In this document: positions 1 to 64,000 of the stretch, piece by piece | Layout of the letters: each line of letters begins with the position of its first letter | How positions within the stretch are numbered: the first letter of the stretch is position 1 | NCBI GenBank assembly: GCA_903882745.1 | Contig: CAIRYG010000011.1 | Span: 186,001-250,000, forward strand | Length of the DNA: 64,000 nt | Direction of reading: 5' to 3' | From: an uncultured Gemmatimonadota bacterium | Lineage (GTDB): Bacteria > Gemmatimonadota > Gemmatimonadetes > Gemmatimonadales > Gemmatimonadaceae | The notes under the pieces: generated by a model | The model's database searches: none | What the model was told of the DNA's origin: nothing | What the model saw: the letters and a program-made list of their open reading frames with translations, nothing else | Made by a program: the position numbers and the translations under genes

Positions 1-226
1 CACGGACCAGGTCGGCCAGAAAGATAAAACTCCCCTTCAGGAGCCCGAGTACGAGCAGGTCCCCGTCGGGATACGCGGCGGTGATTTCGGCGCCCATCTC
101 GCGCACGCGACGCGCAATCGTCTCACGGTCGTAGGCGATGCGCTTCACCGCCCGACCGAGCAGTCGAGAATCGAGGGGGTCAGCCGGCGCGAGCGACGAT
201 GCGTCGGCCCGTTGGTCAGCAGTCAT
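1..226 (-). CDS. hpt: Hypoxanthine phosphoribosyltransferase, N-terminal part (cut by window edge)
   Basis: Reading the minus strand from the ATG at 226 gives about 75 residues that run off the window start. They contain the hypoxanthine phosphoribosyltransferase N-terminal signature [18 protein letters not shown], the strand-loop before the PRPP-binding region. The family salvages hypoxanthine/guanine to IMP/GMP in the cytoplasm. The catalytic PRPP loop lies outside the window, so activity cannot be judged. The ATG is 5 bp after the tilS stop codon, so the two are very probably one transcript; tilS-hpt is a common bacterial pair, usually followed by ftsH, which would lie to the left. Confidence 0.85.
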
Positions 227-231
227 TGGGT

Positions 232-1218
232 CTAATATAGTAGCGTGACGGGTTGGGGAGGGCGCATCACGAAGCTGGTGGCGGTGCGTTCCACTGTCAC
301 CCCGCCGGAGAGCGGAATACTCCCCCCGCTCCCCTTTGCCATGGTAAACTTCGCGAGCCGTTCGGTTCCCCGGCGGTCAAAGGTCACCCCGACGCGAGCC
401 CCCAGCGCGGGCCAGATCAACGAGAGGCCGTCGCGATCAAAATGGGCGAGGGCGCTCCGCCGGACCACGAGGGTTCCGTTGCCGATCACCGGCTGCAGCC
501 CGTCGACCATCGCCTCCACCTCTCGACGCCACGCCCCCGCGGCGCGCCCAACCTCGGCGAGCTCGTCGCGAAAGCCAGGGTGGACCGCTTCGAAGGCCGG
601 CAGCAGGTCGTGCCGGACACGGTTTCGGAGGAATCCTCGGCCCGCATTACTCGGGTCTTCGACCCACTGGACCCGGAAAACGTCCGCGTAGGAGGCGATT
701 TGCGGCCTCGAAACGCCGAGTAAGGGGCGCAGTGGCCCGGAATCGACGTCCATGGCGGCAAGGCCTCTGACGCCCGATCCCCGAAGAATCCGGATGGCCA
801 CGGTCTCAATTTGGTCGTCGCGCGTGTGCGCGGTGACGATTCGTGCCCTGTATTCCGTGGCCCAGCCCCTGAGAAAGGCGCGCCGCGCCGAGCGCCAGGT
901 GGCCTCGCTTTCGCCCGGGGCGGAGGTTCGGCGTCCGGTGAGCGAGGAGAGGCCAAGCCGTTCGGCTGTCTGTTCCACCAAGGTTGCGGCCTCCGTGGCA
1001 GCCGCGCCGGTGCCGTGATCGTAGGTGGCGACCGCCGCAATTGGTGCCCCCGCGCGGACCGCGGCGTCGAGCAGCACCATGGAATCGCGCCCTCCCGAGA
1101 CCGCGAGGAGCCACCGCTCGGGGCCCCGAACGGACGGATGCCTGAGGGCAGCAACGGCCTGGGCCACCGCTTGCCCGACCGGGTCCTGTTGGAACAACGC
1201 TTCCATATCACGAGGCAT
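232..1218 (-). CDS. tilS: tRNA(Ile)-lysidine synthase TilS
   Basis: This 328-residue protein carries the PP-loop ATP-pyrophosphatase motif SGGRDS at residues 41-46, followed by TilS-type features (THAHT-like [12 protein letters not shown] and [10 protein letters not shown]). The enzyme uses ATP and lysine to convert C34 of the CAU-anticodon tRNA-Ile into lysidine, so that AUA is read as isoleucine; it is normally essential. The protein is shorter than the roughly 430-residue E. coli enzyme, with a reduced C-terminal region, as in many non-enterobacterial versions. The start at 1218 gives MPRDMEAL; the Met at residue 5 is a possible alternative. hpt follows after 5 bp. It is divergent from the small gene at 1263 across 44 bp. 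Confidence 0.92.
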
Positions 1219-1262
1219 TGTGCTAAGATAGTATCCGCACCGTTCATCATAGAGGACGAATC

Positions 1263-1442
1263 GTGGAACACAGCTTTGGCGGACCGTTGGGCACCCTGAT
1301 CGCGGGACTCGGAATGGGGGCTTTTTACACGGCCCTTATCTGGATCAACATGTTGCTCGGCATCTTTTTGACCCCGCTGTTCCTGATCCCGTTGACCTGG
1401 ATCCAGGACGCGCTGGCGGCCAAGAAGGAAGCGAAGGCGTAG
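1263..1442 (+). CDS. Small (59 aa) predicted membrane protein
   Basis: A GTG-initiated frame of 59 codons with a plausible Shine-Dalgarno (AGAGGAC) about 6 bp upstream. The product is strongly hydrophobic across roughly residues 9-50 (AGLGMGAFYTALIWINMLLG, then LTPLFLIPLTW) and ends in a charged tail rich in Lys/Glu/Ala. This is consistent with one long or two short membrane helices and a cytoplasmic basic tail. No family was recognised. A strong intrinsic terminator at 1498-1526 supports this being a real short transcript. It lies between tilS and the candidate origin. Function unknown. Confidence 0.6.
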   Translation: MEHSFGGPLGTLIAGLGMGAFYTALIWINMLLGIFLTPLFLIPLTWIQDALAAKKEAKA

Positions 1443-1455
1443 GGTCTGACGGTTG

Positions 1456-1479
1456 GTCCGATGATATTTTTGATCGGAC
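1456..1479. other. Short inverted repeat after the 59-aa gene
   Basis: GTCCGAT at 1456-1462 pairs with ATCGGAC at 1473-1479 around an AT-rich 10-nt loop. It lies between the small gene and the main terminator. It could be an RNA stem or a protein site; no further support. Confidence 0.35.
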
Positions 1480-1497
1480 GGTGACTGGAAGTTCTGA

Positions 1498-1526
1498 GGG
1501 GCCGGCTCTTGAGCCGGCCCCTTTTT
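1498..1526 (+). terminator. Intrinsic terminator of the 59-aa gene
   Basis: GGGGCCGGCTC pairs with GAGCCGGCCCC (10-11 bp, loop CTTG or shorter) and is followed directly by TTTTT. This is the most textbook rho-independent terminator in the window. It isolates the following DnaA-box region from transcription coming from the left. Confidence 0.9.
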
Positions 1527-1627
1527 GCGTCCCCCTGTGGCCGCGTGACCAAACGCCCTATTGGCAGTCATAGCTTTGACGGACGCGCTGCGGGGTTGGG
1601 TATTCCCCTTGATCGACTGCTGCCGAA

Positions 1628-1636
1628 TGTGGATAA
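1628..1636 (-). promoter_or_regulatory. DnaA box 1 (TTATCCACA)
   Basis: Exact match to the high-affinity 9-mer, read on the minus strand, inside the gene-free region. Confidence 0.8.
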
Positions 1637-1751
1637 GTACGGCATCCTGATCGATCACAGCGCCCTGGGATCAGCATACCCCAGCGAGGTTGCTCGGCGC
1701 TTCTACGCATTGTTGAGAGTATTTTTTGTGACTCTCCAAGCCCAAGCAGCC

Positions 1752-1897
1752 GTATGCAACACGATATGCAGTCCATTCCTGCATATACACACAGCAAAAT
1801 CACGCGAGAAACTACTTCTTGCATATCTTGTAAATAGGCTATGTGAATAAGTTTAGGATACGTAATCTAAACCATTTTGTTGCATATGAATGCATTT
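1752..1897. repeat. Cluster of TGCATAT-type motifs
   Basis: TGCATAT or a one-base variant occurs at 1752-1758 (minus), 1764-1770 (minus), 1780-1786 (plus), 1820-1826 (plus), 1881-1887 (plus) and 1891-1897 (TGCATTT, plus). The second and third form a perfect 8-bp inverted repeat, ATATGCAG ... CTGCATAT, with a 7-bp spacer. The motif is spread through the AT-rich core of the candidate origin, suggesting binding sites for an origin-associated protein; its identity is unknown. Confidence 0.55.
1842..1850 (-). promoter_or_regulatory. DnaA box 2 (TTATTCACA)
   Basis: Matches TTATNCACA on the minus strand, in the AT-rich core of the gene-free region. Confidence 0.7.
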
Positions 1898-2025
1898 CCA
1901 CATATACAGCCTGAAAAGTGCGTCGCTGCCATATTGTTCAGCACTCGCCTGCCCATCGGTCGGAGATGAGCCGGGCAAACAGGGCCTTATTTGGGCAATC
2001 CAAAGATTCAGGCCGATCAGCGTCA

Positions 2026-2034
2026 TGTGGATAA
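2026..2034 (-). promoter_or_regulatory. DnaA box 3 (TTATCCACA)
   Basis: Exact match to the strong box on the minus strand, 47 bp from box 4 start to start, in the same orientation. Confidence 0.8.
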
Positions 2035-2072
2035 GTACACTCAGCGCGCCCAGTCAGACGCTCCCCTGCCCT

Positions 2073-2081
2073 TGTGGATAA
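2073..2081 (-). promoter_or_regulatory. DnaA box 4 (TTATCCACA)
   Basis: Exact match to the strong box on the minus strand; all four boxes share one orientation. Confidence 0.8.
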
Positions 2082-2193
2082 CTTCTTGCCCTGGCGACTG
2101 CTGACAATATGACAGATTCTGGAAACCTCGCCGGCGGTGCAACGCAGGCACCTGGAGGCGAGATCGCGCGTGCAAGTTTGCGGGGTTGCTCGT

Positions 2194-2230
2194 GCGAGTT
2201 GCCGCCCGCGAGTTGCCGCCCGCGAGTTGG
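2194..2230. repeat. 14-bp tandem repeat upstream of the secreted-protein gene
   Basis: GCGAGTTGCCGCCC occurs at 2194-2207 and 2208-2221, followed by a partial third copy (GCGAGTTGG, 2222-2230). It is non-coding and about 75 bp upstream of the start at 2306. Confidence 0.8.
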
Positions 2231-2305
2231 CACAGGTGACTGGCGAAGGCTCACGAGCCGTTGCATTTATTAAGGGTTGCCCCCCACCCCATTTTCGGTG
2301 CTCCA

Positions 2306-3532
2306 ATGGCGCTGTCTCGATTCCCCTCCCTGACGGCTGTGCTGGCTGCAGCCTCGGTTGTTCTGGCCACCCCGGCCCTGGCCCAGCGGTCCGGGTACAC
2401 GTCCTCGATGCTGGCAGAAATGCTCCGCAATGGAGTGGCCGACGAGAAGGTCGTGGCGATGGTGAACTCAGGATGCCTCGCCAGACCGCTGTCGTCGGCG
2501 GAGGTGACCGACCTGCGGAGCAGTGGTGGGAGTGCTGACCTCGTGATGAAGATCGGCCGGGCCTGCTTCGTGGGTGGGGAGGCCGCAGCGACCCCAGTGG
2601 CGACCCCAGCACCGACCCCCGCACCGACCCCAGCACCGGCCCCAGCTCCGACCCCAGCACCGGCCCCAGTGCCGGCCCCAGCAGCGATCCCAGTGGCAGC
2701 CGAGCCGACTGCCCGCCAGGCGCTCCCGCCCGCCGCGACGCTTGATGTCGCTGGACTTGGCGCGGTCAAGGCGGCCGCGGACTTCTTTGAGTGCCCTGCG
2801 CTCAGCGCGACGCCGGACCGCTATCTGGGCCCCTTAAGCGCCCGGTTCGACTCCCGCGTGACGCGATACATTTGCGCCCGTATGAAGTTCGTGAGCGCGC
2901 AGCCGGCCTCGGCGACGCCTGCCCTCAAGCTGCAATGCAAGTATGACAAGGACGGGGGCACGCTCGCGGTCGGCGAAATCGACGGAACCCCGTCGGCTGG
3001 GGCGTCCGCCTGGGAGGCCTATATCCAGTTCGGCAAGGACGACTACGACAACTGGAAGACCGGGCAGTACAACCTCTTCTGCGACTACGGGGCGGCCACG
3101 GTCATTCGCGCGCCCTTCTCGGTCTTCACATCGGGGATCATTGGTGACGACATCCCCAGCCTCAAGGCCAAGGTCCTGGCGCTGCGCACCTTCCCCACAG
3201 GGCCTGAGATTGTCCCGCTCATGCAGCGTGCCTATACCGACGTGTTTATAAGCGATAGGCTCCGCATGGTCGGCATGGAGCTTCAGCTGCTCTTCCCGCC
3301 GCCGGACGGCACGACATCAGAGACCCTGTCGTGCGTGTGGAAGTCCGTGGACACGGGCAAGCTGATGTACACGGATGCGCTCGTGGTCGCACCGAAGCCG
3401 GAGTCGTCCACGTCGATCAAGGCGACCGCCAACGGCTTTACGGACGCCGGCGGGTGGACCTCCGGCCAGTACACGGTGGACTGCTCGCTGGCCGACAAAG
3501 TGATCGCGAGCACGAAGTTCACGGTCAAGTAG
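2306..3532 (+). CDS. Exported protein with Pro/Ala repeat linker and duplicated C-terminal domain
   Basis: The ATG at 2306 begins a clear Sec signal peptide (MALSRFPSLTAVLAAAS... ending PALAQ); an earlier ATG at 2261 would bury it. The mature 408-residue precursor has an N-terminal region with two Cys (around SGCLARPL and GRACF), then a linker of about 36 residues made of APTP/APAP units, and two related C-terminal segments. Each segment ends in a pattern like GQY-x-(V/L)-x-C followed by a strand ending FSVF or FTVK, with one Cys per copy. This suggests a duplicated beta-sandwich. No named family was recognised. Likely periplasmic or surface-exposed. It converges with paaZ. Confidence 0.75.
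   Translation: MALSRFPSLTAVLAAASVVLATPALAQRSGYTSSMLAEMLRNGVADEKVVAMVNSGCLARPLSSAEVTDLRSSGGSADLVMKIGRACFVGGEAAATPVATPAPTPAPTPAPAPAPTPAPAPVPAPAAIPVAAEPTARQALPPAATLDVAGLGAVKAAADFFECPALSATPDRYLGPLSARFDSRVTRYICARMKFVSAQPASATPALKLQCKYDKDGGTLAVGEIDGTPSAGASAWEAYIQFGKDDYDNWKTGQYNLFCDYGAATVIRAPFSVFTSGIIGDDIPSLKAKVLALRTFPTGPEIVPLMQRAYTDVFISDRLRMVGMELQLLFPPPDGTTSETLSCVWKSVDTGKLMYTDALVVAPKPESSTSIKATANGFTDAGGWTSGQYTVDCSLADKVIASTKFTVK
2591..2698 (+). repeat. 12-bp tandem repeat encoding the Pro/Ala linker
   Basis: Nine consecutive 12-bp units related to ACCCCAGCACCG, with changes mostly at a few positions, encode repeated TPAP/APAP. The period is exactly 12 bp throughout. Confidence 0.9.
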
Positions 3533-3547
3533 CCTGTCAAGTAGCCT
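3524..3547 (+). repeat. Perfect 12-bp duplication spanning a stop codon
   Basis: GTCAAGTAGCCT at 3524-3535 is repeated exactly at 3536-3547. The first copy contains the last two sense codons and the TAG stop of the exported protein gene, so the gene's end is duplicated. Confidence 0.9.
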
Positions 3548-3556
3548 AGGGCACCC

Positions 3557-3580
3557 GCCTGACGTGAGGTCCCGTCAGGC
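3557..3580. terminator. Hairpin between convergent genes
   Basis: GCCTGACG (3557-3564) pairs with CGTCAGGC (3573-3580) around an 8-nt loop and includes the paaZ stop. There is no T tract. It could terminate either of the two converging genes. Confidence 0.45.
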
Positions 3581-5620
3581 GTCCTTGCGGCGCACCAGCG
3601 TCAGAATGGTGTAGAGCGCGACCGATTCGTCGTCCTGATTGCGCACATCGACGTCCCACGCCACCACGCCCTGCGGAATGCCGTCGGGGAGCGTCTCCTT
3701 GGCGGTCTTCTGCTTGACGGTCAGGCGGACATGAATCGTGTCGCCGGGATAGACCGGCTTCACGAACCGCAGATTCTCCATGCCGTAGTTGGCCAGCACA
3801 GGACCGAGGGCCGGATCAACAAAGAGCCCGGCGGCAGCGGACACGATGAAATAGCCGTGAGCAACGCGACCGGTGAAGATCCCGTTCGACTTGGCCGCCT
3901 CGTCGTCCATGTGGGCGTAGAACGTGTCACCGGACAATGCCGCAAACTTGGCGATGTCGTCGAGCGTGATGGTGCGGCTCTTGGTGACTAGGGTCTCGCC
4001 AACGGTCAGCTCTTCGAAATACTCGCGGAACGGGTGTACCGCATGGGTGGACTCGGCGGCGCCGCGGACCCACTCGCGGGTGATCGCAGCCACCACACTC
4101 GGGCTTCCCTGCACCGCGGTGCGCTGCATGTAGTGCATGACGCTCCGGCTCCCACCCAACTCCTCGCCACCGCCGGCGCGGCCGGGGCCGCCGTGCACGA
4201 GCGTTGGCATTGGCGAGCCATGGCCGGTGCTCTCTTTGGCGGAGCTGCGATCAAGGACCAGGAGGCGGCCGTGCCAGGGGGCAACACCAAGCACCACCTG
4301 ACGCGCGACATCGGTGTCGGCGGTAAAGAGCGAGCCGCAGAGCGAGCCGCGACCGAGTCGGGCGAGCGCGATGGCGTCGTCGACGTTGGCGTACGGCATC
4401 ACGGTGTTGACCGGCCCAAAGGCTTCGATGTCGTGCGGCTCGTGGTGCGCGAAGGGGTCAGCACAGGCCATGAGCATCGGACCAAAAAACGCTCCGGCCG
4501 TGCGGTCCGCGCCGACGACGGCGTAGTTGTCGTCGCCCCCGTACACGAGTTCGCTCGCGCCACGGATGCGCTGCGCGGCAGCACCCACGTCCTGCACTTG
4601 GGTACGGCTCGCGAGGGGTCCCATTCGGACCCCGTCGACGGCGGGGTTCCCGATGGTGGTCTTGGCGAGGCGAGCGCTCAGGGCGGCGATGACGGCCTCC
4701 TCGGTGCCGCGCGGCACGATCGTCCGGCGAATGGCGGTACACTTCTGCCCGGCCTTCGTCGTCATCTCGCGCACGACCTCCTTGATAAAGAGGTCGAACT
4801 CCTCGGTGCCGGGAATGGCGTCGGGGCCGAGGATGGAGCAGTTGAGCGAATCCGCTTCCATGTTGAAGCGGATCGAGTTCGTGACGACGCTCGGGCTCGT
4901 CTTGAGCATCTGCCCGGTGGCCGCACTTCCCGTGAAGGCGACGATGTCCTGCTCGTTGAGGTGGCTGAGCAGATCGCCCGCGCTCCCGCAGATGAGTTGG
5001 AGCGTGCCCTTCGGAAGAATCCCCGAGTCGATCATCGAGCGGACCATCGCCTCGGTGAGGTACGAGGTGACCGTCGCGGGCTTCACGATGGCGGGAACGC
5101 CAGCGAGGAAACTGGACGCGAGCTTCTCGAGCATGCCCCAGCACGGGAAGTTGAAAGCGTTGATGTGCACCGCGACCCCTTCGAGGGGGACGCAGATATG
5201 GCGCGCGACGAACGTCCCGCCCTTGCTCAGCGGTTCGAGCGGGCCGTCCACATAGAACGTTTCGTTGGGGAACTCCCGACGTCCGCGGCTGGCATAGGTG
5301 AACAGCGTACCGATGCCCCCTTCGATGTCGACCCAGCTATCCTGACGCGTTGCACCAGTGGCTGCCGAGAGCACGTAGAACTCTTCCTTGTGCGCCATCA
5401 GGTGCTGGGCGAGCGCCTTCAACATACGCGCGCGCTCGTGGAAGGTCATCCGGCGCAGCGTGGGTCCGCCAACGGTGCGAGCGTGCTCGGCCATCAAACG
5501 GAAGTCGAGTCCCGCGCTCGTGGCTTCGCCAATCACCTCGCCGGTGACGGCGTGAATAAGTGCGGTCCCGCTACCAGTACCGGTCACCCACTGGTCGAGG
5601 GCGTAGTTTTGCAGGCGCAT
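3575..5620 (-). CDS. paaZ: Bifunctional oxepin-CoA hydrolase / semialdehyde dehydrogenase PaaZ
   Basis: At 681 residues it has the full PaaZ length. An aldehyde dehydrogenase domain (about 1-510) holds the general base Glu255 (FNMEADS) and the nucleophile Cys294 (AGQKCTAIRR). A C-terminal MaoC-type hydratase domain (about 530-680) carries the GDTFYAHMDDEAA and GRVAHGYF motifs. The enzyme opens the oxepin-CoA ring and oxidises the resulting semialdehyde to 3-oxo-5,6-dehydrosuberyl-CoA in phenylacetate degradation. It is the last gene of the minus-strand operon paaG-H-I-J-Y-Z, 11 bp after paaY. No frameshift or missing catalytic residue was seen. Confidence 0.95.
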   Translation of the reverse strand: MRLQNYALDQWVTGTGSGTALIHAVTGEVIGEATSAGLDFRLMAEHARTVGGPTLRRMTFHERARMLKALAQHLMAHKEEFYVLSAATGATRQDSWVDIEGGIGTLFTYASRGRREFPNETFYVDGPLEPLSKGGTFVARHICVPLEGVAVHINAFNFPCWGMLEKLASSFLAGVPAIVKPATVTSYLTEAMVRSMIDSGILPKGTLQLICGSAGDLLSHLNEQDIVAFTGSAATGQMLKTSPSVVTNSIRFNMEADSLNCSILGPDAIPGTEEFDLFIKEVVREMTTKAGQKCTAIRRTIVPRGTEEAVIAALSARLAKTTIGNPAVDGVRMGPLASRTQVQDVGAAAQRIRGASELVYGGDDNYAVVGADRTAGAFFGPMLMACADPFAHHEPHDIEAFGPVNTVMPYANVDDAIALARLGRGSLCGSLFTADTDVARQVVLGVAPWHGRLLVLDRSSAKESTGHGSPMPTLVHGGPGRAGGGEELGGSRSVMHYMQRTAVQGSPSVVAAITREWVRGAAESTHAVHPFREYFEELTVGETLVTKSRTITLDDIAKFAALSGDTFYAHMDDEAAKSNGIFTGRVAHGYFIVSAAAGLFVDPALGPVLANYGMENLRFVKPVYPGDTIHVRLTVKQKTAKETLPDGIPQGVVAWDVDVRNQDDESVALYTILTLVRRKDA

Positions 5621-5631
5621 GTGTGGTGATC

Positions 5632-6228
5632 CTATTGAGTTTTTGTCTCGTCCCAGCTCTTGAGCATCGCCGACTGCGTGGGGCGATCCGCGGGTAGTTC
5701 ACGGAGTGGCTCGACTTCGCGCCAGGTCGCCTGCATCGCACTGGGGAGGCGCTGATAGAGCGCCGTGCCCTCGGACTTCCATGCCAGCATTTCGTCGCTG
5801 ACTTCTTTCACGATCTTCGCGGGATTCCCGACGACGACCGAGCGCGCGGGCACCTGCATGTTGGCGGGTACAAAGCAGAGCGCGCCGACAATACTGCCGG
5901 CGCCGATGTCTGCATTGTCCATGATGACGGCGTTCATCCCAATGAGCGCGTTGGCGCCGATGTGCGCACCATGCACGATTGCACCGTGACCGATGTGCGC
6001 GGCCTTCTCGAGCACCACGGTGACACCGGGAAACATGTGAACGGTGCAGTTCTCCTGAATGTTACAGCCATCTTCAATCACGATGCCGCCCCAGTCGCCG
6101 CGAATCGCCGCACCGGGGCCGACGTAGACATCGCGTCCGATGATCACATTACCGGTGACCGTCGCAAGGGGATGCACGAACGCACTCTCGTGCACCACCG
6201 GAATAAATCCATCGAAGGCGCAGATCAT
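5632..6228 (-). CDS. paaY: PaaY-like hexapeptide-repeat (gamma-carbonic anhydrase fold) thioesterase
   Basis: The ATG at 6228 overlaps the paaJ stop (ATGA) and gives 198 residues starting MICAFDGFIPVVHESAF. The sequence has left-handed beta-helix hexapeptide repeats (VIIGRDVYVGPGA, CNIQENCTVHMF, AHIGHGAIVHGAHIGANALIGMNA) including the His residues used for metal binding. In E. coli PaaY is a thioesterase that rescues dead-end CoA esters of the phenylacetate pathway; its position here, between paaJ and paaZ, supports that assignment over a general carbonic anhydrase. A longer upstream reading is possible but would lie inside paaJ in another frame. Confidence 0.85.
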   Translation of the reverse strand: MICAFDGFIPVVHESAFVHPLATVTGNVIIGRDVYVGPGAAIRGDWGGIVIEDGCNIQENCTVHMFPGVTVVLEKAAHIGHGAIVHGAHIGANALIGMNAVIMDNADIGAGSIVGALCFVPANMQVPARSVVVGNPAKIVKEVSDEMLAWKSEGTALYQRLPSAMQATWREVEPLRELPADRPTQSAMLKSWDETKTQ

Positions 6229-7439
6229 CAGACGCGCTCGATGATCATGGCGAAGCCCTGACCGACACCGATGCACATGGTGCACAACGCATAACGGGCT
6301 GTGCGCGCGTGCAACTCGTGCATGGCCGTGAGCGCAAGACGTGCCCCGCTCATGCCGAGCGGGTGACCAAGCGCAATGGCGCCACCGTTGGGATTCACGC
6401 GCGGATCGTCGTCGGCCACACCGAGCTCGCGAAGGCACGCGAGCCCCTGCGCGGCGAACGCTTCATTGAGTTCAATGACGTCAATCTGGTCGAGCGTAAG
6501 GCCGGCCCGTTGCAGTGCGAGTCGCGTGGCGGGTACGGGGCCCATGCCCATGATGCGTGCCTCAACACCAGCGGCGGCGCTCGCTATGATGCGCGCCCGC
6601 GGCGTGAGACCATGTGCCTGCACCGCCGCTGCGGACGCCACGAGGAGTGCCGCGGAGCCGTCGTTGAGTCCGGAGCTGTTGCCGGCGGTCACGGAGCCGT
6701 GGCCGTCGGTACGAAAGGCGGGCTTGAGTTTGGCGAGCGTCTCGAGCGTGGTGTCGGGACGCAAGAACTCGTCCTGCGTCACGCGCTTAGGCTCGCCCTT
6801 TTTCTGCGCGATTTCGACAGGCGCAATCTCGATTTCAAAGCGCCCGCGTGTGCGGGCGGCGGCGGCCTTCTGCTGCGAGCGCAGCGCAAAGGCGTCCTGG
6901 TCGGCACGTGTGACGCCATACTGCGCGGCGACATTCTCAGCGGTCTCTCCCATCGAGTCCGTGCCGTGCGTGGCTTTCATTTTCGGATTGACGAACCGCC
7001 AACCGAGGCTGGTGTCGAACAGCTGCACGTCGCGTGCAAAGGGCGTGGTGCCTTTGGAGAGCACAAAGGGGGCGCGCGTCATGCTCTCAGCGCCGCCGGC
7101 GATAAAGAGGTCGCCTTCGCCGGCCTTGATCGAGCGCGCGGCACTCGCCACCGCGCTCAGCCCCGACGCACAGAGCCGGTTCACCGTTTCGCCCGGGACC
7201 GTCACCGGGAGGCCGGCGAGCAGCAGGGACATCCGCGCCACGTTGCGATTGTCTTCGCCCGCCTGGTTCGCGCAGCCCATAATCACGTCGGTGATCGCGG
7301 CGGGATCGAGTGACGGGTGGCGCGCCATCAGGGCGCGGATGGCGTGCGCGCCGAGGTCATCGGCGCGCACTTCGGCGAGTGCCCCGCCGATGTTGCCGAT
7401 GGGCGAGCGGATGCCGTCGATCAGAAATGCGTCGGTCAT
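6228..7439 (-). CDS. paaJ: 3-oxoadipyl-CoA / 3-oxo-5,6-dehydrosuberyl-CoA thiolase PaaJ
   Basis: A 403-residue thiolase starting MTDAFLIDGIRSPIG. It has the nucleophile motif (NRLCASGLSAV), the His motif (NEAFAAQG) and the C-terminal GG(A)IALGHPLGMSGARL and CTMCIGVGQG motifs, where the second catalytic Cys lies. The family cleaves 3-oxoadipyl-CoA to succinyl-CoA and acetyl-CoA, and also acts earlier in the pathway. The start at 7439 overlaps the paaI stop by 4 bp and is preferred over an upstream in-frame start inside paaI. Length is typical. Confidence 0.93.
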   Translation of the reverse strand: MTDAFLIDGIRSPIGNIGGALAEVRADDLGAHAIRALMARHPSLDPAAITDVIMGCANQAGEDNRNVARMSLLLAGLPVTVPGETVNRLCASGLSAVASAARSIKAGEGDLFIAGGAESMTRAPFVLSKGTTPFARDVQLFDTSLGWRFVNPKMKATHGTDSMGETAENVAAQYGVTRADQDAFALRSQQKAAAARTRGRFEIEIAPVEIAQKKGEPKRVTQDEFLRPDTTLETLAKLKPAFRTDGHGSVTAGNSSGLNDGSAALLVASAAAVQAHGLTPRARIIASAAAGVEARIMGMGPVPATRLALQRAGLTLDQIDVIELNEAFAAQGLACLRELGVADDDPRVNPNGGAIALGHPLGMSGARLALTAMHELHARTARYALCTMCIGVGQGFAMIIERV

Positions 7440-7867
7440 GTGGATGCGTCCGATGGGAAATGCGCGCGGTTGGTCCGGTAGACCGTGCCGCGGAAGTGTC
7501 CGACAATCACGTCGTGCTGGTTGCGCACGGTGACGTTGCAAAAGCCGAGCTTGTTCGTGACGGATTCCTGTTCGGCGATCGCGGTGAGCGTGTCGCCCAC
7601 GTGGACGGCGACGGGAAAGGAGATCGATGCGTCAATAGCGACCGAGAGGGTGCCGGCTGCGTTCGTCGCGAAGGCGAAGGCAGAGTCGGCGAACGAGAAC
7701 ACGATGCCACCGTGCGAGGTCCCGAATCCGTTCACCATGTCGGCGCGGACTGTCATGCGAATGCGACTGTAGCCCACGCGCGCGTCGAGGACTTCGACGC
7801 CGAGCCATTGGGAGAAGGCGTCGCGAGCGACGAGCGTCGCGATGACCTGCTCGGGGGTATGGCTCAC
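7436..7867 (-). CDS. paaI: Hydroxyphenylacetyl-CoA thioesterase PaaI
   Basis: A 143-residue hotdog-fold thioesterase with the PaaI signature (GFGTSHGGIVFSFADSAFAFA): HGG followed by the conserved Asp region. The family hydrolyses ring-hydroxylated phenylacetyl-CoA and related esters, preventing CoA sequestration. It overlaps paaH upstream and paaJ downstream by 4 bp each (ATGA), indicating translational coupling. Cytoplasmic; length is typical for the family. Confidence 0.93.
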   Translation of the reverse strand: MSHTPEQVIATLVARDAFSQWLGVEVLDARVGYSRIRMTVRADMVNGFGTSHGGIVFSFADSAFAFATNAAGTLSVAIDASISFPVAVHVGDTLTAIAEQESVTNKLGFCNVTVRNQHDVIVGHFRGTVYRTNRAHFPSDAST

Positions 7868-9048
7868 GCGAGGAGGCTCCCGCCTGCCGCCGCGACGCGA
7901 CGCAGGAAGGGGCTCGGGCGATAGCGATCTTCGCCATATTCAGCGTGCAGCGCCTCGAGGCGCGCGAGCACCACCTGTGGTCCGATGTCATCACCCCAAG
8001 TGAGCAGCCCCTTCGGGTAGTTCACCCCCTTCGTCATTGCCGTTTCGATGTCCTCGGCCGAGGCGATGTTCCAGAGGCGCGCGTCGGCGGCTTCGTTGAT
8101 GAGCATGGCGAGCACGCGGTCGACGATTGCCTGACCGCGGACCGGGTCGCGTGTGGGCTCAGGGGACGTGGCGCCGGCGCGGTGGTCGTAGTAGCCCTGC
8201 CCCGACTTGCGACCAAGGAGTCCCGCTTCGACCAAGCGACGCTGCGTGAGTGCTGGCTTGTAGCGCGGGTCAAAGAACATGGCCTCGAACACCGAGCTTG
8301 TGACGGCAAAGTTTACATCGTTGCCAATGAAGTCCATGAGAGCGAAGGGGCCCATCTTGAATCCCGCGAGCTCCGTGAGCGCCCAGTCGATGGTGGCGCA
8401 GTCGCCGTAGCCTTCTTCGAGCATACGGAGCGATTCGCCGTAGAACGGGCGCGCAATCCGATTGACGATGAACCCCGGCGTGTCGGTGGCGAGGACGGTG
8501 GTCTTGCCCCACCGGTCCACGAGCAGACGCGCCGCAGCGCTGACCAATGGCGAGGTGGCGATCGAGGGAATGATCTCCACGAGCGGCATGACTGGGGCCG
8601 GATTGAAGAAATGGATACCGACCACACGGTCCGGATGCGTGCGCCCTCCGCCAATCGCCGCGACTGACAGGGACGAGGTGTTGGTGGCGAGGATCGCACC
8701 GGGGGCAACGACCGCTTCGAGCGCAGCGAACAGTGACTGCTTGGCGTCTAGGCGTTCGACAATCGCTTCGATGACGAGGCCGCAGGGGGCAAAGCGGGCA
8801 ATCTGTTCGGGGCCGACCCCTTCGACGTAGGAAATCCGCGCGAGGGCGGCGTCCGCGTCGGCCCGAGAGAGGCGGCCTTTTTCGACTTCGCGGTCGAGGG
8901 CCTTCTGGTGCCCCTTCTGTGCGCGTCCAAGAGCGGCGGCAGCACTATCGGCGAGGATAACCTGATGCCCGCGCGTCGCCGCGACCTGCGCAATGCCGGC
9001 GCCCATAGCGCCAGCGCCGACAACTCCAACGATCGTATCAGAAAGCAC
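7864..9048 (-). CDS. paaH: 3-hydroxyadipyl-CoA dehydrogenase PaaH
   Basis: A 394-residue 3-hydroxyacyl-CoA dehydrogenase. The N-terminal Rossmann motif GVVGAGAMGAGIAQV binds NAD. The domain contains the catalytic region VGIHFFNPAPVMPLVEI with His and the Asn-rich FIVNRIARPFYGESLRMLEEG segment, followed by two C-terminal helical domains. It oxidises 3-hydroxyadipyl-CoA to 3-oxoadipyl-CoA. It lies 2 bp after paaG and overlaps paaI. Its substrate is assigned from operon context; the sequence alone shows only the general family. Confidence 0.9.
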   Translation of the reverse strand: MLSDTIVGVVGAGAMGAGIAQVAATRGHQVILADSAAAALGRAQKGHQKALDREVEKGRLSRADADAALARISYVEGVGPEQIARFAPCGLVIEAIVERLDAKQSLFAALEAVVAPGAILATNTSSLSVAAIGGGRTHPDRVVGIHFFNPAPVMPLVEIIPSIATSPLVSAAARLLVDRWGKTTVLATDTPGFIVNRIARPFYGESLRMLEEGYGDCATIDWALTELAGFKMGPFALMDFIGNDVNFAVTSSVFEAMFFDPRYKPALTQRRLVEAGLLGRKSGQGYYDHRAGATSPEPTRDPVRGQAIVDRVLAMLINEAADARLWNIASAEDIETAMTKGVNYPKGLLTWGDDIGPQVVLARLEALHAEYGEDRYRPSPFLRRVAAAGGSLLA

Positions 9049-9050
9049 GG

Positions 9051-9842
9051 TCAGTGTCCTGTGTAGGCGGGGCGGCGTTTTTCGAGGAAGGCGCGAACGC
9101 CCTCGGCGTAATCGGCGGTCTTACCGGCTTCGCGCATCATCTCCTCTTCGAAATCGAGCTGTGCGTCGAGCGTGGCGCCCATCGAGTGGTTGAGCGCCCG
9201 CTTGGTGAGGCCGAAGCCTCGGGTGGCCTGGGTCGCGAGCGAGGCGGCCAGCGCGAATGTGGTCTCGTGCAGCACCGCGAGCGGAACACAGTCCCAGATG
9301 AGTCCCCACTCCTTGGCCTTGGGGGCTGGGAGTTTATCGCCGAGGAAGAACAGTCCGGTTGCGCGCTGGGTGCCGATCAGGCGTGGAATGAAAAAGGTGC
9401 CGCTGGTGTCAGGAATCAGGCCAAGTTTGGCGAAGGATTCCACGAAGTTGGCTTCGTCGGCGGCGATGGTGATGTCGCAGGCAAAGGCGAGGTTCGCACC
9501 AGCGCCGGCGGCGACGCCGTTGACGGCGCAGATCACCGGCTTTTCGAGGGTGCGAATGGCGCGAATGATGGGGTTGTAGCAGGTGCGGACCACGTCGCCG
9601 ATGTCGGGCATGGGGCCGCCGTCTTTCGGGAGGACTTCCGCCAGATCTTGGCCAGCGCAGAAGCCGCGCCCAGCGCCGGTGATATGGACCGCGCGGATGT
9701 CGTCGTTCGCGGCTGCCTCGTTGAGCGCGGCGAGGAAGGCACCGGCCATGTCGAGGTTGAAGCTATTGAGCACGTCGGGCCGGTTCAGCGTGATGCGGGC
9801 CACGCCCTGATCGACGGTGGTAAGAATACTCAGTTCGGCCAT
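9051..9842 (-). CDS. paaG: 1,2-epoxyphenylacetyl-CoA isomerase PaaG
   Basis: A 263-residue crotonase-family protein with oxyanion-hole segments GRGFCAGQDLAEV and VNGVAAGAGANLAFACDI, and the PaaG-like IPDTSGTFFIPRLIG, where an Asp replaces the hydratase Glu. PaaG converts ring-1,2-epoxyphenylacetyl-CoA into oxepin-CoA. It is the first gene of the paaG-H-I-J-Y-Z operon. A good ribosome-binding sequence (GAGAGGAA) precedes the ATG. Another crotonase gene at 33575 may supply the PaaF hydratase step. Confidence 0.9.
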   Translation of the reverse strand: MAELSILTTVDQGVARITLNRPDVLNSFNLDMAGAFLAALNEAAANDDIRAVHITGAGRGFCAGQDLAEVLPKDGGPMPDIGDVVRTCYNPIIRAIRTLEKPVICAVNGVAAGAGANLAFACDITIAADEANFVESFAKLGLIPDTSGTFFIPRLIGTQRATGLFFLGDKLPAPKAKEWGLIWDCVPLAVLHETTFALAASLATQATRGFGLTKRALNHSMGATLDAQLDFEEEMMREAGKTADYAEGVRAFLEKRRPAYTGH

Positions 9843-9933
9843 CCGTTCCTCTCGAGTTTGCTGGGGAAGACGGGGTGAAAGATACCATCCGGGGCTCCCG
9901 ACTGGCGCGGGGGGGGCGGCCGCTTAACGTATA

Positions 9934-9950
9934 GGGACGAACGTCGTCCC
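9934..9950. other. Inverted repeat in the paaG/gspG divergent region
   Basis: GGGACGA and TCGTCCC (7 bp, loop ACG) lie between the divergent paaG and gspG operons. It could be an operator or a leader hairpin. Confidence 0.4.
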
Positions 9951-9970
9951 CCATCTAGTAGTCTTATGTA

Positions 9971-9997
9971 TGCCGCGTGATCTGGCCAGACGCGGCA
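9971..9997. other. Second inverted repeat before gspG
   Basis: TGCCGCGT (9971-9978) pairs with ACGCGGCA (9990-9997) around 11 nt, about 30 bp upstream of the preferred gspG start. It is a possible mRNA leader hairpin or operator. Confidence 0.4.
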
Positions 9998-10024
9998 CTT
10001 CCCCTCTCCGTCCCGACTCGCCCC

Positions 10025-10513
10025 ATGATTCCTGCCTCGTTCCGTCGCGCCCCGCTTGGCCTCCGTTCCGGCGGTCGTGCTGGTGGCCGTTCTGGTGGCC
10101 GTTCTGGCTTTACGCTGATCGAAATCCTGGTGGTGATTGTCGTGATCGCCATTCTGGCGACCTTGGTGGCGCCGAACGTGTTCCAGAACGTTGGGGCAGC
10201 CAAGTCGGCCACGGCCAAGTCGCAGATTGAGATGCTGGGGGCGGCGCTCGACGCCTACCGCTTGGACAACGGCAGCTACCCCACCACGCAGCAGGGGCTG
10301 AACGCGCTGTGGGAGAAGCCGCAGATTGATCCGCCGGCGAACTGGCGCTCCCCGTACCTCCGAAAGGCCGTCCCTATGGATCCGTGGGGCCGTCCGTACC
10401 TGTATCTCGCGCCGGGCCAGGCGAATCCCGGGGGATTCGACTTGTTGTCGTACGGCGAAGATGGCAAGCCCGGTGGCGAAGGGGACAACGCCGACATCCT
10501 GAGTTGGAAGTAG
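10025..10513 (+). CDS. gspG: Type II secretion major pseudopilin GspG
   Basis: The ATG at 10025 gives a 162-residue prepseudopilin. A 28-residue basic leader rich in Gly/Arg/Ser precedes the prepilin peptidase site G-FTLIE, with Glu at mature position 5. The hydrophobic helix ILVVIVVIAILATLVAP follows, then the GspG C-terminus with the Ca-site style DPWGRPYLY and GEDGKPGGEGDNADI. It forms the pseudopilus that pushes folded substrates through the secretin. It is the first gene of the operon. No obvious Shine-Dalgarno is seen; an upstream start at 9977 would only lengthen the leader. Confidence 0.93.
   Translation: MIPASFRRAPLGLRSGGRAGGRSGGRSGFTLIEILVVIVVIAILATLVAPNVFQNVGAAKSATAKSQIEMLGAALDAYRLDNGSYPTTQQGLNALWEKPQIDPPANWRSPYLRKAVPMDPWGRPYLYLAPGQANPGGFDLLSYGEDGKPGGEGDNADILSWK
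10082..10105 (+). repeat. 12-bp tandem repeat in the gspG leader
   Basis: GGTGGCCGTTCT occurs twice in tandem and encodes the repeated GGRS of the prepilin leader, directly before the cleavage site. Confidence 0.85.
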
Positions 10514-10523
10514 TGAGCCGCTG

Positions 10524-11726
10524 ATGCCCACGTACGCCTACGATGCCGTCAGTAGCGCTGGCAAACGCCAGCGCGGGCTCGAGTCGGCGGCGAGCTCGGG
10601 GGCGCTCTCGCGCACCCTCGAGGAGCGTGGGCTGTTGGTGCTGTCGGTCACGGAGTCTTCGGAATCGACAACCAGTGGAGGTGGATTCAAGTTCGGACGA
10701 CGTCGCGAGGTGCTGGAGGTGACGCGGGCACTCGCCGCGCTCCTGCCAGTCGGAATGCCGCTGTCGCAGGCCTTGCAGGCCGCGATGGGGGTGACGTCGG
10801 GCGATGTGCGCGCGGCGCTGCACGAAGTCCGTAACAAGGTGCAGCGTGGTGACACGCTGAGCTCAGCCCTTGAAGAGCACCCCTCGTTTTTCTCGCCGAT
10901 TTATGTGGGGCTCGTCCGTGCGGGCGAGCGCAGCGGTGCGGTAGACGGCGCTTTTGCGCGACTCGCCGAGTCGCTGGAGCGGGAGGAAGCGCTGCGCGGG
11001 CGGGTGTTGTCGGCGGCGATTTATCCCATTCTGTTGGCGGTCGCGGGGACAGTCGCGATTGCAGTGCTGCTCTTCTTTGTGCTCCCGCAGTTCGTGGGAT
11101 TGCTCTCGGGAAGCGGCGCGAAGTTGCCAGCGAGCACGAGCTTCCTGCTGTCGTTGTCCGGGCTGTTGCATCGATTCTGGCCCGTGTTGGTGCTTGCACC
11201 GCTCGGGCTCGTGGGCGCTCTGACCTGGGCACAGACTACGGACGAGGGGCGCCGCGCCCTCTCCCGACTCATGCTCGCGCTTCCGCTGGTGGGAACACTC
11301 CGGCGCTACTCGCTGTCCGCGCGCTTTGCGCGGATGGCGGGGGTGTTGCTCGGTGGTGGCGCTCCGCTGCTCACCGCGCTCGACGACACCATTGACTCGA
11401 TTGCGGACCCGATCGCGAAGGATGATGCGATGCGGATTCGTACGCGGGTGCGCGATGGAAGTTCGTTGCGCGAGGCGGTCGCTGAGAGCGTGCTCTTCCC
11501 GGCCCTGTTGGCGCAGTTGATTGGCGTGGGTGAGGAGGCGGGACAGCTTCGCACGTTCCTCATGAAGGCGGCGGACATCTTTGAGGAACGCACGGAGCGT
11601 GCCACCCAGCGGATTGCCGCGCTCGCTGAACCGGCGATGATCATTGTGTTTGGCGCGATCGTGGCTTTTGTCGCGCTCTCCCTGCTGCAGGCGATCTACG
11701 GCATCAACGCGAACTCGTTCAAGTGA
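10524..11726 (+). CDS. gspF: Type II secretion inner-membrane platform protein GspF
   Basis: A 400-residue protein with two GspF domains and three membrane helices (around residues 168-190, 215-235 and 375-395). It has the typical opening MPTYAYDAVSSAGKRQRG and conserved segments such as VRAGERSGAVDGAFARLA and LLAQLIGVGEEAGQL. GspF is the polytopic core of the assembly platform that couples GspE to pseudopilus growth. It follows gspG after 10 bp; its stop overlaps the next gene by 4 bp. Confidence 0.93.
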   Translation: MPTYAYDAVSSAGKRQRGLESAASSGALSRTLEERGLLVLSVTESSESTTSGGGFKFGRRREVLEVTRALAALLPVGMPLSQALQAAMGVTSGDVRAALHEVRNKVQRGDTLSSALEEHPSFFSPIYVGLVRAGERSGAVDGAFARLAESLEREEALRGRVLSAAIYPILLAVAGTVAIAVLLFFVLPQFVGLLSGSGAKLPASTSFLLSLSGLLHRFWPVLVLAPLGLVGALTWAQTTDEGRRALSRLMLALPLVGTLRRYSLSARFARMAGVLLGGGAPLLTALDDTIDSIADPIAKDDAMRIRTRVRDGSSLREAVAESVLFPALLAQLIGVGEEAGQLRTFLMKAADIFEERTERATQRIAALAEPAMIIVFGAIVAFVALSLLQAIYGINANSFK

Positions 11727-12172
11727 GGACGCCAAGTCGCGTTGGGTTCACCCTGATCGAGATGGCGGTGGTGCTCGCGGTTATGGCGATCGCGTCGATG
11801 CTCGTGGCCCCGGCGCTCTCGCGGTTCGGCACGCAGGCACCGCCGCGCAGCGAGGACCGGCTCCTGACGCTGCTCGCTGACGCGCGAAAGTCCGCCATCG
11901 CGCATGGGGCTCAGGTGACATTGCGACTAGACCCCACCACCGGTGCGTATCGCGCGGACACCACCACGAGCCGCGGCACGGGCATCCTCGGCGAAGGGGT
12001 GCTTGATCTGGCAATGGAGGAGCGGCTGGTGACGCCGTTGCCGCGATTGACCTACATCTTCAAGTCGACCGGCGCGGCCTTTGCCGACACGGTACTCGTG
12101 CGCGGGACGACCTCGTCGGTGCTCGTTGCGGTAGACCCCTGGAGCGGAGTGGCCTATGCCTCGGCGCGCTAG
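11723..12172 (+). CDS. gspH: Minor pseudopilin, GspH-like
   Basis: A 149-residue protein with a short leader MRTPSRVG and prepilin motif G-FTLIEMAVVLAVMAIAS. The globular C-terminal part has the two-strand pattern of GspH/FimT minor pseudopilins. It would sit at or near the pseudopilus tip or shaft. It starts 4 bp inside gspF and overlaps the next pseudopilin by 17 bp, so the genes are tightly coupled. The H assignment comes from gene order; the sequence itself only proves a type IV pilin-like protein. Confidence 0.8.
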   Translation: MRTPSRVGFTLIEMAVVLAVMAIASMLVAPALSRFGTQAPPRSEDRLLTLLADARKSAIAHGAQVTLRLDPTTGAYRADTTTSRGTGILGEGVLDLAMEERLVTPLPRLTYIFKSTGAAFADTVLVRGTTSSVLVAVDPWSGVAYASAR

Positions 12173-12566
12173 GCAGGGGATCTCGCTGTTTGAGTCGGTT
12201 GCTGGCCTGACAATTGTCGGGATGGTTGCCGCGAGCGCTCTGGCGGCCACCGCACGCGAGATGCGCACGGCCGCGCGCGCACGCCGCGCGATTGAAGTTG
12301 AGGCACTGGCGACCTCGCGTCTTGATTGGATGGCGCTGACGACTGATGTCCAGTTACAATCGCTCCCCGACTCGATTGCGCGTGGGACGTTCCCCGAGCC
12401 GCTGAACGAGTACAAGTGGCGCACGGAGGTTGAGCCCGTTGCGCAGGAATCAGGGCTCTATGACGTGCAGGTCAGTGTGCTATGGAAGGATGGCGACAAG
12501 GATGTGTCGTATGTCATTCGATCCCGCGTGTACCGTCGACCGGTTCTGACGTCGAGGGGCCGATAA
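12156..12566 (+). CDS. gspI: Minor pseudopilin, GspI-like
   Basis: A 136-residue type IV pilin-like protein: leader MPRRARQG, cleavage site G-ISLFESV with Glu at mature position 5, then a hydrophobic helix (VAGLTIVGMVAASALAA). GspI nucleates the tip complex with GspJ and GspK. Its position between H- and J-like genes supports the I role. The stop TAA shares its last base with the ATG of the next gene (TAATG). The tail includes VQVSVLWKDGDKDVSYVIRS, a strand pattern seen in GspI. Confidence 0.8.
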   Translation: MPRRARQGISLFESVAGLTIVGMVAASALAATAREMRTAARARRAIEVEALATSRLDWMALTTDVQLQSLPDSIARGTFPEPLNEYKWRTEVEPVAQESGLYDVQVSVLWKDGDKDVSYVIRSRVYRRPVLTSRGR

Positions 12567-13264
12567 TGCGTTCAGCCCGCCGCAGAACTTTTCGCACGCG
12601 CCGCGGTGCGACGTTGCTCGAGTTGGTGATCGCGCTCGTGGTCACCGGCGCGATGGCGTCGATTGGGGCGGGCGCGTTCACGACGATCATTGATCACCGT
12701 CGGATTATTCGCGAGAGCGCTATCGACATGGAGCGCGCGGCAGCGCTGCGCGAGATGATTCGCGGGTGGCTGGTGTCGGGCACGATCCAGATTCAGCAGG
12801 GTGGGCTTCCCCGCAGTCGCGGTGCGGCCTCGGCCGTGGCGTCAGCCTCGGCGCTGGGCGCTGGGAGCACTGGCAGTGGGTTGACCGCGGTGAGTGCGGC
12901 CGCGTCGTCGGGCGAGGAAGTCACCTTCGTTACCACCGCCGCGACCCCCGCGATGAGTCCGAATGTGCGCATCCGCCTGTTCGTGGATGGCGATGCGAGC
13001 ACCCCGGAAACGGGACTCACCATGGAGTATCAGCCCAGCGATGCGGGGACGCAGATTCCGCTGCAGCGTCGGCAGCTCGAGCCGACGATCGGCGCGATGC
13101 TCGTGGAGTTCCTGGACCAGCGCACCACGCGATGGTACAAGGCCTCAGAGGCGACGACCATCACGCCGATTGCGGTGCGCATTACGCTGCAGCCTGCTGA
13201 CAAAGGAACAATCGCGGGAATCCTGCAGGTGCCAATCGTGCTCAGCATGCGGACGGGGCAATGA
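12566..13264 (+). CDS. gspJ: Minor pseudopilin, GspJ-like
   Basis: The ATG at 12566 overlaps the preceding stop and yields 232 residues: an Arg-rich leader (MRSARRRTFRTRRG), cleavage at G-ATLLELVIALVV, and a larger globular domain typical of GspJ. An Ala/Ser/Gly-rich loop (AASAVASASALGAGSTGSG) lies in the middle. An earlier in-frame start within gspI is rejected because it would place the pilin motif 43 residues in. It overlaps gspK by 4 bp. Confidence 0.8.
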   Translation: MRSARRRTFRTRRGATLLELVIALVVTGAMASIGAGAFTTIIDHRRIIRESAIDMERAAALREMIRGWLVSGTIQIQQGGLPRSRGAASAVASASALGAGSTGSGLTAVSAAASSGEEVTFVTTAATPAMSPNVRIRLFVDGDASTPETGLTMEYQPSDAGTQIPLQRRQLEPTIGAMLVEFLDQRTTRWYKASEATTITPIAVRITLQPADKGTIAGILQVPIVLSMRTGQ

Positions 13265-14271
13265 GCGGGCGCAGACACGTGGCAGGCACGCGTATGCGTC
13301 GCACGCCGCTCGGTCGACGTGGCTTCGCGATGATGGCGGCGATCTGGCTCACCGTCGCAATCGCGGTGGTCGCCCTGGAGTTTGCCCGCGACGCCAAGGA
13401 ACGTCGCACGCTCGGTATGGACGCCGCCGAACGCGGCGCGGGACGCGCGGCCGCCCTTGGAGTCCTTGCGCAGACGCAGGAGCGTCTGGAGCGCGCCATC
13501 CGGCAGGTGTCGCAGAGCGGGAACACCAACTCCGGCCTTCGCAGTAGCGACCCCTGGCTCGACGTGGACTCGCTTTTTTCGGGTTCTGTCAGCGCGGACA
13601 GCGCCGTGCAAGTTCTCGTACGCGCCCGCGACTTGGGCGCGCAGCTGAATGTGAATCTGCTCAGCGAGGATGAACTGAAGACGTTCTTCGGGTACGCGCT
13701 GAACGATTATTCGATTGCCGACCAGCTCGCGCAGTCGATCATGGATTGGCGCGATGCCGACGACATTGCGCGGCCGCGTGGCGGTGAACGTGATGCCTAC
13801 ATCAAGGCCAAACGACTGGCGCTCCCGGCGAACGCGAACTTCCGCGACCTGGCTGAGCTCCTCGACGTACAGGGGATCACGCCACAGATTTACGACAAGA
13901 TTGCTCCTTTCCTCACCGTGCGCGGCACTGGCACCGTGAATCTCAATACGGCACCGGCCGAGGTGCTCCGTCCACTCCCGGGGATGACCGATGCGATTCT
14001 CACGCGTATTCTGGCGCTCCGGTCCCAGGGGCGGCGCATCAGCAACGCGTCCGACGTGTTGCCCGGTGCAACAGGGCGCGGGATGGGGGGCCGAGGCGGC
14101 CCCCAACCTTCGCCCACCCAGGCGCGCCTTCTCGCACGAACCACGGTGAACACGACGAGTGTTGAACTGACGATCACCGCCCGCGCGGGCGTACAGGCTG
14201 AGCCAGTGCAGTTGCTCGCCATTGTACAACGCGTGGGGCAAAACGCGAACATTTCGTGGAGGCAGTGGTGA
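13261..14271 (+). CDS. gspK: Minor pseudopilin / tip protein GspK
   Basis: A 336-residue protein with leader MSGRRHVAGTRMRRTPLGRRG, cleavage before FAMMAAIWLTVAIAVVALEF and a large GspK domain containing paired helix-hairpin-helix-like segments (LNLNTAPAEVLRPLPGMTDA). GspK characteristically lacks Glu at mature position 5, as here. It caps the pseudopilus tip with GspI and GspJ. A Gly/Arg-rich loop (GRGMGGRGG) precedes the last strand. The TGA overlaps the GTG of the next gene. Confidence 0.88.
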   Translation: MSGRRHVAGTRMRRTPLGRRGFAMMAAIWLTVAIAVVALEFARDAKERRTLGMDAAERGAGRAAALGVLAQTQERLERAIRQVSQSGNTNSGLRSSDPWLDVDSLFSGSVSADSAVQVLVRARDLGAQLNVNLLSEDELKTFFGYALNDYSIADQLAQSIMDWRDADDIARPRGGERDAYIKAKRLALPANANFRDLAELLDVQGITPQIYDKIAPFLTVRGTGTVNLNTAPAEVLRPLPGMTDAILTRILALRSQGRRISNASDVLPGATGRGMGGRGGPQPSPTQARLLARTTVNTTSVELTITARAGVQAEPVQLLAIVQRVGQNANISWRQW

Positions 14272-15650
14272 GTCGTTCCGGCAATGGTATTGGCATCTGC
14301 ATCACCGCTGACCGCGTGACCGCGATCGTTGGCGGTGCGGGAGGCGCTTCGGGGCGTGGCTGGAGCGCCGAGCTCCACGGACTCGAGGGTGTCACCTGGC
14401 CCTCATTGGAACAGGCGTTGACGGCCCTCGCCTCGATTGCCGGCGGTGCCTCGAAGGCTTTGCATGTGGCGCTCGCGGCTCCGCTCATTGAACTCCGGCC
14501 AATCGTGTTGCCGCCCCTCGACGAGGAGGCCATGCAACTGTTGCTGTCGCGCCACGCGGGCCGCTATTTCCTTGGCGCGCGCGGGCCGCAGGTGGTGGGC
14601 GCGATTCGAGCGGCGACCGTTGGGAGCGAAACCGGCAGCCTCGAGAGCACCGTGCTCGCGGCCGCTGCGTCCACGCGCGTCGTGACCGCCATCGAGCATG
14701 CGGCCCACGCCGCCGGCTGGCAGGTGGCGGGCATTGTCCCGATGGAAGCCGCAGTCGCGGCCGCGGTCGGCGCGCGGGATGGGGGGGAGCTGTTGGTGCT
14801 TGCCTTACACGGCACAGGCACGATGGATGCCTTGCACGTGGCCGGTGGCGCGCTGCGCGGGGTCCGTCGGTTGCGCGCCGGCGGTGCCGACGGCGCCTTG
14901 ATCGCCTCCCTCTCGGCGGGCCATCGGATTCATCTCGCTGGCTCGAGCGATCCCGCGTTGGCAAAAGCGCTGGCCGACCTTGGACTCACCGCAGCCCGTG
15001 GGACAGACGCAGGGGACGACCTCGCGCGCATCGCGGCCCGCGGGGCGCCACTCGCTGCCGGACCGATCCTGGTGAGCGACGACGTACGCGCGGCGCGCAC
15101 CGCCCGCTCGGCGACGCTAGCCCGATGGCTTGGGGGGAGCGCGGCGGCCCTGCTGCTCGCGAGCGCAGGGCTCGAATGGTGGGGGATCTCGCGCGAGCTA
15201 TCTGCCGTTTCCGCCGAACGCGCAACGCTGCGCCCCAAACTTGGCACGACCCTCGTGGGACGCTCCACCGTTGAAACGGCGTATCGACGCCTCGGCGACC
15301 TTCAGGCCGCCGAGCGAAGCTCGCCGCAGTGGTCCCGCGTGATTGCCACCTTGGCCAGCGAACTCCCGGAAGGATCGTATATGACCACCTTCCGTGGCCG
15401 TGGCGATTCGCTGGTTGTCGACGGACTCGCGGAGCGGGCCGCCGGAGTTTTCGAGATGCTCGAGCGCAGCACCGTGTTCGCCGGCGCTCGCTCGGCAGCA
15501 CCCGTGCGCCGTGAAGTGCAAGAAGGGGGCGAGGCGTTGGAGCATTACACGATCGCGCTGCGACTGGCGGGGCTTGCCCCCGTGGCGCGTGCGACTGCCG
15601 CGCCTGGAAGCACTCCTGCCCCGCGTCCTGGCTCGGGAGGAACGCGATGA
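14268..15650 (+). CDS. gspL: GspL/PilM-like cytoplasmic-domain assembly protein
   Basis: About 460 residues: an N-terminal actin-like (ASKHA-type) cytoplasmic region (GIGICITADRVTAIVGG, and LLVLALHGTGTMDAL), one membrane helix (ARWLGGSAAALLLASAGLEWWGI, about residues 286-310) and a periplasmic domain. This is the GspL plan: it recruits GspE and binds GspM. GTG at 14268 overlaps the gspK stop; another GTG at 14256 is possible. It ends in a Pro/Gly-rich tail and overlaps gspM by 4 bp. Assigned from topology and position. Confidence 0.75.
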   Translation: MSRSGNGIGICITADRVTAIVGGAGGASGRGWSAELHGLEGVTWPSLEQALTALASIAGGASKALHVALAAPLIELRPIVLPPLDEEAMQLLLSRHAGRYFLGARGPQVVGAIRAATVGSETGSLESTVLAAAASTRVVTAIEHAAHAAGWQVAGIVPMEAAVAAAVGARDGGELLVLALHGTGTMDALHVAGGALRGVRRLRAGGADGALIASLSAGHRIHLAGSSDPALAKALADLGLTAARGTDAGDDLARIAARGAPLAAGPILVSDDVRAARTARSATLARWLGGSAAALLLASAGLEWWGISRELSAVSAERATLRPKLGTTLVGRSTVETAYRRLGDLQAAERSSPQWSRVIATLASELPEGSYMTTFRGRGDSLVVDGLAERAAGVFEMLERSTVFAGARSAAPVRREVQEGGEALEHYTIALRLAGLAPVARATAAPGSTPAPRPGSGGTR

Positions 15651-16300
15651 AGATCGGAAATCTCTCGCCCAGTGAGCAGCGCACCGTGACAATCGGTGCG
15701 AGCATTTTGCTCGCCTCGGCACTGTTCGTGTGGGGCCTCAAGCCATTCGCCGCGTCACTCGGCGATGCCAAGGAACGACTCCGCGTCGAACGCGAGACAC
15801 TCGCGCGCGAACGGGCGGCCGTTGCCCAGGCGCGCGCGAATCCCCTGCTCCAGCAACGCGCGGACTCGGTGATGGCGCTGACCGCGCCACGCCTCTTCAC
15901 CGGTCGCGACGACGTGATGGCGAGCGCGGACTTGGTCGCCTATCTGGGGGACATCTCGCGCAAAGCACGGGTGCTCCTTCAGGATGCAACGACGCGACCG
16001 AGCTCCACGACCGCGTCTGGCGTTCGGACGTTGCGCGTGGACATCCGCGCCGAGTCTGACTTACAGGGAATTTTGACGCTGTTACAGACGTTGGAGTGGG
16101 GCGATAAACTGATTCGCGTTGAGCGCATCGACTTGTCACGACTCCCCAACGCGACTGACGACGACAAGACCGAAACGCTCTCCCTGTCGGCGACCATCTC
16201 GGCATTCGCACTGCCTGCCGAGCCTCCGGTGTCCGCGGCGTCGAACGACCCCGCGCGGCCCAATGGGAGCGTGGTGACGCGCAAGGAGGGAGCCCCATGA
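15647..16300 (+). CDS. gspM: GspM-like assembly platform protein
   Basis: 217 residues with an N-terminal membrane helix (TVTIGASILLASALFVWGL), a coiled-coil-prone segment rich in Arg/Glu (AKERLRVERETLARERAAVAQARA) and a ferredoxin-like periplasmic domain, the arrangement of GspM/PilO. It would pair with the GspL-like protein. It overlaps both neighbours by 4 bp (ATGA). Sequence similarity to well-known GspM proteins cannot be judged strongly by eye; position supports the call. Confidence 0.75.
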   Translation: MKIGNLSPSEQRTVTIGASILLASALFVWGLKPFAASLGDAKERLRVERETLARERAAVAQARANPLLQQRADSVMALTAPRLFTGRDDVMASADLVAYLGDISRKARVLLQDATTRPSSTTASGVRTLRVDIRAESDLQGILTLLQTLEWGDKLIRVERIDLSRLPNATDDDKTETLSLSATISAFALPAEPPVSAASNDPARPNGSVVTRKEGAP

Positions 16301-16797
16301 GTCCGTCACAGCTGATGCGCGACGCCGCGGTGCGGCGTGCGGCCATGGGACTCGGTGTGGCGGCCGTGATCTTTGTGGCCCTGAGCGTGCGCGCGATTCG
16401 GATTGATGAGATTCCCGATGCGGCAGGAGCACCGATAGATGCAACGTTGCTCGCAAGCAGCGGCGCTCGCGGCGCTGGCAACGCCGCCGACATCGGCGCT
16501 GCGGTGGCACTGGACCCGTTCGCCGCGTCACGTTCGGCACCGGCCAAGCGCTACACATTGCCGTGGGAAGTGGGTGAGGCAAAGGTCACCGAGGCTGCAC
16601 CCAAGCCTCAGGTGCTAGGTACTGCGATTTCTTTGGACGGCAAGAACTTTGCCACCTGTCAGCTCGGCTCCGACACTCCGCGCATCGTGCACGTCGGCGA
16701 CCGGATGGGAGAGTATACCGTGAAGTCCATCGCCCGCGGACGCGTGGTGTTTACCACGTCGTCGGGGAGCACCCTCGACATCTCCGCGCTCAAGTGA
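16297..16797 (+). CDS. gspC: GspC-like inner-membrane coupling protein
   Basis: 166 residues: one N-terminal membrane helix (AAMGLGVAAVIFVALSVRA) and a C-terminal homology-region-like beta domain (VLGTAISLDGKNFATCQLG ... HVGDRMGEYTVKSIARGRV) as in GspC/PilP. In T2SS this domain contacts the secretin N0 domain and links inner and outer membranes. It lacks a PDZ or coiled-coil C-terminus. It overlaps gspM by 4 bp and precedes the secretin, consistent with a C (rather than B or N) role. Confidence 0.72.
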   Translation: MSPSQLMRDAAVRRAAMGLGVAAVIFVALSVRAIRIDEIPDAAGAPIDATLLASSGARGAGNAADIGAAVALDPFAASRSAPAKRYTLPWEVGEAKVTEAAPKPQVLGTAISLDGKNFATCQLGSDTPRIVHVGDRMGEYTVKSIARGRVVFTTSSGSTLDISALK

Positions 16798-16811
16798 GGA
16801 AGATCCAGCCC

Positions 16812-18689
16812 ATGTCACGACTCACCCGCCTGTTCCTGCTGACGACGATGGTGGCGTTCCCACTCGGCGCACAGAAAGCGAAGAAACAATTCCCACGAGA
16901 GACCGCGCCACCCGATCCAAGCCCTCCGATCGCGGTGGCGCCGGCGAGTTCGTCGGCGAAAAAGGACACGGTGACCGCTCGCAAAGCAGCGGACGGGTCC
17001 TATGTACTCGATTTCCAGGACCAGGAACTCCGCGTGGTGTTGTCGGCGTTGGCTGAGGCTGGCGGATTGAATGTGTCGTTGAGCAACCTGCCGAGCCGAA
17101 AGGTCACACTTCGGATGGGACAGACGTCGTCGAAGGAGGCGTTGCTCAACGTCATGCGTGGTGTGGCGGCCGCCAACGATCTCAAGGTCACGGAGTCGCC
17201 GTCGCTGATTCGGATTGAAGGGCCAGCCCCTGCGGTGACGCAGACACCCATGCAGGCCCTTCAGCAGCAACAGCAACAGGCGCAGCTCAAGTTGTACACC
17301 TATCGCCTCAAGCACGCGAGCGCCGTGCAGTTGGCGCCGGTGTTGACGAGCTTGCTCACCGGCGCTGGGACGTCGACCGCCGGTCGTGGCGGCGCGGCGA
17401 ACACGGGCTTGGGCGCGATCTTCGGAATCGGCGGGGGCGGGGCCGCAGGCGGCGGACTCGGAGCACTTGGCGGCGCCGCCGGAGGCGTGCAGGGTGGACG
17501 CGGCGGTGGTGGCGCTGGTGGCGGCCGTGGCGGTGGGGGCGGCGGTGTTGGTGGTGGCGCTGCCGGCGGTGCTGCGGGGGGTGCTGCGCAGCAAGCGCTG
17601 CAAGCCTTCCAAAACCAATTCCTCGGCGGTGCCGCGCTGTCGAGCTCGGCCGCTGATATTCGCATTGTGGCCGAAGAGGTCACCAACTCGCTGCTTGTGC
17701 GCGCGACGAGCGACGACTGGATGCTCCTGCAATCGCTGCTTGGGACGGTCGACCTGCGCCCCTTGCAGGTGCTGATTGAAGTCACCATTGCGCAGGTGCA
17801 GCGGACGAAGGACCTGAACATCGGGTTGTCGGGGATCCAAACGAACAAGGTGAGTTCGACCGTCACCGACACGATGGCGCTGATTCCGGGCGCCGCGAGT
17901 GCCCGGGACTTTGTGCTGCAGCTGACCGGCGGCAAGGGCGCGATCAACTACAACGTGGCGATGAACGCGCTCTCGAGCCGCGGCGATGTGAAGGTGCTCT
18001 CGCTGCCCGTCATTATTGCGCAGAACAACAAGGAAGCGATCCTGAATGTCGGGTCGCAGCGTCCGTTCGTGCAGGTATCGCAGAGTGTCGCGAGCGACCC
18101 AACGGGGCGCGTGCAGACGGTGCAGTACATCAACGTGGGGACCACGCTCACGATTACGCCGACGATCAATCCTGACGGCTACGTGAACCTGGCCGTCAAG
18201 CAGACCGACAATGCGGCCACCAACGAAATCCAGTTTTCGGCTCCGGTGATCAGCACCCGTGAAGCCACCACACAGGTCTTCCTGCGCGACGGACAGACCA
18301 CGGTGATCGGCGGACTCGCGGACAACACGACGTCGAACTCGACCTCCGGACTTCCCTACCTCTCGCGGCTTCCGCTCATTGGCTGGATTTTCGGGAATCA
18401 GCAGAAGAGCACGATCGCCAGCGAACTCTTTTTGTTCCTGACCCCACACGTGGTGTCGAGCGACGAAGACATCGATCGTCTGCGAGAGTCCGTGCAAACG
18501 GGGAGCGAGCTACTCACGGATGTGCCGATCACGGGCCGGATTACCCCGAGCGCGAAGGCCGATTCAATGCCTGGCGCGCCGAACGGTCCCAAGCCGCCGA
18601 CCCCAACCAAGCCTGTTCCGGTGATCAAGCCCGACACCGTGGCGCCGGGGAAGCGTCCCGGCACTCCGTCGACGCCGAGTACGCGCTAA
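16812..18689 (+). CDS. gspD: Type II secretion secretin GspD with Gly-rich insert
   Basis: 625 residues from the ATG at 16812, which starts a signal peptide (MSRLTRLFLLTTMVAFPLGAQ); an in-frame GTG at 16794 is less likely. Order: an STN/N0-like domain (YVLDFQDQELRVVLSALAEA), one secretin N domain (LYTYRLKHASAVQLAPVLTSLL) interrupted by about 75 residues of Gly/Ala/Arg-rich sequence and completed by IRIVAEEVTNSLLVRATSDDW, then the C-terminal secretin pore domain (VLIEVTIAQV ... FLRDGQTTVIGGL ... LFLFLTPHVV). It forms the outer-membrane channel. Fewer N domains are visible than in classical GspD. Confidence 0.92.
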   Translation: MSRLTRLFLLTTMVAFPLGAQKAKKQFPRETAPPDPSPPIAVAPASSSAKKDTVTARKAADGSYVLDFQDQELRVVLSALAEAGGLNVSLSNLPSRKVTLRMGQTSSKEALLNVMRGVAAANDLKVTESPSLIRIEGPAPAVTQTPMQALQQQQQQAQLKLYTYRLKHASAVQLAPVLTSLLTGAGTSTAGRGGAANTGLGAIFGIGGGGAAGGGLGALGGAAGGVQGGRGGGGAGGGRGGGGGGVGGGAAGGAAGGAAQQALQAFQNQFLGGAALSSSAADIRIVAEEVTNSLLVRATSDDWMLLQSLLGTVDLRPLQVLIEVTIAQVQRTKDLNIGLSGIQTNKVSSTVTDTMALIPGAASARDFVLQLTGGKGAINYNVAMNALSSRGDVKVLSLPVIIAQNNKEAILNVGSQRPFVQVSQSVASDPTGRVQTVQYINVGTTLTITPTINPDGYVNLAVKQTDNAATNEIQFSAPVISTREATTQVFLRDGQTTVIGGLADNTTSNSTSGLPYLSRLPLIGWIFGNQQKSTIASELFLFLTPHVVSSDEDIDRLRESVQTGSELLTDVPITGRITPSAKADSMPGAPNGPKPPTPTKPVPVIKPDTVAPGKRPGTPSTPSTR

Positions 18690-18691
18690 CG

Positions 18692-20245
18692 ATGGCCGAA
18701 CCCACGGTACGGGAGAGCGTACGGGAGAGCGTGCGGGAGAGCGTGCGGCCAGCCGCCGAGTTGCTCGACGTCGATCGGCTGACGACGATGCTGACCGCCG
18801 ATTGGCTCGAGCATGCCGGCGTCCTTCCGCTGCGTCTCGAGAGCGGGTCGCTTGAGGTCGGCGTGTGGCGCGACGACGTAGACGCGCTCGCGCTCGATGA
18901 CCTGCGGGTGATGTTCGGCGCTCCCGTGGTGCTCTGCCTGTACGCCGAGCAAGAGCTCCGCAGCGCTATCCGACGCATTTATGCGCAGGATGCCGTTACC
19001 GCCGAGGGGCTGATTGCAGGCCTCAGCGGAGAAGCGCGCACGTTGCGCGACGAAGAGATCCCGCTCGACGATCTCTTGCATCTTGCCAACGAAGCGCCGG
19101 TCGTGCGACTGGTGAACCTCTTGCTGATCGAGGCGCTCGACGCGCGGGCCTCCGACGTACACCTCGAGGGCTATCACGACGGCCTGCGCGTGCGCTATCG
19201 CGTGGACGGGGTTCTGCAGGACGCCCCGAGCCCGCCGCCGCACCTGACCGCCGCGATTATCAGTCGACTGAAGATTATGGCGGAACTCGACATCGCCGAA
19301 CGCCGCCTCCCGCAGGACGGTCGCATTCGGCTCCGCCTGCAGAACCGGCAGGTCGATGTCCGCGTGAGCACCGTGCCAACGCTGCGCGGCGAAAGCGTGG
19401 TCCTGCGACTCCTCGACAAGGAGCGCGGCCGCGTCACGCTCACCGAGCTGGGCATGGCCCCGGACACCTTCGAGGCGTTCAGTGAGGTGATCACGCGGCC
19501 CAACGGGATCGTGCTCTGCACGGGCCCAACGGGCTCGGGCAAGACCACGACGCTGTACGCGGCTGTCGAGCAGATTCGGACCGGCAAGGAGAAGATCCTC
19601 ACGGTCGAAGATCCCGTCGAGTATGAACTGCCGGGAGTGCCGCAGGTCCCGGTCAACGAGAAGATTGGCGTGACCTTTGCCGGCGCGCTCCGTGCCCTGC
19701 TCCGCCAGGATCCTGACGTGATCCTCGTGGGCGAAATCCGTGACCCCGAGACCGCACAGATCGCCACGCAGGCCGCGCTCACCGGCCACCTGGTGCTGAG
19801 CACGTTGCATACGAACGACGCCCCCAGTGCGCTCACCAGACTGCTCGACCTGCAGATTGCCGCGTACCTTGTGGCGAGCACCGTCGACGCGGTGCTCGCG
19901 CAACGCCTCGTGCGGCAAATCTGTCCGCAGTGCAAGACGGAGACGAAACCCACCGACAACGAAGCCCGGCGGATGGATGTCGTCGGACTGGGGCTGACCC
20001 GCGTCTGGAAGGGCGCAGGATGCGAGGAATGCCGCTTCACGGGCTACCGCGGGCGGACCGGCGTGCACGAGTTGCTCGTGATGGACAACGAGCTCCGTAT
20101 CGAAGTCCAAAAGCGTCGCGGATCCGAAGAACTCCGCGCCATGGCGATTGCCAAGGGGATGCGAACCCTACAGGACGACGGACTCCGAAAAGTCCGCGAG
20201 GGAACGACCACCTTGGAAGAAGTCATTAGGGTGGCGCGGGCCTAG
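18692..20245 (+). CDS. gspE: Type II secretion ATPase GspE
   Basis: 517 residues: a GspE N-terminal domain (about 15-110), an N2 domain, then the RecA-like ATPase with Walker A GPTGSGKTTTLYA (about 275-287), Asp box, Walker B LVGEIRDPETAQIATQAALT and the His box STLHTND. A C-terminal tetracysteine zinc motif (CPQC near 410, CEEC near 443) marks GspE/PilB enzymes. It powers pseudopilus assembly from the cytoplasm. The first residues hold three VRES repeats. It is the last gene of the operon, 2 bp after gspD. Confidence 0.94.
   Translation: MAEPTVRESVRESVRESVRPAAELLDVDRLTTMLTADWLEHAGVLPLRLESGSLEVGVWRDDVDALALDDLRVMFGAPVVLCLYAEQELRSAIRRIYAQDAVTAEGLIAGLSGEARTLRDEEIPLDDLLHLANEAPVVRLVNLLLIEALDARASDVHLEGYHDGLRVRYRVDGVLQDAPSPPPHLTAAIISRLKIMAELDIAERRLPQDGRIRLRLQNRQVDVRVSTVPTLRGESVVLRLLDKERGRVTLTELGMAPDTFEAFSEVITRPNGIVLCTGPTGSGKTTTLYAAVEQIRTGKEKILTVEDPVEYELPGVPQVPVNEKIGVTFAGALRALLRQDPDVILVGEIRDPETAQIATQAALTGHLVLSTLHTNDAPSALTRLLDLQIAAYLVASTVDAVLAQRLVRQICPQCKTETKPTDNEARRMDVVGLGLTRVWKGAGCEECRFTGYRGRTGVHELLVMDNELRIEVQKRRGSEELRAMAIAKGMRTLQDDGLRKVREGTTTLEEVIRVARA
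18707..18754 (+). repeat. 12-bp tandem repeat at the gspE 5' end
   Basis: GTACGGGAGAGC occurs twice, then GTGCGGGAGAGC and a diverged fourth unit. It encodes VRES repeats just after the start codon. Confidence 0.88.
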
Positions 20246-20266
20246 CTCCTGCGGCGAGATTTCAGC

Positions 20267-22390
20267 ATGGCCAAAACTGCTCGCCGCGCCCCGTCTGTCC
20301 CCGCTGCCCCGTCCGACGCGCCCCAGCGCCCGACGGGGTTCGACTGGCGCCGTATCGCATATCACGCGCTCTGCTCGCGCGCCCTCGACGACATCGAAGA
20401 AGGCACCAATAAGAACCGCAACTCGGTGCCCAAGGAACATGTCGTCCTCTATCAGTTCTCCTCGCGCGGCCACGATGTGGCGCAGTGCATCCTGGGCTCG
20501 CTGCTCACCGGCAAACACGACGGCGTCGGCGCGTACTATCGCTCGCGCCCGGTGCTCCTCTCGCTGGGCCTGACACTCGAAGACGGCTTCGCGAGCCCCC
20601 TTGGGCGTCGCGGCGGCTTCAGCGATGGGCGCGACATCGGCGTGGTCTGCAACCTGCCCAACCGCGATGGCGCCGTGGTCCTCCCCATGAGCGGCGACGT
20701 GGGCTCGCAGTACACCCCGACGGCCGGTTGGGCGCAGTCGGTGTGCTTCCATCGCGACACACTCGGCGACGCGAGCTACTCAGGTTCCATTGCCGTCGCG
20801 TTGGGCGGCGACGGATCGGTTGCGACCAGCGGGTTCTGGTCGGCCCTGACCATGGCAACAACGCTCAAGCTGCCCATGCTGTTCTACATCGAGGACAACG
20901 ACCTCGGCATCAGCGTCCGCGGCGACATGCAGACGCCGGGCGGGAACATCGCGCGGAATCTCGGGAATTTCAGCAACCTCTTCGTGCGAGACGGCGATGG
21001 ATGCGATCCGATTGAGTCCGCGACGTTGCTCGCCGAGGCCGTCGCACATGTACGCGGGGGCTCGGGGCCCGCGCTGGTGCGGCTCACGGTGCCGCGGCTG
21101 TCGAGTCACTCGGGACCAGACAATCAGAAGGGCTATCGCACCGACGCAGAAATCGCCGCCGACCAGGCACGCGATCCGCTTCCGCGCGTGCGTGCCCTGT
21201 TTCGTGAGAGCGAGTGGGCCGAGATCGAAGCCGATGTTGCGCGGGATGTTGCCGCAGCACTCGACGCAGCGCGCGCGCGCCCTGCCCCTGAGGCCGCCAA
21301 CATCCGCCGCTTCCTGTACGCCGAGACGCCGCAGGCCGGTGATCCAGTCGCGCTGGGTGGGCTGTCCGCGGCCGAGCTGACCGCGCTTGGCGGAACCGAT
21401 GTTCCTGCCGCTGAGGGCGACATGGTGCGCTTCGCCGAGTCGGTGCGTCGCACGTTGCGGAGCGAGCTTGCCGCGAATCCGAAGGTCGTGGTTTTCGGCG
21501 AGGATGTCGGCGTGAAAGGCGGCGTGCATCTCGTGACCGAGGGATTGCAAAAGCAGTTTGGTGCCCAGCGTGTCTTTGACACCAGCCTCAGTGAAGAAGG
21601 GATCATTGGGCGCGCCGTGGCGATGGCGATCAGTGGGCTGATGCCCGTGGCCGAGATCCAGTTTCGGAAATACGCGGATCCCGCGACCGAACAGCTCAAC
21701 AACTGCGGCACCATGCGTTGGCGCACGGCGAATCAGTTCGCCGCGCCGATTGTGGTGCGGATGCCCGGTGGGTTCGGCAAGGATGTTGGCGATCCGTGGC
21801 ACTCGTTGAGTGCTGAAGTGGTGTGGGCGCATGCCATCGGATGGCAGGTCGCCATTCCGTCGAATGCGGCCGACGCCGGGGGACTGTTGCGTGCGGCGAT
21901 GCGCGGGAGCAATCCCACGATCTTCTTTGAGCACCGCTCGCTCCTGATGACCAGTGATGGCTCCTCGCGATATCCCGGCGACGACTACGTGCTGCCGTTC
22001 GGGCGTGCCGCGCGTCTCCGCGAGGGGAACCGCGTGACGCTCGTCACGTGGGGCGCGATGGTGCATCGCTGCCTCGAGGCCGCCGATCAGGTGGGAGGTG
22101 TGGACATGCTCGACCTCCGCACCATCGCGCCGTGGGACCGCACCGCCGTACTGGAGAGCGTCGCGCGCACCGGTCGTTGCCTGATCGTGCACGAGGATAC
22201 GCTCACCGCTGGCTTTGGATCGGAGATTGCTGCCGTGTTGGCGAAGGAAGCATTCTGGCATCTCGACGCGCCGGTCGACCGGCTGTGCGTGGAGGATGTG
22301 CCAATGCCGTATCACCCCGTGTTGCTCGACGCCGTGCTCCCATCGGCGGCAGTTGTGGCGCACCGATTGGAAGCACTGCTCGCCCAATAA
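20267..22390 (+). CDS. Fused alpha-beta E1 component of a 2-oxoacid dehydrogenase
   Basis: A single 707-residue chain. The first half is an E1-alpha domain with the thiamine diphosphate motif GGDGSVATSGFWSALTMATT...EDND (about 180-212). The second half, from about 385, is an E1-beta domain (VVVFGEDVGVKGGVHLVTEGL, then DTSLSEEGIIGRAVAMA). This is the E1 of branched-chain, pyruvate or acetoin-type dehydrogenases, which decarboxylates a 2-oxoacid and passes the acyl group to lipoyl-E2. The fused form is known in several phyla. No E2 or E3 gene is adjacent, so the substrate is not determined. Cytoplasmic. Confidence 0.88.
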   Translation: MAKTARRAPSVPAAPSDAPQRPTGFDWRRIAYHALCSRALDDIEEGTNKNRNSVPKEHVVLYQFSSRGHDVAQCILGSLLTGKHDGVGAYYRSRPVLLSLGLTLEDGFASPLGRRGGFSDGRDIGVVCNLPNRDGAVVLPMSGDVGSQYTPTAGWAQSVCFHRDTLGDASYSGSIAVALGGDGSVATSGFWSALTMATTLKLPMLFYIEDNDLGISVRGDMQTPGGNIARNLGNFSNLFVRDGDGCDPIESATLLAEAVAHVRGGSGPALVRLTVPRLSSHSGPDNQKGYRTDAEIAADQARDPLPRVRALFRESEWAEIEADVARDVAAALDAARARPAPEAANIRRFLYAETPQAGDPVALGGLSAAELTALGGTDVPAAEGDMVRFAESVRRTLRSELAANPKVVVFGEDVGVKGGVHLVTEGLQKQFGAQRVFDTSLSEEGIIGRAVAMAISGLMPVAEIQFRKYADPATEQLNNCGTMRWRTANQFAAPIVVRMPGGFGKDVGDPWHSLSAEVVWAHAIGWQVAIPSNAADAGGLLRAAMRGSNPTIFFEHRSLLMTSDGSSRYPGDDYVLPFGRAARLREGNRVTLVTWGAMVHRCLEAADQVGGVDMLDLRTIAPWDRTAVLESVARTGRCLIVHEDTLTAGFGSEIAAVLAKEAFWHLDAPVDRLCVEDVPMPYHPVLLDAVLPSAAVVAHRLEALLAQ

Positions 22391-22420
22391 GCTGACTCCC
22401 ACCGTTTTCTGGAGAACTGC

Positions 22421-23662
22421 ATGCGTCCGTCGCTTGTCCGGCTCACCTGCTCCCTCGCATTCAGCGCCTTAGCGGTACCGGCGCTGGCTCAGTCACCGGT
22501 GACCGAACCGGATACCGCCTTCACTGATTTCAAGACGATCGTCTCGCGGCTCGAGCTCGAGAAGTACAAGGCGACCGTGAAGGGACTCACGCGCTTTGGC
22601 GATCGCCGCGAAGGCACCGAGCGGAATCGCAAGGCGCTCGACTGGATCGAGGCGCAACTCAAGAGCTACGGCTGCACCAACACCGAGCGCGTCACGTATC
22701 AGTACGCACCGCCGGTTCGCGCCGCGCGTCCTGCGGCAGCGCCCGGCGCTGCACCCGTGACTCCGCCCGCTGCGCGCGCGGCGAGCACCAATGCGCAGGG
22801 CGGCGGCAAGCTCCGCGGCAATCGCGCACGCACGGGGGTGAACAGCGATTCGATGGCGCAGAAGGACCCCGTACTCCGCGCGCTCAACAGCGAGCCCAGC
22901 ACGCCGGGCGATCGTCAGGACGTGTATTGCACCAAGATCGGCACGACGCACCCAGACGAGATGTACATCGTCGGCGCGCACATGGATGGCCACGGCTGGG
23001 GCGAAGCGGCGAACGACGACGGCTCCGGCACGGCGCTGGTCATGGAGCTCGCGCGCGTCTTCAGCAGCCCGGATGTGAAGACCGACCGCTCCATTCGGTT
23101 CGTGCTCTGGAACAATGAAGAGACCGGACTCAACGGTGCCCGCGCCTACGTGGACCAGCGCCAGTCGCTGCAGGGGATCGAAAACCCGAAGGGCTCCGGC
23201 AAGTATCCCGAGCCCAAGTGGCTCGGCATGATCCAGCACGACATGATGATGTGGGACCATGGCATGCCCAACGCCGACGGGTCGATTCCTAAGGATCAGC
23301 GCCCAGAAGCCGACGTCAACATCGAGTTCCAGATGAAGAGCAAGGCGACGCTCGCCTCGCAGCAGTTGGCCTGGTTCCTCCATGGTTCCAACGAGAAGTA
23401 CGCCACCGATTACCCGGCGCAGGTCGGTCCGCACATGACCAACACGGACTCGGCGCCATTCCAGGACCTGATCCCGACGGTGTCGCTGCGCGAGAATGAG
23501 CGCGGCTCGCAGGTTGGGGCCGGCTGGGATCCGAACTGGCACCAGGTGAGCGACGTGTTCTCGACGTACAGCGACAAGGACTTCCGCCTCGGCCTGAACG
23601 CCGCGCAGACCACGCTCGGCGCTCTATTGCACTTGGCCAACGGGTCGCTCAAGAAGCCGTAA
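22421..23662 (+). CDS. Secreted M28-family zinc peptidase
   Basis: 413 residues with a signal peptide (MRPSLVRLTCSLAFSALAV ... ALAQ). The M28 zinc-site motifs are visible: AHMDGHGWGEAANDDGSGTALVMELARVF supplies His, bridging Asp and neighbours; NNEETGLNGARAYV supplies the catalytic Glu pair; and a late His is present near the TDSAPFQDL region. The family are aminopeptidases or carboxypeptidases with two zincs. A Pro/Ala/Gly-rich low-complexity insert lies at about residues 95-130. Likely periplasmic or a T2SS substrate. A strong hairpin follows. Confidence 0.85.
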   Translation: MRPSLVRLTCSLAFSALAVPALAQSPVTEPDTAFTDFKTIVSRLELEKYKATVKGLTRFGDRREGTERNRKALDWIEAQLKSYGCTNTERVTYQYAPPVRAARPAAAPGAAPVTPPAARAASTNAQGGGKLRGNRARTGVNSDSMAQKDPVLRALNSEPSTPGDRQDVYCTKIGTTHPDEMYIVGAHMDGHGWGEAANDDGSGTALVMELARVFSSPDVKTDRSIRFVLWNNEETGLNGARAYVDQRQSLQGIENPKGSGKYPEPKWLGMIQHDMMMWDHGMPNADGSIPKDQRPEADVNIEFQMKSKATLASQQLAWFLHGSNEKYATDYPAQVGPHMTNTDSAPFQDLIPTVSLRENERGSQVGAGWDPNWHQVSDVFSTYSDKDFRLGLNAAQTTLGALLHLANGSLKKP

Positions 23663-23678
23663 GGTTCGTAGGGATGTG

Positions 23679-23715
23679 ACAGGGGGCGGCACGCGAATCG
23701 CGTGCCGCCCCCTGT
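23679..23715 (+). terminator. Long hairpin after the M28 peptidase
   Basis: An 18-bp perfect inverted repeat, ACAGGGGGCGGCACGCGA and its complement, around a single A (about 16 bp when folded). There is no T tract, but the stability fits a terminator for this gene; it may also serve the converging pirin gene. Confidence 0.7.
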
Positions 23716-23725
23716 GCGTTCCGCC

Positions 23726-23773
23726 TGGTAGCATCGCCACCTCGTGGCATAGCCAGTTGGTGGCATCGCCACC
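23726..23773. repeat. Three tandem 16-bp repeats downstream of pirin
   Basis: TGGTAGCATCGCCACC (23726-23741), TCGTGGCATAGCCAGT (23742-23757) and TGGTGGCATCGCCACC (23758-23773). Units 1 and 3 differ by one base, and each can fold as GGTGGC/GCCACC. The array is non-coding, 7 bp from the pirin stop. Confidence 0.85.
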
Positions 23774-23780
23774 AGCAGCC

Positions 23781-24674
23781 TCAGCGGATAAACGAGCCGT
23801 TCCGAAGCTCCGTGATCGCCTGCTGGAGCTCCTGCTTGGTGTTCATGACAATCGGTCCATACCAGGCCACCGGTTCTTCGATGGGCTTCCCGCTCACGAG
23901 CAAGAAGCGAATACCGTGTTCGCCAGCGGTGACCGTCACTTCGTCCCCACGTCCAAACTGCACAAGGTTCCGGTTCCCGACCGCCTGGCGCACGACAACG
24001 TCGTCCTCAACCTCCTCCAGCACGCCGTAGGGCTGCGAGGCATCGCGGAACGAGCCGCCCCCCTCAAAGACGTAGGCGAAGGCGCTCCGGCGCGTGTCCA
24101 TTGGGAGGGTGCGGCGCTTGCCCGGGGGCACCCAGACATCGAGGTACTGCGGGTCGGCTGAGATGCCGTCCACGGGGCCCCGCTGCCCCCAAAACTCCCC
24201 GCAGACAACGCGGACCACGGTGCCGTCATCCTCGTGGATCTCCGGAATCGCGGCGCTCGGGACATCCTGATACCGCGGAGCACTCATCTTGAGCTGGCTG
24301 GGCAGATTAGCCCAGAGCTGGAACCCATGCATTCGCCCCATGGGATCGCCTTGGGGCATCTCGTGGTGGAGGATCCCCCGCCCCGAGGTCATCCACTGCA
24401 CGTCCCCGGCGCCCAGCTGCCCCTGATTGCCCAGGGAATCGGCATGATCGACCGTGCCCGCAAGGACATAGGTGATCGTTTCGATCCCCCGGTGCGGGTG
24501 CCACGGGAAGCCCGCGCTGTAGTCCGACGGGTGGTCGCCGCGGAAATCGTCGAACAGGAGGAATGGGTCGTACTCATTCTTCTCGCCGAAGCCAAAGGCG
24601 CGGTGGAGCCGGACCCCCGCCCCCTCCATGGTGGGCTGGGCGTCAATGACACGGCGGACGGGGCGGATGCTCAC
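23781..24674 (-). CDS. Pirin family protein
   Basis: 297 residues of bicupin pirin. The N-terminal cupin metal motif is present (GFPWHPHRGIETITYV with two His, later ILHHEMPQ with His and Glu), followed by the typical GFQLWANLPSQLKMSAPRYQ segment and a second, degenerate cupin. Bacterial pirins include quercetin 2,3-dioxygenases and redox-sensing regulators; the exact role is not decided by sequence. Cytoplasmic; single gene on the minus strand, head-to-head with the PycTM-like gene about 70 bp away. Confidence 0.88.
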   Translation of the reverse strand: MSIRPVRRVIDAQPTMEGAGVRLHRAFGFGEKNEYDPFLLFDDFRGDHPSDYSAGFPWHPHRGIETITYVLAGTVDHADSLGNQGQLGAGDVQWMTSGRGILHHEMPQGDPMGRMHGFQLWANLPSQLKMSAPRYQDVPSAAIPEIHEDDGTVVRVVCGEFWGQRGPVDGISADPQYLDVWVPPGKRRTLPMDTRRSAFAYVFEGGGSFRDASQPYGVLEEVEDDVVVRQAVGNRNLVQFGRGDEVTVTAGEHGIRFLLVSGKPIEEPVAWYGPIVMNTKQELQQAITELRNGSFIR

Positions 24675-24746
24675 AGGGACCTCTCGACGGATTGTCTCCC
24701 GAACAGTATCATAGGCAAAGCGCCCGAGGGAGGGGCGCGCGCATGA

Positions 24747-25397
24747 TTGTCCTATACACTTCCCGAACCTAAAGCTTCCGTGACCACTCCGTTGTCGTCC
24801 TTGGCTCCTGCCGTCGCGAAACCCGAGGTCCTAGCGCAGATCGACGCGGCAATCACCGGCGCGGTCAGCGCGGAAGAGAAGAAGGTGAAAAAAGACAAGG
24901 TCGAGAAATCCCGAAAGGGCGACTTGTTCAAAATTGTCCACGACTATCAGCGTCGTTCCATTGAGTTCGCCGACCGGAAAGCCACATTCATCGTGTTTGG
25001 CGCGAACGCCTTTGCCAGTTTTCTTGAAAAGACGCGCGGACTGAGCGCGATGCGATCGGCCCCGTGGTCGAGCTGGACGGTCGGCGGCGCGTGTGGTGAG
25101 CTCGCCATTGTGTTTCTCGCCGCGGGCGGCTTTACCTCGCTCTGGGTGATTGTGCCGCGCGTTGGTCGAAAGGTCCCCAAGGGGGCCATCTACTGGGAGG
25201 CCATCCGCCAGTATCCCAACGTCCAGGAGTGGACGACGGCCATGGAATCGATTACTGATGAAGAGACGAATCGAACCATGTTGGAGGGGATCTATGACCT
25301 CGCTGGCATCAACGTGGTGAAGTATCGGGCGCTTCAAACCGCAACATGGCTTGGAGGTATTGGAATGGGGTTTGCCTTGCTCAACATCGCGCTCTAG
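24747..25397 (+). CDS. PycTM-like (DUF5706-type) membrane protein
   Basis: 216 residues from TTG at 24747, which has a purine-rich GAGGGAGGGG about 20 bp upstream; GTG at 24780 is an alternative. A charged Lys/Glu region (about 30-60) leads to the motif DYQRRSIEFADRKATFIVFG, then hydrophobic segments near 85-100, 115-138 and 192-215. Between them are VPRVGRK, a Tyr/Trp segment and ...LAGINVVKYRALQTA. This spacing and the FADRKA / PR / KY elements resemble the Pycsar effector transmembrane family, which damages membranes on sensing cyclic pyrimidines. No cyclase or sensor lies nearby. It is 5 bp ahead of the DUF1800 gene. Family call by eye only. Confidence 0.6.
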   Translation: MSYTLPEPKASVTTPLSSLAPAVAKPEVLAQIDAAITGAVSAEEKKVKKDKVEKSRKGDLFKIVHDYQRRSIEFADRKATFIVFGANAFASFLEKTRGLSAMRSAPWSSWTVGGACGELAIVFLAAGGFTSLWVIVPRVGRKVPKGAIYWEAIRQYPNVQEWTTAMESITDEETNRTMLEGIYDLAGINVVKYRALQTATWLGGIGMGFALLNIAL

Positions 25398-25402
25398 TCC
25401 GC

Positions 25403-26959
25403 ATGAACACCTCGGGTGACGGCGCCTCGCGGCGCGGGTTTCTGCTGGGTGCGCTCGCTGGACTCGCCGCCGCCCCACGGGCGGCCAACGCACAGGCCGT
25501 CGGTATTTGGCACCCGCCGCCACCGAAAAAGCTGCCCACCCCGCGCGCGTCCGTTCCGCGCGACCCGAATGGGGTCAGTCCAGCTCCGCAGTTCCCGTCC
25601 CGACTGGTCAACGAGTCGGTGGCGGCACTTCCGGCCTGGGTGAACAACAATGCACGGCTCGTACGTCGCATCACGATGGGCGTCTCCGCCACCGAAATGA
25701 TGCGCGTCAGCGTGCTCGGCTATCAGGAGTACCTGAGCAAGCAGCTGCATCCCTCGACCATCGACGACAGCGCGCTTGACGCGGTCGTTGCTGCGCGCTG
25801 GCCGCTGTTGAGTGCCACGAATGACGTGCTGTTCACCAGCAACTCCTCCACGGTTCAGACGCAACTGCAGGAAGCAACGCTGTACCGTGCCGCGTTCTCC
25901 GAGCGCCAGCTGTTCGAGCGCATGGTCGAGTTTTGGAGCGACCACTTCAATATCTCGATCGGGAAAGTCGGCTATCTGAAGGTTGCCGACGACCGGGACG
26001 TCATTCGAGCTAACGCGCTCGGTCGCTTCCGCGACCTGCTGCAGGCCACGGCAAAGAGCCCGGCGATGCTCGCCTACTTGGACCAAACGCAGAGCAAGAA
26101 GGGCGCCCCGAACCAGAATTACGCGCGTGAGTTGATGGAGCTGCACACCCTCGGCGTCGACAACGGCTACACGCAGACCGATGTCGCCGAGTTATCGCGC
26201 CTGCTCACGGGGTGGACGACCACGGGCACCGGAACGTTTCTGTTCAACAACACGTTGCACGATACGGCGCAAAAGACCATCATGGGCCAGAACTTTCCCG
26301 CCGACACGTTTGGCGGGCAGGCCGAGGGCGAACGCTTTATTGATTATCTGGCCGCGCATCCCAACACGGCAACGTTCATTAGCACCAAGTTGTTGCGGTG
26401 GTTGTTACAGGCCGAGCCGACCACGGCGCAGATCACCGCGGTGTCGCGGGTGTTCCGCGCGACGCAGGGAGATATCAAGCTCGTGGTTCGTGCCATTCTC
26501 AATGAGAGTTGGCTTGCGGCAGCCCCTGCGAAGTTTAAGCGTCCGTTTCATTTCATGGTGTCAGCGCTGCGTGCAACATCCGCGCAGGTCGTATCAGCAA
26601 CAACGCTCAACGGGCAGCTCGGCGGGATTGGGCAACCGCTGTTCGTATACGAAACGCCGGACGGATATCCCGACAAGGTGGAGTATTGGTCGGGTAATAT
26701 TCTGCCCCGCTGGAGTTTTGCCGTGTCGCTCACGAACTCCAACTCCACCACCACCGTCAAGGTGGACACCGCGCCGTATCTCACCGGAACGGCAGACGCG
26801 GCGGTCGACCGCATTATCAATGAGTTCTATGGGGGCGAGGTCTCACTCGCGCTCCGCACCAGTTTGCTGACGTACATGAAGGGCGGGACATTCAACGACC
26901 TGCGCGTTCGCGAGACGATGTCGCTCGCGCTGAGTGCGCAGGCCTTTCAGTGGTACTGA
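25403..26959 (+). CDS. Tat-exported DUF1800 protein
   Basis: 518 residues from the ATG at 25403, just after the PycTM-like stop. A twin-arginine signal (SRRGFLLGALAGLAAAP) ends near NAQA. The body contains DUF1800 hallmarks: RRITMGVS, LFERMVEFWSDHFNIS, NYARELMELHTLGVDNGYTQTDV, and LSRLLTGWT. The family is of unknown biochemical function, common in Planctomycetes, Bacteroidota and Gemmatimonadota, and nearly always paired with DUF1501, as here. Predicted periplasmic. The neighbouring gene starts 1 bp after its stop. Confidence 0.9.
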   Translation: MNTSGDGASRRGFLLGALAGLAAAPRAANAQAVGIWHPPPPKKLPTPRASVPRDPNGVSPAPQFPSRLVNESVAALPAWVNNNARLVRRITMGVSATEMMRVSVLGYQEYLSKQLHPSTIDDSALDAVVAARWPLLSATNDVLFTSNSSTVQTQLQEATLYRAAFSERQLFERMVEFWSDHFNISIGKVGYLKVADDRDVIRANALGRFRDLLQATAKSPAMLAYLDQTQSKKGAPNQNYARELMELHTLGVDNGYTQTDVAELSRLLTGWTTTGTGTFLFNNTLHDTAQKTIMGQNFPADTFGGQAEGERFIDYLAAHPNTATFISTKLLRWLLQAEPTTAQITAVSRVFRATQGDIKLVVRAILNESWLAAAPAKFKRPFHFMVSALRATSAQVVSATTLNGQLGGIGQPLFVYETPDGYPDKVEYWSGNILPRWSFAVSLTNSNSTTTVKVDTAPYLTGTADAAVDRIINEFYGGEVSLALRTSLLTYMKGGTFNDLRVRETMSLALSAQAFQWY

Positions 26960-26960
26960 G

Positions 26961-28271
26961 ATGACGATCCCCCCGGAATCGGAGTTGAACGACAGCACGG
27001 GCTGCGAAGAATACCGTGCGCTGTCTCGACGACAGTTCGTTGGCGGCGCGGGCACGGCGTTCGCCGCGGCGGCGCTGTATCCCGCGTGGCTCCCCAAGGT
27101 GGTGCTGGCCTCGACGTACGTTTCGACGCGCGATGTTATGGTGTCGGTGTTCCAGCGCGGCGGTGCGGACGGGATGTCGGTGTGCGTGCCGTTCGGCGAC
27201 CCCAACTACTACCTCCTCCGCCCGACCATCGCCGTGCCGCGCCCCGACGCGACGACCACGGCGACGCGTGGGATTGCGCTCGACAACTTCTTTGCCTTTC
27301 CGCAGGCGATGGCTGGGCTTGTTCCCGCCTATCTGAATGCTGACCTCTTGGTCATGCACGCCGTGGGTCAGACGAACAACTCGCGCTCCCACTTCGACGC
27401 ACAGCGGTACATGGAAGTTGGGAAACCTGCCGATCCGTCGCTGGTCACTGGGTGGCTCGGCCGCCATCTCGCCAGCGCGCCCCCGGTCAATGCGACGGCT
27501 CCGCTGCGCGCCATCGGGATCTCCGCTGGACTGCAGAAGACGCTGGTCGGGGCGCCAAAGGCGCTGCCGATTTCAAACCCCGCATCGTTTTCGATTGGCG
27601 GGTCGACGACTACCCAGGCGGCGCGCACCGCTGCGATCCAGGCGGATTACACCGCGGCAGATGAACCGTTGCGGAGTTCTGCGCTCGACGCGGTGAACAC
27701 GCTGAATTTGCTCAAGTCCGTCAACTTTAGCGGCTATGTGCCCGCGAACGGGGCCGTGTATCCAAACAGCAGCTTTGGGAATGCACTCAAGGCCGTCGCC
27801 GTGCTCATCAAGGCGGATATCGGACTCGAAGCCGCGCAGGTGGACGTTGGGGGCTGGGACACGCATTCCGCACAGGATCCGATTGCGGGGTCGATGGCCG
27901 TCACGATGCGCGACTTCGCCAACGCACTCGGCGCCTTCCACGCCGACGTGATTGCTCCGGCGCTCATCGGTGTGACGCTGATTTCGATGTCAGAGTTTGG
28001 CCGCAACGCGAAGGAAAATGGCAGTGCGGGCACCGATCATGGGCGCGCGAGCTCGATGCTCGCCATCGGGAAAGGAATCGCTGGCGGACGAGTGGTCACG
28101 AACGGCTGGCCAGGGCTCGCAACGGCGAACCTCGAGAACGGGCAAGATTTGAAGGTCACGCTCGACTATCGCGACGTGCTCGCCGAGATCGTGCAGAAAC
28201 GGCTCGGGAATACCAATCTTGGGTACATCTTCCCGACGTGGACACCGACGTTCCGCGGTGTCACGCGGTAA
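26961..28271 (+). CDS. Tat-exported DUF1501 protein
   Basis: 436 residues from the ATG at 26961. Tat motif SRRQFVGGAGTAFAAAAL near residues 23-40, then the DUF1501 core: VSVFQRGGADGMSVCVP, HAVGQTNNSRSHFDAQRYMEVG, VDVGGWDTHSAQ, SEFGRNAKENGSAGTDHGRAS. The fold resembles sulfatase/alkaline-phosphatase-like enzymes, with conserved Asp/His residues suggesting metal binding (family knowledge; no activity established). It forms a pair with the DUF1800 protein; together they are probably a periplasmic complex. Confidence 0.9.
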   Translation: MTIPPESELNDSTGCEEYRALSRRQFVGGAGTAFAAAALYPAWLPKVVLASTYVSTRDVMVSVFQRGGADGMSVCVPFGDPNYYLLRPTIAVPRPDATTTATRGIALDNFFAFPQAMAGLVPAYLNADLLVMHAVGQTNNSRSHFDAQRYMEVGKPADPSLVTGWLGRHLASAPPVNATAPLRAIGISAGLQKTLVGAPKALPISNPASFSIGGSTTTQAARTAAIQADYTAADEPLRSSALDAVNTLNLLKSVNFSGYVPANGAVYPNSSFGNALKAVAVLIKADIGLEAAQVDVGGWDTHSAQDPIAGSMAVTMRDFANALGAFHADVIAPALIGVTLISMSEFGRNAKENGSAGTDHGRASSMLAIGKGIAGGRVVTNGWPGLATANLENGQDLKVTLDYRDVLAEIVQKRLGNTNLGYIFPTWTPTFRGVTR

Positions 28272-28346
28272 ATGGTCGTGACTGAACGTCAGCCCATGAA
28301 GCCCGCAGGCGCCGGAACGTCGGATGGTGCGGCGCTCGTCGGCGTG

Positions 28347-28733
28347 CTACATCACGACGATTTCGCCGGTCATCCCGGGGTGAACGGTGCACGAGTAGCT
28401 GAAGCTCCCGGTCGTGGAAAACTGCCGGGACACGACGACATCCTTCACGACGTTAATGTCCGTCGGGGCGCCGGACGTGCTTCGACCGAAGATCACGTTG
28501 TGGTTCTCGCCGAAGATGTTGAACCGCACCGTGCTCCCCCGCGTCACGCGCAACGAGAAGGGACTGAAGGTGTTGCCGGGCGTGTAGACATCGAACGTGG
28601 TGACCACTGGCGTGGTCGGGTTCGAGGCTGGGTCCGAGGTCGAGTTCGCGGTCGGGCTCTCGCTTTTGCTGCACGCAGCGAGCGCAACGCAGAACAGAGC
28701 GAGAAGCAGCGGGGGGAGACGAAGCGTTTGCAT
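28347..28733 (-). CDS. Cupredoxin-like lipoprotein
   Basis: 128 residues with a lipoprotein signal (LALFCVALAAC, lipid-modified Cys21) and a plastocyanin/azurin-type domain. The four type 1 copper ligands are recognisable: His78 (GENHNVIF), Cys115, His118 and Met121 (SYSCTVHPGM). It should carry electrons in the periplasm or be a copper-binding surface protein. A Ser/Thr/Pro-rich linker separates the anchor from the domain. It lies on the minus strand, head-to-head with the next gene. No oxidase or reductase partner is adjacent. Confidence 0.87.
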   Translation of the reverse strand: MQTLRLPPLLLALFCVALAACSKSESPTANSTSDPASNPTTPVVTTFDVYTPGNTFSPFSLRVTRGSTVRFNIFGENHNVIFGRSTSGAPTDINVVKDVVVSRQFSTTGSFSYSCTVHPGMTGEIVVM

Positions 28734-28760
28734 ACCGTGGAGAATGGTGTGCGAACGCCC

Positions 28761-29201
28761 ATGTGGGGCGCAAGTAGGCGCCTCGTTTCCCTGGTCGCGG
28801 CCGCAGCGATCGCCCTGCTCGCCGCCTGCTCGGGCAGCAGTTCAACAGGCCCAGCCGCCCCGACTACCCCTGACGGCAACTACACGCTCACGTCCATTGC
28901 CGGGAAGTCGCTTCCCTACACCATGTATGCCGACACCGGCTACAGCGTCGTCGTCACGGGCGGCACCCTGTCGCTCGCGACGTCGCGGCATTTTGACATC
29001 GCGACAACGAGCACCGAGACATTCGCCGGCGCGACCACGCCCTACGTGGATCGCACATCGGGCAACTGGACGACGACCAACGGGAGCCCGACGGTCACGC
29101 TGACGCCCGCCCTGGGTGCTGTGATGCCGGCCGTGTGGAACGGCACAAAACTCAGCGTCACGCAGCCCGACGGCGTGTACCTGTATACACGAGTCCCCTA
29201 A
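28761..29201 (+). CDS. Small lipoprotein of unknown function
   Basis: 146 residues starting ATG at 28761: MWGASRRLVSLVAAAAIALLAAC with the lipid-attachment Cys at 23, followed by a Ser/Thr/Pro linker and a domain of about 110 residues rich in Thr and beta-strand patterns (GNYTLTSIAGKSLPY ... VWNGTKLSVTQPDGVYLYTRV). It resembles small lipocalin-like or META-like lipoproteins in size, but no family is claimed. Its stop overlaps the start of the next gene (TAATG), so the two are co-translated. Confidence 0.7.
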   Translation: MWGASRRLVSLVAAAAIALLAACSGSSSTGPAAPTTPDGNYTLTSIAGKSLPYTMYADTGYSVVVTGGTLSLATSRHFDIATTSTETFAGATTPYVDRTSGNWTTTNGSPTVTLTPALGAVMPAVWNGTKLSVTQPDGVYLYTRVP

Positions 29202-29683
29202 TGACTGAGCGTTGCGTGGGATGCGGCGGCGAGTATGCTCCCGTCGAGGGGATCAGCCATCGCTATATGGTGTCGTCGCCCGCGTGCTGGGAACGTTATG
29301 GCGAACTCGTCGGGATGATGGCTGTGGATGTTGCCGTGTTCGAGGCGCGTCCCTACGCGGTGGACGCCTTTGCGGCACAGCATCCTGGCACGCCGGGGCC
29401 GCAAGCCATTCAGTCGGTGGCCATTCACCTGCTGAACATGTACGAATATCTCGTGCTCGGACACGCGCCGGGGGTTCCGCGATTCGCGGGGCACAAAGGG
29501 GCATTCCACTGGCTCACGCCGCCGGACTTCGCGGGGACGCGCACCGTCCTCAGCGTGCCAGTCGATGGCCCACGCGAGCACATCAACGCCGCTGCGCGTG
29601 CGTGGGCGGAATCGGTGTGGGGCGCTTGGTCCGCACACCACGCACAGATCGCGGCCTGGCACGCCCAGTTCTCGGCGCGCTGA
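29201..29683 (+). CDS. DUF5946-like protein
   Basis: 160 residues. It begins with a CxxC pair (RCVGCGGEY) and another Cys (SSPACWERY) that could bind a metal, then has the pattern AVDAFAAQHPGTP...AIHLLNMYEYL (QHP motif followed by His-Leu), which matches what is known of the DUF5946 family of unknown function. Predicted cytoplasmic, no signal. Translationally coupled to the lipoprotein upstream. Confidence 0.6.
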   Translation: MTERCVGCGGEYAPVEGISHRYMVSSPACWERYGELVGMMAVDVAVFEARPYAVDAFAAQHPGTPGPQAIQSVAIHLLNMYEYLVLGHAPGVPRFAGHKGAFHWLTPPDFAGTRTVLSVPVDGPREHINAAARAWAESVWGAWSAHHAQIAAWHAQFSAR

Positions 29684-29701
29684 CCCTTGATTGAGCGGGC
29701 G

Positions 29702-30976
29702 CTAGGCCAGCTCCCGCCCCTGCGTCTCAGGGATCCAGACCCACGCCACCGCGGCCAGGAGGAACGCCGCACCGGTAATCGTAAAGGCGATCGCGAATCC
29801 CTGTGTCGCCGCCAGCGACCCCACCGTGAAGGGCGCCGCGGCACTCGCGATGCGCCCTAAGTTGTAGGTGAAGCCCTGCGCCGTGGCACGGATGCGCGTT
29901 GGGTACAACTCCGCCGTCACCGCACCGAATCCGCTGTAATAGCCAGTCCCAAAGAAGGCGACGAGTGGTCCGAGCGCGAGCAGCAGCCACGGATTGTGCA
30001 GCGCGCCATACGTGGGCAGGAGAACGCTCGCGCAGAGCAGATAAATCACATACGCGCGCTTCCGGCCGATAGCATCGCCGACGTACCCGAAGGTCACGTA
30101 GCCGAACCACATACCGACCTGCATCGTGAGCACGAGATTCGACATCGTGCCGGTGCTCAGCCCAATGCCCCCCTGCGTGGTCGGCAACGAGAGATAGGCG
30201 GGGATCCAGGAGTTCAGCCCCCACCAGCCAAACAGGGTGCAGGCGTTCATCAACGTCACGGCAATCGTGGTGCGCGCAATCGGGCCGCTAAAAATCTCGG
30301 CGAATGCGGATCGTCCTTTCGACGCCACACGTTCGGCGTCGCGCTGTCCGACACGCGCCCGCCATAGCTCCGGCTCCTCAACGTTCCGACGCACCCAGAG
30401 CACCAAGAGCGCAGGAAGAATCCCCACGAAAAACACCGCGCGCCATCCGTACGTCGGCAACACGAGTTTCACCACGAGTGCCGCGGTGCCATACCCGATC
30501 GCCCACGCGCTCTGCATCAATCCCAGCGCCTTCCCGCGATGATGCACCGGCCAGGTCTCACTGACGAGCGCGGCACCACTGGCCCACTCACCGCCCATGC
30601 CGAGCCCGAGCAGAATCCGGAACGCCGCGAACTGCCACAAGTTGGTGGCGGTTCCGCACAGCGCCGTCGCAACCGAATAAATCAGGACACTCCCCATGAG
30701 CGCTTTGGTGCGGCCAAAGCGGTCGGCAATAATCCCGAACACAATGCCGCCGCCGGCCGCCGCGAGCAGCGCGACGGAGCCGAGCATGCCGGCTTGCTGT
30801 TTCGTGAGATGCAGATCACCGATGACGCTCGCAAGCACGAGCGCGTAGAGCATGACGTCAAAGGCGTCGAGCGCCCAGCCAAGTCCGGCCGCGATGAGTG
30901 AACGACGGGCGGCGGGCGTTCCCTCCCCCCACCAGGAGAACAATCCCCCGCGCGGCGCGCCAGAGGTTGGCGTCAC
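29702..30976 (-). CDS. MFS transporter, aromatic-acid/proton symporter type
   Basis: 424 residues, 12 predicted membrane helices. The helix 1 motif GWALDAFDVMLYALVL with its buried Asp and the loop motif FGIIADRFGRTKAL are typical of the aromatic acid:H+ symporter and related sugar-acid families; GLGMGGEWASGAALVSE is also characteristic. It overlaps the paaD stop by 4 bp and follows paaA-B-C-D, so uptake of phenylacetate or a related aromatic acid is likely (inference from position). Alternative: a general carboxylate transporter. Confidence 0.82.
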   Translation of the reverse strand: MTPTSGAPRGGLFSWWGEGTPAARRSLIAAGLGWALDAFDVMLYALVLASVIGDLHLTKQQAGMLGSVALLAAAGGGIVFGIIADRFGRTKALMGSVLIYSVATALCGTATNLWQFAAFRILLGLGMGGEWASGAALVSETWPVHHRGKALGLMQSAWAIGYGTAALVVKLVLPTYGWRAVFFVGILPALLVLWVRRNVEEPELWRARVGQRDAERVASKGRSAFAEIFSGPIARTTIAVTLMNACTLFGWWGLNSWIPAYLSLPTTQGGIGLSTGTMSNLVLTMQVGMWFGYVTFGYVGDAIGRKRAYVIYLLCASVLLPTYGALHNPWLLLALGPLVAFFGTGYYSGFGAVTAELYPTRIRATAQGFTYNLGRIASAAAPFTVGSLAATQGFAIAFTITGAAFLLAAVAWVWIPETQGRELA

Positions 30977-31476
30977 AGCGGCTTGAACTCGTCGAAGGGT
31001 TGCTGGCAGCTGTTGCAGACGTGGATGGCCTTACACGCCGTACTCCCAAACTCGCTCTTGAGCTGCGTGTCCTTGGCGCCGCAATACGGGCATGGCACAG
31101 CCGCGCGCGCGCGCGTAAGCGTGATCAGCCCATCGCGCTCGGCGGGACTTGGCGGCGCAATCCCGAACTTCCGGAGTTTTTCACGCGCCTCGGGGCCCAT
31201 CCAATCGGTGGTCCAGGCGGGCGCGTAGACCGTCGCGAAGGCGACGTCTGTCACTCCGTGTGCACCAAGTGCGGCGGCCATGTCGCGTTCCATCTCGCGC
31301 ATGGCGGGGCAGCCACTGTAGGTCGGGGTGATGGTGATCGCCACGTGCGCGCCGTCCACCGTGACCTGTCGCACGATACCGAGCTCGACCACGCTGATCA
31401 CCGGGACCTCGGGGTCCATCACGCTCCCGAGGATCTCATAGACCGCGTCGGGGGTGATGACCGCTGGGGCTACCAC
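30973..31476 (-). CDS. paaD: Phenylacetyl-CoA epoxidase maturation protein PaaD
   Basis: 167 residues from the GTG at 31476, overlapping the end of paaC by 7 bp; this matches normal PaaD length. An N-terminal MIP18/DUF59 domain contains VMDPEVPVISVVELGIVR and TPTYSGCPAM, with the family's reactive Cys. The C-terminus has CPYCG and CNSC pairs, a zinc-ribbon-like region. PaaD is needed for iron-centre maturation of the epoxidase system. It is followed by the MFS gene. Confidence 0.93.
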   Translation of the reverse strand: MVAPAVITPDAVYEILGSVMDPEVPVISVVELGIVRQVTVDGAHVAITITPTYSGCPAMREMERDMAAALGAHGVTDVAFATVYAPAWTTDWMGPEAREKLRKFGIAPPSPAERDGLITLTRARAAVPCPYCGAKDTQLKSEFGSTACKAIHVCNSCQQPFDEFKPL

Positions 31477-32261
31477 GTCGCTCCGGGGTGCGAGCGCGCG
31501 ACAATCTGCATCTCGGCGAGCATGTGCCCGAGGTGTTCGGTGTGGCGTCCACTGCGCCCGCCGGTGGCGCGAACGGTCGACGCCGGGAGGGTCAGGGTTG
31601 CGCGGCCGACCACATCGGCTACCAGCTGGTGCCACTGCGCACGGATCGCGTCGAGGTCGATCGACACGCCGAGGGCCGCCGTGGCGTGATCGACGGCGTC
31701 CGGCACGAACAGTTCGTCGGTGTAGCGCCAGAGCGTGTCGAGGGCGCGCTGCGTGCGCGCATGGCTCTCTGGGGTCCCGTCACCGAGCTTGAGCATCCAG
31801 TCGCTGCTATGCCGGAGGTGATACTTGTCTTCTTTAAGCGACTTGGCGGCGATCGCCGCGAGGTCGGCGTGTCCGCATCGCGAGAGTGCGTCGAGCTGCA
31901 GAACGGAGTAGGCATCGAACAAGAACTGCCGTACGATCGTGACTGCAAAGTCGCCGTTCGGCTGCTCGACGAGCAGCGCATTCCGGTAGGCCGTCTCATC
32001 GCGGAAGAAGGCAAGCGCATCAGCGTCGCGTCCCTTCCCTTCCACCGTGCCCGCCAGCGCCAGCAACGCGCTGGCCGCGCCGATGAGATCGAGCGCCATG
32101 TTCGAGAGCGCAATGTCTTCTTCGAGGATCGGCCCGTGGCCGCACCACTCCGAGAGACGATGTCCGAGGACTAAGCGATCGTCGGCAATCCGCAGGAGGT
32201 AGTCCACGAGCGGATTCGCCGCGCCGCTCGTGCGGTCTCCGGCGACGCTGGGGCGCGTCAA
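31470..32261 (-). CDS. paaC: Phenylacetyl-CoA epoxidase structural subunit PaaC
   Basis: 263 residues, all-helical ferritin-like fold. Recognisable PaaC segments: LLRIADDRLVLGHRLSEWCGHGPILEEDIALSNMALDLIG, FRDETAYRNALLVEQPNGDFA, and KSLKEDKYHLRHSSDWMLKLGDGT. PaaC pairs with PaaA to form the epoxidase core and positions the substrate CoA. It overlaps paaB upstream by 4 bp. Confidence 0.94.
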   Translation of the reverse strand: MTRPSVAGDRTSGAANPLVDYLLRIADDRLVLGHRLSEWCGHGPILEEDIALSNMALDLIGAASALLALAGTVEGKGRDADALAFFRDETAYRNALLVEQPNGDFAVTIVRQFLFDAYSVLQLDALSRCGHADLAAIAAKSLKEDKYHLRHSSDWMLKLGDGTPESHARTQRALDTLWRYTDELFVPDAVDHATAALGVSIDLDAIRAQWHQLVADVVGRATLTLPASTVRATGGRSGRHTEHLGHMLAEMQIVARSHPGATW

Positions 32262-32548
32262 AAGACCACCACGCCGCGCGGCACTTTGTAGAACTGCGGA
32301 TGCCGGTAGGCTTTGTCGTTGCCGGGATCAAAGAACGGCCCTGCATCGCTCGGCGCCGACGCGACAATCGCGCTCGAGGGGACGACCCAGAGATTCACCG
32401 CTTCGCCGCGGCGCGCGTACACGTCACGCGCGTTCAGCAGGGCATTTTCTGCATCGACGGCGTGCACACTTCCGGCGTGCGCAAACGGAAGCCCCTTGGA
32501 GCCCTGGGTAAACACTTCCCACAGGGGCCACTGGCTGTCGGCGGTCAT
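32258..32548 (-). CDS. paaB: Phenylacetyl-CoA epoxidase subunit PaaB
   Basis: 96 residues from the ATG at 32548 (overlapping the paaA stop by 4 bp), beginning [20 protein letters not shown]. The segments [31 protein letters not shown] and [10 protein letters not shown] are typical of PaaB. It bridges two PaaAC heterodimers in the multicomponent epoxidase. The small size is normal. Confidence 0.94.
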
Positions 32549-33513
32549 GCGGCCTCCGTGCTGGCACTCGCGCGCTTGGCGGCGTAGGCGGTGGCGGCGG
32601 CGCGCACCCACTCGCCGTCGTTGTGCGCTTTACGGCGCGCGGCGAGGCGCTCGTGATTGCACGGACCATTGCCGCTGATCACTTGCTGGAACTCGTCCCA
32701 GTCAATCGCGCCGAAGGTCCAGTTCCCCGTGGCTTCGTCGAAGGTGAGGTCGGGATCCGGGAGGGTGAGTCCCAGGGCCTGCACCTGCGGCACGGTCAGA
32801 TTCACGAACCGCTGGCGGAGTTCGTCGTTCGTCTTGCGCTTGACCTTCCAGCGCAGGAGCTCGCCAGAGTTCGGCGAGTCGGTGTCGCTCGGGCCAAACA
32901 TCATCAGGGAGGGCCACCAGAAACGATTGAGCGACTCCTGGACCATGGCCTGCTGTGCGGGCGTCCCCTTGGCGAGGTGCGCGCACAGTTCAAAGCCCTG
33001 ACGTTTGTGGAAGTTTTCTTCCTTACAGATGCGAATCATCGCACGGGCGTACGGGCCGTACGAGGTCTTGGCCAGAATCGTCTGGTTCACAATTGCCGCG
33101 CCGTCGACAAGCCAGCCGATCACGCCCACATCGGAGAAGCTCAGTGTGGGATAGTTGAAAATGCTCGAGTACTTCGCCTTGCCGTCGAGCAGTTGATTCA
33201 CGAGCTCGTGGCGATCCACCCCAAGCGTCTCGGTGCCGCAATAGATGTACAGCCCGTGGCCCGCTTCGTCCTGAACCTTCGCGATCAGCGACAACTTGCG
33301 TCGCAGGCTGGGCGCGCGCGTGATCCAGTTGCCTTCGGGCAACATCCCCACGATTTCTGAGTGGGCGTGCTGCGACATCATGCGGGTGAGCTGCCGGCGA
33401 TAGCGCTCCGGCATCCAGTCCTTGGGCTCAATGCTTTCGCCAGCGGCGATACGAGCCTCAAAGGCGGCGACGAGTGCCGGATCGTCGTGAGGAGCGGTCG
33501 TGGTATTTGCCAT
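32545..33513 (-). CDS. paaA: Phenylacetyl-CoA epoxidase catalytic subunit PaaA
   Basis: 322 residues of di-iron monooxygenase. The iron-ligand motifs are visible: an early Glu region, [12 protein letters not shown] (ExxH-type within KVQDEAGHG) and [12 protein letters not shown] (second ExxH). PaaA inserts one oxygen atom into phenylacetyl-CoA to give the ring-1,2-epoxide. First gene of the minus-strand operon paaA-B-C-D-MFS. The reductase PaaE, which normally follows, is not present in the window. Confidence 0.95.
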
Positions 33514-33574
33514 TTGTCAAATCTACGGCACTCGCCCGCCATTGGACAATCTGCGCGAATCGCTAACTTTCGGT

Positions 33575-34351
33575 ATGACTTCCACCCCGCCCAGCACCCC
33601 CGAAGGCTCCGTCCAGACGAGCATCACCGACGGCGTCGGCACCGTCAGCTTTCATCATCCCAAGGGGAACTCGCTTCCCGGAACGCTGCTCAACGAACTG
33701 GCCGGGGCGGTCCGTGAGCTGGGGGAGGATTCCGCCGCCCGCGTGATTGTGATGCGAAGCGAAGGCACCGGCCCCTTCTGCGCCGGGGCCTCGTTTGACG
33801 AGCTCGTGGCGATCCAGGATCTGGACAGCGGGCAACAGTTCTTCAGCGGCTTCGCCAAAGTCATCCTCGCGATGATCCGCGCGCCGAAGTTCGTGCTCAC
33901 CCGTGTCCACGGAAAGACCGCCGGCGGCGGGGTCGGACTGGTGGCCGCCAGCGACTACTCCCTCGCAGTGAAGACGGCCTCGGCCAAGCTCAGCGAGCTC
34001 GCGGTCGGGATTGGTCCGTTCGTGGTGGGGCCCGTGATCGAGAAAAAGATTGGGTTGGCCGCGTTTAGCGCCATGACCGTTGACGCCGACTGGCGTGACG
34101 CCGCCTGGTGTGAGCGCCAGGCCCTCTATTCCCGAGTGTTTGACGACTTGGCGGCGCTCGACGCGGGGGTCGACGCCTTGGCCAAGACGCTCGCGGCCTC
34201 GAACCCCGAAGCCATGGAGCTGCTCAAGCAGGTATTCTGGGAGGGTACGCGCAGCTGGGATACCCTCCTTAACACCCGGGCGGGGATGAGCGGCCGGCTG
34301 GTGCTCTCCGACTTCACCCGGAACGCGATCGGCTCGTTCAAGGCCAAGTAG
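33575..34351 (+). CDS. Enoyl-CoA hydratase/isomerase family protein
   Basis: 258 residues from the ATG at 33575. Crotonase fold with oxyanion-hole segments GPFCAGASFDELV and GKTAGGGVGLVAASDYS. The position of the usual hydratase Glu falls near LSELAVGIGPF. Divergent from paaA across 61 bp, so a PaaF-like role (2,3-dehydroadipyl-CoA hydratase) is plausible; a methylglutaconyl-CoA hydratase-like role cannot be excluded. Cytoplasmic. A terminator hairpin follows at 34376. Confidence 0.8.
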   Translation: MTSTPPSTPEGSVQTSITDGVGTVSFHHPKGNSLPGTLLNELAGAVRELGEDSAARVIVMRSEGTGPFCAGASFDELVAIQDLDSGQQFFSGFAKVILAMIRAPKFVLTRVHGKTAGGGVGLVAASDYSLAVKTASAKLSELAVGIGPFVVGPVIEKKIGLAAFSAMTVDADWRDAAWCERQALYSRVFDDLAALDAGVDALAKTLAASNPEAMELLKQVFWEGTRSWDTLLNTRAGMSGRLVLSDFTRNAIGSFKAK

Positions 34352-34375
34352 CAAAGGACGCCACCGGACGCCGCC

Positions 34376-34406
34376 GGCGGGACGCGTTGACGCTCCGCGT
34401 CCCGCC
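34376..34406 (+). terminator. Hairpin terminator after the enoyl-CoA hydratase
   Basis: GGCGGGACGCG pairs with CGCGTCCCGCC (11 bp, 9-nt loop), followed shortly by CCTTTA rather than a long T tract. Confidence 0.65.
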
Positions 34407-34508
34407 CGTACCTTTAGGGGCTGGGGGTAAATCGGCGAGTACCTGCCGAGCCGCTCCCGTACAGAGATAGACGGGTACTCGAACGCTCACCCTATCCCAT
34501 ACCATCTC

Positions 34509-35615
34509 GTGATCCGCATCGCCGTTCCGAAGGAGCGCGCAGCGCGCGAGGCTCGCGTTGCGCTCGTCCCGGAAAGTGTGGCCAAGCTCGTCAAGAGTGG
34601 CGCCACCGTCAGCGTCGAGCGTGACGCCGGGCTCGCCGCCGGCTTCACTGACGCCAACTACGTGACCGCCGGCGCCACCATCGCCGCTGACCTTGCCGCC
34701 GTCCTCACCGACGCGACGCTCGTCTGTAAGGTGCAGCCCCCCTCCGTATCCGAAGTCGCCGCGCTCCCAGCGGCCGCGACGTTGATTTGCTACCTCGCAC
34801 AGGCGGGGAGCGCCGAGACGATCACGGCGCTTGCCGGTCGCAAGGTGAACGCCCTCGCACTGGAGAAGGTCCCGCGTATCACGCGTGCCCAGTCGATGGA
34901 CGTGCTGTCGTCGCAGGCCACGGTGTCGGGCTACAAGGCCGTGCTGATCGGCGCGACGGCCCTGCCGAAAATGCTCCCGATGCTCACCACCGCGGCTGGC
35001 ACACTGGCCCCGGCCAAGATCTTCGTGATCGGCGCCGGAGTCGCAGGGCTTCAGGCGATCGCGACGGCCAAGCGACTCGGCGGTATTGTGAGCGGCTTTG
35101 ACGTGCGCCCCGCCGCGCAGGAGCAGATTGCCTCGCTTGGCGGCACCCCACTCAAGATTGACCTCGGCCACAGCGCCGAGGGGTCCGGTGGGTATGCCAA
35201 GGAACAGGCGGAGGATGATGCGATCAAGACGCAGCACGCGATCGCGAAGCACGTGGAGCAGGTGGACCTGATTATCACGACCGCGGCCATTCCGGGCCGG
35301 AAGGCGCCGCTGCTGATTACCGAAGACGCGATCAAGGGAATGAAGCCTGGTTCGGTGATCATTGATCTGGCGTGCGAGACCGGTGGCAACGCCGCGTTCA
35401 CCAAGCCCGGTGAGACGGTCGTCGCGCACGATGTGTCGATCATTGGACCGCTCAATCTGCCGTCGCAGGCGTCGTTCCATGCGTCGCAGATGCTCAGCCG
35501 CAACTTCTTGACGTTGATCACGCACCTCACGAAGGACAACGCACTCGTGCTCGATGCGAGCGACGAGATCACCGGCGCGATGCTCGTCGCGTTGGACGGC
35601 CAGGTGCGCGCCTAA
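34509..35615 (+). CDS. pntAA: NAD(P) transhydrogenase subunit alpha, part 1 (PntAA)
   Basis: 368 residues starting with GTG at 34509 (MIRIAVPKERAAREARVALVP). This is the soluble NAD(H)-binding domain I, with the alanine dehydrogenase-like fold: the Rossmann motif IFVIGAGVAGLQAIATAKRLGGIVSGFDVR and the RQD-loop-equivalent region. The split alpha subunit (AA plus AB) is typical of many bacteria. The enzyme couples proton influx to NADPH formation. First of three consecutive genes. Confidence 0.94.
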   Translation: MIRIAVPKERAAREARVALVPESVAKLVKSGATVSVERDAGLAAGFTDANYVTAGATIAADLAAVLTDATLVCKVQPPSVSEVAALPAAATLICYLAQAGSAETITALAGRKVNALALEKVPRITRAQSMDVLSSQATVSGYKAVLIGATALPKMLPMLTTAAGTLAPAKIFVIGAGVAGLQAIATAKRLGGIVSGFDVRPAAQEQIASLGGTPLKIDLGHSAEGSGGYAKEQAEDDAIKTQHAIAKHVEQVDLIITTAAIPGRKAPLLITEDAIKGMKPGSVIIDLACETGGNAAFTKPGETVVAHDVSIIGPLNLPSQASFHASQMLSRNFLTLITHLTKDNALVLDASDEITGAMLVALDGQVRA

Positions 35616-35652
35616 CGGCGCGCCCGATCCCCAGGGACCACGCGAAACTCCC

Positions 35653-35964
35653 ATGACCCAGATCTTTCAACTGTACGTCTTTATCCTCGCCGGCTTTATC
35701 GGCTTCCAGATCATCCAGAAGGTTCCGCCCCTGCTGCATACGCCGCTGATGTCCGCGACGAATGCGATCTCGGGGATCTCGATTGTCGGCGCGATTGTGG
35801 CCGCCGGTGGCCAGTACGGCAACGTCGCCAAAATCCTCGGCTTTATTGCCGTGATCTGTGCGGCGACGAACGTGGTGGCCGGCTTCCTTATCACCGACCG
35901 CATGCTCGCGATGTTCGGCGGCCCGAAGAAGAAGCCTGAGACGGCGCCGGAGGCGGGCAAGTGA
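35653..35964 (+). CDS. pntAB: NAD(P) transhydrogenase subunit alpha, part 2 (PntAB)
   Basis: 103 residues starting MTQIFQLYVFILAGFIGFQ, with three or four membrane helices (LYVFILAGFIGFQII, AISGISIVGAIVAAG, ILGFIAVICAATNVVAGFLI). It forms part of the membrane domain II. Its stop overlaps pntB by 4 bp. The start at 35653 is chosen because an earlier in-frame start would run into pntAA and add a non-hydrophobic extension. Confidence 0.93.
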   Translation: MTQIFQLYVFILAGFIGFQIIQKVPPLLHTPLMSATNAISGISIVGAIVAAGGQYGNVAKILGFIAVICAATNVVAGFLITDRMLAMFGGPKKKPETAPEAGK

Positions 35965-37430
35965 GCCACCTCTTCGCATTCGTCCGCCTGCTTGAGGAAG
36001 GGCCGCAGATCAACGGCACGCGCGACCTGATCGTGCAGGCGTCGTATCTGGCAGCCAGCATCCTGTTCATTCTTGGACTGCGGTCGCTCACGCGTCCGGA
36101 CACCGCGCGCCGCGGTATGCAGCAGGCGGCCGGCGGCATGTTGTTTGCCGTGGTCGGCACGCTACTCAACTCCGGGATCCTGACGTATCAGTGGATTGTG
36201 ATTGGCCTCGTGATCGGCGCGATTGCCGGTTACCCGATGGCCATGAAGATCCCGATGACGGCGATGCCGCAGTTTATCGCCTTCTCGCACGCGTTCGGCG
36301 CGATTGCGGCGACGCTGGTGGGCATCGTGGAGTATCACCACGCTTACGACCCGCAGATGGGAGCCCCGGGGCTTTCGCACGGTGTGGCGGCGGCACTCGG
36401 CTTTGAAGTGCTGTTTGGCGCACTGACGGTGACCGGCTCGTTCATGGCGTTCGGCAAGCTGCAGGAGTTGATCACCGGTCGCCCGATCACATTCCGCGGG
36501 CAGAACGCGGTGAACTTGGGACTGATGGCGGTGGCGTTCGGCTGCTTTGGCATGCTGATCTACCAGCCGGAGACGGCGTGGGCGTTCTACTCGATGGTTG
36601 CCCTGTCGTTGTTCCTCGGTATCTCGATGGTGCTCCCGATCGGCGGCGGCGACATGCCGGTGGTCGTGTCGCTGCTCAACTCGTACGCCGGCCTCGCGGC
36701 GGCGGCGACGGGATTCGCGATCGGCAACAACGTGCTCATCATTGCCGGCGCGCTCGAAGGCGCGGGCGGATTCATTCTGTCGGTCATGATGTCGAAGGCC
36801 ATGAACCGGTCGTTCGCCAATGTGATCTTTGGCGCCTTCGGTTCTGGCGCGCCGGCCGCGGCCAAGGCCAAGGGTGAGGTCAAGGAATCCAAGACCATCT
36901 CCGCGGAAGATGCCGCCGTTCAGTTGGCGTATGCTGGCTCGGTGGTGATTGTGCCCGGTTACGGCATGGCGGTCGCGCAGGCGCAGCACATTTGCCGTGA
37001 ACTGATGGAGCTGATTGCCAAGAAGGGCGGCGAGGTGAAGTACGCCATTCACCCCGTGGCCGGACGTATGCCGGGGCACTTGAACGTTATCCTCTCCGAG
37101 GCAGGGATCGATTACGGCGCCCTGTTGACCGACGTCGATGATGCCAACCGCGTGCTCCAGACCGCCGACGTGGCGGTGATCATTGGCGCCAACGACATCG
37201 TGAACCCGGACGCCGAAGAAGACAAGTCGAGCCCGCTCTACGGCATGCCGATCTTCCGTCCGTGGACGGCAAAAACGGTGTACGTGATCAAGCGCGGCAA
37301 GGGGACGGGCTTCTCTGGTGTTGAGAACCCGCTGTTCTTCAAGGACAACACCCTGATGCTGTACGGCGATGCCAAGAACGTCCTTGGCTCGCTCGTAAAG
37401 GAGATCAAGGCGCTGGACGACAGCCACTAG
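35961..37430 (+). CDS. pntB: NAD(P) transhydrogenase subunit beta (PntB)
   Basis: 489 residues: about eight or nine membrane helices in the N-terminal 270 residues, then the soluble NADP(H)-binding domain III (SVVIVPGYGMAVAQAQH, HPVAGRMPGHLNVILSEAG, GANDIVNPDAEEDKSSPLYGMP, KRGKGTGFSGVENPLFF). These are canonical PntB motifs. It completes the proton-translocating transhydrogenase. A perfect 18-bp hairpin follows. Confidence 0.95.
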   Translation: MSHLFAFVRLLEEGPQINGTRDLIVQASYLAASILFILGLRSLTRPDTARRGMQQAAGGMLFAVVGTLLNSGILTYQWIVIGLVIGAIAGYPMAMKIPMTAMPQFIAFSHAFGAIAATLVGIVEYHHAYDPQMGAPGLSHGVAAALGFEVLFGALTVTGSFMAFGKLQELITGRPITFRGQNAVNLGLMAVAFGCFGMLIYQPETAWAFYSMVALSLFLGISMVLPIGGGDMPVVVSLLNSYAGLAAAATGFAIGNNVLIIAGALEGAGGFILSVMMSKAMNRSFANVIFGAFGSGAPAAAKAKGEVKESKTISAEDAAVQLAYAGSVVIVPGYGMAVAQAQHICRELMELIAKKGGEVKYAIHPVAGRMPGHLNVILSEAGIDYGALLTDVDDANRVLQTADVAVIIGANDIVNPDAEEDKSSPLYGMPIFRPWTAKTVYVIKRGKGTGFSGVENPLFFKDNTLMLYGDAKNVLGSLVKEIKALDDSH

Positions 37431-37452
37431 GCGATCGTCGGTTTCTGCACTG

Positions 37453-37491
37453 CACGAAGGGGGCGACGGTATGACCGTCGCCCCCTTCGTG
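37453..37491 (+). terminator. Terminator hairpin of the pnt operon
   Basis: CACGAAGGGGGCGACGGT pairs perfectly with its complement (18 bp, loop ATG). No strong T tract. Confidence 0.75.
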
Positions 37492-37504
37492 TTGGTACCC
37501 GTCT

Positions 37505-37542
37505 GTGCCGGTGCGTAATCCCCCAGGCTTACGCACCGGCAC
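37505..37542 (-). terminator. Terminator hairpin of the LPP20-like gene
   Basis: GTGCCGGTGCGTAA pairs perfectly with TTACGCACCGGCAC (14 bp, 10-nt loop), directly downstream of the minus-strand gene ending at 37561. Confidence 0.65.
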
Positions 37543-37560
37543 CGAAGTGCATCGCGTTAC

Positions 37561-38139
37561 TTACGGCCGTCCAGCATCCTTCCGCTTCTCATATTTCTCG
37601 ACCTCTGCATTCAATTCCTTGAATGCTTCCGAGGCACGAATGCGCGTGACGATCGCTTCCTGCTGCTTCAGGCGCTCCAGCAGCGCTTTGCTGGCCTCAC
37701 CAACCGGCAGTTCCATCAGCACCCAGGCGCGGTACGTACCGGCGCCCATCGAGAACTGCTGTTCGCGCGTGTGGCTCCCGATCAGCACCTGACTGATCAC
37801 AGCCTTCGCGGTCTGCTCATACTCACCGAGCGCCGTTGCATCCGCGCCGAGCCCGGTTTCTTCGACGAAGCGGCGCTGCAGGCCGCCCAACTTGACCTCG
37901 AGCTGCGAGGCGAGCGCGGTGCGCCCCTCGAGCTCAGCCTTGTTCAGCGCCACCTGCAAGTCACGTGACTCGCCCGTGGCCGGTGCAATGATCCACCGGT
38001 CATCTGACTTCGGCGGCTTCTTGTACCATCCCGGCATATTCCGAAGCGTCTCCGGAGACGCCTGCTGGTCCATCTTTGGTCGCTGGCTGGCGCACGCCGA
38101 CAGGGCGAACAGACCAGCCGCAAGAATCAGTTTCTTCAT
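37561..38139 (-). CDS. LPP20-like lipoprotein
   Basis: 192 residues from the ATG at 38139: lipoprotein signal MKKLILAAGLFALSAC with Cys16 as the lipid site. The domain has the LPP20/LPP-like layout: PGWYKKPP near the start, a strand with ATGESRDLQVALNKAELEGRTALASQLEV and C-terminal helix with YRAWVLMELPVGEASKALLERLKQQ. The LPP20 family is found on outer membranes of diverse bacteria with no settled function. It is the last gene of the caspase-containing series, 35 bp after the FlgT-like gene. Confidence 0.75.
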   Translation of the reverse strand: MKKLILAAGLFALSACASQRPKMDQQASPETLRNMPGWYKKPPKSDDRWIIAPATGESRDLQVALNKAELEGRTALASQLEVKLGGLQRRFVEETGLGADATALGEYEQTAKAVISQVLIGSHTREQQFSMGAGTYRAWVLMELPVGEASKALLERLKQQEAIVTRIRASEAFKELNAEVEKYEKRKDAGRP

Positions 38140-38174
38140 AGTGATGCCTCCTCGATACCAAGAGTATCGGCAGG

Positions 38175-39134
38175 TTAAGGCGTTCTCCGTACTTCGATGG
38201 GAAGTTCGGCAATCGCCCGCTGGTCCAGCGGGATTCCAACCAACCACTGGTTAAAGGCGGCGAGGGTCAACACACCGGTATCCCGAGCCTCTCCGGTACC
38301 CGCGCCACCAGGGGCAGTGACAGGCGTTCGGGTGGCCACCGCCACCAGCCGTTCGCCACGCACACTCACGCCAGTGGGGAGCGTCACGCGAAGGTGAAGG
38401 CCAATCCTCCGTGTCTCCGCGTCCGGGATCTCGATCGTGCCGCTCGGCCCGGCGACGACACTCGGCGTCACCATATTGGGGGCGAGCACAAAGACGGAAT
38501 CACCCGTAACGCTGACGAGCGTGATATACGCTTCGGTCGTCGCGCGCACCGTGGCAATGATTTCGTCGTTCGCCGAAGGCGTTTCGCCCCGGACGATCAG
38601 GCGCGTGGTCCGCGCACCGAGGGTTACCCCGAAGCCTGCATCGCGCTGGCCGATCTCGGGCGTGACCTCAACGCGAAGCGTCAGCACGAGCACCGGAGGC
38701 GCACCGACGCTGTTCTTGGCCGACTGCCATTCTTCGCGCACGGTTTCCCACCGCGTGGCGCGGCCGGAGAGGTCGAGCCGGACCGCCTGCTCAAAGCGGT
38801 CGATGCGCGTGCCGGCGGAATCGCCTGAGGTCGCGGACTGCGTGGCCTGCACGCGGACACCCGTCACGCGACGAACCGCCTCGGCGAGGGCTTCCTGCAC
38901 GGCAATCGCTTTCACCTCGGCTGCCGTGCGACCGTCGGTGAGGGACACCCGACGCTCGACCTCCACCCAGGTGGACGCCTGAGCACGAACCACCCGCGGG
39001 GTGAGGACCATCAGCGCGAGCAGCAAAGACAGCAGCAACGCGAACGGCAACGCGAGCCGCAACACGCCCAACGGGTGGGAGCGGAGCCATCGTTGGCCGC
39101 TGGGCTGTTGGAATCGCGTGCGCGCCGTCATCAC
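38175..39134 (-). CDS. Exported FlgT/DUF4384-like protein
   Basis: 319 residues with an N-terminal basic segment and hydrophobic signal (LALPFALLLSLLLALMVL), likely cleaved near VVRA-QAS. Residues 55-105 (WVEVERRVSLTDGRTAAEVKAIAVQEALAEAVRRVTGVRV) look like the FlgT N-terminal/LPP20-type domain. Later, AYITLVSVTGDSVFVLAPNMVTPS matches the DUF4384 pattern (periplasmic beta domain). Two adjacent ATGs (39134, 39131) are possible starts; the gene overlaps the caspase stop by 4 bp, so they are coupled. No flagellar genes are nearby, so a flagellar role is unlikely. Confidence 0.7.
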   Translation of the reverse strand: MMTARTRFQQPSGQRWLRSHPLGVLRLALPFALLLSLLLALMVLTPRVVRAQASTWVEVERRVSLTDGRTAAEVKAIAVQEALAEAVRRVTGVRVQATQSATSGDSAGTRIDRFEQAVRLDLSGRATRWETVREEWQSAKNSVGAPPVLVLTLRVEVTPEIGQRDAGFGVTLGARTTRLIVRGETPSANDEIIATVRATTEAYITLVSVTGDSVFVLAPNMVTPSVVAGPSGTIEIPDAETRRIGLHLRVTLPTGVSVRGERLVAVATRTPVTAPGGAGTGEARDTGVLTLAAFNQWLVGIPLDQRAIAELPIEVRRTP

Positions 39135-41383
39135 TTGAGAATCACCACCGCGCGCGCAGGATCGCGCGAGACGAACTCCGGGGTCTGCTCCCGATCAATG
39201 CGGGCGGCGGTGCGTGGTACCTCGCGCGCGATGTACGCGGCAAGCTCCGCGGCACTGATGGTGCCGTCGTGATTCGCGTCGGCGGCACCGCGAAGCCCCG
39301 CGAGCAGTGCATAGGTGAACACCCCGTGCTGCCCCTCAGGCCACGAGTTGGCGAGTTGGTCGCCGCGCGCCGCTGAGAAGACGGACATGTTTTTTGCCCG
39401 CAACGCAGGGTTCTCGAGGCTGACCACCACGCCTCGCGCGCCCGCTACCATAGCGGCGCCGTCGCGCGCGCGCCCGCTGAAGCAGGCATCCACAAAGACG
39501 GTCACCGAGCGAGCGCCAAGCGCGGCGAGTCGATCGTAGAGTTCGTCGAGCGCGTATCCAGTCTGCGCGGGATACGACGGATCCCCGTCGTTCGGCAACA
39601 GATAGGCTTTGTGCGTCTTGGGATCGGTCACACCGTGACCGGCCCAGTAGACCACCACGTCGGTTTCGGCGGAGACGCGCCGCGCGAGCCAGCCGCCCTC
39701 GCCGAAGGTGCGCCGCAGTTCCGTACCAGAGACTTCGTCATCGGTGCGAAAAAGTAAGCGTGAGTCGTCGTCGCCCACGCCGAACACGTTGCGCACATAT
39801 TCGCGAAACACCGCCGCATCACGACGCGCGAGTGGCGTCTCCGGAGCGTGCTCGTACCGCTCAGCGCCGAACACCGCGGCCACGACATTGCCGCGTCGGG
39901 GTGCCCGAGGGATCCCGGTGTCGACCGGCGACACCAGCGACGGCGCTGCCGACGCAACGACCTTGCGACCGCGCACCACGAGCGAGGGAAGCTCATTCAC
40001 CGGACGGTCGAGCCCCAACGGGAGCGCGAGCGTCGTGTCGTAGCGCACGCGTTCTTCGTGAAGAGCAATCTCGACCGGGAATCCGGATGCCCGTGAGTTC
40101 GAGAAGGCGCTGAACCGCAGGTCGCGCGACTCGCCAACGCGCAGCGTACCGATGCGGCCCGTCGCTTTTGAGTCCGGCGTCAATGTCACCCCGGGCCCCG
40201 GGGCGATGACAAACTGCACGCCATGCCCTTCCCCTTCACCGTGATTCGAGACGCGCGCGGTGACTTCGACAATCTCGCGTGGCTCAATCCGTCCGTTCCC
40301 CGACTGGTCGTTGATCGCGATGCCGTCGAGCACAAACTTGGGGGCCCGCGCGCGACGTGTCGGGACATCGAGCGAAATCGAAGGTTCGAGATCGAAGCCG
40401 TTGCCCTCGTGTACGCCGACCAACAACTGCACCCGGGAGTCCTCCAAGCTTGCCTCCCCAACCACGCTCAGTGCGATCGTCGCGGAGTGACCGGGGGCGA
40501 TCGAATCGACACGGTCGGTGCTCACCACGCGGAGACCGTCCCATCCTTCGATGTTGAGCAACGCCGGCGTGACGGCGTAGGCTGTTCCACTCCCACGGTT
40601 CTTGACGGTGAGTGTGATGCGCGCCTGCTCGCCGCTGTCGAGATAGCCGTCACCCGAGGCATCGTCCCACACGATGGTCGCCGCGAGCGAGGCAGGCGCC
40701 ACGGGCCTCGGGATCGGCCGAGCGACTGCGACGGTGCCGGCCGTGCGCACCTTCAAACTGCGTCCCGAGGGATCGCTCCACGAGAGCACGCGATTGTCCG
40801 GCTCGCTGATCTGCACCACGGCCGTGCCGTACTGAAGCAGCACCATGCCGGCGCTCGCCTGCGGCGCATAGACCGTTGGCGTGCCTTGCAAGCGGACCAC
40901 ATCGTCCCGCGTGGAACCGCGGGCGAAGGTCGCGTCGGTGAGAACGGGTCCACTGGGGCGCAACTCGACGGCGAGCGCGCCGTCGTTGTTGGCCCAGGCA
41001 ATCACGCGGTCGTCACGGGTCGAGAGCCGTACCCAGCTGCCGTCGTAATGCCAGACGTCGTAACCGAGCGATACCAGGCGCTCCGTGAAGTCCGCGGGGC
41101 CTTGGGCACGAACGACCTCAGTGGACGACGAGCCCAACGTCCAGCGTGGCGTGTCGCGCGTAAAGCGCGGCCGCTTGTGCGGCTGCCCGACTCGGCGCGA
41201 TGCGGTGCTCCCCTGCCAGGCATACGCCGGGTGCGCGACCCCAAGTCCGAGCGCCACGGCGAGGCTCAGGAGTATGCGTCTCCACACGGCGCGGAATACG
41301 CGACGTGCACGGGTGCGAGCACACCTGCGAGCACACCTGCGAGCAGCAGTGCCAGAAACGGAGCGCAGAAATGGAGTCATCAC
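39131..41383 (-). CDS. Exported caspase-fold (C14) protein with BamE-like, CARDB-like and EF-hand-like segments
   Basis: 750 residues. An Arg/Cys-rich N-terminus precedes a signal helix (cleavage near AYA-WQG, residue 55). Two repeats at 84-131 and 155-203 share the pattern GS(S/T)xxxVVRxQG...DxRVxxW, resembling BamE-like domains. Two CARDB-like sandwiches follow, each introduced by an EF-hand-like loop (240-252 DDASGDGYLDSGE; 359-370 NDQSGNGRIEPRE). From about 500 there is a caspase domain: His583 in YWAGHG and Cys634 in VDACFSG form the dyad. A third EF-hand-like loop lies at 702-713 (DANHDGTISAAE). It should be a periplasmic or surface Cys protease or pseudo-protease. Upstream gene: glycosyltransferase, 60 bp away. 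Confidence 0.85.
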   Translation of the reverse strand: MMTPFLRSVSGTAARRCARRCARTRARRVFRAVWRRILLSLAVALGLGVAHPAYAWQGSTASRRVGQPHKRPRFTRDTPRWTLGSSSTEVVRAQGPADFTERLVSLGYDVWHYDGSWVRLSTRDDRVIAWANNDGALAVELRPSGPVLTDATFARGSTRDDVVRLQGTPTVYAPQASAGMVLLQYGTAVVQISEPDNRVLSWSDPSGRSLKVRTAGTVAVARPIPRPVAPASLAATIVWDDASGDGYLDSGEQARITLTVKNRGSGTAYAVTPALLNIEGWDGLRVVSTDRVDSIAPGHSATIALSVVGEASLEDSRVQLLVGVHEGNGFDLEPSISLDVPTRRARAPKFVLDGIAINDQSGNGRIEPREIVEVTARVSNHGEGEGHGVQFVIAPGPGVTLTPDSKATGRIGTLRVGESRDLRFSAFSNSRASGFPVEIALHEERVRYDTTLALPLGLDRPVNELPSLVVRGRKVVASAAPSLVSPVDTGIPRAPRRGNVVAAVFGAERYEHAPETPLARRDAAVFREYVRNVFGVGDDDSRLLFRTDDEVSGTELRRTFGEGGWLARRVSAETDVVVYWAGHGVTDPKTHKAYLLPNDGDPSYPAQTGYALDELYDRLAALGARSVTVFVDACFSGRARDGAAMVAGARGVVVSLENPALRAKNMSVFSAARGDQLANSWPEGQHGVFTYALLAGLRGAADANHDGTISAAELAAYIAREVPRTAARIDREQTPEFVSRDPARAVVILK
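41315..41350. repeat. 12-bp tandem repeat in the caspase signal region
   Basis: GCGAGCACACCT occurs twice, then the diverged GCGAGCAGCAGT. On the minus strand it encodes the repeated Arg-Cys-Ala pattern before the signal helix. Confidence 0.85.
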
Positions 41384-41443
41384 ACCGGAGTATCGGCGCG
41401 GTGCGGCAGAAACTGTGCTCCGATTTTTACCCGACGCGCGCTC

Positions 41444-42592
41444 CTACGATTTGCGGCTCGTGTAGCTCCGGGTCCGCCAGCTGGTGGGGCCGCGCACGGT
41501 CGACAGAACAATCCGCCACCACGCGGCGACATCGGCCAACGGGCTGAGCCAGAAGGTCAGACCGCGGCGTGCATACGAGCCGCGGGTCGCCACGAGCAGC
41601 ATGAGGCGCAGGGCAAGCAGGAAACCCACGAGCCACCCCAGGGCGCGTGCCGCCGGCGAGGGGGCCAGATGGACAAGACCGCTGGCGCCGACGACTACCA
41701 GCGGGAGTGGCAATGCCTGCGCGAAAAAGAGGAAGAGAATCTCCCCCCACTGCGTGAGCGCCGGCACCGAGTCGCGGAGCGCAATGGAGCGTCCCCATTC
41801 GCGCCACATCTGCGGAAGCCCGGAGTATGCGCGCACCGTGTACAGTCGCGAGCCGTCCAGAAAGCCCACGGGGACCCCCCGCGTGGCGAGACGCCGGACG
41901 AGCGAGACGTCTTCGGCGAATGAGGCTTTCACCGGCTCGTATCCACCGTGCTGAAGCAGCACCGCTTTCCGCACGAGGAAGCACTGCCCGTTGGCGATCA
42001 CCCGCTCGGGGCGAACGCGCGGATCGCCCGCTGCTCCGGAGCGATAAATCAGTGTGATCAAAATGGCGGGCTGCACGAACTGTTCGGCAGCGGTCTGCCC
42101 ATCGAAGCAGGGACTGAACGAGACGCAGTCGAAGCCCTCACGATCAGCGGCCGCAACAACGGCATCGGCGAGGCCGGCGCGTGGGGCCGTGTCGGCGTCG
42201 AGGCCGAGTACCCACTCGGTGGTGGCCTGCTCGAGTCCGTGCTGCAGCGCCCAGGCTTTCCCCACCCAGCCCGCGGGGAGCGGAGGATCCGTCAGGAGGC
42301 GAATACGCGGGTCGCGGGCGGCCGCGGCCGTCACGAGGTCGCGGGTGCCGTCAGACGAGTTGCTGTCGACGACGAGAATCTCCTTGACCACCGCCCCCTG
42401 TGCGGACACCCCGTGCAGGAGTGGCGTGATCCGCGCCGCTTCATTCAACGTGGCAATCACGATCGTGACGGCCCCTGGGGCCCCCGTTCCCGGCGCCGGC
42501 ACTTCAGGCGGACGACGCGTCCGTCCGCCCGACAGGCGGGCCAGCAGCACGGCAAGGGCGAGCCCTTCGGCGAGAATCAGCAGGATCAGCAT
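41444..42592 (-). CDS. Membrane glycosyltransferase family 2
   Basis: 382 residues: an N-terminal helix (MLILLILAEGLALAVLLARL), a GT2 catalytic domain with TIVIATLNEAARI, VDSNSSDGTRDL and the metal-binding LGLDADT, plus the acceptor segment ASFAEDVSLVRRLA (the ED motif) and two or three C-terminal helices. WVGKAWALQ and this layout resemble hopene-associated and carotenoid glycosyltransferases (HpnB/CruG-like); Gemmatimonas makes glycosylated carotenoids, so that is a reasonable guess. It lies between oligopeptidase B and the caspase gene on the same strand. Confidence 0.8.
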   Translation of the reverse strand: MLILLILAEGLALAVLLARLSGGRTRRPPEVPAPGTGAPGAVTIVIATLNEAARITPLLHGVSAQGAVVKEILVVDSNSSDGTRDLVTAAAARDPRIRLLTDPPLPAGWVGKAWALQHGLEQATTEWVLGLDADTAPRAGLADAVVAAADREGFDCVSFSPCFDGQTAAEQFVQPAILITLIYRSGAAGDPRVRPERVIANGQCFLVRKAVLLQHGGYEPVKASFAEDVSLVRRLATRGVPVGFLDGSRLYTVRAYSGLPQMWREWGRSIALRDSVPALTQWGEILFLFFAQALPLPLVVVGASGLVHLAPSPAARALGWLVGFLLALRLMLLVATRGSYARRGLTFWLSPLADVAAWWRIVLSTVRGPTSWRTRSYTSRKS

Positions 42593-42630
42593 CGTGTGAA
42601 AATAGCAGGTTCGCGGGTGTCGGGCGGCGG

Positions 42631-44709
42631 CTACTGTGCGTCCGGAACGCCCACGACCTGATCGATAATAAAGGCCTGCCGGAACGCTTCTTCTTTGAGC
42701 CGTTCATAGCGACCCGTGGAGCCGCCGTGGCCGGCGCCCATGTTCATCTTGAGGAGCAGTGGATTCGTGTCGGTCTTGAGCGCGCGCAGCCGTGCGACCC
42801 ACTTGGTGGGCTCCCAGAAGGGAACGCGCGAATCGTTCACACCACTGGTCGCCAAGATGCGCGGGTAGCCCTGCGCGGTGACGTTTTCGTAGGGCGCGTA
42901 GCTCTTGATGTAGGTGTAGTCGGCGGGGAGGTTGGGGTTCCCCCACTGCTCCCACTCTTGGCTCGTCAGGGGGAGCGACTCATCGAGCATGGTGTTGAGC
43001 ACGTCCACAAAGGGAACGTCGGCCACAATCGCCCGGAACAGCTCGGGGCGCAGGTTCGCAATCGCCCCCATCAGCAAGCCACCGGCGCTTCCGCCATTCG
43101 CCGCCAGGTACCGACGCGAGGTATAGCGTTCACGCACCAAGTGATCCGAAACGTCGATAAAGTCGTAAAAGGTGTTGACCTTCTGCTGCATTTTCCCCGC
43201 GTCGTACCAGGCGCGCCCCATTTCTTGCCCGCCGCGCACGTGGGCGATCGCGTAGATGAACCCGCGATCAATCAGAGAGAACCGCACCGAACTAAAGGTC
43301 GGCTCCATGGTGTAGCCGTAGGAGCCGTAGGCGTAGAGCAAAAGCGGGCGGTTCCCGTCGCGCGCGAGTGGCGCCCGGTACACGAGCGACACGGGCACCA
43401 TCGTCCCGTCACGCGCCGGCGCCATAACCCGCTCCACCGTGCACCGCGACGGATCGAAATCGCCGAGTACTTCGTCGCGCTTGCGGAGTGCGCGCGTCCG
43501 CGACGCGAGGTCGTAATCGTACACGGCGCGCGGCTGCGCGAGCGATGAATAGCTGAAGCGATAGGCCGTGGAATGGAACTCCGGATTGTCCGCCGGATAC
43601 ACGCCGTAGGCTGCGTCGTCGAAACCCACGCGATGCTGTGCATCGCTCGCAAGATCGATCACCGTCAGTTGCCGGAGCCCGCCCTCGCGCTCGACCACCA
43701 CCGCGTGCTGCGCAAAGACGTCGACGCCCTCGACAAACACCTCAGGGCGATGCGCAATCCACTCCATCCACGCCGCGGGATCACGCACCGGCGCCCGCAT
43801 GACCTTGAAGTTCGATGCCGCATCCCGATTGGTCGTGATGTACCACCAATCGCCTCCGTGGGCGATGTCATACTCCACCCCTTCGGTACGCGGTGCGACG
43901 CAGCGCGGCGCACTCTCCGGCGCCGCCGCATCAACCACCCACCACTCGGCGCTCGTAAAACTGGCACTCGAGATGCAGACCCAGGCCGCGCTGCGCGAGG
44001 TGTGCACCCCCACATTGAACCGCGAGTCCCCGTCGACGTACACGCGCACATCCTCGCTCGCCGGCGTGCCGAGTCGATGACGATGCACCGCGTTCGAACG
44101 CTTGGCCTCATCGGTCGTCGTATAGAACAGCGTGCCGCTCGCACTCGCCCACGCGAGCCCGAAGCCCAACGGCGCGATCCGATCGGGGAGCGTCTCGCCG
44201 GCTGTGAGATCGATCACCTGGAGCTCGAAATCCTCGTATCCGTTCGTGTCGACCAGAACGGCCAAGTAGCGATGATCCGGACTGACCTCGAATCCCCCGA
44301 GGTTGTGAAAGTCGTGCCCAACCGCCGCCGCGTTCTGGTCGTAGTAGACCTGCTCGGGTGCATCGGCGGCGCCGAATCGACGACAGAAAATCGGATACGG
44401 TTTGCCCTGCTCCGTCCGCGTGTAGTACCACCAGTCGCCGTGGCGCGCGGGGACTTGGCTGTCGTCCTCCTTGATGCGGCCGAGCATCTCCGTGTACAGC
44501 TCCCCCTGCAGCGGCTCCGTGTGCCGCATCATCCCGTCCGTGTACGCGTTCTCCGCGTTGAGATACGCAATGACGCGCGCATCGGACTTGTCGCGGAGCC
44601 AAGCGTAGTCGTCCACGCGGGTGTCGCCGTGGAGGGTGGTGCTCACCGGAATCCGGTCGGCGACAGGAGGGGTGAGCGGCGCGACGGGGTGCGAGGGCTG
44701 GGTGGTCAC
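42631..44709 (-). CDS. ptrB: Oligopeptidase B-type S9 peptidase
   Basis: 692 residues if GTG at 44709 is used, close to the 686 of E. coli PtrB; the reading frame stays open further upstream but that would overlap the divergent gene at 44776. N-terminal beta-propeller (VDDYAWLRDKSDARVIAYLNAEN, a typical opening), C-terminal alpha/beta-hydrolase with catalytic Ser541 (NGGSAGGLL), Asp626 (GVNDSRVPFW) and His661 (GAGHGGSTGR). It cleaves after Lys/Arg in short peptides. No signal peptide, so cytoplasmic. Followed by the glycosyltransferase after 38 bp. Confidence 0.88.
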   Translation of the reverse strand: MTTQPSHPVAPLTPPVADRIPVSTTLHGDTRVDDYAWLRDKSDARVIAYLNAENAYTDGMMRHTEPLQGELYTEMLGRIKEDDSQVPARHGDWWYYTRTEQGKPYPIFCRRFGAADAPEQVYYDQNAAAVGHDFHNLGGFEVSPDHRYLAVLVDTNGYEDFELQVIDLTAGETLPDRIAPLGFGLAWASASGTLFYTTTDEAKRSNAVHRHRLGTPASEDVRVYVDGDSRFNVGVHTSRSAAWVCISSASFTSAEWWVVDAAAPESAPRCVAPRTEGVEYDIAHGGDWWYITTNRDAASNFKVMRAPVRDPAAWMEWIAHRPEVFVEGVDVFAQHAVVVEREGGLRQLTVIDLASDAQHRVGFDDAAYGVYPADNPEFHSTAYRFSYSSLAQPRAVYDYDLASRTRALRKRDEVLGDFDPSRCTVERVMAPARDGTMVPVSLVYRAPLARDGNRPLLLYAYGSYGYTMEPTFSSVRFSLIDRGFIYAIAHVRGGQEMGRAWYDAGKMQQKVNTFYDFIDVSDHLVRERYTSRRYLAANGGSAGGLLMGAIANLRPELFRAIVADVPFVDVLNTMLDESLPLTSQEWEQWGNPNLPADYTYIKSYAPYENVTAQGYPRILATSGVNDSRVPFWEPTKWVARLRALKTDTNPLLLKMNMGAGHGGSTGRYERLKEEAFRQAFIIDQVVGVPDAQ

Positions 44710-44775
44710 GGTGATGTGGAGAGTCGAAAGGGACGGCAGGAGGCACTCCCGCCTCAGACAAGATACCTTTTGGGG

Positions 44776-45282
44776 ATGGCACACCACGAATCCCCGGGCG
44801 AGCGGCTCCTCCACGCGCATCGTGCGTTGCGCAAAGTCCCCTTCGGCGACTTCCTCTTCACCCTTATGGTGAAGCAGATGATCCCCTATACCGGTTCCGT
44901 GAACCCGCGGGTTGAAGTGCTGGAGCCCGGCTTTGCGCGGATCTCGATTGTGCAAAAGCGACGCCTTGAGCAGCACCTGGGCTCCATCCACGCTATTGCC
45001 CTGATGAACGTCGCCGAATTTGCCAGCGGCGCGGCGATGACCACCGCCCTCCCCGCCGGCTACCGCGGGATCGTGACGCACATCGGCATCGACTATTTCA
45101 AGAAAGCGCGCGGAAAGGTGACCGCCGAGAGCCGCCCGGAACTCCCCGACCTCACGGTCGAGGGGGAATACGACTTCTTCAGCACGCTGACCGACGCCTC
45201 GGGCGCCATGGTCGCGCGCGCCACGGTGCGCTGGAAGCTCGGACCGATCCCGCCAAAAGCGGCTGCGCAGGGGGCCGTATGA
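44776..45282 (+). CDS. Hotdog-fold thioesterase-like protein (DUF4442-like)
   Basis: 168 residues from the ATG at 44776. Pattern: FTLMVKQMIPYTGSVNPRVEVLEPGFARI, then HLGSIHAIALMNVAEFASGAAM, typical of DUF4442/YiiD-like hotdog proteins; the latter segment resembles the N-cap helix of thioesterases. The substrate is unknown; many act on acyl-CoA or acyl-ACP. Its stop overlaps the nitronate monooxygenase start (ATGA). Divergent from ptrB. Confidence 0.75.
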   Translation: MAHHESPGERLLHAHRALRKVPFGDFLFTLMVKQMIPYTGSVNPRVEVLEPGFARISIVQKRRLEQHLGSIHAIALMNVAEFASGAAMTTALPAGYRGIVTHIGIDYFKKARGKVTAESRPELPDLTVEGEYDFFSTLTDASGAMVARATVRWKLGPIPPKAAAQGAV

Positions 45283-46262
45283 GCGAGTTGCTTCCGTCTA
45301 CCCCCTTCACCCGCGCCGTCGGGATCGACGTCCCGCTGATCTGCGGACCGATGTACCCGTGCAGCAATCCGGAACTGGTCGCCGCTGTGAGCGAAGCGGG
45401 TGGCATTGGAATCGTCCAGCCGATCTCCCTGACATACGTCTACGGCTACGACTTTCGCGCGGGGCTCAAACAGATCCGCTCGCTGACCGACAAACCCTTC
45501 GGCTTCAACGCGCTCATTGAGCAGTCGTCCAAGGCCTATCACAACAAGATGGTCCAGTGGGTGGACGTCGCCCTCGAAGAAGGGGTGCGATTCTTCATCA
45601 CGTCGCTCGGGAATCCCAAGTGGGTTGCCGACCGTGTGCATGCCGCGGGCGGCATTGTCTATCACGATGTGACCGAAAAGAAGTGGGCGCAGAAAGGGCT
45701 CGACGGCGGCGTCGACGGATTGATTGCCGTGAACAGTCGCGCCGGCGGCCACACCGGCCAACGCACCGCGCGGCAACTCTTCGACGAACTCGCCCCACTC
45801 GGCGTACCGCTCGTCTCGGCCGGCGGCGTGGGCACCGCACGTGAGTTCGTGGAACAACTCGCCATCGGATACGCAGGGGTGCAACTCGGCACCCGCTTCA
45901 TTGCGACGCCTGAGTGCAAGACAAGCCACGCCTACAAGCAAGCGATTGTCGATGCCACGGAAGCGGACATCGCGCTGACCGAGCGGCTCACCGGCGTCCC
46001 CGTGAGCGTGATTGCCAACGACTACGTGAAGCGACTTGGCACCAAGGCCGGCCCCTTCGCACGATGGATGCTGCAGGGGCGCAAGACCAAGCACTGGATG
46101 CGCATGTACTACGCGCTCAAGGGACTACACTCCATGAAAAAGAGCTCGCAGCGTGAACAGGGCGCAGAATACTGGCAGGCCGGAAAAAGCGTGGCCGGCA
46201 TTCACGAGGTGAAGCCGGCCGGTGCGATCGTGCGAGAGTTCGCCGAGGCGTGGCGGGACTAA
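45279..46262 (+). CDS. Nitronate monooxygenase-like flavoprotein
   Basis: 327 residues of TIM-barrel flavoenzyme. Motifs: VPLICGPMYPCSNPELVAAVSEAGGIGIVQP, GVDGLIAVNSRAGGHTG with the His-Thr-Gly element, and the phosphate-binding GVPLVSAGGVGTAREF and GTRFIATPE. The family oxidises alkyl nitronates (or propionate-3-nitronate) using FMN; related members are enoyl reductases (FabK). Here the coupling with a hotdog protein hints at an acyl-chain role, but the sequence does not settle it. Cytoplasmic. Confidence 0.82.
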   Translation: MSELLPSTPFTRAVGIDVPLICGPMYPCSNPELVAAVSEAGGIGIVQPISLTYVYGYDFRAGLKQIRSLTDKPFGFNALIEQSSKAYHNKMVQWVDVALEEGVRFFITSLGNPKWVADRVHAAGGIVYHDVTEKKWAQKGLDGGVDGLIAVNSRAGGHTGQRTARQLFDELAPLGVPLVSAGGVGTAREFVEQLAIGYAGVQLGTRFIATPECKTSHAYKQAIVDATEADIALTERLTGVPVSVIANDYVKRLGTKAGPFARWMLQGRKTKHWMRMYYALKGLHSMKKSSQREQGAEYWQAGKSVAGIHEVKPAGAIVREFAEAWRD

Positions 46263-46291
46263 GTGTACCCGCCCCGCGGTGCGGACTTCGC

Positions 46292-46339
46292 GCTATTAGT
46301 ACTTCGTGCTGTTAGTACTTCGCGCGACTAGTACTTCGC
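46292..46339. repeat. Three tandem 16-bp repeats over the FKBP stop codon
   Basis: GCTATTAGTACTTCGT, GCTGTTAGTACTTCGC and GCGACTAGTACTTCGC follow each other at 46292-46339. The last copy contains the true TAG stop of the FKBP gene; the upstream copies (downstream in the transcript) repeat the gene's end with TAA codons. Each unit contains AGTACT. Confidence 0.9.
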
Positions 46340-46804
46340 GCTGATGATCTCGATCACGAACACCAACGTGGCATCACCTGGAATCTTGCCGGACCGTTCC
46401 TGGCCGTAGCCGAGGTCCGGGGGAATCACGAGTTGCCGGCGGCCACCCACGCGCATACCGACGAGGCCGTCGTCCCATCCTTGGATGACCTGGCGACGCC
46501 CGAGCTTGAACGAAATCGGCTTTTCACCCGGGCCGACTTTATCGAACTCGGTGCCGTTGTTGAGCGAGCCGGTGTAGCGCACCGTGAGGTTCTGCCCCGC
46601 TTGGACGATTGGCCCCGTTCCAAGTTCCAGATCGCGCACATAGACGCCCAAGGCCGTCTTGGTCATCTTGGCGAAATCCACGTTGAGCTTCTCCGCGAAG
46701 GGGAGCCGCTCGGGATTCGGCGCGGGGAGCGACGCACCGCCACCCGCGCACGCGAGTGATACGGCAGCGACCATCAGGAGTGCAACGCGGGCAATGCTAT
46801 GCAT
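46328..46804 (-). CDS. FKBP-type peptidyl-prolyl isomerase lipoprotein
   Basis: 158 residues: lipoprotein signal MHSIARVALLMVAAVSLAC (Cys19), a linker, then an FKBP domain with VQAGQNLTVRYTGSLNNGTEFDKV, FKLGRRQVIQGWDDGLVGMRVGGRR and IPPDLGYGQ; the active-site residues Tyr, Phe-Asp, Ile/Trp and Tyr are in place. Predicted periplasm-facing lipoprotein that assists folding of exported proteins. Its last codons lie in a tandem-repeat array. Confidence 0.9.
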   Translation of the reverse strand: MHSIARVALLMVAAVSLACAGGGASLPAPNPERLPFAEKLNVDFAKMTKTALGVYVRDLELGTGPIVQAGQNLTVRYTGSLNNGTEFDKVGPGEKPISFKLGRRQVIQGWDDGLVGMRVGGRRQLVIPPDLGYGQERSGKIPGDATLVFVIEIISAKY

Positions 46805-46957
46805 GGCAGTGGGTCCGGAAAGGGCGATTCCACAAGATAACCACCACTCCGCCTCGGCCGCACCGGGCCACCGCGAGCTAACGTGGCGGGGACCATGATC
46901 GTCGTATAGTTAGTGCGGTCCCGGTAAACTGCGGTCTTCTCACTCAGGAGCTCCCCA

Positions 46958-47476
46958 ATGCGCGCTTCACTCCATCGTGAATCACTGCTGATTGCCCTTC
47001 TCGTCCTCGCAGTCGTTCCTGCAACCGCACAGGCGCAGCGAGGACTCGGCGGGGTTGGAGGGCTCCGTGGGCGCGGGGCCGGCCTGATGGCGGCGGCACA
47101 GGACGCCAGCCTCTTGGGGGTGATCCTGACGCACAAGGACGGCCTCAAGCTTTCCGTCGATCAGATTGCCAAGATTCGACGGATTGACTCCACCACAACG
47201 GCCGCGAACGCGCCGACCATGGCCAAGATGCGTGCGCTACGGGGTGACAGCACCGCGGGTGCGACGCGTCCCGCGCAGATGACGCAGGAACAGCGCGCGA
47301 TCGCGATGCAGTTGATGCAAGAAGCGGCGCCGCTACTGCGCGAGATGGCGGAGCGGAACGCCAAAGGAGCCGACGAAGCGCGCGCGCTGCTGACCCAGGA
47401 GCAGAAAGACGCGCTCCAGAAGATTCTGGATGAACAAGCCGCGGGGCGTGGCCGCGGTCGGCGCCCCGAGCGCTGA
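46958..47476 (+). CDS. Exported Spy/LTXXQ-like protein
   Basis: 172 residues with a signal peptide (LIALLVLAVVPATAQAQ), a Gly/Arg-rich stretch (RGLGGVGGLRGRGAG), then a helical domain with the LTxxQ element near the end (ARALLTQEQKDALQKILDEQ), the sign of the Spy/CpxP-like periplasmic chaperone or stress proteins. A good ribosome-binding site (CAGGAGC) precedes the ATG. Mainly alpha-helical with a basic tail. Divergent from FKBP. Confidence 0.7.
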   Translation: MRASLHRESLLIALLVLAVVPATAQAQRGLGGVGGLRGRGAGLMAAAQDASLLGVILTHKDGLKLSVDQIAKIRRIDSTTTAANAPTMAKMRALRGDSTAGATRPAQMTQEQRAIAMQLMQEAAPLLREMAERNAKGADEARALLTQEQKDALQKILDEQAAGRGRGRRPER

Positions 47477-47497
47477 ACAGGCGTTCGGACATGCACG

Positions 47498-47530
47498 AGG
47501 GGCCGGCGCCGTGGACAGGCGCCGGCCCCT
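47498..47530. terminator. Bidirectional hairpin between convergent genes
   Basis: AGGGGCCGGCGCC pairs with GGCGCCGGCCCCT (13 bp, loop GTGGACA), followed by TCTTC. It lies between the convergent genes ending at 47476 and 47547. Confidence 0.75.
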
Positions 47531-47546
47531 TCTTCGTGGCGGAGGG

Positions 47547-49685
47547 CTACTTCTCGCCCGCCTTCAGCACCCGCACCGACTTCACGTAATCGCCGAGCTC
47601 GAGACGGTCCACGACGTCCATCCCCTTCACCACCCGCCCGAGCGCGGCAAAGTCGCCCTCGTTATGCGGCTGTGGCGTGACACCAAAGGTGTACACCGCT
47701 GGGCCCGTGTCGTAGGCCGCACCGGGGCCGCGCCCCGGAAAGCGCGGCGCGTTTCCAATGTTCGAACCCCAGCTCAGATTCCCGCGCACCAACCGACCCC
47801 GGCTGATCTCGTCACGCTGAAGTGGTTCATTGATTTCCGCCTCGCGCTGCTGCGCCACAAAGTTCGGCACCACGCGGTCAAAGCGGATGTTCTGTAAGGT
47901 GCCCTTCGCCGTGAGCTGCAGCAGGTAGTCGCTCGCGAGTGGCGTGTCGAGCGGATTCAGCTCGGTATCCACCGCCCCCTTGGTGGTCTCCCACCGCAGG
48001 CGAGGCGCGGGCGCCCCGTTGTAGACGGGCACCACCACGGTCTCAACAATGCGCTGATAATCCGCGTCGGTGCGCGTTGGATGCGCCGGGCGCCCCGCCC
48101 CCCACGCCGCGAGCGTCTTCGGGCCAAACCCACGGCCTGCAAATCCGTACACGACATCACTCGGCGCCGTCGGATATTTCGCAAAGAACGCCGCCGCCGC
48201 TGCGCCGCCGCGCTGCTCGATATCGGCCAAGGCTTCGATCGTCGATTCCTGCGCGATCAGTGCGCTGTCCTTGAGGGCCACCGCAAAGGCGTCGAGGAGC
48301 GTGGGGATGTCCGACGCATCAGCCCACTTGGCCATCGATGCCGCCGCGGCAGCGCGCACCGCGACATCCTGCGACGCAAACGCGCGCTTCCGCGCCGCAC
48401 GACGCACGGAAAGTTCCTCGACCGTATCGGCGAGCGTGAGGTATGCTTGATTCGCCGTCGCGCGGACGGCACGATCCGGATCCTTGAGCAATAGCTCAAT
48501 GCCTGCACGACCGCCGAGGCCAAGTTTGGCCAGCACCTGTGCGGCTGCGGTGCGCACCGTCAGTGAGGTGTCTTTCGCCATCGCGGTCGCAGGATCAAGC
48601 GCTTCGGCCAGCCACACATCGGCAAGCGCCGTAATCGCCGCAGCGCGAATCCAGGCCGGGTTATCCGATTCGGTGGAACTCACAAGCTGCGCAATCGCCG
48701 CGCGCGCCTTGTCGCCGCGCGAGCCGATCCCCTCGGCGGCTGTGGTCGCGATCCACATATCCTCTGCGTTCAGCAGGAGCGTCAGCTGAATCAGCGAGCC
48801 TGCGTCAAAGAAGGTCCCGAGCGATCGAACGGCCTCGGTCTGCACACGACGATCGGCATCACGCAGCGCCTCGACAATCGCCTGTCGCGCACCGATGGCG
48901 CCGACGTCCGACGAATCCGCGCGGGGGCCTGTCAGCCCCCGCAGGGCCCACATCCGTACCTCGGGCGACGGGTCCTTGGCCAGTGCCATCAAGTCGGGAA
49001 TTTCCGCCGGATCACGATTCCGGAAGAGCGCCCAGGCCGCACGCCAGCGGAGTTCGACATCGGCCGACTGCGCCCACCGCACGATCGAACCAATGGAGCC
49101 ACGGTCGCGGTGCCGCCCAATGGCGAGCAGCGCCTCGGCCACCACCGGTGCCGTACGAGGACTCGGCGCCGCATTCCCGAGGTAGAGCGAGAGCCGCATC
49201 CGCGTGTCGCTCGTGCGAATCTTCCCAAAGGCGCCCGCAGCCTCGGTCGCGACGCCGACCGGCGTTTTGGCGCCTTGCAGCAGCGAATCCAGCCAGACCA
49301 CGGCGCTGGTGTCTACCAGCTGCCCAGTGGCCCACACGACCGTGGCCAGCACCGCGGTATCAGCGTCCGTGCGCATCGTGCGCAGCAGGGCTCGGCCGCG
49401 CGGGTCGTAGAACCGCGCAATGGCGAGCGCCGCACGACGGCGAAGCTCCGGATGCTTGGAGGCCGCAATCCGCTGCAGCGCCGTCACGTCAAAATCGCGC
49501 CGGTCCTCGAGCTTCTCGAGCGTCACAATATCGGCGACGTCGGCCGCGGCAAGCGGCACTCGTTTGACCAGCGCCGGGGCTTTGGCGGCTCCCTTCGGCG
49601 CCGCCTGCGCAACGACAACACGGGGAGAAACGGAGGCCAAAACGACGGCAAGCGCCGCCATCAGAGAGCGTGGGGAAATGTTCAT
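47547..49685 (-). CDS. Exported HEAT-repeat protein fused to a cyclophilin domain
   Basis: 712 residues. Signal peptide (MNISPRSLMAALAVVLASV ... VVVAQ), then about 12 HEAT-like helical repeats over roughly 60-520 (recurring patterns such as ELRRRAALAIARFYDPR and SPEVRMWALRGLTGPR). The C-terminal 165 residues are a cyclophilin-type isomerase domain: LRWETTKGAVDTELNPLDTPLASDYLLQL, IRFDRVVPNFVAQQ with the catalytic Arg and Phe, and GDFAALGRVVKGMDVVDRLELGD. The isomerase acts on periplasmic proteins, with the solenoid as a binding scaffold. Position opposite the FKBP gene adds a second exported foldase. Confidence 0.85.
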   Translation of the reverse strand: MNISPRSLMAALAVVLASVSPRVVVAQAAPKGAAKAPALVKRVPLAAADVADIVTLEKLEDRRDFDVTALQRIAASKHPELRRRAALAIARFYDPRGRALLRTMRTDADTAVLATVVWATGQLVDTSAVVWLDSLLQGAKTPVGVATEAAGAFGKIRTSDTRMRLSLYLGNAAPSPRTAPVVAEALLAIGRHRDRGSIGSIVRWAQSADVELRWRAAWALFRNRDPAEIPDLMALAKDPSPEVRMWALRGLTGPRADSSDVGAIGARQAIVEALRDADRRVQTEAVRSLGTFFDAGSLIQLTLLLNAEDMWIATTAAEGIGSRGDKARAAIAQLVSSTESDNPAWIRAAAITALADVWLAEALDPATAMAKDTSLTVRTAAAQVLAKLGLGGRAGIELLLKDPDRAVRATANQAYLTLADTVEELSVRRAARKRAFASQDVAVRAAAAASMAKWADASDIPTLLDAFAVALKDSALIAQESTIEALADIEQRGGAAAAAFFAKYPTAPSDVVYGFAGRGFGPKTLAAWGAGRPAHPTRTDADYQRIVETVVVPVYNGAPAPRLRWETTKGAVDTELNPLDTPLASDYLLQLTAKGTLQNIRFDRVVPNFVAQQREAEINEPLQRDEISRGRLVRGNLSWGSNIGNAPRFPGRGPGAAYDTGPAVYTFGVTPQPHNEGDFAALGRVVKGMDVVDRLELGDYVKSVRVLKAGEK

Positions 49686-49727
49686 ATGTCAGAAGATACC
49701 CCGAACCGGCCAGCAGGAGCACTCCCC

Positions 49728-49775
49728 CTCCGCACTCCCCTCCGCACTCCCCTCCGGCCTTCCCTCCGCACGCCC
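49728..49775. repeat. 12-bp tandem repeat in an intergenic region
   Basis: CTCCGCACTCCC at 49728-49739 and 49740-49751, then diverged CTCCGGCCTTCC and CTCCGCACGCCC. Non-coding, between the HEAT-cyclophilin start and the S9 peptidase start; it probably lies in a leader or promoter region. Confidence 0.85.
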
Positions 49776-49878
49776 CACCCCAGTGCCCTCAGCGGACCAC
49801 CCTCTCGTGACGTATGTTCTAGGCACGTTTGGAACGGCCGCCCCGGGCCGTAGCCCCTATTCCCCCCTCCGAGGATCC

Positions 49879-52632
49879 ATGATGCGGACCAGTCCCTTCC
49901 TCCGCCTCACCGCACGCGGCGCCGCCGTCGCGTCGTTGTCGCTGTTTACCACGCTCAGCCTCCCTGCGCAGGGTGCGCCGGCCGGAGCGGCCGCCAAGCC
50001 CGAACCGGCCTGGCTCGTCGCTGACAAGGCGCAGCTCGCCAAGGAGACGTACGCGGCTCCCTCGGCCGAGATCGCCAACTTGGTTGCCGCACCGCGCCAT
50101 CTGAACGTCGCGCTGTCGCAGCCGAGCCCTGATCGGAAGTACTTCCTCAAGGAACAGAGCGAAGGACTCCCGAGCGTCACGGCCTTCGGCAAGGCGCACT
50201 ACTACCTCGGCGGTCTGCAGGTGGACTTCAAGGCCAATCGCGCGCGTGCTCTCACGACGCGCGGCGCCACCGGGCTGCAGTTGATTGATCCGGTTGCTGG
50301 CAAGACCATCAATGTCGACGCCCCTAAGGGCGCGATCATCAGCGGCTCTTCCTGGGCGCCTGACGCCAAGCAGATTGCCTACGTCGCGAACTTCGACGAC
50401 GCTTCGCACGTGTTTGTCGCAGACGTCGCCACCGGCAAGTCGGTGCAGATCACCAAGGCGGCGCTCCTCGCGACGCTGGTGACCACCATCGATTGGACCG
50501 CCGACGGTAAGAGCGTGATCGTCGTGCAGCTCCCCGACGGCCGCAAGCCAGAACCCAAAAAGCCCGAGATTGCCACGGGCCCGAACGTGCGCCTCTGGAC
50601 CGACGGCGTGAAGGACGCCGAGCGCAACTTCGCGAGCCTGCTCAACGAGCCGTACGAGATGGAGCTGCTCGAGTACTACACGACTGGCCAGCTCGCCCTG
50701 ATCGACGTGAAGACCAAGGTCGTCAAGAAGATCGGCACGCCGCAGATGATTCAGAGCGTGGACGGCTCCCCCGACGGGCAGTACTTCCGCGTCAGCACCA
50801 TGCAGAAGCCCTTCTCGTACGTCACCCAGTACACGAGCTTCGGCAGCAACGAAGAGCTCTGGGATGCCACCGGCAAGGTGGTCTCCACGATCAACAAGCG
50901 CGCCCTGCGCCTTGGCAATGACACCACGGGCGGCGGTGGACGTGGTGGTGCGGCCGGCGGCGCCAAGCGTGGCCTCGCCTGGATGCCGAAGGGCGCGGGC
51001 ATGTATTACCTCGAGTCCACGGCTCCGGCCGGGCGTGACTCCTCGGCGGGCGCTGCGCCGGCCGGCCGCGGTGCCGCAGGCGGCGCAGGTGGCCGCGGTG
51101 GTGCCGCAGGTGGCGCGGCACGTCCGGACCGTCTGATGCAGTGGCTGCCGCCGTATGCCGCAACCGACACCAAGACGCTCTACACCGCCGACGGTCCGAT
51201 GACCTCGGTCGTGTTCAACGACGACGCATCGACGATTTTCGTCGCCACGACGAACGCCGGCAATGGCGAGCTGTACGCGGTGCAGATGGCGGACCCGACC
51301 AAGAAGATGCCGATCGTCCGGCAGCGCGGGTACACCCCGAGTTTCGCCGGTGGACGTGGCGGGCGCGGCGGTGGCGCAGCCGGTGGTGGCCGTGGCGGCG
51401 CGGGTGACGACTCGCTCTCGTTCTACAACAACCCCGGCGCAATGCTCACCAAGCGTGGCACGCTGGGCGGTTCGGTGGCAATGGTCTCGAGCGACGGCGG
51501 CGTGTTCCTCCAGGGAACGCAGTACTTCCGCGACTTCGTGGCCAATCCGCCGCGTGAGTTCGTCGACAAGATCGACCTCAAGAGCGGCGCCAAGTCGCGC
51601 GTGCTCGAAGGCCCGAAGGACATGTACGAAGCCGTGTCGGCGTCGCTCGATGACGACATGAGCAAGGTGATCGTGAATCGCGAGAGCCCGACGCAGGTCG
51701 CGGACTCGTATCTGCGCGACACCAAGTCGGGCACCCTCACGAAGCTCACGAGCAACAAGGACTACACCCCGGAGTTCACCAACCTGCAGCGCCGCCGCGT
51801 GACCGTGACGCGTCCGGACGGCATCAAGTTCGTGGTGAAGGTCACCCTGCCGGCGGACTACAAGGCCGGCACGCGCCTCCCGGGCATGTTCTGGTTCTAT
51901 CCCTACGAGTACACCGATCAAGGGGGCTACGACCGCACGCTGCGCACGGAGAACGCCCTACGCTTCCCCGCCGCCGCGCCGCGCACGATCGAATACCTCG
52001 CCACGCAGGGCTACGCGGTGGCGAACTTTGATCCGCCGATCATCGGTGAAGCCAACCGCATGAACGACAACTACACGTCGGACCTCGTGATGAACCTCAC
52101 GGCCGTCATCGACGAGCTCGACAAGCAGGCCCTCATCGATCGCCAGAAGCTCGGACTCGGCGGGCACAGCTACGGCGCATTCAGCACCATGAACGCCATG
52201 ACGCTCACCTCGCTCTTCCGCGCAGGCATCGCTGGCGACGGCATGTACAACCGCACCCTGACGCCGACCGGTTTCCAGAGCGAGCGCCGCGATCTGTGGA
52301 GTGGGCAGAAGACCTACCTCGACATGAGCCCGATGCTCCGCGCCGACAAGCTCCAGGGCGCGATCCTCATGTATCACTCGATCGAAGACCAGAACGTCGG
52401 CACCGACCCGATCAGCTCGACGCGCATGATGCAGGCGCTCCGCGCCAACGGGAAGACCGCCTCGCTCTACATGTACCCGTACGAGGACCACGGCCCGGCC
52501 ACCAAGGAGACGATCCTTGACCAGTGGGCGCGCTGGACCGCATGGCTGGATCTCTACGTCAAGCACGCGGGCGAACTGCCGGCCAAGACGGCCGCAGCCG
52601 CCGCGACAACGAGCATTCAGCCGAACAACTGA
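49879..52632 (+). CDS. Secreted S9 prolyl-oligopeptidase-family peptidase with Gly-rich inserts
   Basis: 917 residues from the ATG at 49879, chosen because it starts a signal peptide (MMRTSPFLRLTARGAAVASL...LPAQG). Large N-terminal beta-propeller interrupted by several Gly/Ala/Arg-rich stretches (about 354-364, 380-415 and 490-515), then an alpha/beta-hydrolase domain. Catalytic Ser764 (GGHSYGAFS), Asp837 (SIEDQNVGT) and His871 (EDHGPAT). It should hydrolyse peptides outside the cytoplasm. A 15-bp hairpin follows. Confidence 0.86.
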   Translation: MMRTSPFLRLTARGAAVASLSLFTTLSLPAQGAPAGAAAKPEPAWLVADKAQLAKETYAAPSAEIANLVAAPRHLNVALSQPSPDRKYFLKEQSEGLPSVTAFGKAHYYLGGLQVDFKANRARALTTRGATGLQLIDPVAGKTINVDAPKGAIISGSSWAPDAKQIAYVANFDDASHVFVADVATGKSVQITKAALLATLVTTIDWTADGKSVIVVQLPDGRKPEPKKPEIATGPNVRLWTDGVKDAERNFASLLNEPYEMELLEYYTTGQLALIDVKTKVVKKIGTPQMIQSVDGSPDGQYFRVSTMQKPFSYVTQYTSFGSNEELWDATGKVVSTINKRALRLGNDTTGGGGRGGAAGGAKRGLAWMPKGAGMYYLESTAPAGRDSSAGAAPAGRGAAGGAGGRGGAAGGAARPDRLMQWLPPYAATDTKTLYTADGPMTSVVFNDDASTIFVATTNAGNGELYAVQMADPTKKMPIVRQRGYTPSFAGGRGGRGGGAAGGGRGGAGDDSLSFYNNPGAMLTKRGTLGGSVAMVSSDGGVFLQGTQYFRDFVANPPREFVDKIDLKSGAKSRVLEGPKDMYEAVSASLDDDMSKVIVNRESPTQVADSYLRDTKSGTLTKLTSNKDYTPEFTNLQRRRVTVTRPDGIKFVVKVTLPADYKAGTRLPGMFWFYPYEYTDQGGYDRTLRTENALRFPAAAPRTIEYLATQGYAVANFDPPIIGEANRMNDNYTSDLVMNLTAVIDELDKQALIDRQKLGLGGHSYGAFSTMNAMTLTSLFRAGIAGDGMYNRTLTPTGFQSERRDLWSGQKTYLDMSPMLRADKLQGAILMYHSIEDQNVGTDPISSTRMMQALRANGKTASLYMYPYEDHGPATKETILDQWARWTAWLDLYVKHAGELPAKTAAAAATTSIQPNN

Positions 52633-52654
52633 TCGGTCGTGTTCGGCAGTGACC

Positions 52655-52688
52655 GAGGGGCGGCCGCGAGACTTCGCGGCCGCCCCTC
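52655..52688. terminator. Hairpin between convergent genes
   Basis: GAGGGGCGGCCGCGA pairs perfectly with TCGCGGCCGCCCCTC (15 bp, loop GACT), between the S9 peptidase and YaeQ stops; likely bidirectional. Confidence 0.75.
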
Positions 52689-52710
52689 AGTACGTCCCCC
52701 TACGGCGCCG

Positions 52711-53256
52711 CTACGCGTCGAACAGCGACAACGTGGTCAGCACCGCCTCGTGCGTGTCCTCGCCGATGGTCACGTACACCGACCCATCGTTCACCGCGAT
52801 CGTGATGTCGAGCCGACGGTCGAGGTGGTCCGTGACCCACTCGAGGGTCTCGCGCCCCACCCCACGCGCCACGATCAGCTCCGACTTGTGAATCTTGTGC
52901 CCCGCGTACTGCCGCTTGAGCATCTCAGGCGCCTTGGCCGTGTAGAACGCCAGCTTGGGGCTTGCCTTACTGGCTTTATGGAGCCGCGCCGCGTCCGGAG
53001 CCCCAATCTCAATCCACTTGGTGAGGGCCCCGGTCAGGTCCCGCACCGCGAGCGGGGGCTCATCGGCGTCCGCGATCCCGCGCGAAAACCCGATCCCCTC
53101 CTCGTACTCCAAGCAATACGCGAGCAGCCGCGTCACAAAGTAGTCCTCGGACTCACTCGGATGCTGGGCCATGCGCAACGCGATGCTCTCGTACACCCCG
53201 CGGTCCACGTCGGACAGCGTCACGTCAAAGGTGAACATCGTGGACGTCAGCGCCAT
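52711..53256 (-). CDS. yaeQ: YaeQ family protein
   Basis: 181 residues from the ATG at 53256 (MALTSTMFTFDVTLSDVDRGVYESI). Family hallmarks: ALRMAQHPSESEDYFVTRLLAYCLEYEEGIGFSRGI, IEIGAPDAARLHKASKA, and the later WVTDHLDRR. YaeQ has a nuclease-like (PD-(D/E)XK) fold, with suggested links to transcription elongation, but no firm function. A longer upstream frame is rejected because it lacks the family's typical start. Cytoplasmic; single gene. Confidence 0.88.
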   Translation of the reverse strand: MALTSTMFTFDVTLSDVDRGVYESIALRMAQHPSESEDYFVTRLLAYCLEYEEGIGFSRGIADADEPPLAVRDLTGALTKWIEIGAPDAARLHKASKASPKLAFYTAKAPEMLKRQYAGHKIHKSELIVARGVGRETLEWVTDHLDRRLDITIAVNDGSVYVTIGEDTHEAVLTTLSLFDA

Positions 53257-53366
53257 CGGGGAACCTTGGTCAGGGAAGCGGTCAGGCAGGCAGTATCGGT
53301 GAGGGGGTGCCAGAAGGCAACCGTCAGCCACACGCGCCGCTAGCGGCCACGACGCCCATCGGCCAA

Positions 53367-53394
53367 TTTTCAATCGATCCTAGCCGCCTATAAG
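53367..53394 (+). promoter_or_regulatory. Possible promoter of the molybdenum hydroxylase genes
   Basis: TTTTCA (53367-53372), 16 bp, then TATAAG (53389-53394), about 50 bp upstream of the start at 53442. Fair match to a housekeeping promoter, but the -35 is weak. Confidence 0.35.
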
Positions 53395-53441
53395 GTTGTG
53401 CTCGGCACCGCTCCACCACAGATCACGGAGTTCGCATTGCC

Positions 53442-53936
53442 ATGCCGGTGAATCTCAAAGTCAACGGAAAGTCGGTCTCAGTGGATGTCCCCTCGGACAT
53501 GCCCCTCCTCTGGATCCTTCGCGATGTCCTGAACCTCAAGGGCACCAAATACGGCTGCGGCGTTGCGCAGTGCGGCGCCTGCACGGTGCATCTGTCGGGT
53601 GTGGCGGTGCGCAGCTGCCAGATCCCGGCCTCTGCCCTGGGCGGTGCAACCATCACGACCATCGAGGGACTCTCCCCCGATGGCTCCCACCCGCTGCAGA
53701 AGGCGTGGGTCGACATCGACGTGCCGCAGTGCGGCTACTGCCAGGCCGGACAGATCATGTCCGCCGCCGGCTTGCTCGCGCGCAACAAAAAGCCGACGGA
53801 TGCCGACATCGACAATGCGATGAGCGGGAACCTCTGCCGTTGCGCCTCGTACCACCGCATCCGCGACGCAATCCACAAGGCTGCTGGACAGTCGGCGGGG
53901 ACCGCCCCTGCCAGCACTAACGGCAAGAGCGAGTGA
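53442..53936 (+). CDS. [2Fe-2S] subunit of a xanthine-dehydrogenase-family hydroxylase
   Basis: 164 residues. N-terminal plant-type [2Fe-2S] domain ([18 protein letters not shown] and the following Cys) and C-terminal [2Fe-2S] helical domain ([10 protein letters not shown] and [13 protein letters not shown]). It transfers electrons from the molybdenum subunit encoded next. No signal peptide; export would need to ride with the Tat-bearing large subunit. The pair resembles isoquinoline 1-oxidoreductase-type enzymes (IorA-like). Confidence 0.92.
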
Positions 53937-53947
53937 GGCCCCCAACC

Positions 53948-56155
53948 ATGACCACACCCAAGACCGTGGACCGTCGCTCCTTCCTGCGCGTCACCGCCAT
54001 CGCCGGCGGAGGACTGCTCCTGAGCGCCTATGTTCGCCCGTTGCATGCTGCGCTGAACACCGTGGGCGAGCCGCTCGCCGACGACCCGTTCATGCCGAAC
54101 GCCTTCATCAAGATTTTCGCCGACGGGCACGTCGTGATCATCGGGAAGAATCCGGAAGTCGGCCAGGGCATCAAAACCTCGCTCCCGATGATCATCGCCG
54201 ACGAACTCGACGTGGACTGGAAGTCGGTCACGGTCGAGCAGGGCGATAGCGAGCCCGCCAAGTACGGCAACCAAGCCGCCGGCGGAAGCACCGGCACACC
54301 GACCAACTGGGACAACCATCGTCGCGTTGGCGCCGCAGGTCGCGCCCTCATGGTCGCCGCGGCGGCCAAGACCTGGAACGTCCCCGAGTCGGAGTGCACC
54401 ACGGCCTCCGGCGTCGTGACGCACACGCCGAGCAAGCGCACGGTCGCGTATGGCAAGCTGTTGGCCGTTGCCGCAACGCTCCCTGCGCCCGATCTCGCCA
54501 AGGTCACACTCAAGGATCCCAAGAACTTCACCATCATCGGCACGCGCGTGCACTCGGTGCAGGTCAAGGAGATCGTCACTGGCAAGCCGATGTACGGCAT
54601 CGACGTGATGGTTCCGGGGATGTACCACGCGGTGTTCGAGAAGTGCCCGGTGTTCGGCGGCAAGGTGATCAGCGCCAACATCGCCGCCATCAAGAAGCTC
54701 CCGGGGATCAAGGACGCATTCATCGTTGAGCCCCCTGCGCCGCCAACGACGGGCCCGCAGGCGGGACAGATTGCGCTCGACGGGCTCCTCAGCGGCGTGG
54801 CGATCATCGCCGAGTCGTGGTGGGCCGCGAAGACCGCACGGAAGCAACTCGAGATCAAGTGGGACGAAGGGACGACCGCTGCGCAGAGCAGCGCGGCCTT
54901 TGCCGCGGCCGCCGCGGAGCTCTCGACCAAGGCCCCCGCGCGCTCCGTGCGGAAGGACGGCGATCCGGATGCCGCCTTCGCCGCCGCCGCAACCAAGGTC
55001 GAAGCGCAGTACTACTACCCGTACATCACCCACGCGACGCTCGAGCCGCAGAACTGCACCGCCCAGATGAACAAGGACGGCAAGTGCGAGATCTGGGCCC
55101 CGACGCAGATGCCGGGACCGGGACGCACGCTCGTCTCGCGCACGCTGGGCATCCCCGAGTCGGACATCATCATTCACCTCACCCGCTTGGGTGGCGGCTT
55201 CGGCCGTCGTCTCAAGAACGACTACATGGTCGAGGCAGCGTGGATCGCGCGGCAGGCGGGCGTGCCGGTGAAGCTCCTCTGGACGCGCGAAGACGACATG
55301 GCGCACGGCCACTTCCGGCAGCAGGGCTGGCACAACTACAAGGGTGGACTCGACGCGAGCGGCAAGCTTGTCTCGTGGCGCGATCACTCGATCATGGACA
55401 CGGTGAGCGCCACCGAGTTCCCGGCGCGTTTCGTTCCGAATCTCGAAATCGCCTTCTCGCCGATCACCAACGGCATCCCCACCGGCGCACTCCGCGCTCC
55501 AGTGAGCAACGGACAGGCCTTCGCGCACCAGAGCTTCATTGACGAATGCGCGCACGCCGCCGGCAAGGATCCACTTCAGTTCCGCATCGACCTCCTCTCG
55601 GGCCCAGCGATTCCGCCCCCCGCGCAGGGATTCGCCTTCGACGCCGTGCGCGCGCGCGGCGTTGTGGAACTCGTGCGTGACAAGTCCGGCTGGGGCAAGA
55701 AGCCGCTCCCCAAAGGACGTGGCATGGGCGTGGCCTTCCACTTCAGTCATCGCGGCTACTTCGCCGCGGTGGTCGACGCCTCCGTCGGCGCCAAGGGCGT
55801 ACTCAAGATCCACAAGATCTACATCGCCGGCGACATCGGCAGCCAGATCGTCAACGCGAACGGCGCCGAGAAGCAGTGCCAGAGTGCCGCGCTCGAAGCG
55901 CTCTCGCACACCCTCGGCCAGCAGATCACCATCAGCAACGGGCATGTTGTCCAGACGAACTTCGACGCCTACCCGCTGCTCCGTATCAATCAGGTGCCGC
56001 CGGTGGAATCGCATTTCCTCATTACCGACAACCCACCGACCGGACTCGGCGAGCCGGCGCTCCCGCCAGTGATTCCCGCCCTGTGCAACGCGATCTTCGT
56101 TGCGACCGGCAAGCGGATCCGTTCGCTCCCCCTCGGCACTCAACTCAACGCGTGA
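53948..56155 (+). CDS. Tat-exported molybdopterin-binding hydroxylase large subunit (IorB-like)
   Basis: 735 residues from the ATG at 53948, 11 bp after the small-subunit gene. The N-terminus has a twin-arginine signal (DRRSFLRVTAIAGGGLLLSAY). Molybdenum-cofactor domain motifs follow: GVAIIAESWWAAKTARKQLEI, TRLGGGFGRRLKNDYMVEA (the GGFGRR element), GALRAPVSNGQAF and near the end GLGEPALPPVIPALCNAIF (the conserved catalytic Glu). The family hydroxylates N-heterocycles or oxidises aldehydes, transferring electrons through the [2Fe-2S] protein. A cytochrome acceptor is not encoded nearby. Predicted periplasmic. Confidence 0.9.
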   Translation: MTTPKTVDRRSFLRVTAIAGGGLLLSAYVRPLHAALNTVGEPLADDPFMPNAFIKIFADGHVVIIGKNPEVGQGIKTSLPMIIADELDVDWKSVTVEQGDSEPAKYGNQAAGGSTGTPTNWDNHRRVGAAGRALMVAAAAKTWNVPESECTTASGVVTHTPSKRTVAYGKLLAVAATLPAPDLAKVTLKDPKNFTIIGTRVHSVQVKEIVTGKPMYGIDVMVPGMYHAVFEKCPVFGGKVISANIAAIKKLPGIKDAFIVEPPAPPTTGPQAGQIALDGLLSGVAIIAESWWAAKTARKQLEIKWDEGTTAAQSSAAFAAAAAELSTKAPARSVRKDGDPDAAFAAAATKVEAQYYYPYITHATLEPQNCTAQMNKDGKCEIWAPTQMPGPGRTLVSRTLGIPESDIIIHLTRLGGGFGRRLKNDYMVEAAWIARQAGVPVKLLWTREDDMAHGHFRQQGWHNYKGGLDASGKLVSWRDHSIMDTVSATEFPARFVPNLEIAFSPITNGIPTGALRAPVSNGQAFAHQSFIDECAHAAGKDPLQFRIDLLSGPAIPPPAQGFAFDAVRARGVVELVRDKSGWGKKPLPKGRGMGVAFHFSHRGYFAAVVDASVGAKGVLKIHKIYIAGDIGSQIVNANGAEKQCQSAALEALSHTLGQQITISNGHVVQTNFDAYPLLRINQVPPVESHFLITDNPPTGLGEPALPPVIPALCNAIFVATGKRIRSLPLGTQLNA

Positions 56156-56162
56156 GCCACTC

Positions 56163-58541
56163 GTGACCCGATCATCAGTTCGGTTCCTTTCGCTCGTCGG
56201 CGCGAACGCGCTCGCCGTCGCGTGTGCTGCAACATGTGCTGGCGCGCAGCGCACGCAACTCACCACCGCCGACTACGAACGCGCCGTGAAGATGCTTGGC
56301 CAGAACGTCAACGCCCTCGTGGTGGGTGGCAATGTGCAGGCCACCTGGCTTCCCGATGGCCGATTCTGGTATCGCGCCACAGGAGCCTCAGGCGCCACAG
56401 CTACGACGGTCTACCTGGTGGACGGCGCCAAGAAAACGCGCACCGCACTCGACAACACCAAGCTCGCAGCGGGACTCGCGACGGCATCGGCAAGCACGGT
56501 GACGCCGGCGACGCTCGGCTACGGCACACTAACCGTCAGCGATGACGCCAAGTCCGTGAGCGTTGATGTGGGCACCAAGCGCTTCACCTGCGCGCTGGAG
56601 CAGTACAGCTGCGCCGCCGCCGGCGACGCCGCGGGCGGAGCAGGCGGAGCAGGCGGCGGTCGTGGTGGCCGTGGCGGTGGACGAGCCGGCGGCGCTGGTG
56701 GACGCGGCGCGGCGGCAAACGCCGTTCCCTCCCCCGACGGAAAGCGCGCGGCATTCATCAAGGACAACAATCTTTGGGTCCGCGATGTGGCGAGCGGCGC
56801 AGAGACACAGCTGACCACCGACGGCGTCAAGGATTTTGGCTACGCCACGGACAACGCCGGCTGGGCCCACAGCGATCGCGCAATCCTCCTCTGGTCGCCC
56901 GACTCCAAGAAGATCGCGACCAACCAGCAGGACGAACGGCACGTCGGCGAGATGTATCTCGTCAAGACAAATGTCGGACATCCCGAGCTGAAGGCGTGGA
57001 AGTATCCCCTGCCAGGCGACAGCGTCATCCAGATGATCCATCACGTCGTGATCGACGTGGATGCCAAGCAGGTCATCCGCCTCAAGATGCCCGCCGATCC
57101 ACACCGCGGAACGATTGGCGACAACATCACGATGGCCGACTACAACTGGAGCCCCGACGGTTCGCAGCTCGTCGTGGCCAGCACCACGCGCGACCACAAA
57201 GCCTCCTGGCTCAGCTTAGCCGATACCAAGACCGGCGAAGTCAAAAAGCTGTTCGAGGAGAAGGTTGCCACGCACTTCGAATCGGTCACCGGCTGGCGCG
57301 TACTCTGGGGCACCAAGGAAATCGTCTGGTATTCGCAGCGCGATGACTGGGGCAACCTCTATCTGTACGACCTCACCACTGGCGCCCTCAAGAACCGCAT
57401 CACCACGGGCGAAGGGCCGGTCAATAGCATCGTGCGCGTCGATGAACCCACGCGCACCCTCTTCTACACCGCGATGGGCCGTGAGAAGGGGCAAGATCCC
57501 TATCTCCACCATCTGTATCGCGTCGGACTCGACGGCAAAAACGCCACGTCGCTCACGCCAGACGACGGCGACCACACCGCGCAGCTCTCGGCAGACGGCA
57601 AGTGGATTGTCGACACGTACTCGAAGGCTGACGCGCCGCCGGTCGTGAACCTCCGCGACGGTGCCGGCAAGCTCGTGATGCCACTCGAGAAGGCCGACAT
57701 CTCCAAGCTGCTCGCCACGGGCTGGAAGGCGCCGATTCCCTTCTCCGTCAAGGCAGCCGACGGCAAGACCGACATCTACGGACAGCTCTTCCGTCCGTCG
57801 AACTTCGATCCGAGCAAGAAGTATCCGATCATCAACAACGCCTACCCGGGCCCGCAGACGGGCTCCGTTGGCGGCCGCATGTTCTCCGCCGCCCACGGCG
57901 ACCGACAGGCGCTCGCCGAACTCGGCTTCATTGTTGTCACGATCGACGGACGCGGCACGCCAGGGCGCTCCAAGAGCTTCCACGACGCCTATTACGGCGC
58001 CATGGGACGCGACAACACCCTCCCCGATCAGGTCGCCGGCATGAAGGCGTTGGCCACGCAGTATTCGTGGATCGACATCGATCGCGCGGCGATGTGGGGA
58101 CACTCGGGCGGCGGCTTTATCACGGCCGATGCGCTGTTCCGGTACCCCGACTTCTTCAAGGTCGGCATCTCCGAGTCCGGCAACCACGACCAGCGCAACT
58201 ACGAAGACGACTGGGGCGAGCGCTATCAGGGACTGCTCGTGAAGGGCGTCGACGGTGGAGCCGACAGCTACAACGTCGAAGCCAACCAGACGGAGGCCCG
58301 CAACCTCAAGGGGCACCTCCTGCTCGCGCACGGAACGCTCGACGACAACGTGCCGCCCGACAACACCTTGCTCGTGGTCGATGCGCTGATCAAGGCCAAC
58401 AAGGACTTCGATCTCCTGATGATTCCGAATTCCGCGCACGGCTACGGCGCCGCGTCGAACTACATGATGCGTCGTCGTTGGGACTACTTCGTGCGCTGGC
58501 TGCTCAACGCCGAACCGCCCAAGAACTTCGAGATCAAGTAG
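56163..58541 (+). CDS. Secreted dipeptidyl-peptidase-IV-type S9 peptidase
   Basis: 792 residues from GTG at 56163; the signal peptide (VTRSSVRFLSLVGANALAV ... CAGAQ) supports this start. N-terminal DPPIV-type beta-propeller with a Gly/Arg-rich insert (about 158-185), C-terminal hydrolase domain with Ser648 (WGHSGGGF), an Asp pair near 727 (TLDDNVPPDN) and His759 (NSAHGYG). It probably removes dipeptides outside the cytoplasm. Located 7 bp after the hydroxylase stop; transcriptional coupling is possible but functionally unexplained. Confidence 0.88.
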   Translation: MTRSSVRFLSLVGANALAVACAATCAGAQRTQLTTADYERAVKMLGQNVNALVVGGNVQATWLPDGRFWYRATGASGATATTVYLVDGAKKTRTALDNTKLAAGLATASASTVTPATLGYGTLTVSDDAKSVSVDVGTKRFTCALEQYSCAAAGDAAGGAGGAGGGRGGRGGGRAGGAGGRGAAANAVPSPDGKRAAFIKDNNLWVRDVASGAETQLTTDGVKDFGYATDNAGWAHSDRAILLWSPDSKKIATNQQDERHVGEMYLVKTNVGHPELKAWKYPLPGDSVIQMIHHVVIDVDAKQVIRLKMPADPHRGTIGDNITMADYNWSPDGSQLVVASTTRDHKASWLSLADTKTGEVKKLFEEKVATHFESVTGWRVLWGTKEIVWYSQRDDWGNLYLYDLTTGALKNRITTGEGPVNSIVRVDEPTRTLFYTAMGREKGQDPYLHHLYRVGLDGKNATSLTPDDGDHTAQLSADGKWIVDTYSKADAPPVVNLRDGAGKLVMPLEKADISKLLATGWKAPIPFSVKAADGKTDIYGQLFRPSNFDPSKKYPIINNAYPGPQTGSVGGRMFSAAHGDRQALAELGFIVVTIDGRGTPGRSKSFHDAYYGAMGRDNTLPDQVAGMKALATQYSWIDIDRAAMWGHSGGGFITADALFRYPDFFKVGISESGNHDQRNYEDDWGERYQGLLVKGVDGGADSYNVEANQTEARNLKGHLLLAHGTLDDNVPPDNTLLVVDALIKANKDFDLLMIPNSAHGYGAASNYMMRRRWDYFVRWLLNAEPPKNFEIK

Positions 58542-58562
58542 TCCTCCGCACGCACGCACAAC

Positions 58563-58597
58563 AAGAAGGGCGAGGCCACATCGGCCTCGCCCTTCTT
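58563..58597. terminator. Hairpin between convergent genes
   Basis: AAGAAGGGCGAGGCC pairs with GGCCTCGCCCTTCTT (15 bp, loop ACATC) between the S9 peptidase and the Asp-box protein stops; A and T runs at its base allow it to work in both directions. Confidence 0.78.
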
Positions 58598-58619
58598 CAC
58601 ATCCACTCTGAACGCGGCG

Positions 58620-61600
58620 TTACATCGCCGGTCCGAGGATCGCGTCCAGCTCCTTCTTGCGCTGGTCGAGCTCCTGCTTGAGCACCTGCAACCGCGCGAT
58701 CGCGTCCTTGCCCACCTTCTGGTCGACGCTGTTGGCCGCCGAGTAGAGGTAGGTGATGTGCGTCATGAGCTCCGGCTTGCTGTAGCGTTCTGCCGGGGTG
58801 AACATGTGCGAGGCCAGCTCGTTCAGCTTCTTGAGGCGATCCGCATCGGCGCCGGTCGCCCCGCGGAGCCGCTGCTGCGCCGCGCGGAGGCGAGCCGCCG
58901 TCCGATTGGCATCGCTCACGAGGTCGCGGACCTTCATGTTGTGCGCGAACTGCTGCTGCAGATCCGCGAGCGACACGCCGTCCTTGATGACTCGTGGGTC
59001 TTCGACGATCGTCAGCGGCTGCGTGTACGTCTTGTCGCCGACCTTGAGGCGCACCGCATAGGTGCCCGGCACCGCCATCGGTCCATTCGGGCCCTCGGGG
59101 GTACGATCGTTGGCCCACGCACCCGGATACCGCATGTCCCAGGTGAAGCGGTGCATGCCCACCGACTTGTCCACGCGCACCGGGCCGCGCGGACCACGGA
59201 ACCCGCCGCCCTCGTCGTCGTCCGCCGGAGCGGCAACGGGGGCATCGGTCGCGGCGCCACCACCGGCGCTCGAGAAGGTCTTGATCACCTTCCCCGCGGC
59301 GTCGAGGAAGCTCAGCGTGATATCCTCGGTCGGCGCCTGTGCCACGTAGTAATCGATCTGCGCACCAGCGGTCGGGTACTGCGACAAGTTGGCGCGCCCA
59401 AAGCCACCACCGGCGCGAATGCGCATGCGCACCGCTTCCTTGGGCTTGACCAACGCCGACGGCGCCGCCGCGAGCTTGGCATCCATCTGATGCAGTGGCG
59501 TCAGGTTATCGAGAATCCAGAACGAGCGCCCCTGCGTGCTGAGCACGAGGTCCTTGCGCGTGAGCTTGATATCGGTGACCGGCGAGTTCGGCAGGTTGAG
59601 CTGCATGGACTGCCAGTGCGTGCCGTTGTCGAAGCTCACATACATCCCAAACTCGGTGCCGGCGTAGAGCAGCCCGGCGCGGTCGGGATCTTCACGCACC
59701 ACCCGAGTCGGCTCATCAGCGGCGATGCCGTTCTTGCCGTCGGTGAGCAACGTCCAGCTCTTGCCGAAGTCGTCCGTGCGGTAGATATACGGCGCGAAAT
59801 CGCCGAGCAGGAATCGATAGTACGCCATGTACGCCGTCCCCGCTCGCAGCGGGCTCGGCTCGATATTCTGCACGCGACCACCGCTCGGCATTCCCTTGGG
59901 CGTGACGTTCGTCCAGGTCTTGCCGTCGTCGCGGGTAACGTACACCAGGCCGTCGTTCGAGCCCGTCCAGATGAGCCCCTTCGTGATCGGCGACTCGCGG
60001 ATCGAATAGAGCGTGCTGTACACTTCTTCGCCCGTGGCGTCGCGCGTGATCGGACGGCCGCTGGCTTCCTGCGGTTCGCCCGGCGGATACGCGGTGAGGT
60101 CGGGGCTGATCTTCTCCCAGGTCACGCCCTCGTCGCGCGTGCGGTGCACGTACTGCGAGCCGTAGTACACGGTGGCCGCTTCGTGCGGCGACACTTCCAT
60201 GGGGCTCACGCGCTGAAAGCGGTAGATCAGATCCGCGCCGCCATTGCCGTACAGCGACTGCGTGCCCACCCAATACTGCTTCTCGTCACCCGAGATGATG
60301 TTCATACGGGTGAACTGTCCCTTGCACCCGCCGTACACGATCGTCGGGTTGGTGCGGTTCGGAACGATCGGTCCCGTCTCGCAGCCTGGGCCAGTGCGCC
60401 ATTCGTCGGCCATGCCCGTGCCGAGCGGCAGCGAGGGCACAATGACAGTGGTGTTGTCCTGCTGCGCGCCGTACACGCGATACGGGAACTGATTATCCAG
60501 CGCCACCTGATAGATCTCCGCGGTGGGCTGATTGTACTGCGAGCTCCAGGTATTGCCGCCGTCGAGCGAGACGTTGGCGCCGCCGTCGTTCGACTGGATC
60601 ATGATCTTCGGGTTCGTCGGATTGATCCAGACATCGTGATTGTCGCCGTGCGGCACGCGCGCGGTCTGGAACGTCTTGAACCCGTCGGTGCTCTTGAACC
60701 ACCCTTCGTTGCCGACGTACACGATGTCCGCGTTGGTCGGATCGACGCCGAGTGTGGTGTAGTAGAAGGGACGCGTCCAGAGCGTCTGTGCACCATTCAC
60801 GAGCTTCCAGGTGGTGCCTTCGTCGTCGGAGCGGTACACACCGCCGCCGGGCTTGGCCTCGATCAGCGCGTAGACGCGCTTGGGCTCTGCCGCGCTGATG
60901 GCGACGTTGCTGCGGCCGACGAGGTCGGTCGGGAGTCCGCCGCCGAGCTTGGTCCAATGCTCGCCGCCGTCGGTGCTCTTGTAGATGCCGCCCTCGCGAG
61001 CGCCACTAACAATCGTCCACGGCTTCCGTTGGCCGTGCCACATCGACGCGAAGAGCACATTCGGGTTGCCGGGCTGCAGCTCGACATCGGCCGCGCCCGT
61101 GCTGTCGCTCACATACAGGATTTTGGTCCAGCTCTTGCCGCCGTCCGTGGTCTTGAAGATGCCGCGGTCCACATTCGGCGCAAAGGCGTTGCCCAGTGCT
61201 GCGACGTACGCGATGTCCGGGTTGCTCGGGTGCACGCGGATCGTGCTGATTTGTCCCACGTCGCGAAGCCCGGAGAACTTCCACGTTTTTCCAGCATCGG
61301 TGCTCTTGTACATCCCGCGCCCCGTCGAGACGTTGCTGCGGATCTTGGAGCTGCCCGTTCCGGCGTAGATCACGCTGGGGTTGGCGAGCGAGACCTCAAT
61401 GGCGCCCATAGAGCCAAGCGGGATCTGCCCGTCGCTGATGTTGTTCCAGTTCGCGCCGGCATCGGTCGTCTTCCAGACGCCGCCGCCCGTGCTCCCGAAG
61501 TAGAACGTGGTGGGCTGCGACGGCACGCCAGCAATAGCCGTGACACGGCCACCGCGGGCGGGGCCGATCATCCGGTACTTCAGGGCGCCGAAGAGCTTGG

Positions 61601-61757
61601 CGTCGAAGGTCGGCGCCGCGGCGGTAGGCGCGGCAGGTGCACCCGGTGCAGCCGATGGTGCCTGCGCGAGCAGGGGGCGTACGAGGGGGCTAGCAAAAGG
61701 GCTCGCAAGGGCGCCGAGCGAGAAGGCAACAGCGCCGGTCAATCGTAGGGGACGCAT
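58620..61757 (-). CDS. Exported Asp-box (sortilin/VPS10-like) beta-propeller protein
   Basis: 1045 residues from the ATG at 61757 with a signal peptide (MRPLRLTGAVAFSLGALAS...LLAQ). At least nine Asp-box motifs of the SxDxGxxW type are visible (TTDAGANW, STDAGKTW, TTDGGKSW, STDGGEHW, SDDEGTTW, SLDGGNTW, TRDEGVTW, TRDDGKTW, TDDFGKSW), giving a ten-bladed or double propeller like sortilin or xyloglucanases. The C-terminal 250 residues hold a beta domain and a helical tail (LQVLKQELDQRKKELDAILGP). These proteins are numerous in Gemmatimonadota, function mostly unknown; binding or glycosidase roles are possible. Confidence 0.87.
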   Translation of the reverse strand: MRPLRLTGAVAFSLGALASPFASPLVRPLLAQAPSAAPGAPAAPTAAAPTFDAKLFGALKYRMIGPARGGRVTAIAGVPSQPTTFYFGSTGGGVWKTTDAGANWNNISDGQIPLGSMGAIEVSLANPSVIYAGTGSSKIRSNVSTGRGMYKSTDAGKTWKFSGLRDVGQISTIRVHPSNPDIAYVAALGNAFAPNVDRGIFKTTDGGKSWTKILYVSDSTGAADVELQPGNPNVLFASMWHGQRKPWTIVSGAREGGIYKSTDGGEHWTKLGGGLPTDLVGRSNVAISAAEPKRVYALIEAKPGGGVYRSDDEGTTWKLVNGAQTLWTRPFYYTTLGVDPTNADIVYVGNEGWFKSTDGFKTFQTARVPHGDNHDVWINPTNPKIMIQSNDGGANVSLDGGNTWSSQYNQPTAEIYQVALDNQFPYRVYGAQQDNTTVIVPSLPLGTGMADEWRTGPGCETGPIVPNRTNPTIVYGGCKGQFTRMNIISGDEKQYWVGTQSLYGNGGADLIYRFQRVSPMEVSPHEAATVYYGSQYVHRTRDEGVTWEKISPDLTAYPPGEPQEASGRPITRDATGEEVYSTLYSIRESPITKGLIWTGSNDGLVYVTRDDGKTWTNVTPKGMPSGGRVQNIEPSPLRAGTAYMAYYRFLLGDFAPYIYRTDDFGKSWTLLTDGKNGIAADEPTRVVREDPDRAGLLYAGTEFGMYVSFDNGTHWQSMQLNLPNSPVTDIKLTRKDLVLSTQGRSFWILDNLTPLHQMDAKLAAAPSALVKPKEAVRMRIRAGGGFGRANLSQYPTAGAQIDYYVAQAPTEDITLSFLDAAGKVIKTFSSAGGGAATDAPVAAPADDDEGGGFRGPRGPVRVDKSVGMHRFTWDMRYPGAWANDRTPEGPNGPMAVPGTYAVRLKVGDKTYTQPLTIVEDPRVIKDGVSLADLQQQFAHNMKVRDLVSDANRTAARLRAAQQRLRGATGADADRLKKLNELASHMFTPAERYSKPELMTHITYLYSAANSVDQKVGKDAIARLQVLKQELDQRKKELDAILGPAM

Positions 61758-61821
61758 CCAGTGCTCCGGTGGGGGTGTGACGATTCCCCAAATTACGCGT
61801 GCGGCGCCTTCCCTGCTGGCG

Positions 61822-62751
61822 CTAGAACCGCTGGAGGTCCTTGCCGACCACGACAGGCCCCTTAAACCCCCCGCGCCGCACGCCGGCAATCAGCTCCTCG
61901 TCGGTGCCATTCATGCGCACCAGGTGGTGGAGCACCACCTGCTTGACCCCCGCCGCCGCGGCCAGCGCCCCGACCTCGACGTCCGACGTATGGAAGGCCT
62001 TCATATACGCCGGCCAGTTCTCGCCCCCTGGGCGGTCCTCTGGGGCCAACCGGAGCTCGGGATAGGCCTCGTGGACCAACACGTCCGCTCCGCGTGCGGC
62101 AGCCCGCAGCGCGGCGCTGGAGCGGGTATCACCCGAAATCACGAAACTGCGCCCGCCGGCATCAATCCGGTAGCCGTAGGCCTCCTTCCAGTCGCCATGG
62201 TCCACGGGAATCGCCGTCACGCGGACTCCCCCACTGTCGTACACGACCCCGGCCGCGATTTCACGCACCTTCACCTTCCACCCGCCCACCACCTCACGCT
62301 CCAGGCCGTCGGTGCGAATGGATATGTCCTCGCGCCAGGCCGCGGTGATGTGATTGGTCATCGCCCGCAATCCATGGGGGCCATACAGCGCCATGGGCTT
62401 CTGACGCCCCATCACCCAGCTCGTAAAAATCAGATCGGGCAACCCCAACGTGTGGTCGGAGTGCAGGTGCGTCACGAACACCGCCGTGGCTCCTTTGATC
62501 GAAAGCCCTGCGGCCGCCAACTGGCGCATGACCCCCGGTCCGGCATCAAGCAGAAAGAGTCGATCACCAAGCACCACAGCCGTGGCGGGCCCCGAGGCCT
62601 CCGGGTTTGGCCGCGGCATCCCGGTGCCGAGCAATACCAGCTCGGCGCGCGGCGCCTGCGGCTGCGCTTGGGCCTGCGGCTGCGCCTGTGCTGCGGCGGC
62701 GACACTCCAACACAGAGCAATCGCTCTGATCACTGCACGTAGTGCTGTCAT
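61822..62751 (-). CDS. Exported metallo-beta-lactamase-fold hydrolase
   Basis: 309 residues from the ATG at 62751. A signal peptide (MTALRAVIRAIALCWSVAAAAQA) is followed by a Gln/Ala/Pro linker with an 18-bp DNA repeat. The zinc motif THLHSDHTLG is intact, with further His and Asp in VISGDTRSS and LHHLVRM. Layout resembles RNase Z/arylsulfatase-like hydrolases (GTGMPRPNP near the start), but export excludes an RNA role. Substrate unknown. Confidence 0.82.
   Translation of the reverse strand: MTALRAVIRAIALCWSVAAAAQAQPQAQAQPQAPRAELVLLGTGMPRPNPEASGPATAVVLGDRLFLLDAGPGVMRQLAAAGLSIKGATAVFVTHLHSDHTLGLPDLIFTSWVMGRQKPMALYGPHGLRAMTNHITAAWREDISIRTDGLEREVVGGWKVKVREIAAGVVYDSGGVRVTAIPVDHGDWKEAYGYRIDAGGRSFVISGDTRSSAALRAAARGADVLVHEAYPELRLAPEDRPGGENWPAYMKAFHTSDVEVGALAAAAGVKQVVLHHLVRMNGTDEELIAGVRRGGFKGPVVVGKDLQRF
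62654..62689. repeat. 18-bp tandem repeat in the MBL-fold gene linker
   Basis: GCCTGCGGCTGCGCTTGG followed by GCCTGCGGCTGCGCCTGT (two differences). It encodes the repeated Gln-Ala-Gln-Pro linker after the signal peptide. Confidence 0.85.
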
Positions 62752-62768
62752 ATGCCTTGAATAAAAGG

Positions 62769-62806
62769 CGATGGGCCCGGATCGCAACCGCGACCCGGGC
62801 CCATCG
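62769..62806 (-). terminator. Hairpin after the SusD-like gene
   Basis: CGATGGGCCCGG pairs with CCGGGCCCATCG (12 bp, 14-nt loop), downstream of the minus-strand gene ending at 62827 and upstream of the MBL-fold gene. Confidence 0.65.
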
Positions 62807-62826
62807 TCGTACCGCTGAGCAGCCGA

Positions 62827-64000
62827 TTACGCCTTACGGTCGGTGCAACCCTTGTAGTTCGGGTTGTTGTACTCGTCCGTGGTGATCGGGAAGTTCACGT
62901 CCGTGCCGTACGCACCACCCTTGAAGAAGGTGCCAGTCGGGAAGACCTGGTCCTGGGTGAAGCCGTACTGACGGACCATGCGGCGGAGGTCGCCCAAACG
63001 CTGGCCGCGGCCGAACGTCCAGAAGGCCTTCTCACGGAAGAACAGCTTGGCAGCATCCGAGGCCGTTGCCGGCGTCGTGCTGAGTGCTGCCATGGCCGTC
63101 GGCGTGAACGCCGTCGTCACGTTCGTCGCCGTCAGCTTCGGCGGCGCTGTCCGAAGACCATTGAGGATCGTCATCATCCCCGCATAGTCCGCGGCCTTGA
63201 GCTTCACTTCCGCTTCAATCAAGCGTGCGTCGAGTCCCGAGGCGATGATCGCCGCGTCACTGCGCGCCCACAGATTGTTCGTGATGAAGTTCGTCGCGCC
63301 ATCAAAGCCCTTGCCGCCGGCGCTCGTGCCGAGCGTCGAGCCGGTGATCTTGAGCCGTGCGTCACCCGACGACGCGAACGGAAGCGAGTTGCCAATGAGG
63401 CCGGCGGTATCCATGCTGTCGCCAACCGTCCAACGCTTGGCGCTCGTGTTCAACGACCAGATCTGATTATCGCCCGACGTCAGCGAGTAGGTCATGACCT
63501 GATCGGAGTACGCGGTCGCGACCGTCGACACCACCGCTGCCGCGGCCGTGTGCTGGCCGAGGTTGAGCAGGATGCGTCCCTGCAGAATCTGCGCCGTGGT
63601 CTTGAGCGTCACGGCGTTCGCATCTGCCACTGGCAGTGCGTTCGCGATGGCCGTATCAAGATGCGCCTTGGCCAAGTTGTACAAGTCGGCGTTGGTCAAC
63701 GGCGAGCCGTACACAATCGCGCCGCGCGCGGCGTCCGACAACGGAATGCCGTTGCAGAACGTCTCGGCAAGCTCGATCTCGGCAATCGCCTGGGCCAAAT
63801 ACATCGTGCCAATCTTGTACTGCTGCGTGCTCGGCGGCGCGTACGCCGCAAGCGCGATCAGCGCTTCCTGTGAGCTGTTGCGCACACGATAGATCTCGCG
63901 GAGCATCGACTGCACATTGGCGTTGCTCTCCTGCACCGAGCGCTGGTCGGTTTCGTTGCGCTGGGAGAAGGTGTCGCTGGACTTCCATTCGTCGGTCAGG
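62827..64000 (-). CDS. SusD/RagB-like outer-membrane lipoprotein (N-terminus outside window)
   Basis: At least 390 residues, open through the window end (the frame continues upstream as LTDEWKSSDTFSQRNE). Helical TPR-like content and the SusD-type C-terminal pattern RLIEAEVKLKA, then FFREKAFWTFGRGQRLGDLRRM and FPITTDEYNNPNYKGC. Such proteins bind oligomers at the cell surface and work with a TonB-dependent SusC partner, which would lie upstream beyond 64000. No signal peptide can be seen because the start is missing. Confidence 0.85.
   Translation of the reverse strand, partial: LTDEWKSSDTFSQRNETDQRSVQESNANVQSMLREIYRVRNSSQEALIALAAYAPPSTQQYKIGTMYLAQAIAEIELAETFCNGIPLSDAARGAIVYGSPLTNADLYNLAKAHLDTAIANALPVADANAVTLKTTAQILQGRILLNLGQHTAAAAVVSTVATAYSDQVMTYSLTSGDNQIWSLNTSAKRWTVGDSMDTAGLIGNSLPFASSGDARLKITGSTLGTSAGGKGFDGATNFITNNLWARSDAAIIASGLDARLIEAEVKLKAADYAGMMTILNGLRTAPPKLTATNVTTAFTPTAMAALSTTPATASDAAKLFFREKAFWTFGRGQRLGDLRRMVRQYGFTQDQVFPTGTFFKGGAYGTDVNFPITTDEYNNPNYKGCTDRKA

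Follow-up and report, generated by a model that had tools for sequence, protein, structure and literature searches.

A three-gene operon encoding a caspase-family protein with a predicted export signal, a DUF4384 protein and an LPP20-type lipoprotein was analysed in a 64,000-nucleotide stretch of DNA (the window) from an uncultured Gemmatimonadota bacterium. Our assessment, held with modest confidence, is that in this branch of the Gemmatimonadaceae the operon encodes an outer-membrane or periplasmic protease module that works for the flagellum, and the best explanation of its wider occurrence is that the same module serves other surface structures in other lineages. The initial annotation, which had proposed a calcium-dependent protease module at the cell envelope, is partly supported.

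Organization of the operon

The three genes were confirmed on the (-) strand as follows:

39131..41383, (-), caspase-family (Peptidase_C14) gene, exported product predicted, 750 aa
38175..39134, (-), DUF4384 protein gene ('FlgT-like'), exported product predicted, 319 aa
37561..38139, (-), LPP20-type lipoprotein gene, 192 aa

The caspase gene has tandem GTG-ATG starts (GTG 41383 or ATG 41380). As first annotated, the DUF4384 gene overlaps it; the overlap spans 4 bp at the caspase stop and is kept in most type I loci, type I being the window's branch, a single clade with BamE-like repeats added. The longest ORF of the lipoprotein gene is 37561-38247(-); because a GAGGAGG ribosome-binding site precedes ATG 38139, this ATG is almost surely the true start. 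A simple hydrophobicity scan found a hydrophobic export signal in all three proteins.

Domain architecture and catalytic dyad of the caspase

The caspase gene contains the following features:

41219..41383, (-), predicted N-terminal export signal with the hydrophobic stretch ILLSLAVALGLGVA (hydrophobicity scan)
40964..41149, (-), BamE-like repeat 1, residues 79-140 (model secondary structure)
40769..40942, (-), BamE-like repeat 2, residues 148-205 (model secondary structure)
40406..40651, (-), CARDB domain, residues 245-326 (PF07705, E=1e-6, above cut-off)
40094..40375, (-), second CARDB/DUF11-like Ig domain, residues about 337-430 (weak DUF11 match, beta strands in model)
39137..39895, (-), caspase domain, residues 497-749 (Pfam and fold search)
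39635..39637, (-), codon CAC of catalytic His583 (H in 109/110 homologues)
39482..39484, (-), codon TGC of catalytic Cys634, in DACFSG (C in 111/111 homologues)
39245..39280, (-), EF-hand-like loop 3, DANHDGTISAAE, residues 702-713 (Pfam EF-hand below cut-off)

PF00656 matched the caspase at E=5e-11, with 43 bits against a curated cut-off of 21.4, and was above cut-off in 9 of 9 homologues. A PDB search with the single sequence gave no caspase match, and with the caspase profile the sole caspase match was a yeast metacaspase (E=0.97); the identity was settled by fold search, where the predicted structure (pLDDT mostly 80-93 in the caspase domain) resembled metacaspase-4 (6w8s; Z 21.1, 209 residues, 2.9 A) and MALT1 (Z about 20). 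The caspase fell far short of the NCBIfam model for the EACC1-associated caspase (NF047832; 70.4 bits vs a cut-off of 140). The reading of an exported caspase with an intact His583/Cys634 dyad is thus borne out by the Pfam and fold matches, the two codons and, for the predicted export, the hydrophobicity scan, and the dyad is nearly invariant among the homologues, so that the substituted dyad in close homologues that would have spoken against the initial annotation was not observed. Metacaspases have an Asp two residues ahead of the catalytic Cys and cleave after basic residues. The corresponding Asp632 is kept in 111 of 111 homologues, a sequence hint that the enzyme may prefer a basic P1 residue. 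As judged from its sequence, the caspase is apparently active as a protease.

The export signal, which is kept in homologues, has a long basic lead. It is followed by two successive helix-plus-four-strand units in the structure model (residues 86-130 and 158-202), which correspond to the two BamE-like repeats claimed earlier, whereas the Pfam BamE family matched only 1 of 9 caspase homologues (1e-4). Repeat 1 is present in type I homologues, and matches outside Gemmatimonadota begin at about residue 200. The CARDB-like domains also hold in part: one copy is above the Pfam cut-off, but the second is weakly DUF11-like. Of the three EF-hand-like loops that had been proposed, loop 3 alone is moderately conserved (D702 in 54/67, D706 in 56/105 and E713 in 88/108 homologues), whereas loop 1 varies strongly even among family members and the best EF-hand profile score on the caspase, 21.2 bits, misses the curated cut-off of 25.9. 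Since the EF-hand matches lie below cut-off and the loops are only partly conserved, the case for calcium dependence is weak.

The DUF4384 protein and the LPP20-type lipoprotein

Two domains were delineated in the DUF4384 protein:

38658..38972, (-), N-terminal domain, predicted strand-helix-hairpin-strand-strand order
38322..38570, (-), DUF4384 domain (Pfam)

DUF4384 (PF14326) was matched in 11 of 11 homologues (best 4e-9), and the window copy reached E=3e-4 with 21.1 bits vs a cut-off of 27. The predicted order of the N-terminal domain is that of the SHS2-like FlgP/FlgT domains (compared with PMC12222027), a likeness of topology only, and the model of the protein has a pLDDT of 77 overall with a poorly predicted hairpin insert. 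No Pfam FlgT family matched at E<=1 in any of the 11 members. In a fold search with the whole protein, the matches listed were taken up by Ig-like domains resembling its C-terminal half, and the absence of the solved FlgT (3w1e) among them says nothing either way. Profile comparison also turned up no sequence homology of the N-terminal domain to LPP20 (probability 0.1%). The earlier designation FlgT/DUF4384-like suits the family as regards DUF4384, whereas the FlgT label is a weak one that reflects predicted topology only.

The lipoprotein family matched LPP20 (PF02169) in 10 of 11 homologues (best 1e-7), and its profile matched Helicobacter pylori Lpp20 (5ok8) at E=4e-6; the label LPP20-like fits the family, but the window copy itself scored 17.4 bits vs a cut-off of 25.9. 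Its lipobox is LSAC, with the lipid-bearing Cys16 at codon 38092-38094, and the C16 column is invariant among homologues. Together with the occurrence of the trio as a block across the Gemmatimonadaceae, this supports the reading of an anchored lipoprotein beside the caspase as a conserved module.

Co-inheritance of the trio with the flagellum

Among 99 relatives, the trio was found in 12, always with all three genes in the same genome or none of them, and FlgI was present in 12 of these 12; co-occurrence in other genomes, on which the initial annotation had made its reading depend, was thus observed. In the window's genus, the 7 trio-bearing genomes are exactly the 7 with the P-ring gene flgI, which is found in 0 of the 11 others. 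Family-wide, 20/21 type I genomes carry FlgI, as do 60/158 of the remaining genomes (Fisher p=3e-7, with ancestry ignored). Across the rpoB tree of two genera (24 genomes), trio and flgI changed jointly 4-5 times (at least four) with 0 mismatches, and dependent evolution was favored over independent evolution (LR 29.8, p=5e-6); the independent pairs number four, for which a sign test gives p=0.125. The exceptions are a trio-bearing genome without FlgI that is 74% complete (G195) and a FlgI-bearing genome without the trio that is 95% complete (G196). Because 22 of the 34 flagellated relatives among the 99 lack the trio, flagella as such do not require it, and its being a general flagellar part is ruled out. 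A link with the flagellum was hinted at by the partner names in the initial annotation but was not drawn there.

The tree of the DUF4384 protein parallels that of FlgI, with a correlation of 0.94 (partial r 0.93 given rpoB, p=0.0002), 0.81 without G004 and G168, and 0.58 (p=0.0002) in physically unlinked genomes only. The correlation with FlgI is weaker for the LPP20 tree (0.35, p=0.025), and the control neighbour pntB showed no mirroring (-0.29, p=0.84). G004 and G168, which belong to different genera, are sisters in the FlgI and trio trees alike, and in both the trio lies between chemotaxis genes and motAB/csrA/flgK/flgI; in G029 it adjoins cheB-cheR-cheX. In the FlgI-negative G007 and G013, the corresponding pntB-DUF4097-POP site lacks the trio. 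Genomes that have the trio in physical linkage with flagellar genes contribute part of the mirrored history. Linkage is nevertheless ruled out as the sole cause, since the trio lies ~390 kb from flgI in the window's genome and the mirroring persists in unlinked genomes. Our literature search found no paper tying a caspase to the flagellar motor, only incidental co-mentions.

Proposed role and alternative explanations

In the mechanism that we infer, from export route, complex formation and place at the motor to proteolysis, substrate and calcium, the LPP20 lipoprotein would be located in the outer membrane. Together with the DUF4384 protein of predicted SHS2 topology, it would form or join a FlgP/FlgT-type scaffold around the flagellum's point of passage through the envelope. 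The BamE-like and CARDB domains would let the caspase dock on this scaffold, and its His-Cys dyad would cleave a client after a basic residue. The likeliest jobs would be to process an envelope or motor protein while the outer membrane is being crossed, or to release or turn over the flagellum; for flagellar ejection, the driving proteins have been described as undetermined (PMC6424402). The most specific form of this proposal, a flagellum-dedicated active periplasmic caspase that is held at the outer-membrane ring by its LPP20 and DUF4384 partners and cuts a motor or envelope protein for flagellar maturation or release, is tentative and, taken in full, unlikely.

A possible, if doubtful, alternative is that FCB bacteria use the trio generally as an envelope protease module for surface proteins, with type I tracking flagella through a motile lifestyle or a shared regulon and the caspase not acting on the motor. 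Trios or pairs occur in KSB1, Cloacimonadota, Marinimicrobia, Zixibacteria and Bacteroidales, mostly without FlgI, with looser clusters of the trio in KSB1, Cloacimonadota, Marinimicrobia and Bacteroidales. Outside the type I clade, 37 of 41 host genomes of homologous trios lack FlgI, which rules out the trio as flagellum-specific everywhere. Within the Gemmatimonads, types II/III are FlgI-positive in 0 of 7 cases, and their trio adjoins large Big_2 Ig-domain lipoproteins. That the trio is distributed among several FCB phyla suggests an envelope module of general use, which different lineages attach to different surface machines. The FlgI-mirrored trees and the placement in flagellar clusters in three genomes, however, are more specific than lifestyle would require, and a 4.1 Mb relative lacking both trio and flgI speaks against simple genome reduction. 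It is also improbable that the caspase fold serves the motor or outer-membrane disk as a structural scaffold, with incidental catalysis. Campylobacter offers a precedent in the HtrA-derived PflC, whose protease fold forms part of a flagellar disk (PMC12222027), but PflC is without catalytic residues, whereas His and Cys are practically invariant here.

Still less probable is the role in self/non-self killing or programmed lysis, by a calcium-dependent envelope protease, that was suggested at first. The intact metacaspase-type dyad, the Asp of the basic pocket, the partly conserved acidic loop and a PADLOC caspase model match at 3e-8 would suit it, but the protein is predicted to be exported and has no effector, immunity or defence partner, its neighbours are metabolic or flagellar, the EF-hand matches are below cut-off, and the EACC1-associated caspase model scores 70 vs 140 bits. 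A defence or killing system was rejected because the PADLOC match is a generic caspase one with none for the partners, and no defence-type neighbours are present. The killing and lysis roles find no support, and the genome scan instead ties the type I trio to the flagellum, with which it is inherited. Bacterial caspase homologues are discussed mainly for programmed cell death and stress. If a flagellar role is correct, a caspase that is lost, transferred and kept with the flagellum would point to a mechanical, non-death role for the family, and a possibly active protease would join the components that surround the outer-membrane ring of the flagellum, among which the dead PflC is a known scaffold.

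Comparison with known systems

The third protein is a profile-level homologue of H. pylori Lpp20, for which we know of no caspase partner; the Gemmatimonad copy is part of an operon. FlgP, Lpp20 and FlgT have a common SHS2-like fold (PMC12222027). Like the FlgO/FlgP/FlgT H-ring and basal disk of Vibrio and Campylobacter, the operon combines an LPP20-family lipoprotein with a partner of predicted SHS2 topology and is inherited with the flagellum; unlike them, its partner has DUF4384 and no Pfam FlgT match, a protease belongs to the operon, and the system is known here from genes and models. PflC of the Campylobacter jejuni medial disk, a relic of an HtrA-type serine protease whose catalytic residues are lost (PMC12222027), similarly ties a protease fold to the flagellar motor (there in an accessory disk), but the window protein has a caspase fold, unrelated to that of PflC, and its dyad is intact. 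A 2012 survey listed one Gemmatimonadetes metacaspase, with the dyad missing (PMC3501461), and cyanobacterial orthocaspases are known to carry DUF4384 as an accessory domain, with 23 listed (PMC8283722). The present caspase shares with bacterial metacaspases and orthocaspases (Peptidase C14) the fold, the His-Cys dyad, the Asp two residues before the Cys and the association with DUF4384, but differs from them in its predicted export, its BamE-like and CARDB domains, the location of DUF4384 on a separate gene, its LPP20 partner and its link with the flagellum.

Architecture of the caspase trio

The exported caspase is followed by two further envelope genes:

39131-41383, minus strand: exported caspase, 750 aa
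38175-39134, minus strand: exported DUF4384 protein, 319 aa, overlapping the caspase gene by 4 bp
start ATG 38139, minus strand: LPP20-type lipoprotein, with a GAGGAGG site ahead of the start

The lipoprotein most likely begins at this ATG and not at the longest-ORF start, 38247. The trio's upstream neighbours, on the same strand, are glycosyltransferase and prolyl oligopeptidase genes; downstream lies the end of pntB, on the opposite strand. Between 41400 and 41750 there are 13 terminator-like sites versus 5.6 in shuffles, several of which overlap close to the upstream end of the caspase; they are a possible boundary between the trio and the glycosyltransferase gene. Elsewhere in the window, 9977-18689 holds a gene run resembling a type II secretion/pseudopilin cluster (FTLIEILV-type N-termini).

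The caspase domain and intact dyad proposed in the initial annotation are borne out: profile and fold alike make the domain certain (a fold search gives Z 21.1 for Arabidopsis metacaspase-4 and about 20 for MALT1), and the catalytic pair His583/Cys634 is conserved in collection-wide homologues (H in 109/110, C in 111/111). The predicted model contains two BamE-like units and then Ig-like CARDB domains. As for the EF-hand-like loops also proposed, profile matches are present but fall under the cut-offs. The closest caspase in a named record, 95% identical, is from a Gemmatimonadetes MAG of Lake Pavin. The 3.06 Mb genome carrying the window (G000, window at C11:186001-250000) has a second, better-scoring caspase-domain gene (L001, G000:C6:33342-34259, E=3e-26). 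First-look caspase family counts can miss members, because the family search of G000 left out the window's own caspase.

DUF4384 was found in 11/11 homologues of the second protein, and its earlier FlgT-like label is weak, with zero Pfam FlgT matches in 11 homologues. Its N-domain is predicted to comprise a strand (54-63), a helix (70-90), a low-confidence hairpin (100-113) and two strands (123-136 and 147-158). The lipoprotein is a relative of H. pylori Lpp20.

Distribution of the trio

Searched separately in 99 relatives, the three proteins turned up in the same genomes (12/99, G000 included), confirming their co-occurrence; G015 is the sole genome with a lone distant LPP20 protein, and contig ends interrupt the trios of G017 and G016. 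Type I, the branch with added BamE-like repeats to which the window copy belongs, forms its own clade (support 100/99), and the 4-bp overlap recurs in most of its loci. Like caspases occur in KSB1, Cloacimonadota, Marinimicrobia, Zixibacteria and Bacteroidales in a genome-collection scan; many of the 80 collection loci, several of them short contigs, also encode DUF4384 proteins (49 ORFs) or LPP20 proteins (31 ORFs) beside the caspase. In two KSB1 loci (L120, L121) the genes after the trio encode a beta-barrel protein and a fusion of protein kinase and FGE-sulfatase. A Cloacimonadota-like trio in a record titled Nanoarchaeota (L129) is probably a mis-binned contig.

Association with the flagellum

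The trio of G004 and G168 is flanked on one side by chemotaxis genes (in G004, cheA-W-MCP-Y-B-R-X) and on the other by motB-motA-csrA-flgK together with flgI, the P-ring gene used as flagellum marker; in G029 the trio adjoins cheB-cheR-cheX, with flgI about 20 kb off. All trio-bearing relatives (12/12) have FlgI, and in the window's genus (18 genomes) FlgI occurs in exactly the seven with the trio. Across 179 genomes of the family, FlgI is present in 20/21 type I genomes versus 60/158 of the rest (Fisher p=3e-7, uncorrected for shared ancestry). The lone FlgI-negative type I genome, G195, is 74% complete; the G035 trio, of another kind, was left out of the type I count.

Mapped onto an rpoB tree covering two genera (24 genomes), trio and FlgI share 4-5 changes and show zero mismatches. 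A likelihood test on the single best tree, of a kind that can overstate, favors dependent evolution (LR 29.8, p=5e-6), and an independent-pairs sign test, with just four pairs, gives p=0.125. The FlgI-negative G007 and G013 have an intact pntB-DUF4097-oligopeptidase site that holds neither trio nor recognisable remnants, so in these two the absence is not an assembly gap.

Distances of FlgI and the DUF4384 protein correlate at 0.93-0.94, each correlating at about 0.4 with rpoB; the partial correlation is 0.91-0.93 (p=0.0002), 0.81 with G004/G168 excluded, and 0.58 (p=0.0002) when limited to genomes in which the trio is unlinked to flgI. LPP20 follows FlgI more weakly (0.35, p=0.025), and neighbouring pntB gives -0.29 (p=0.84). 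These comparisons used 7-11 genomes. G004 and G168, although of different genera, pair as sisters (100/100) in the trees of FlgI, the DUF4384 protein and the caspase, a pattern suggestive of joint transfer.

The flagellar link nevertheless belongs to a single branch of a wider envelope module, since Gemmatimonad types II/III, a separate clade with differing gene orders, lack FlgI (0/7 positive), 37/41 hosts in other lineages are without it, and many flagellated relatives have no trio. Type II/III trios adjoin Big_2 Ig-domain lipoproteins. The order LPP20-caspase-DUF4384 is seen at L094, L095, L096 and L097 (G182, G186, G192, G170); the G182, G186 and G192 trios, in genomes without FlgI, adjoin such a lipoprotein. 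Could this be the same module with a different client? A further form (L098, L099, L100 in G180, G194, G190) has a second LPP20-like gene, two DUF4384 genes in 2/3 loci, and large regulators close by, the single one scanned (L099:9984-13118) carrying BTAD plus AAA/STAND-type ATPase domains. In G174 and G176 a large ORF (L103:5145-9323, L105:2073-5525) that starts like the type III loci regulators adjoins the DUF4384 gene, in G174 between it and the caspase gene.

Proposed function and comparison with known systems

Judged by inheritance, gene order and residue conservation, the trio is most likely a scaffold-held protease with a flagellar client in type I. The lipoprotein and DUF4384 protein would form or join a scaffold on the outer-membrane side, where the caspase, with its intact dyad and Asp632 two residues ahead of Cys634, would be held and cut a client; in type I this client would be part of the flagellum or of its passage through the envelope.

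No caspase-flagellar motor connection was found in the literature searched, which mostly lacks subscription journals. As to a possible calcium dependence of the caspase, G. phototrophica is without flagella at low calcium (PMC9862903), which we regard for now as coincidence. In cyanobacteria, DUF4384 is already known to accompany caspases as an accessory domain. FlgP has an SHS2-like domain with a hairpin insert, part of which FlgT shares (PMC12222027); judged from that description, and in topology only, the element order resembles that predicted for the DUF4384 protein's N-domain.
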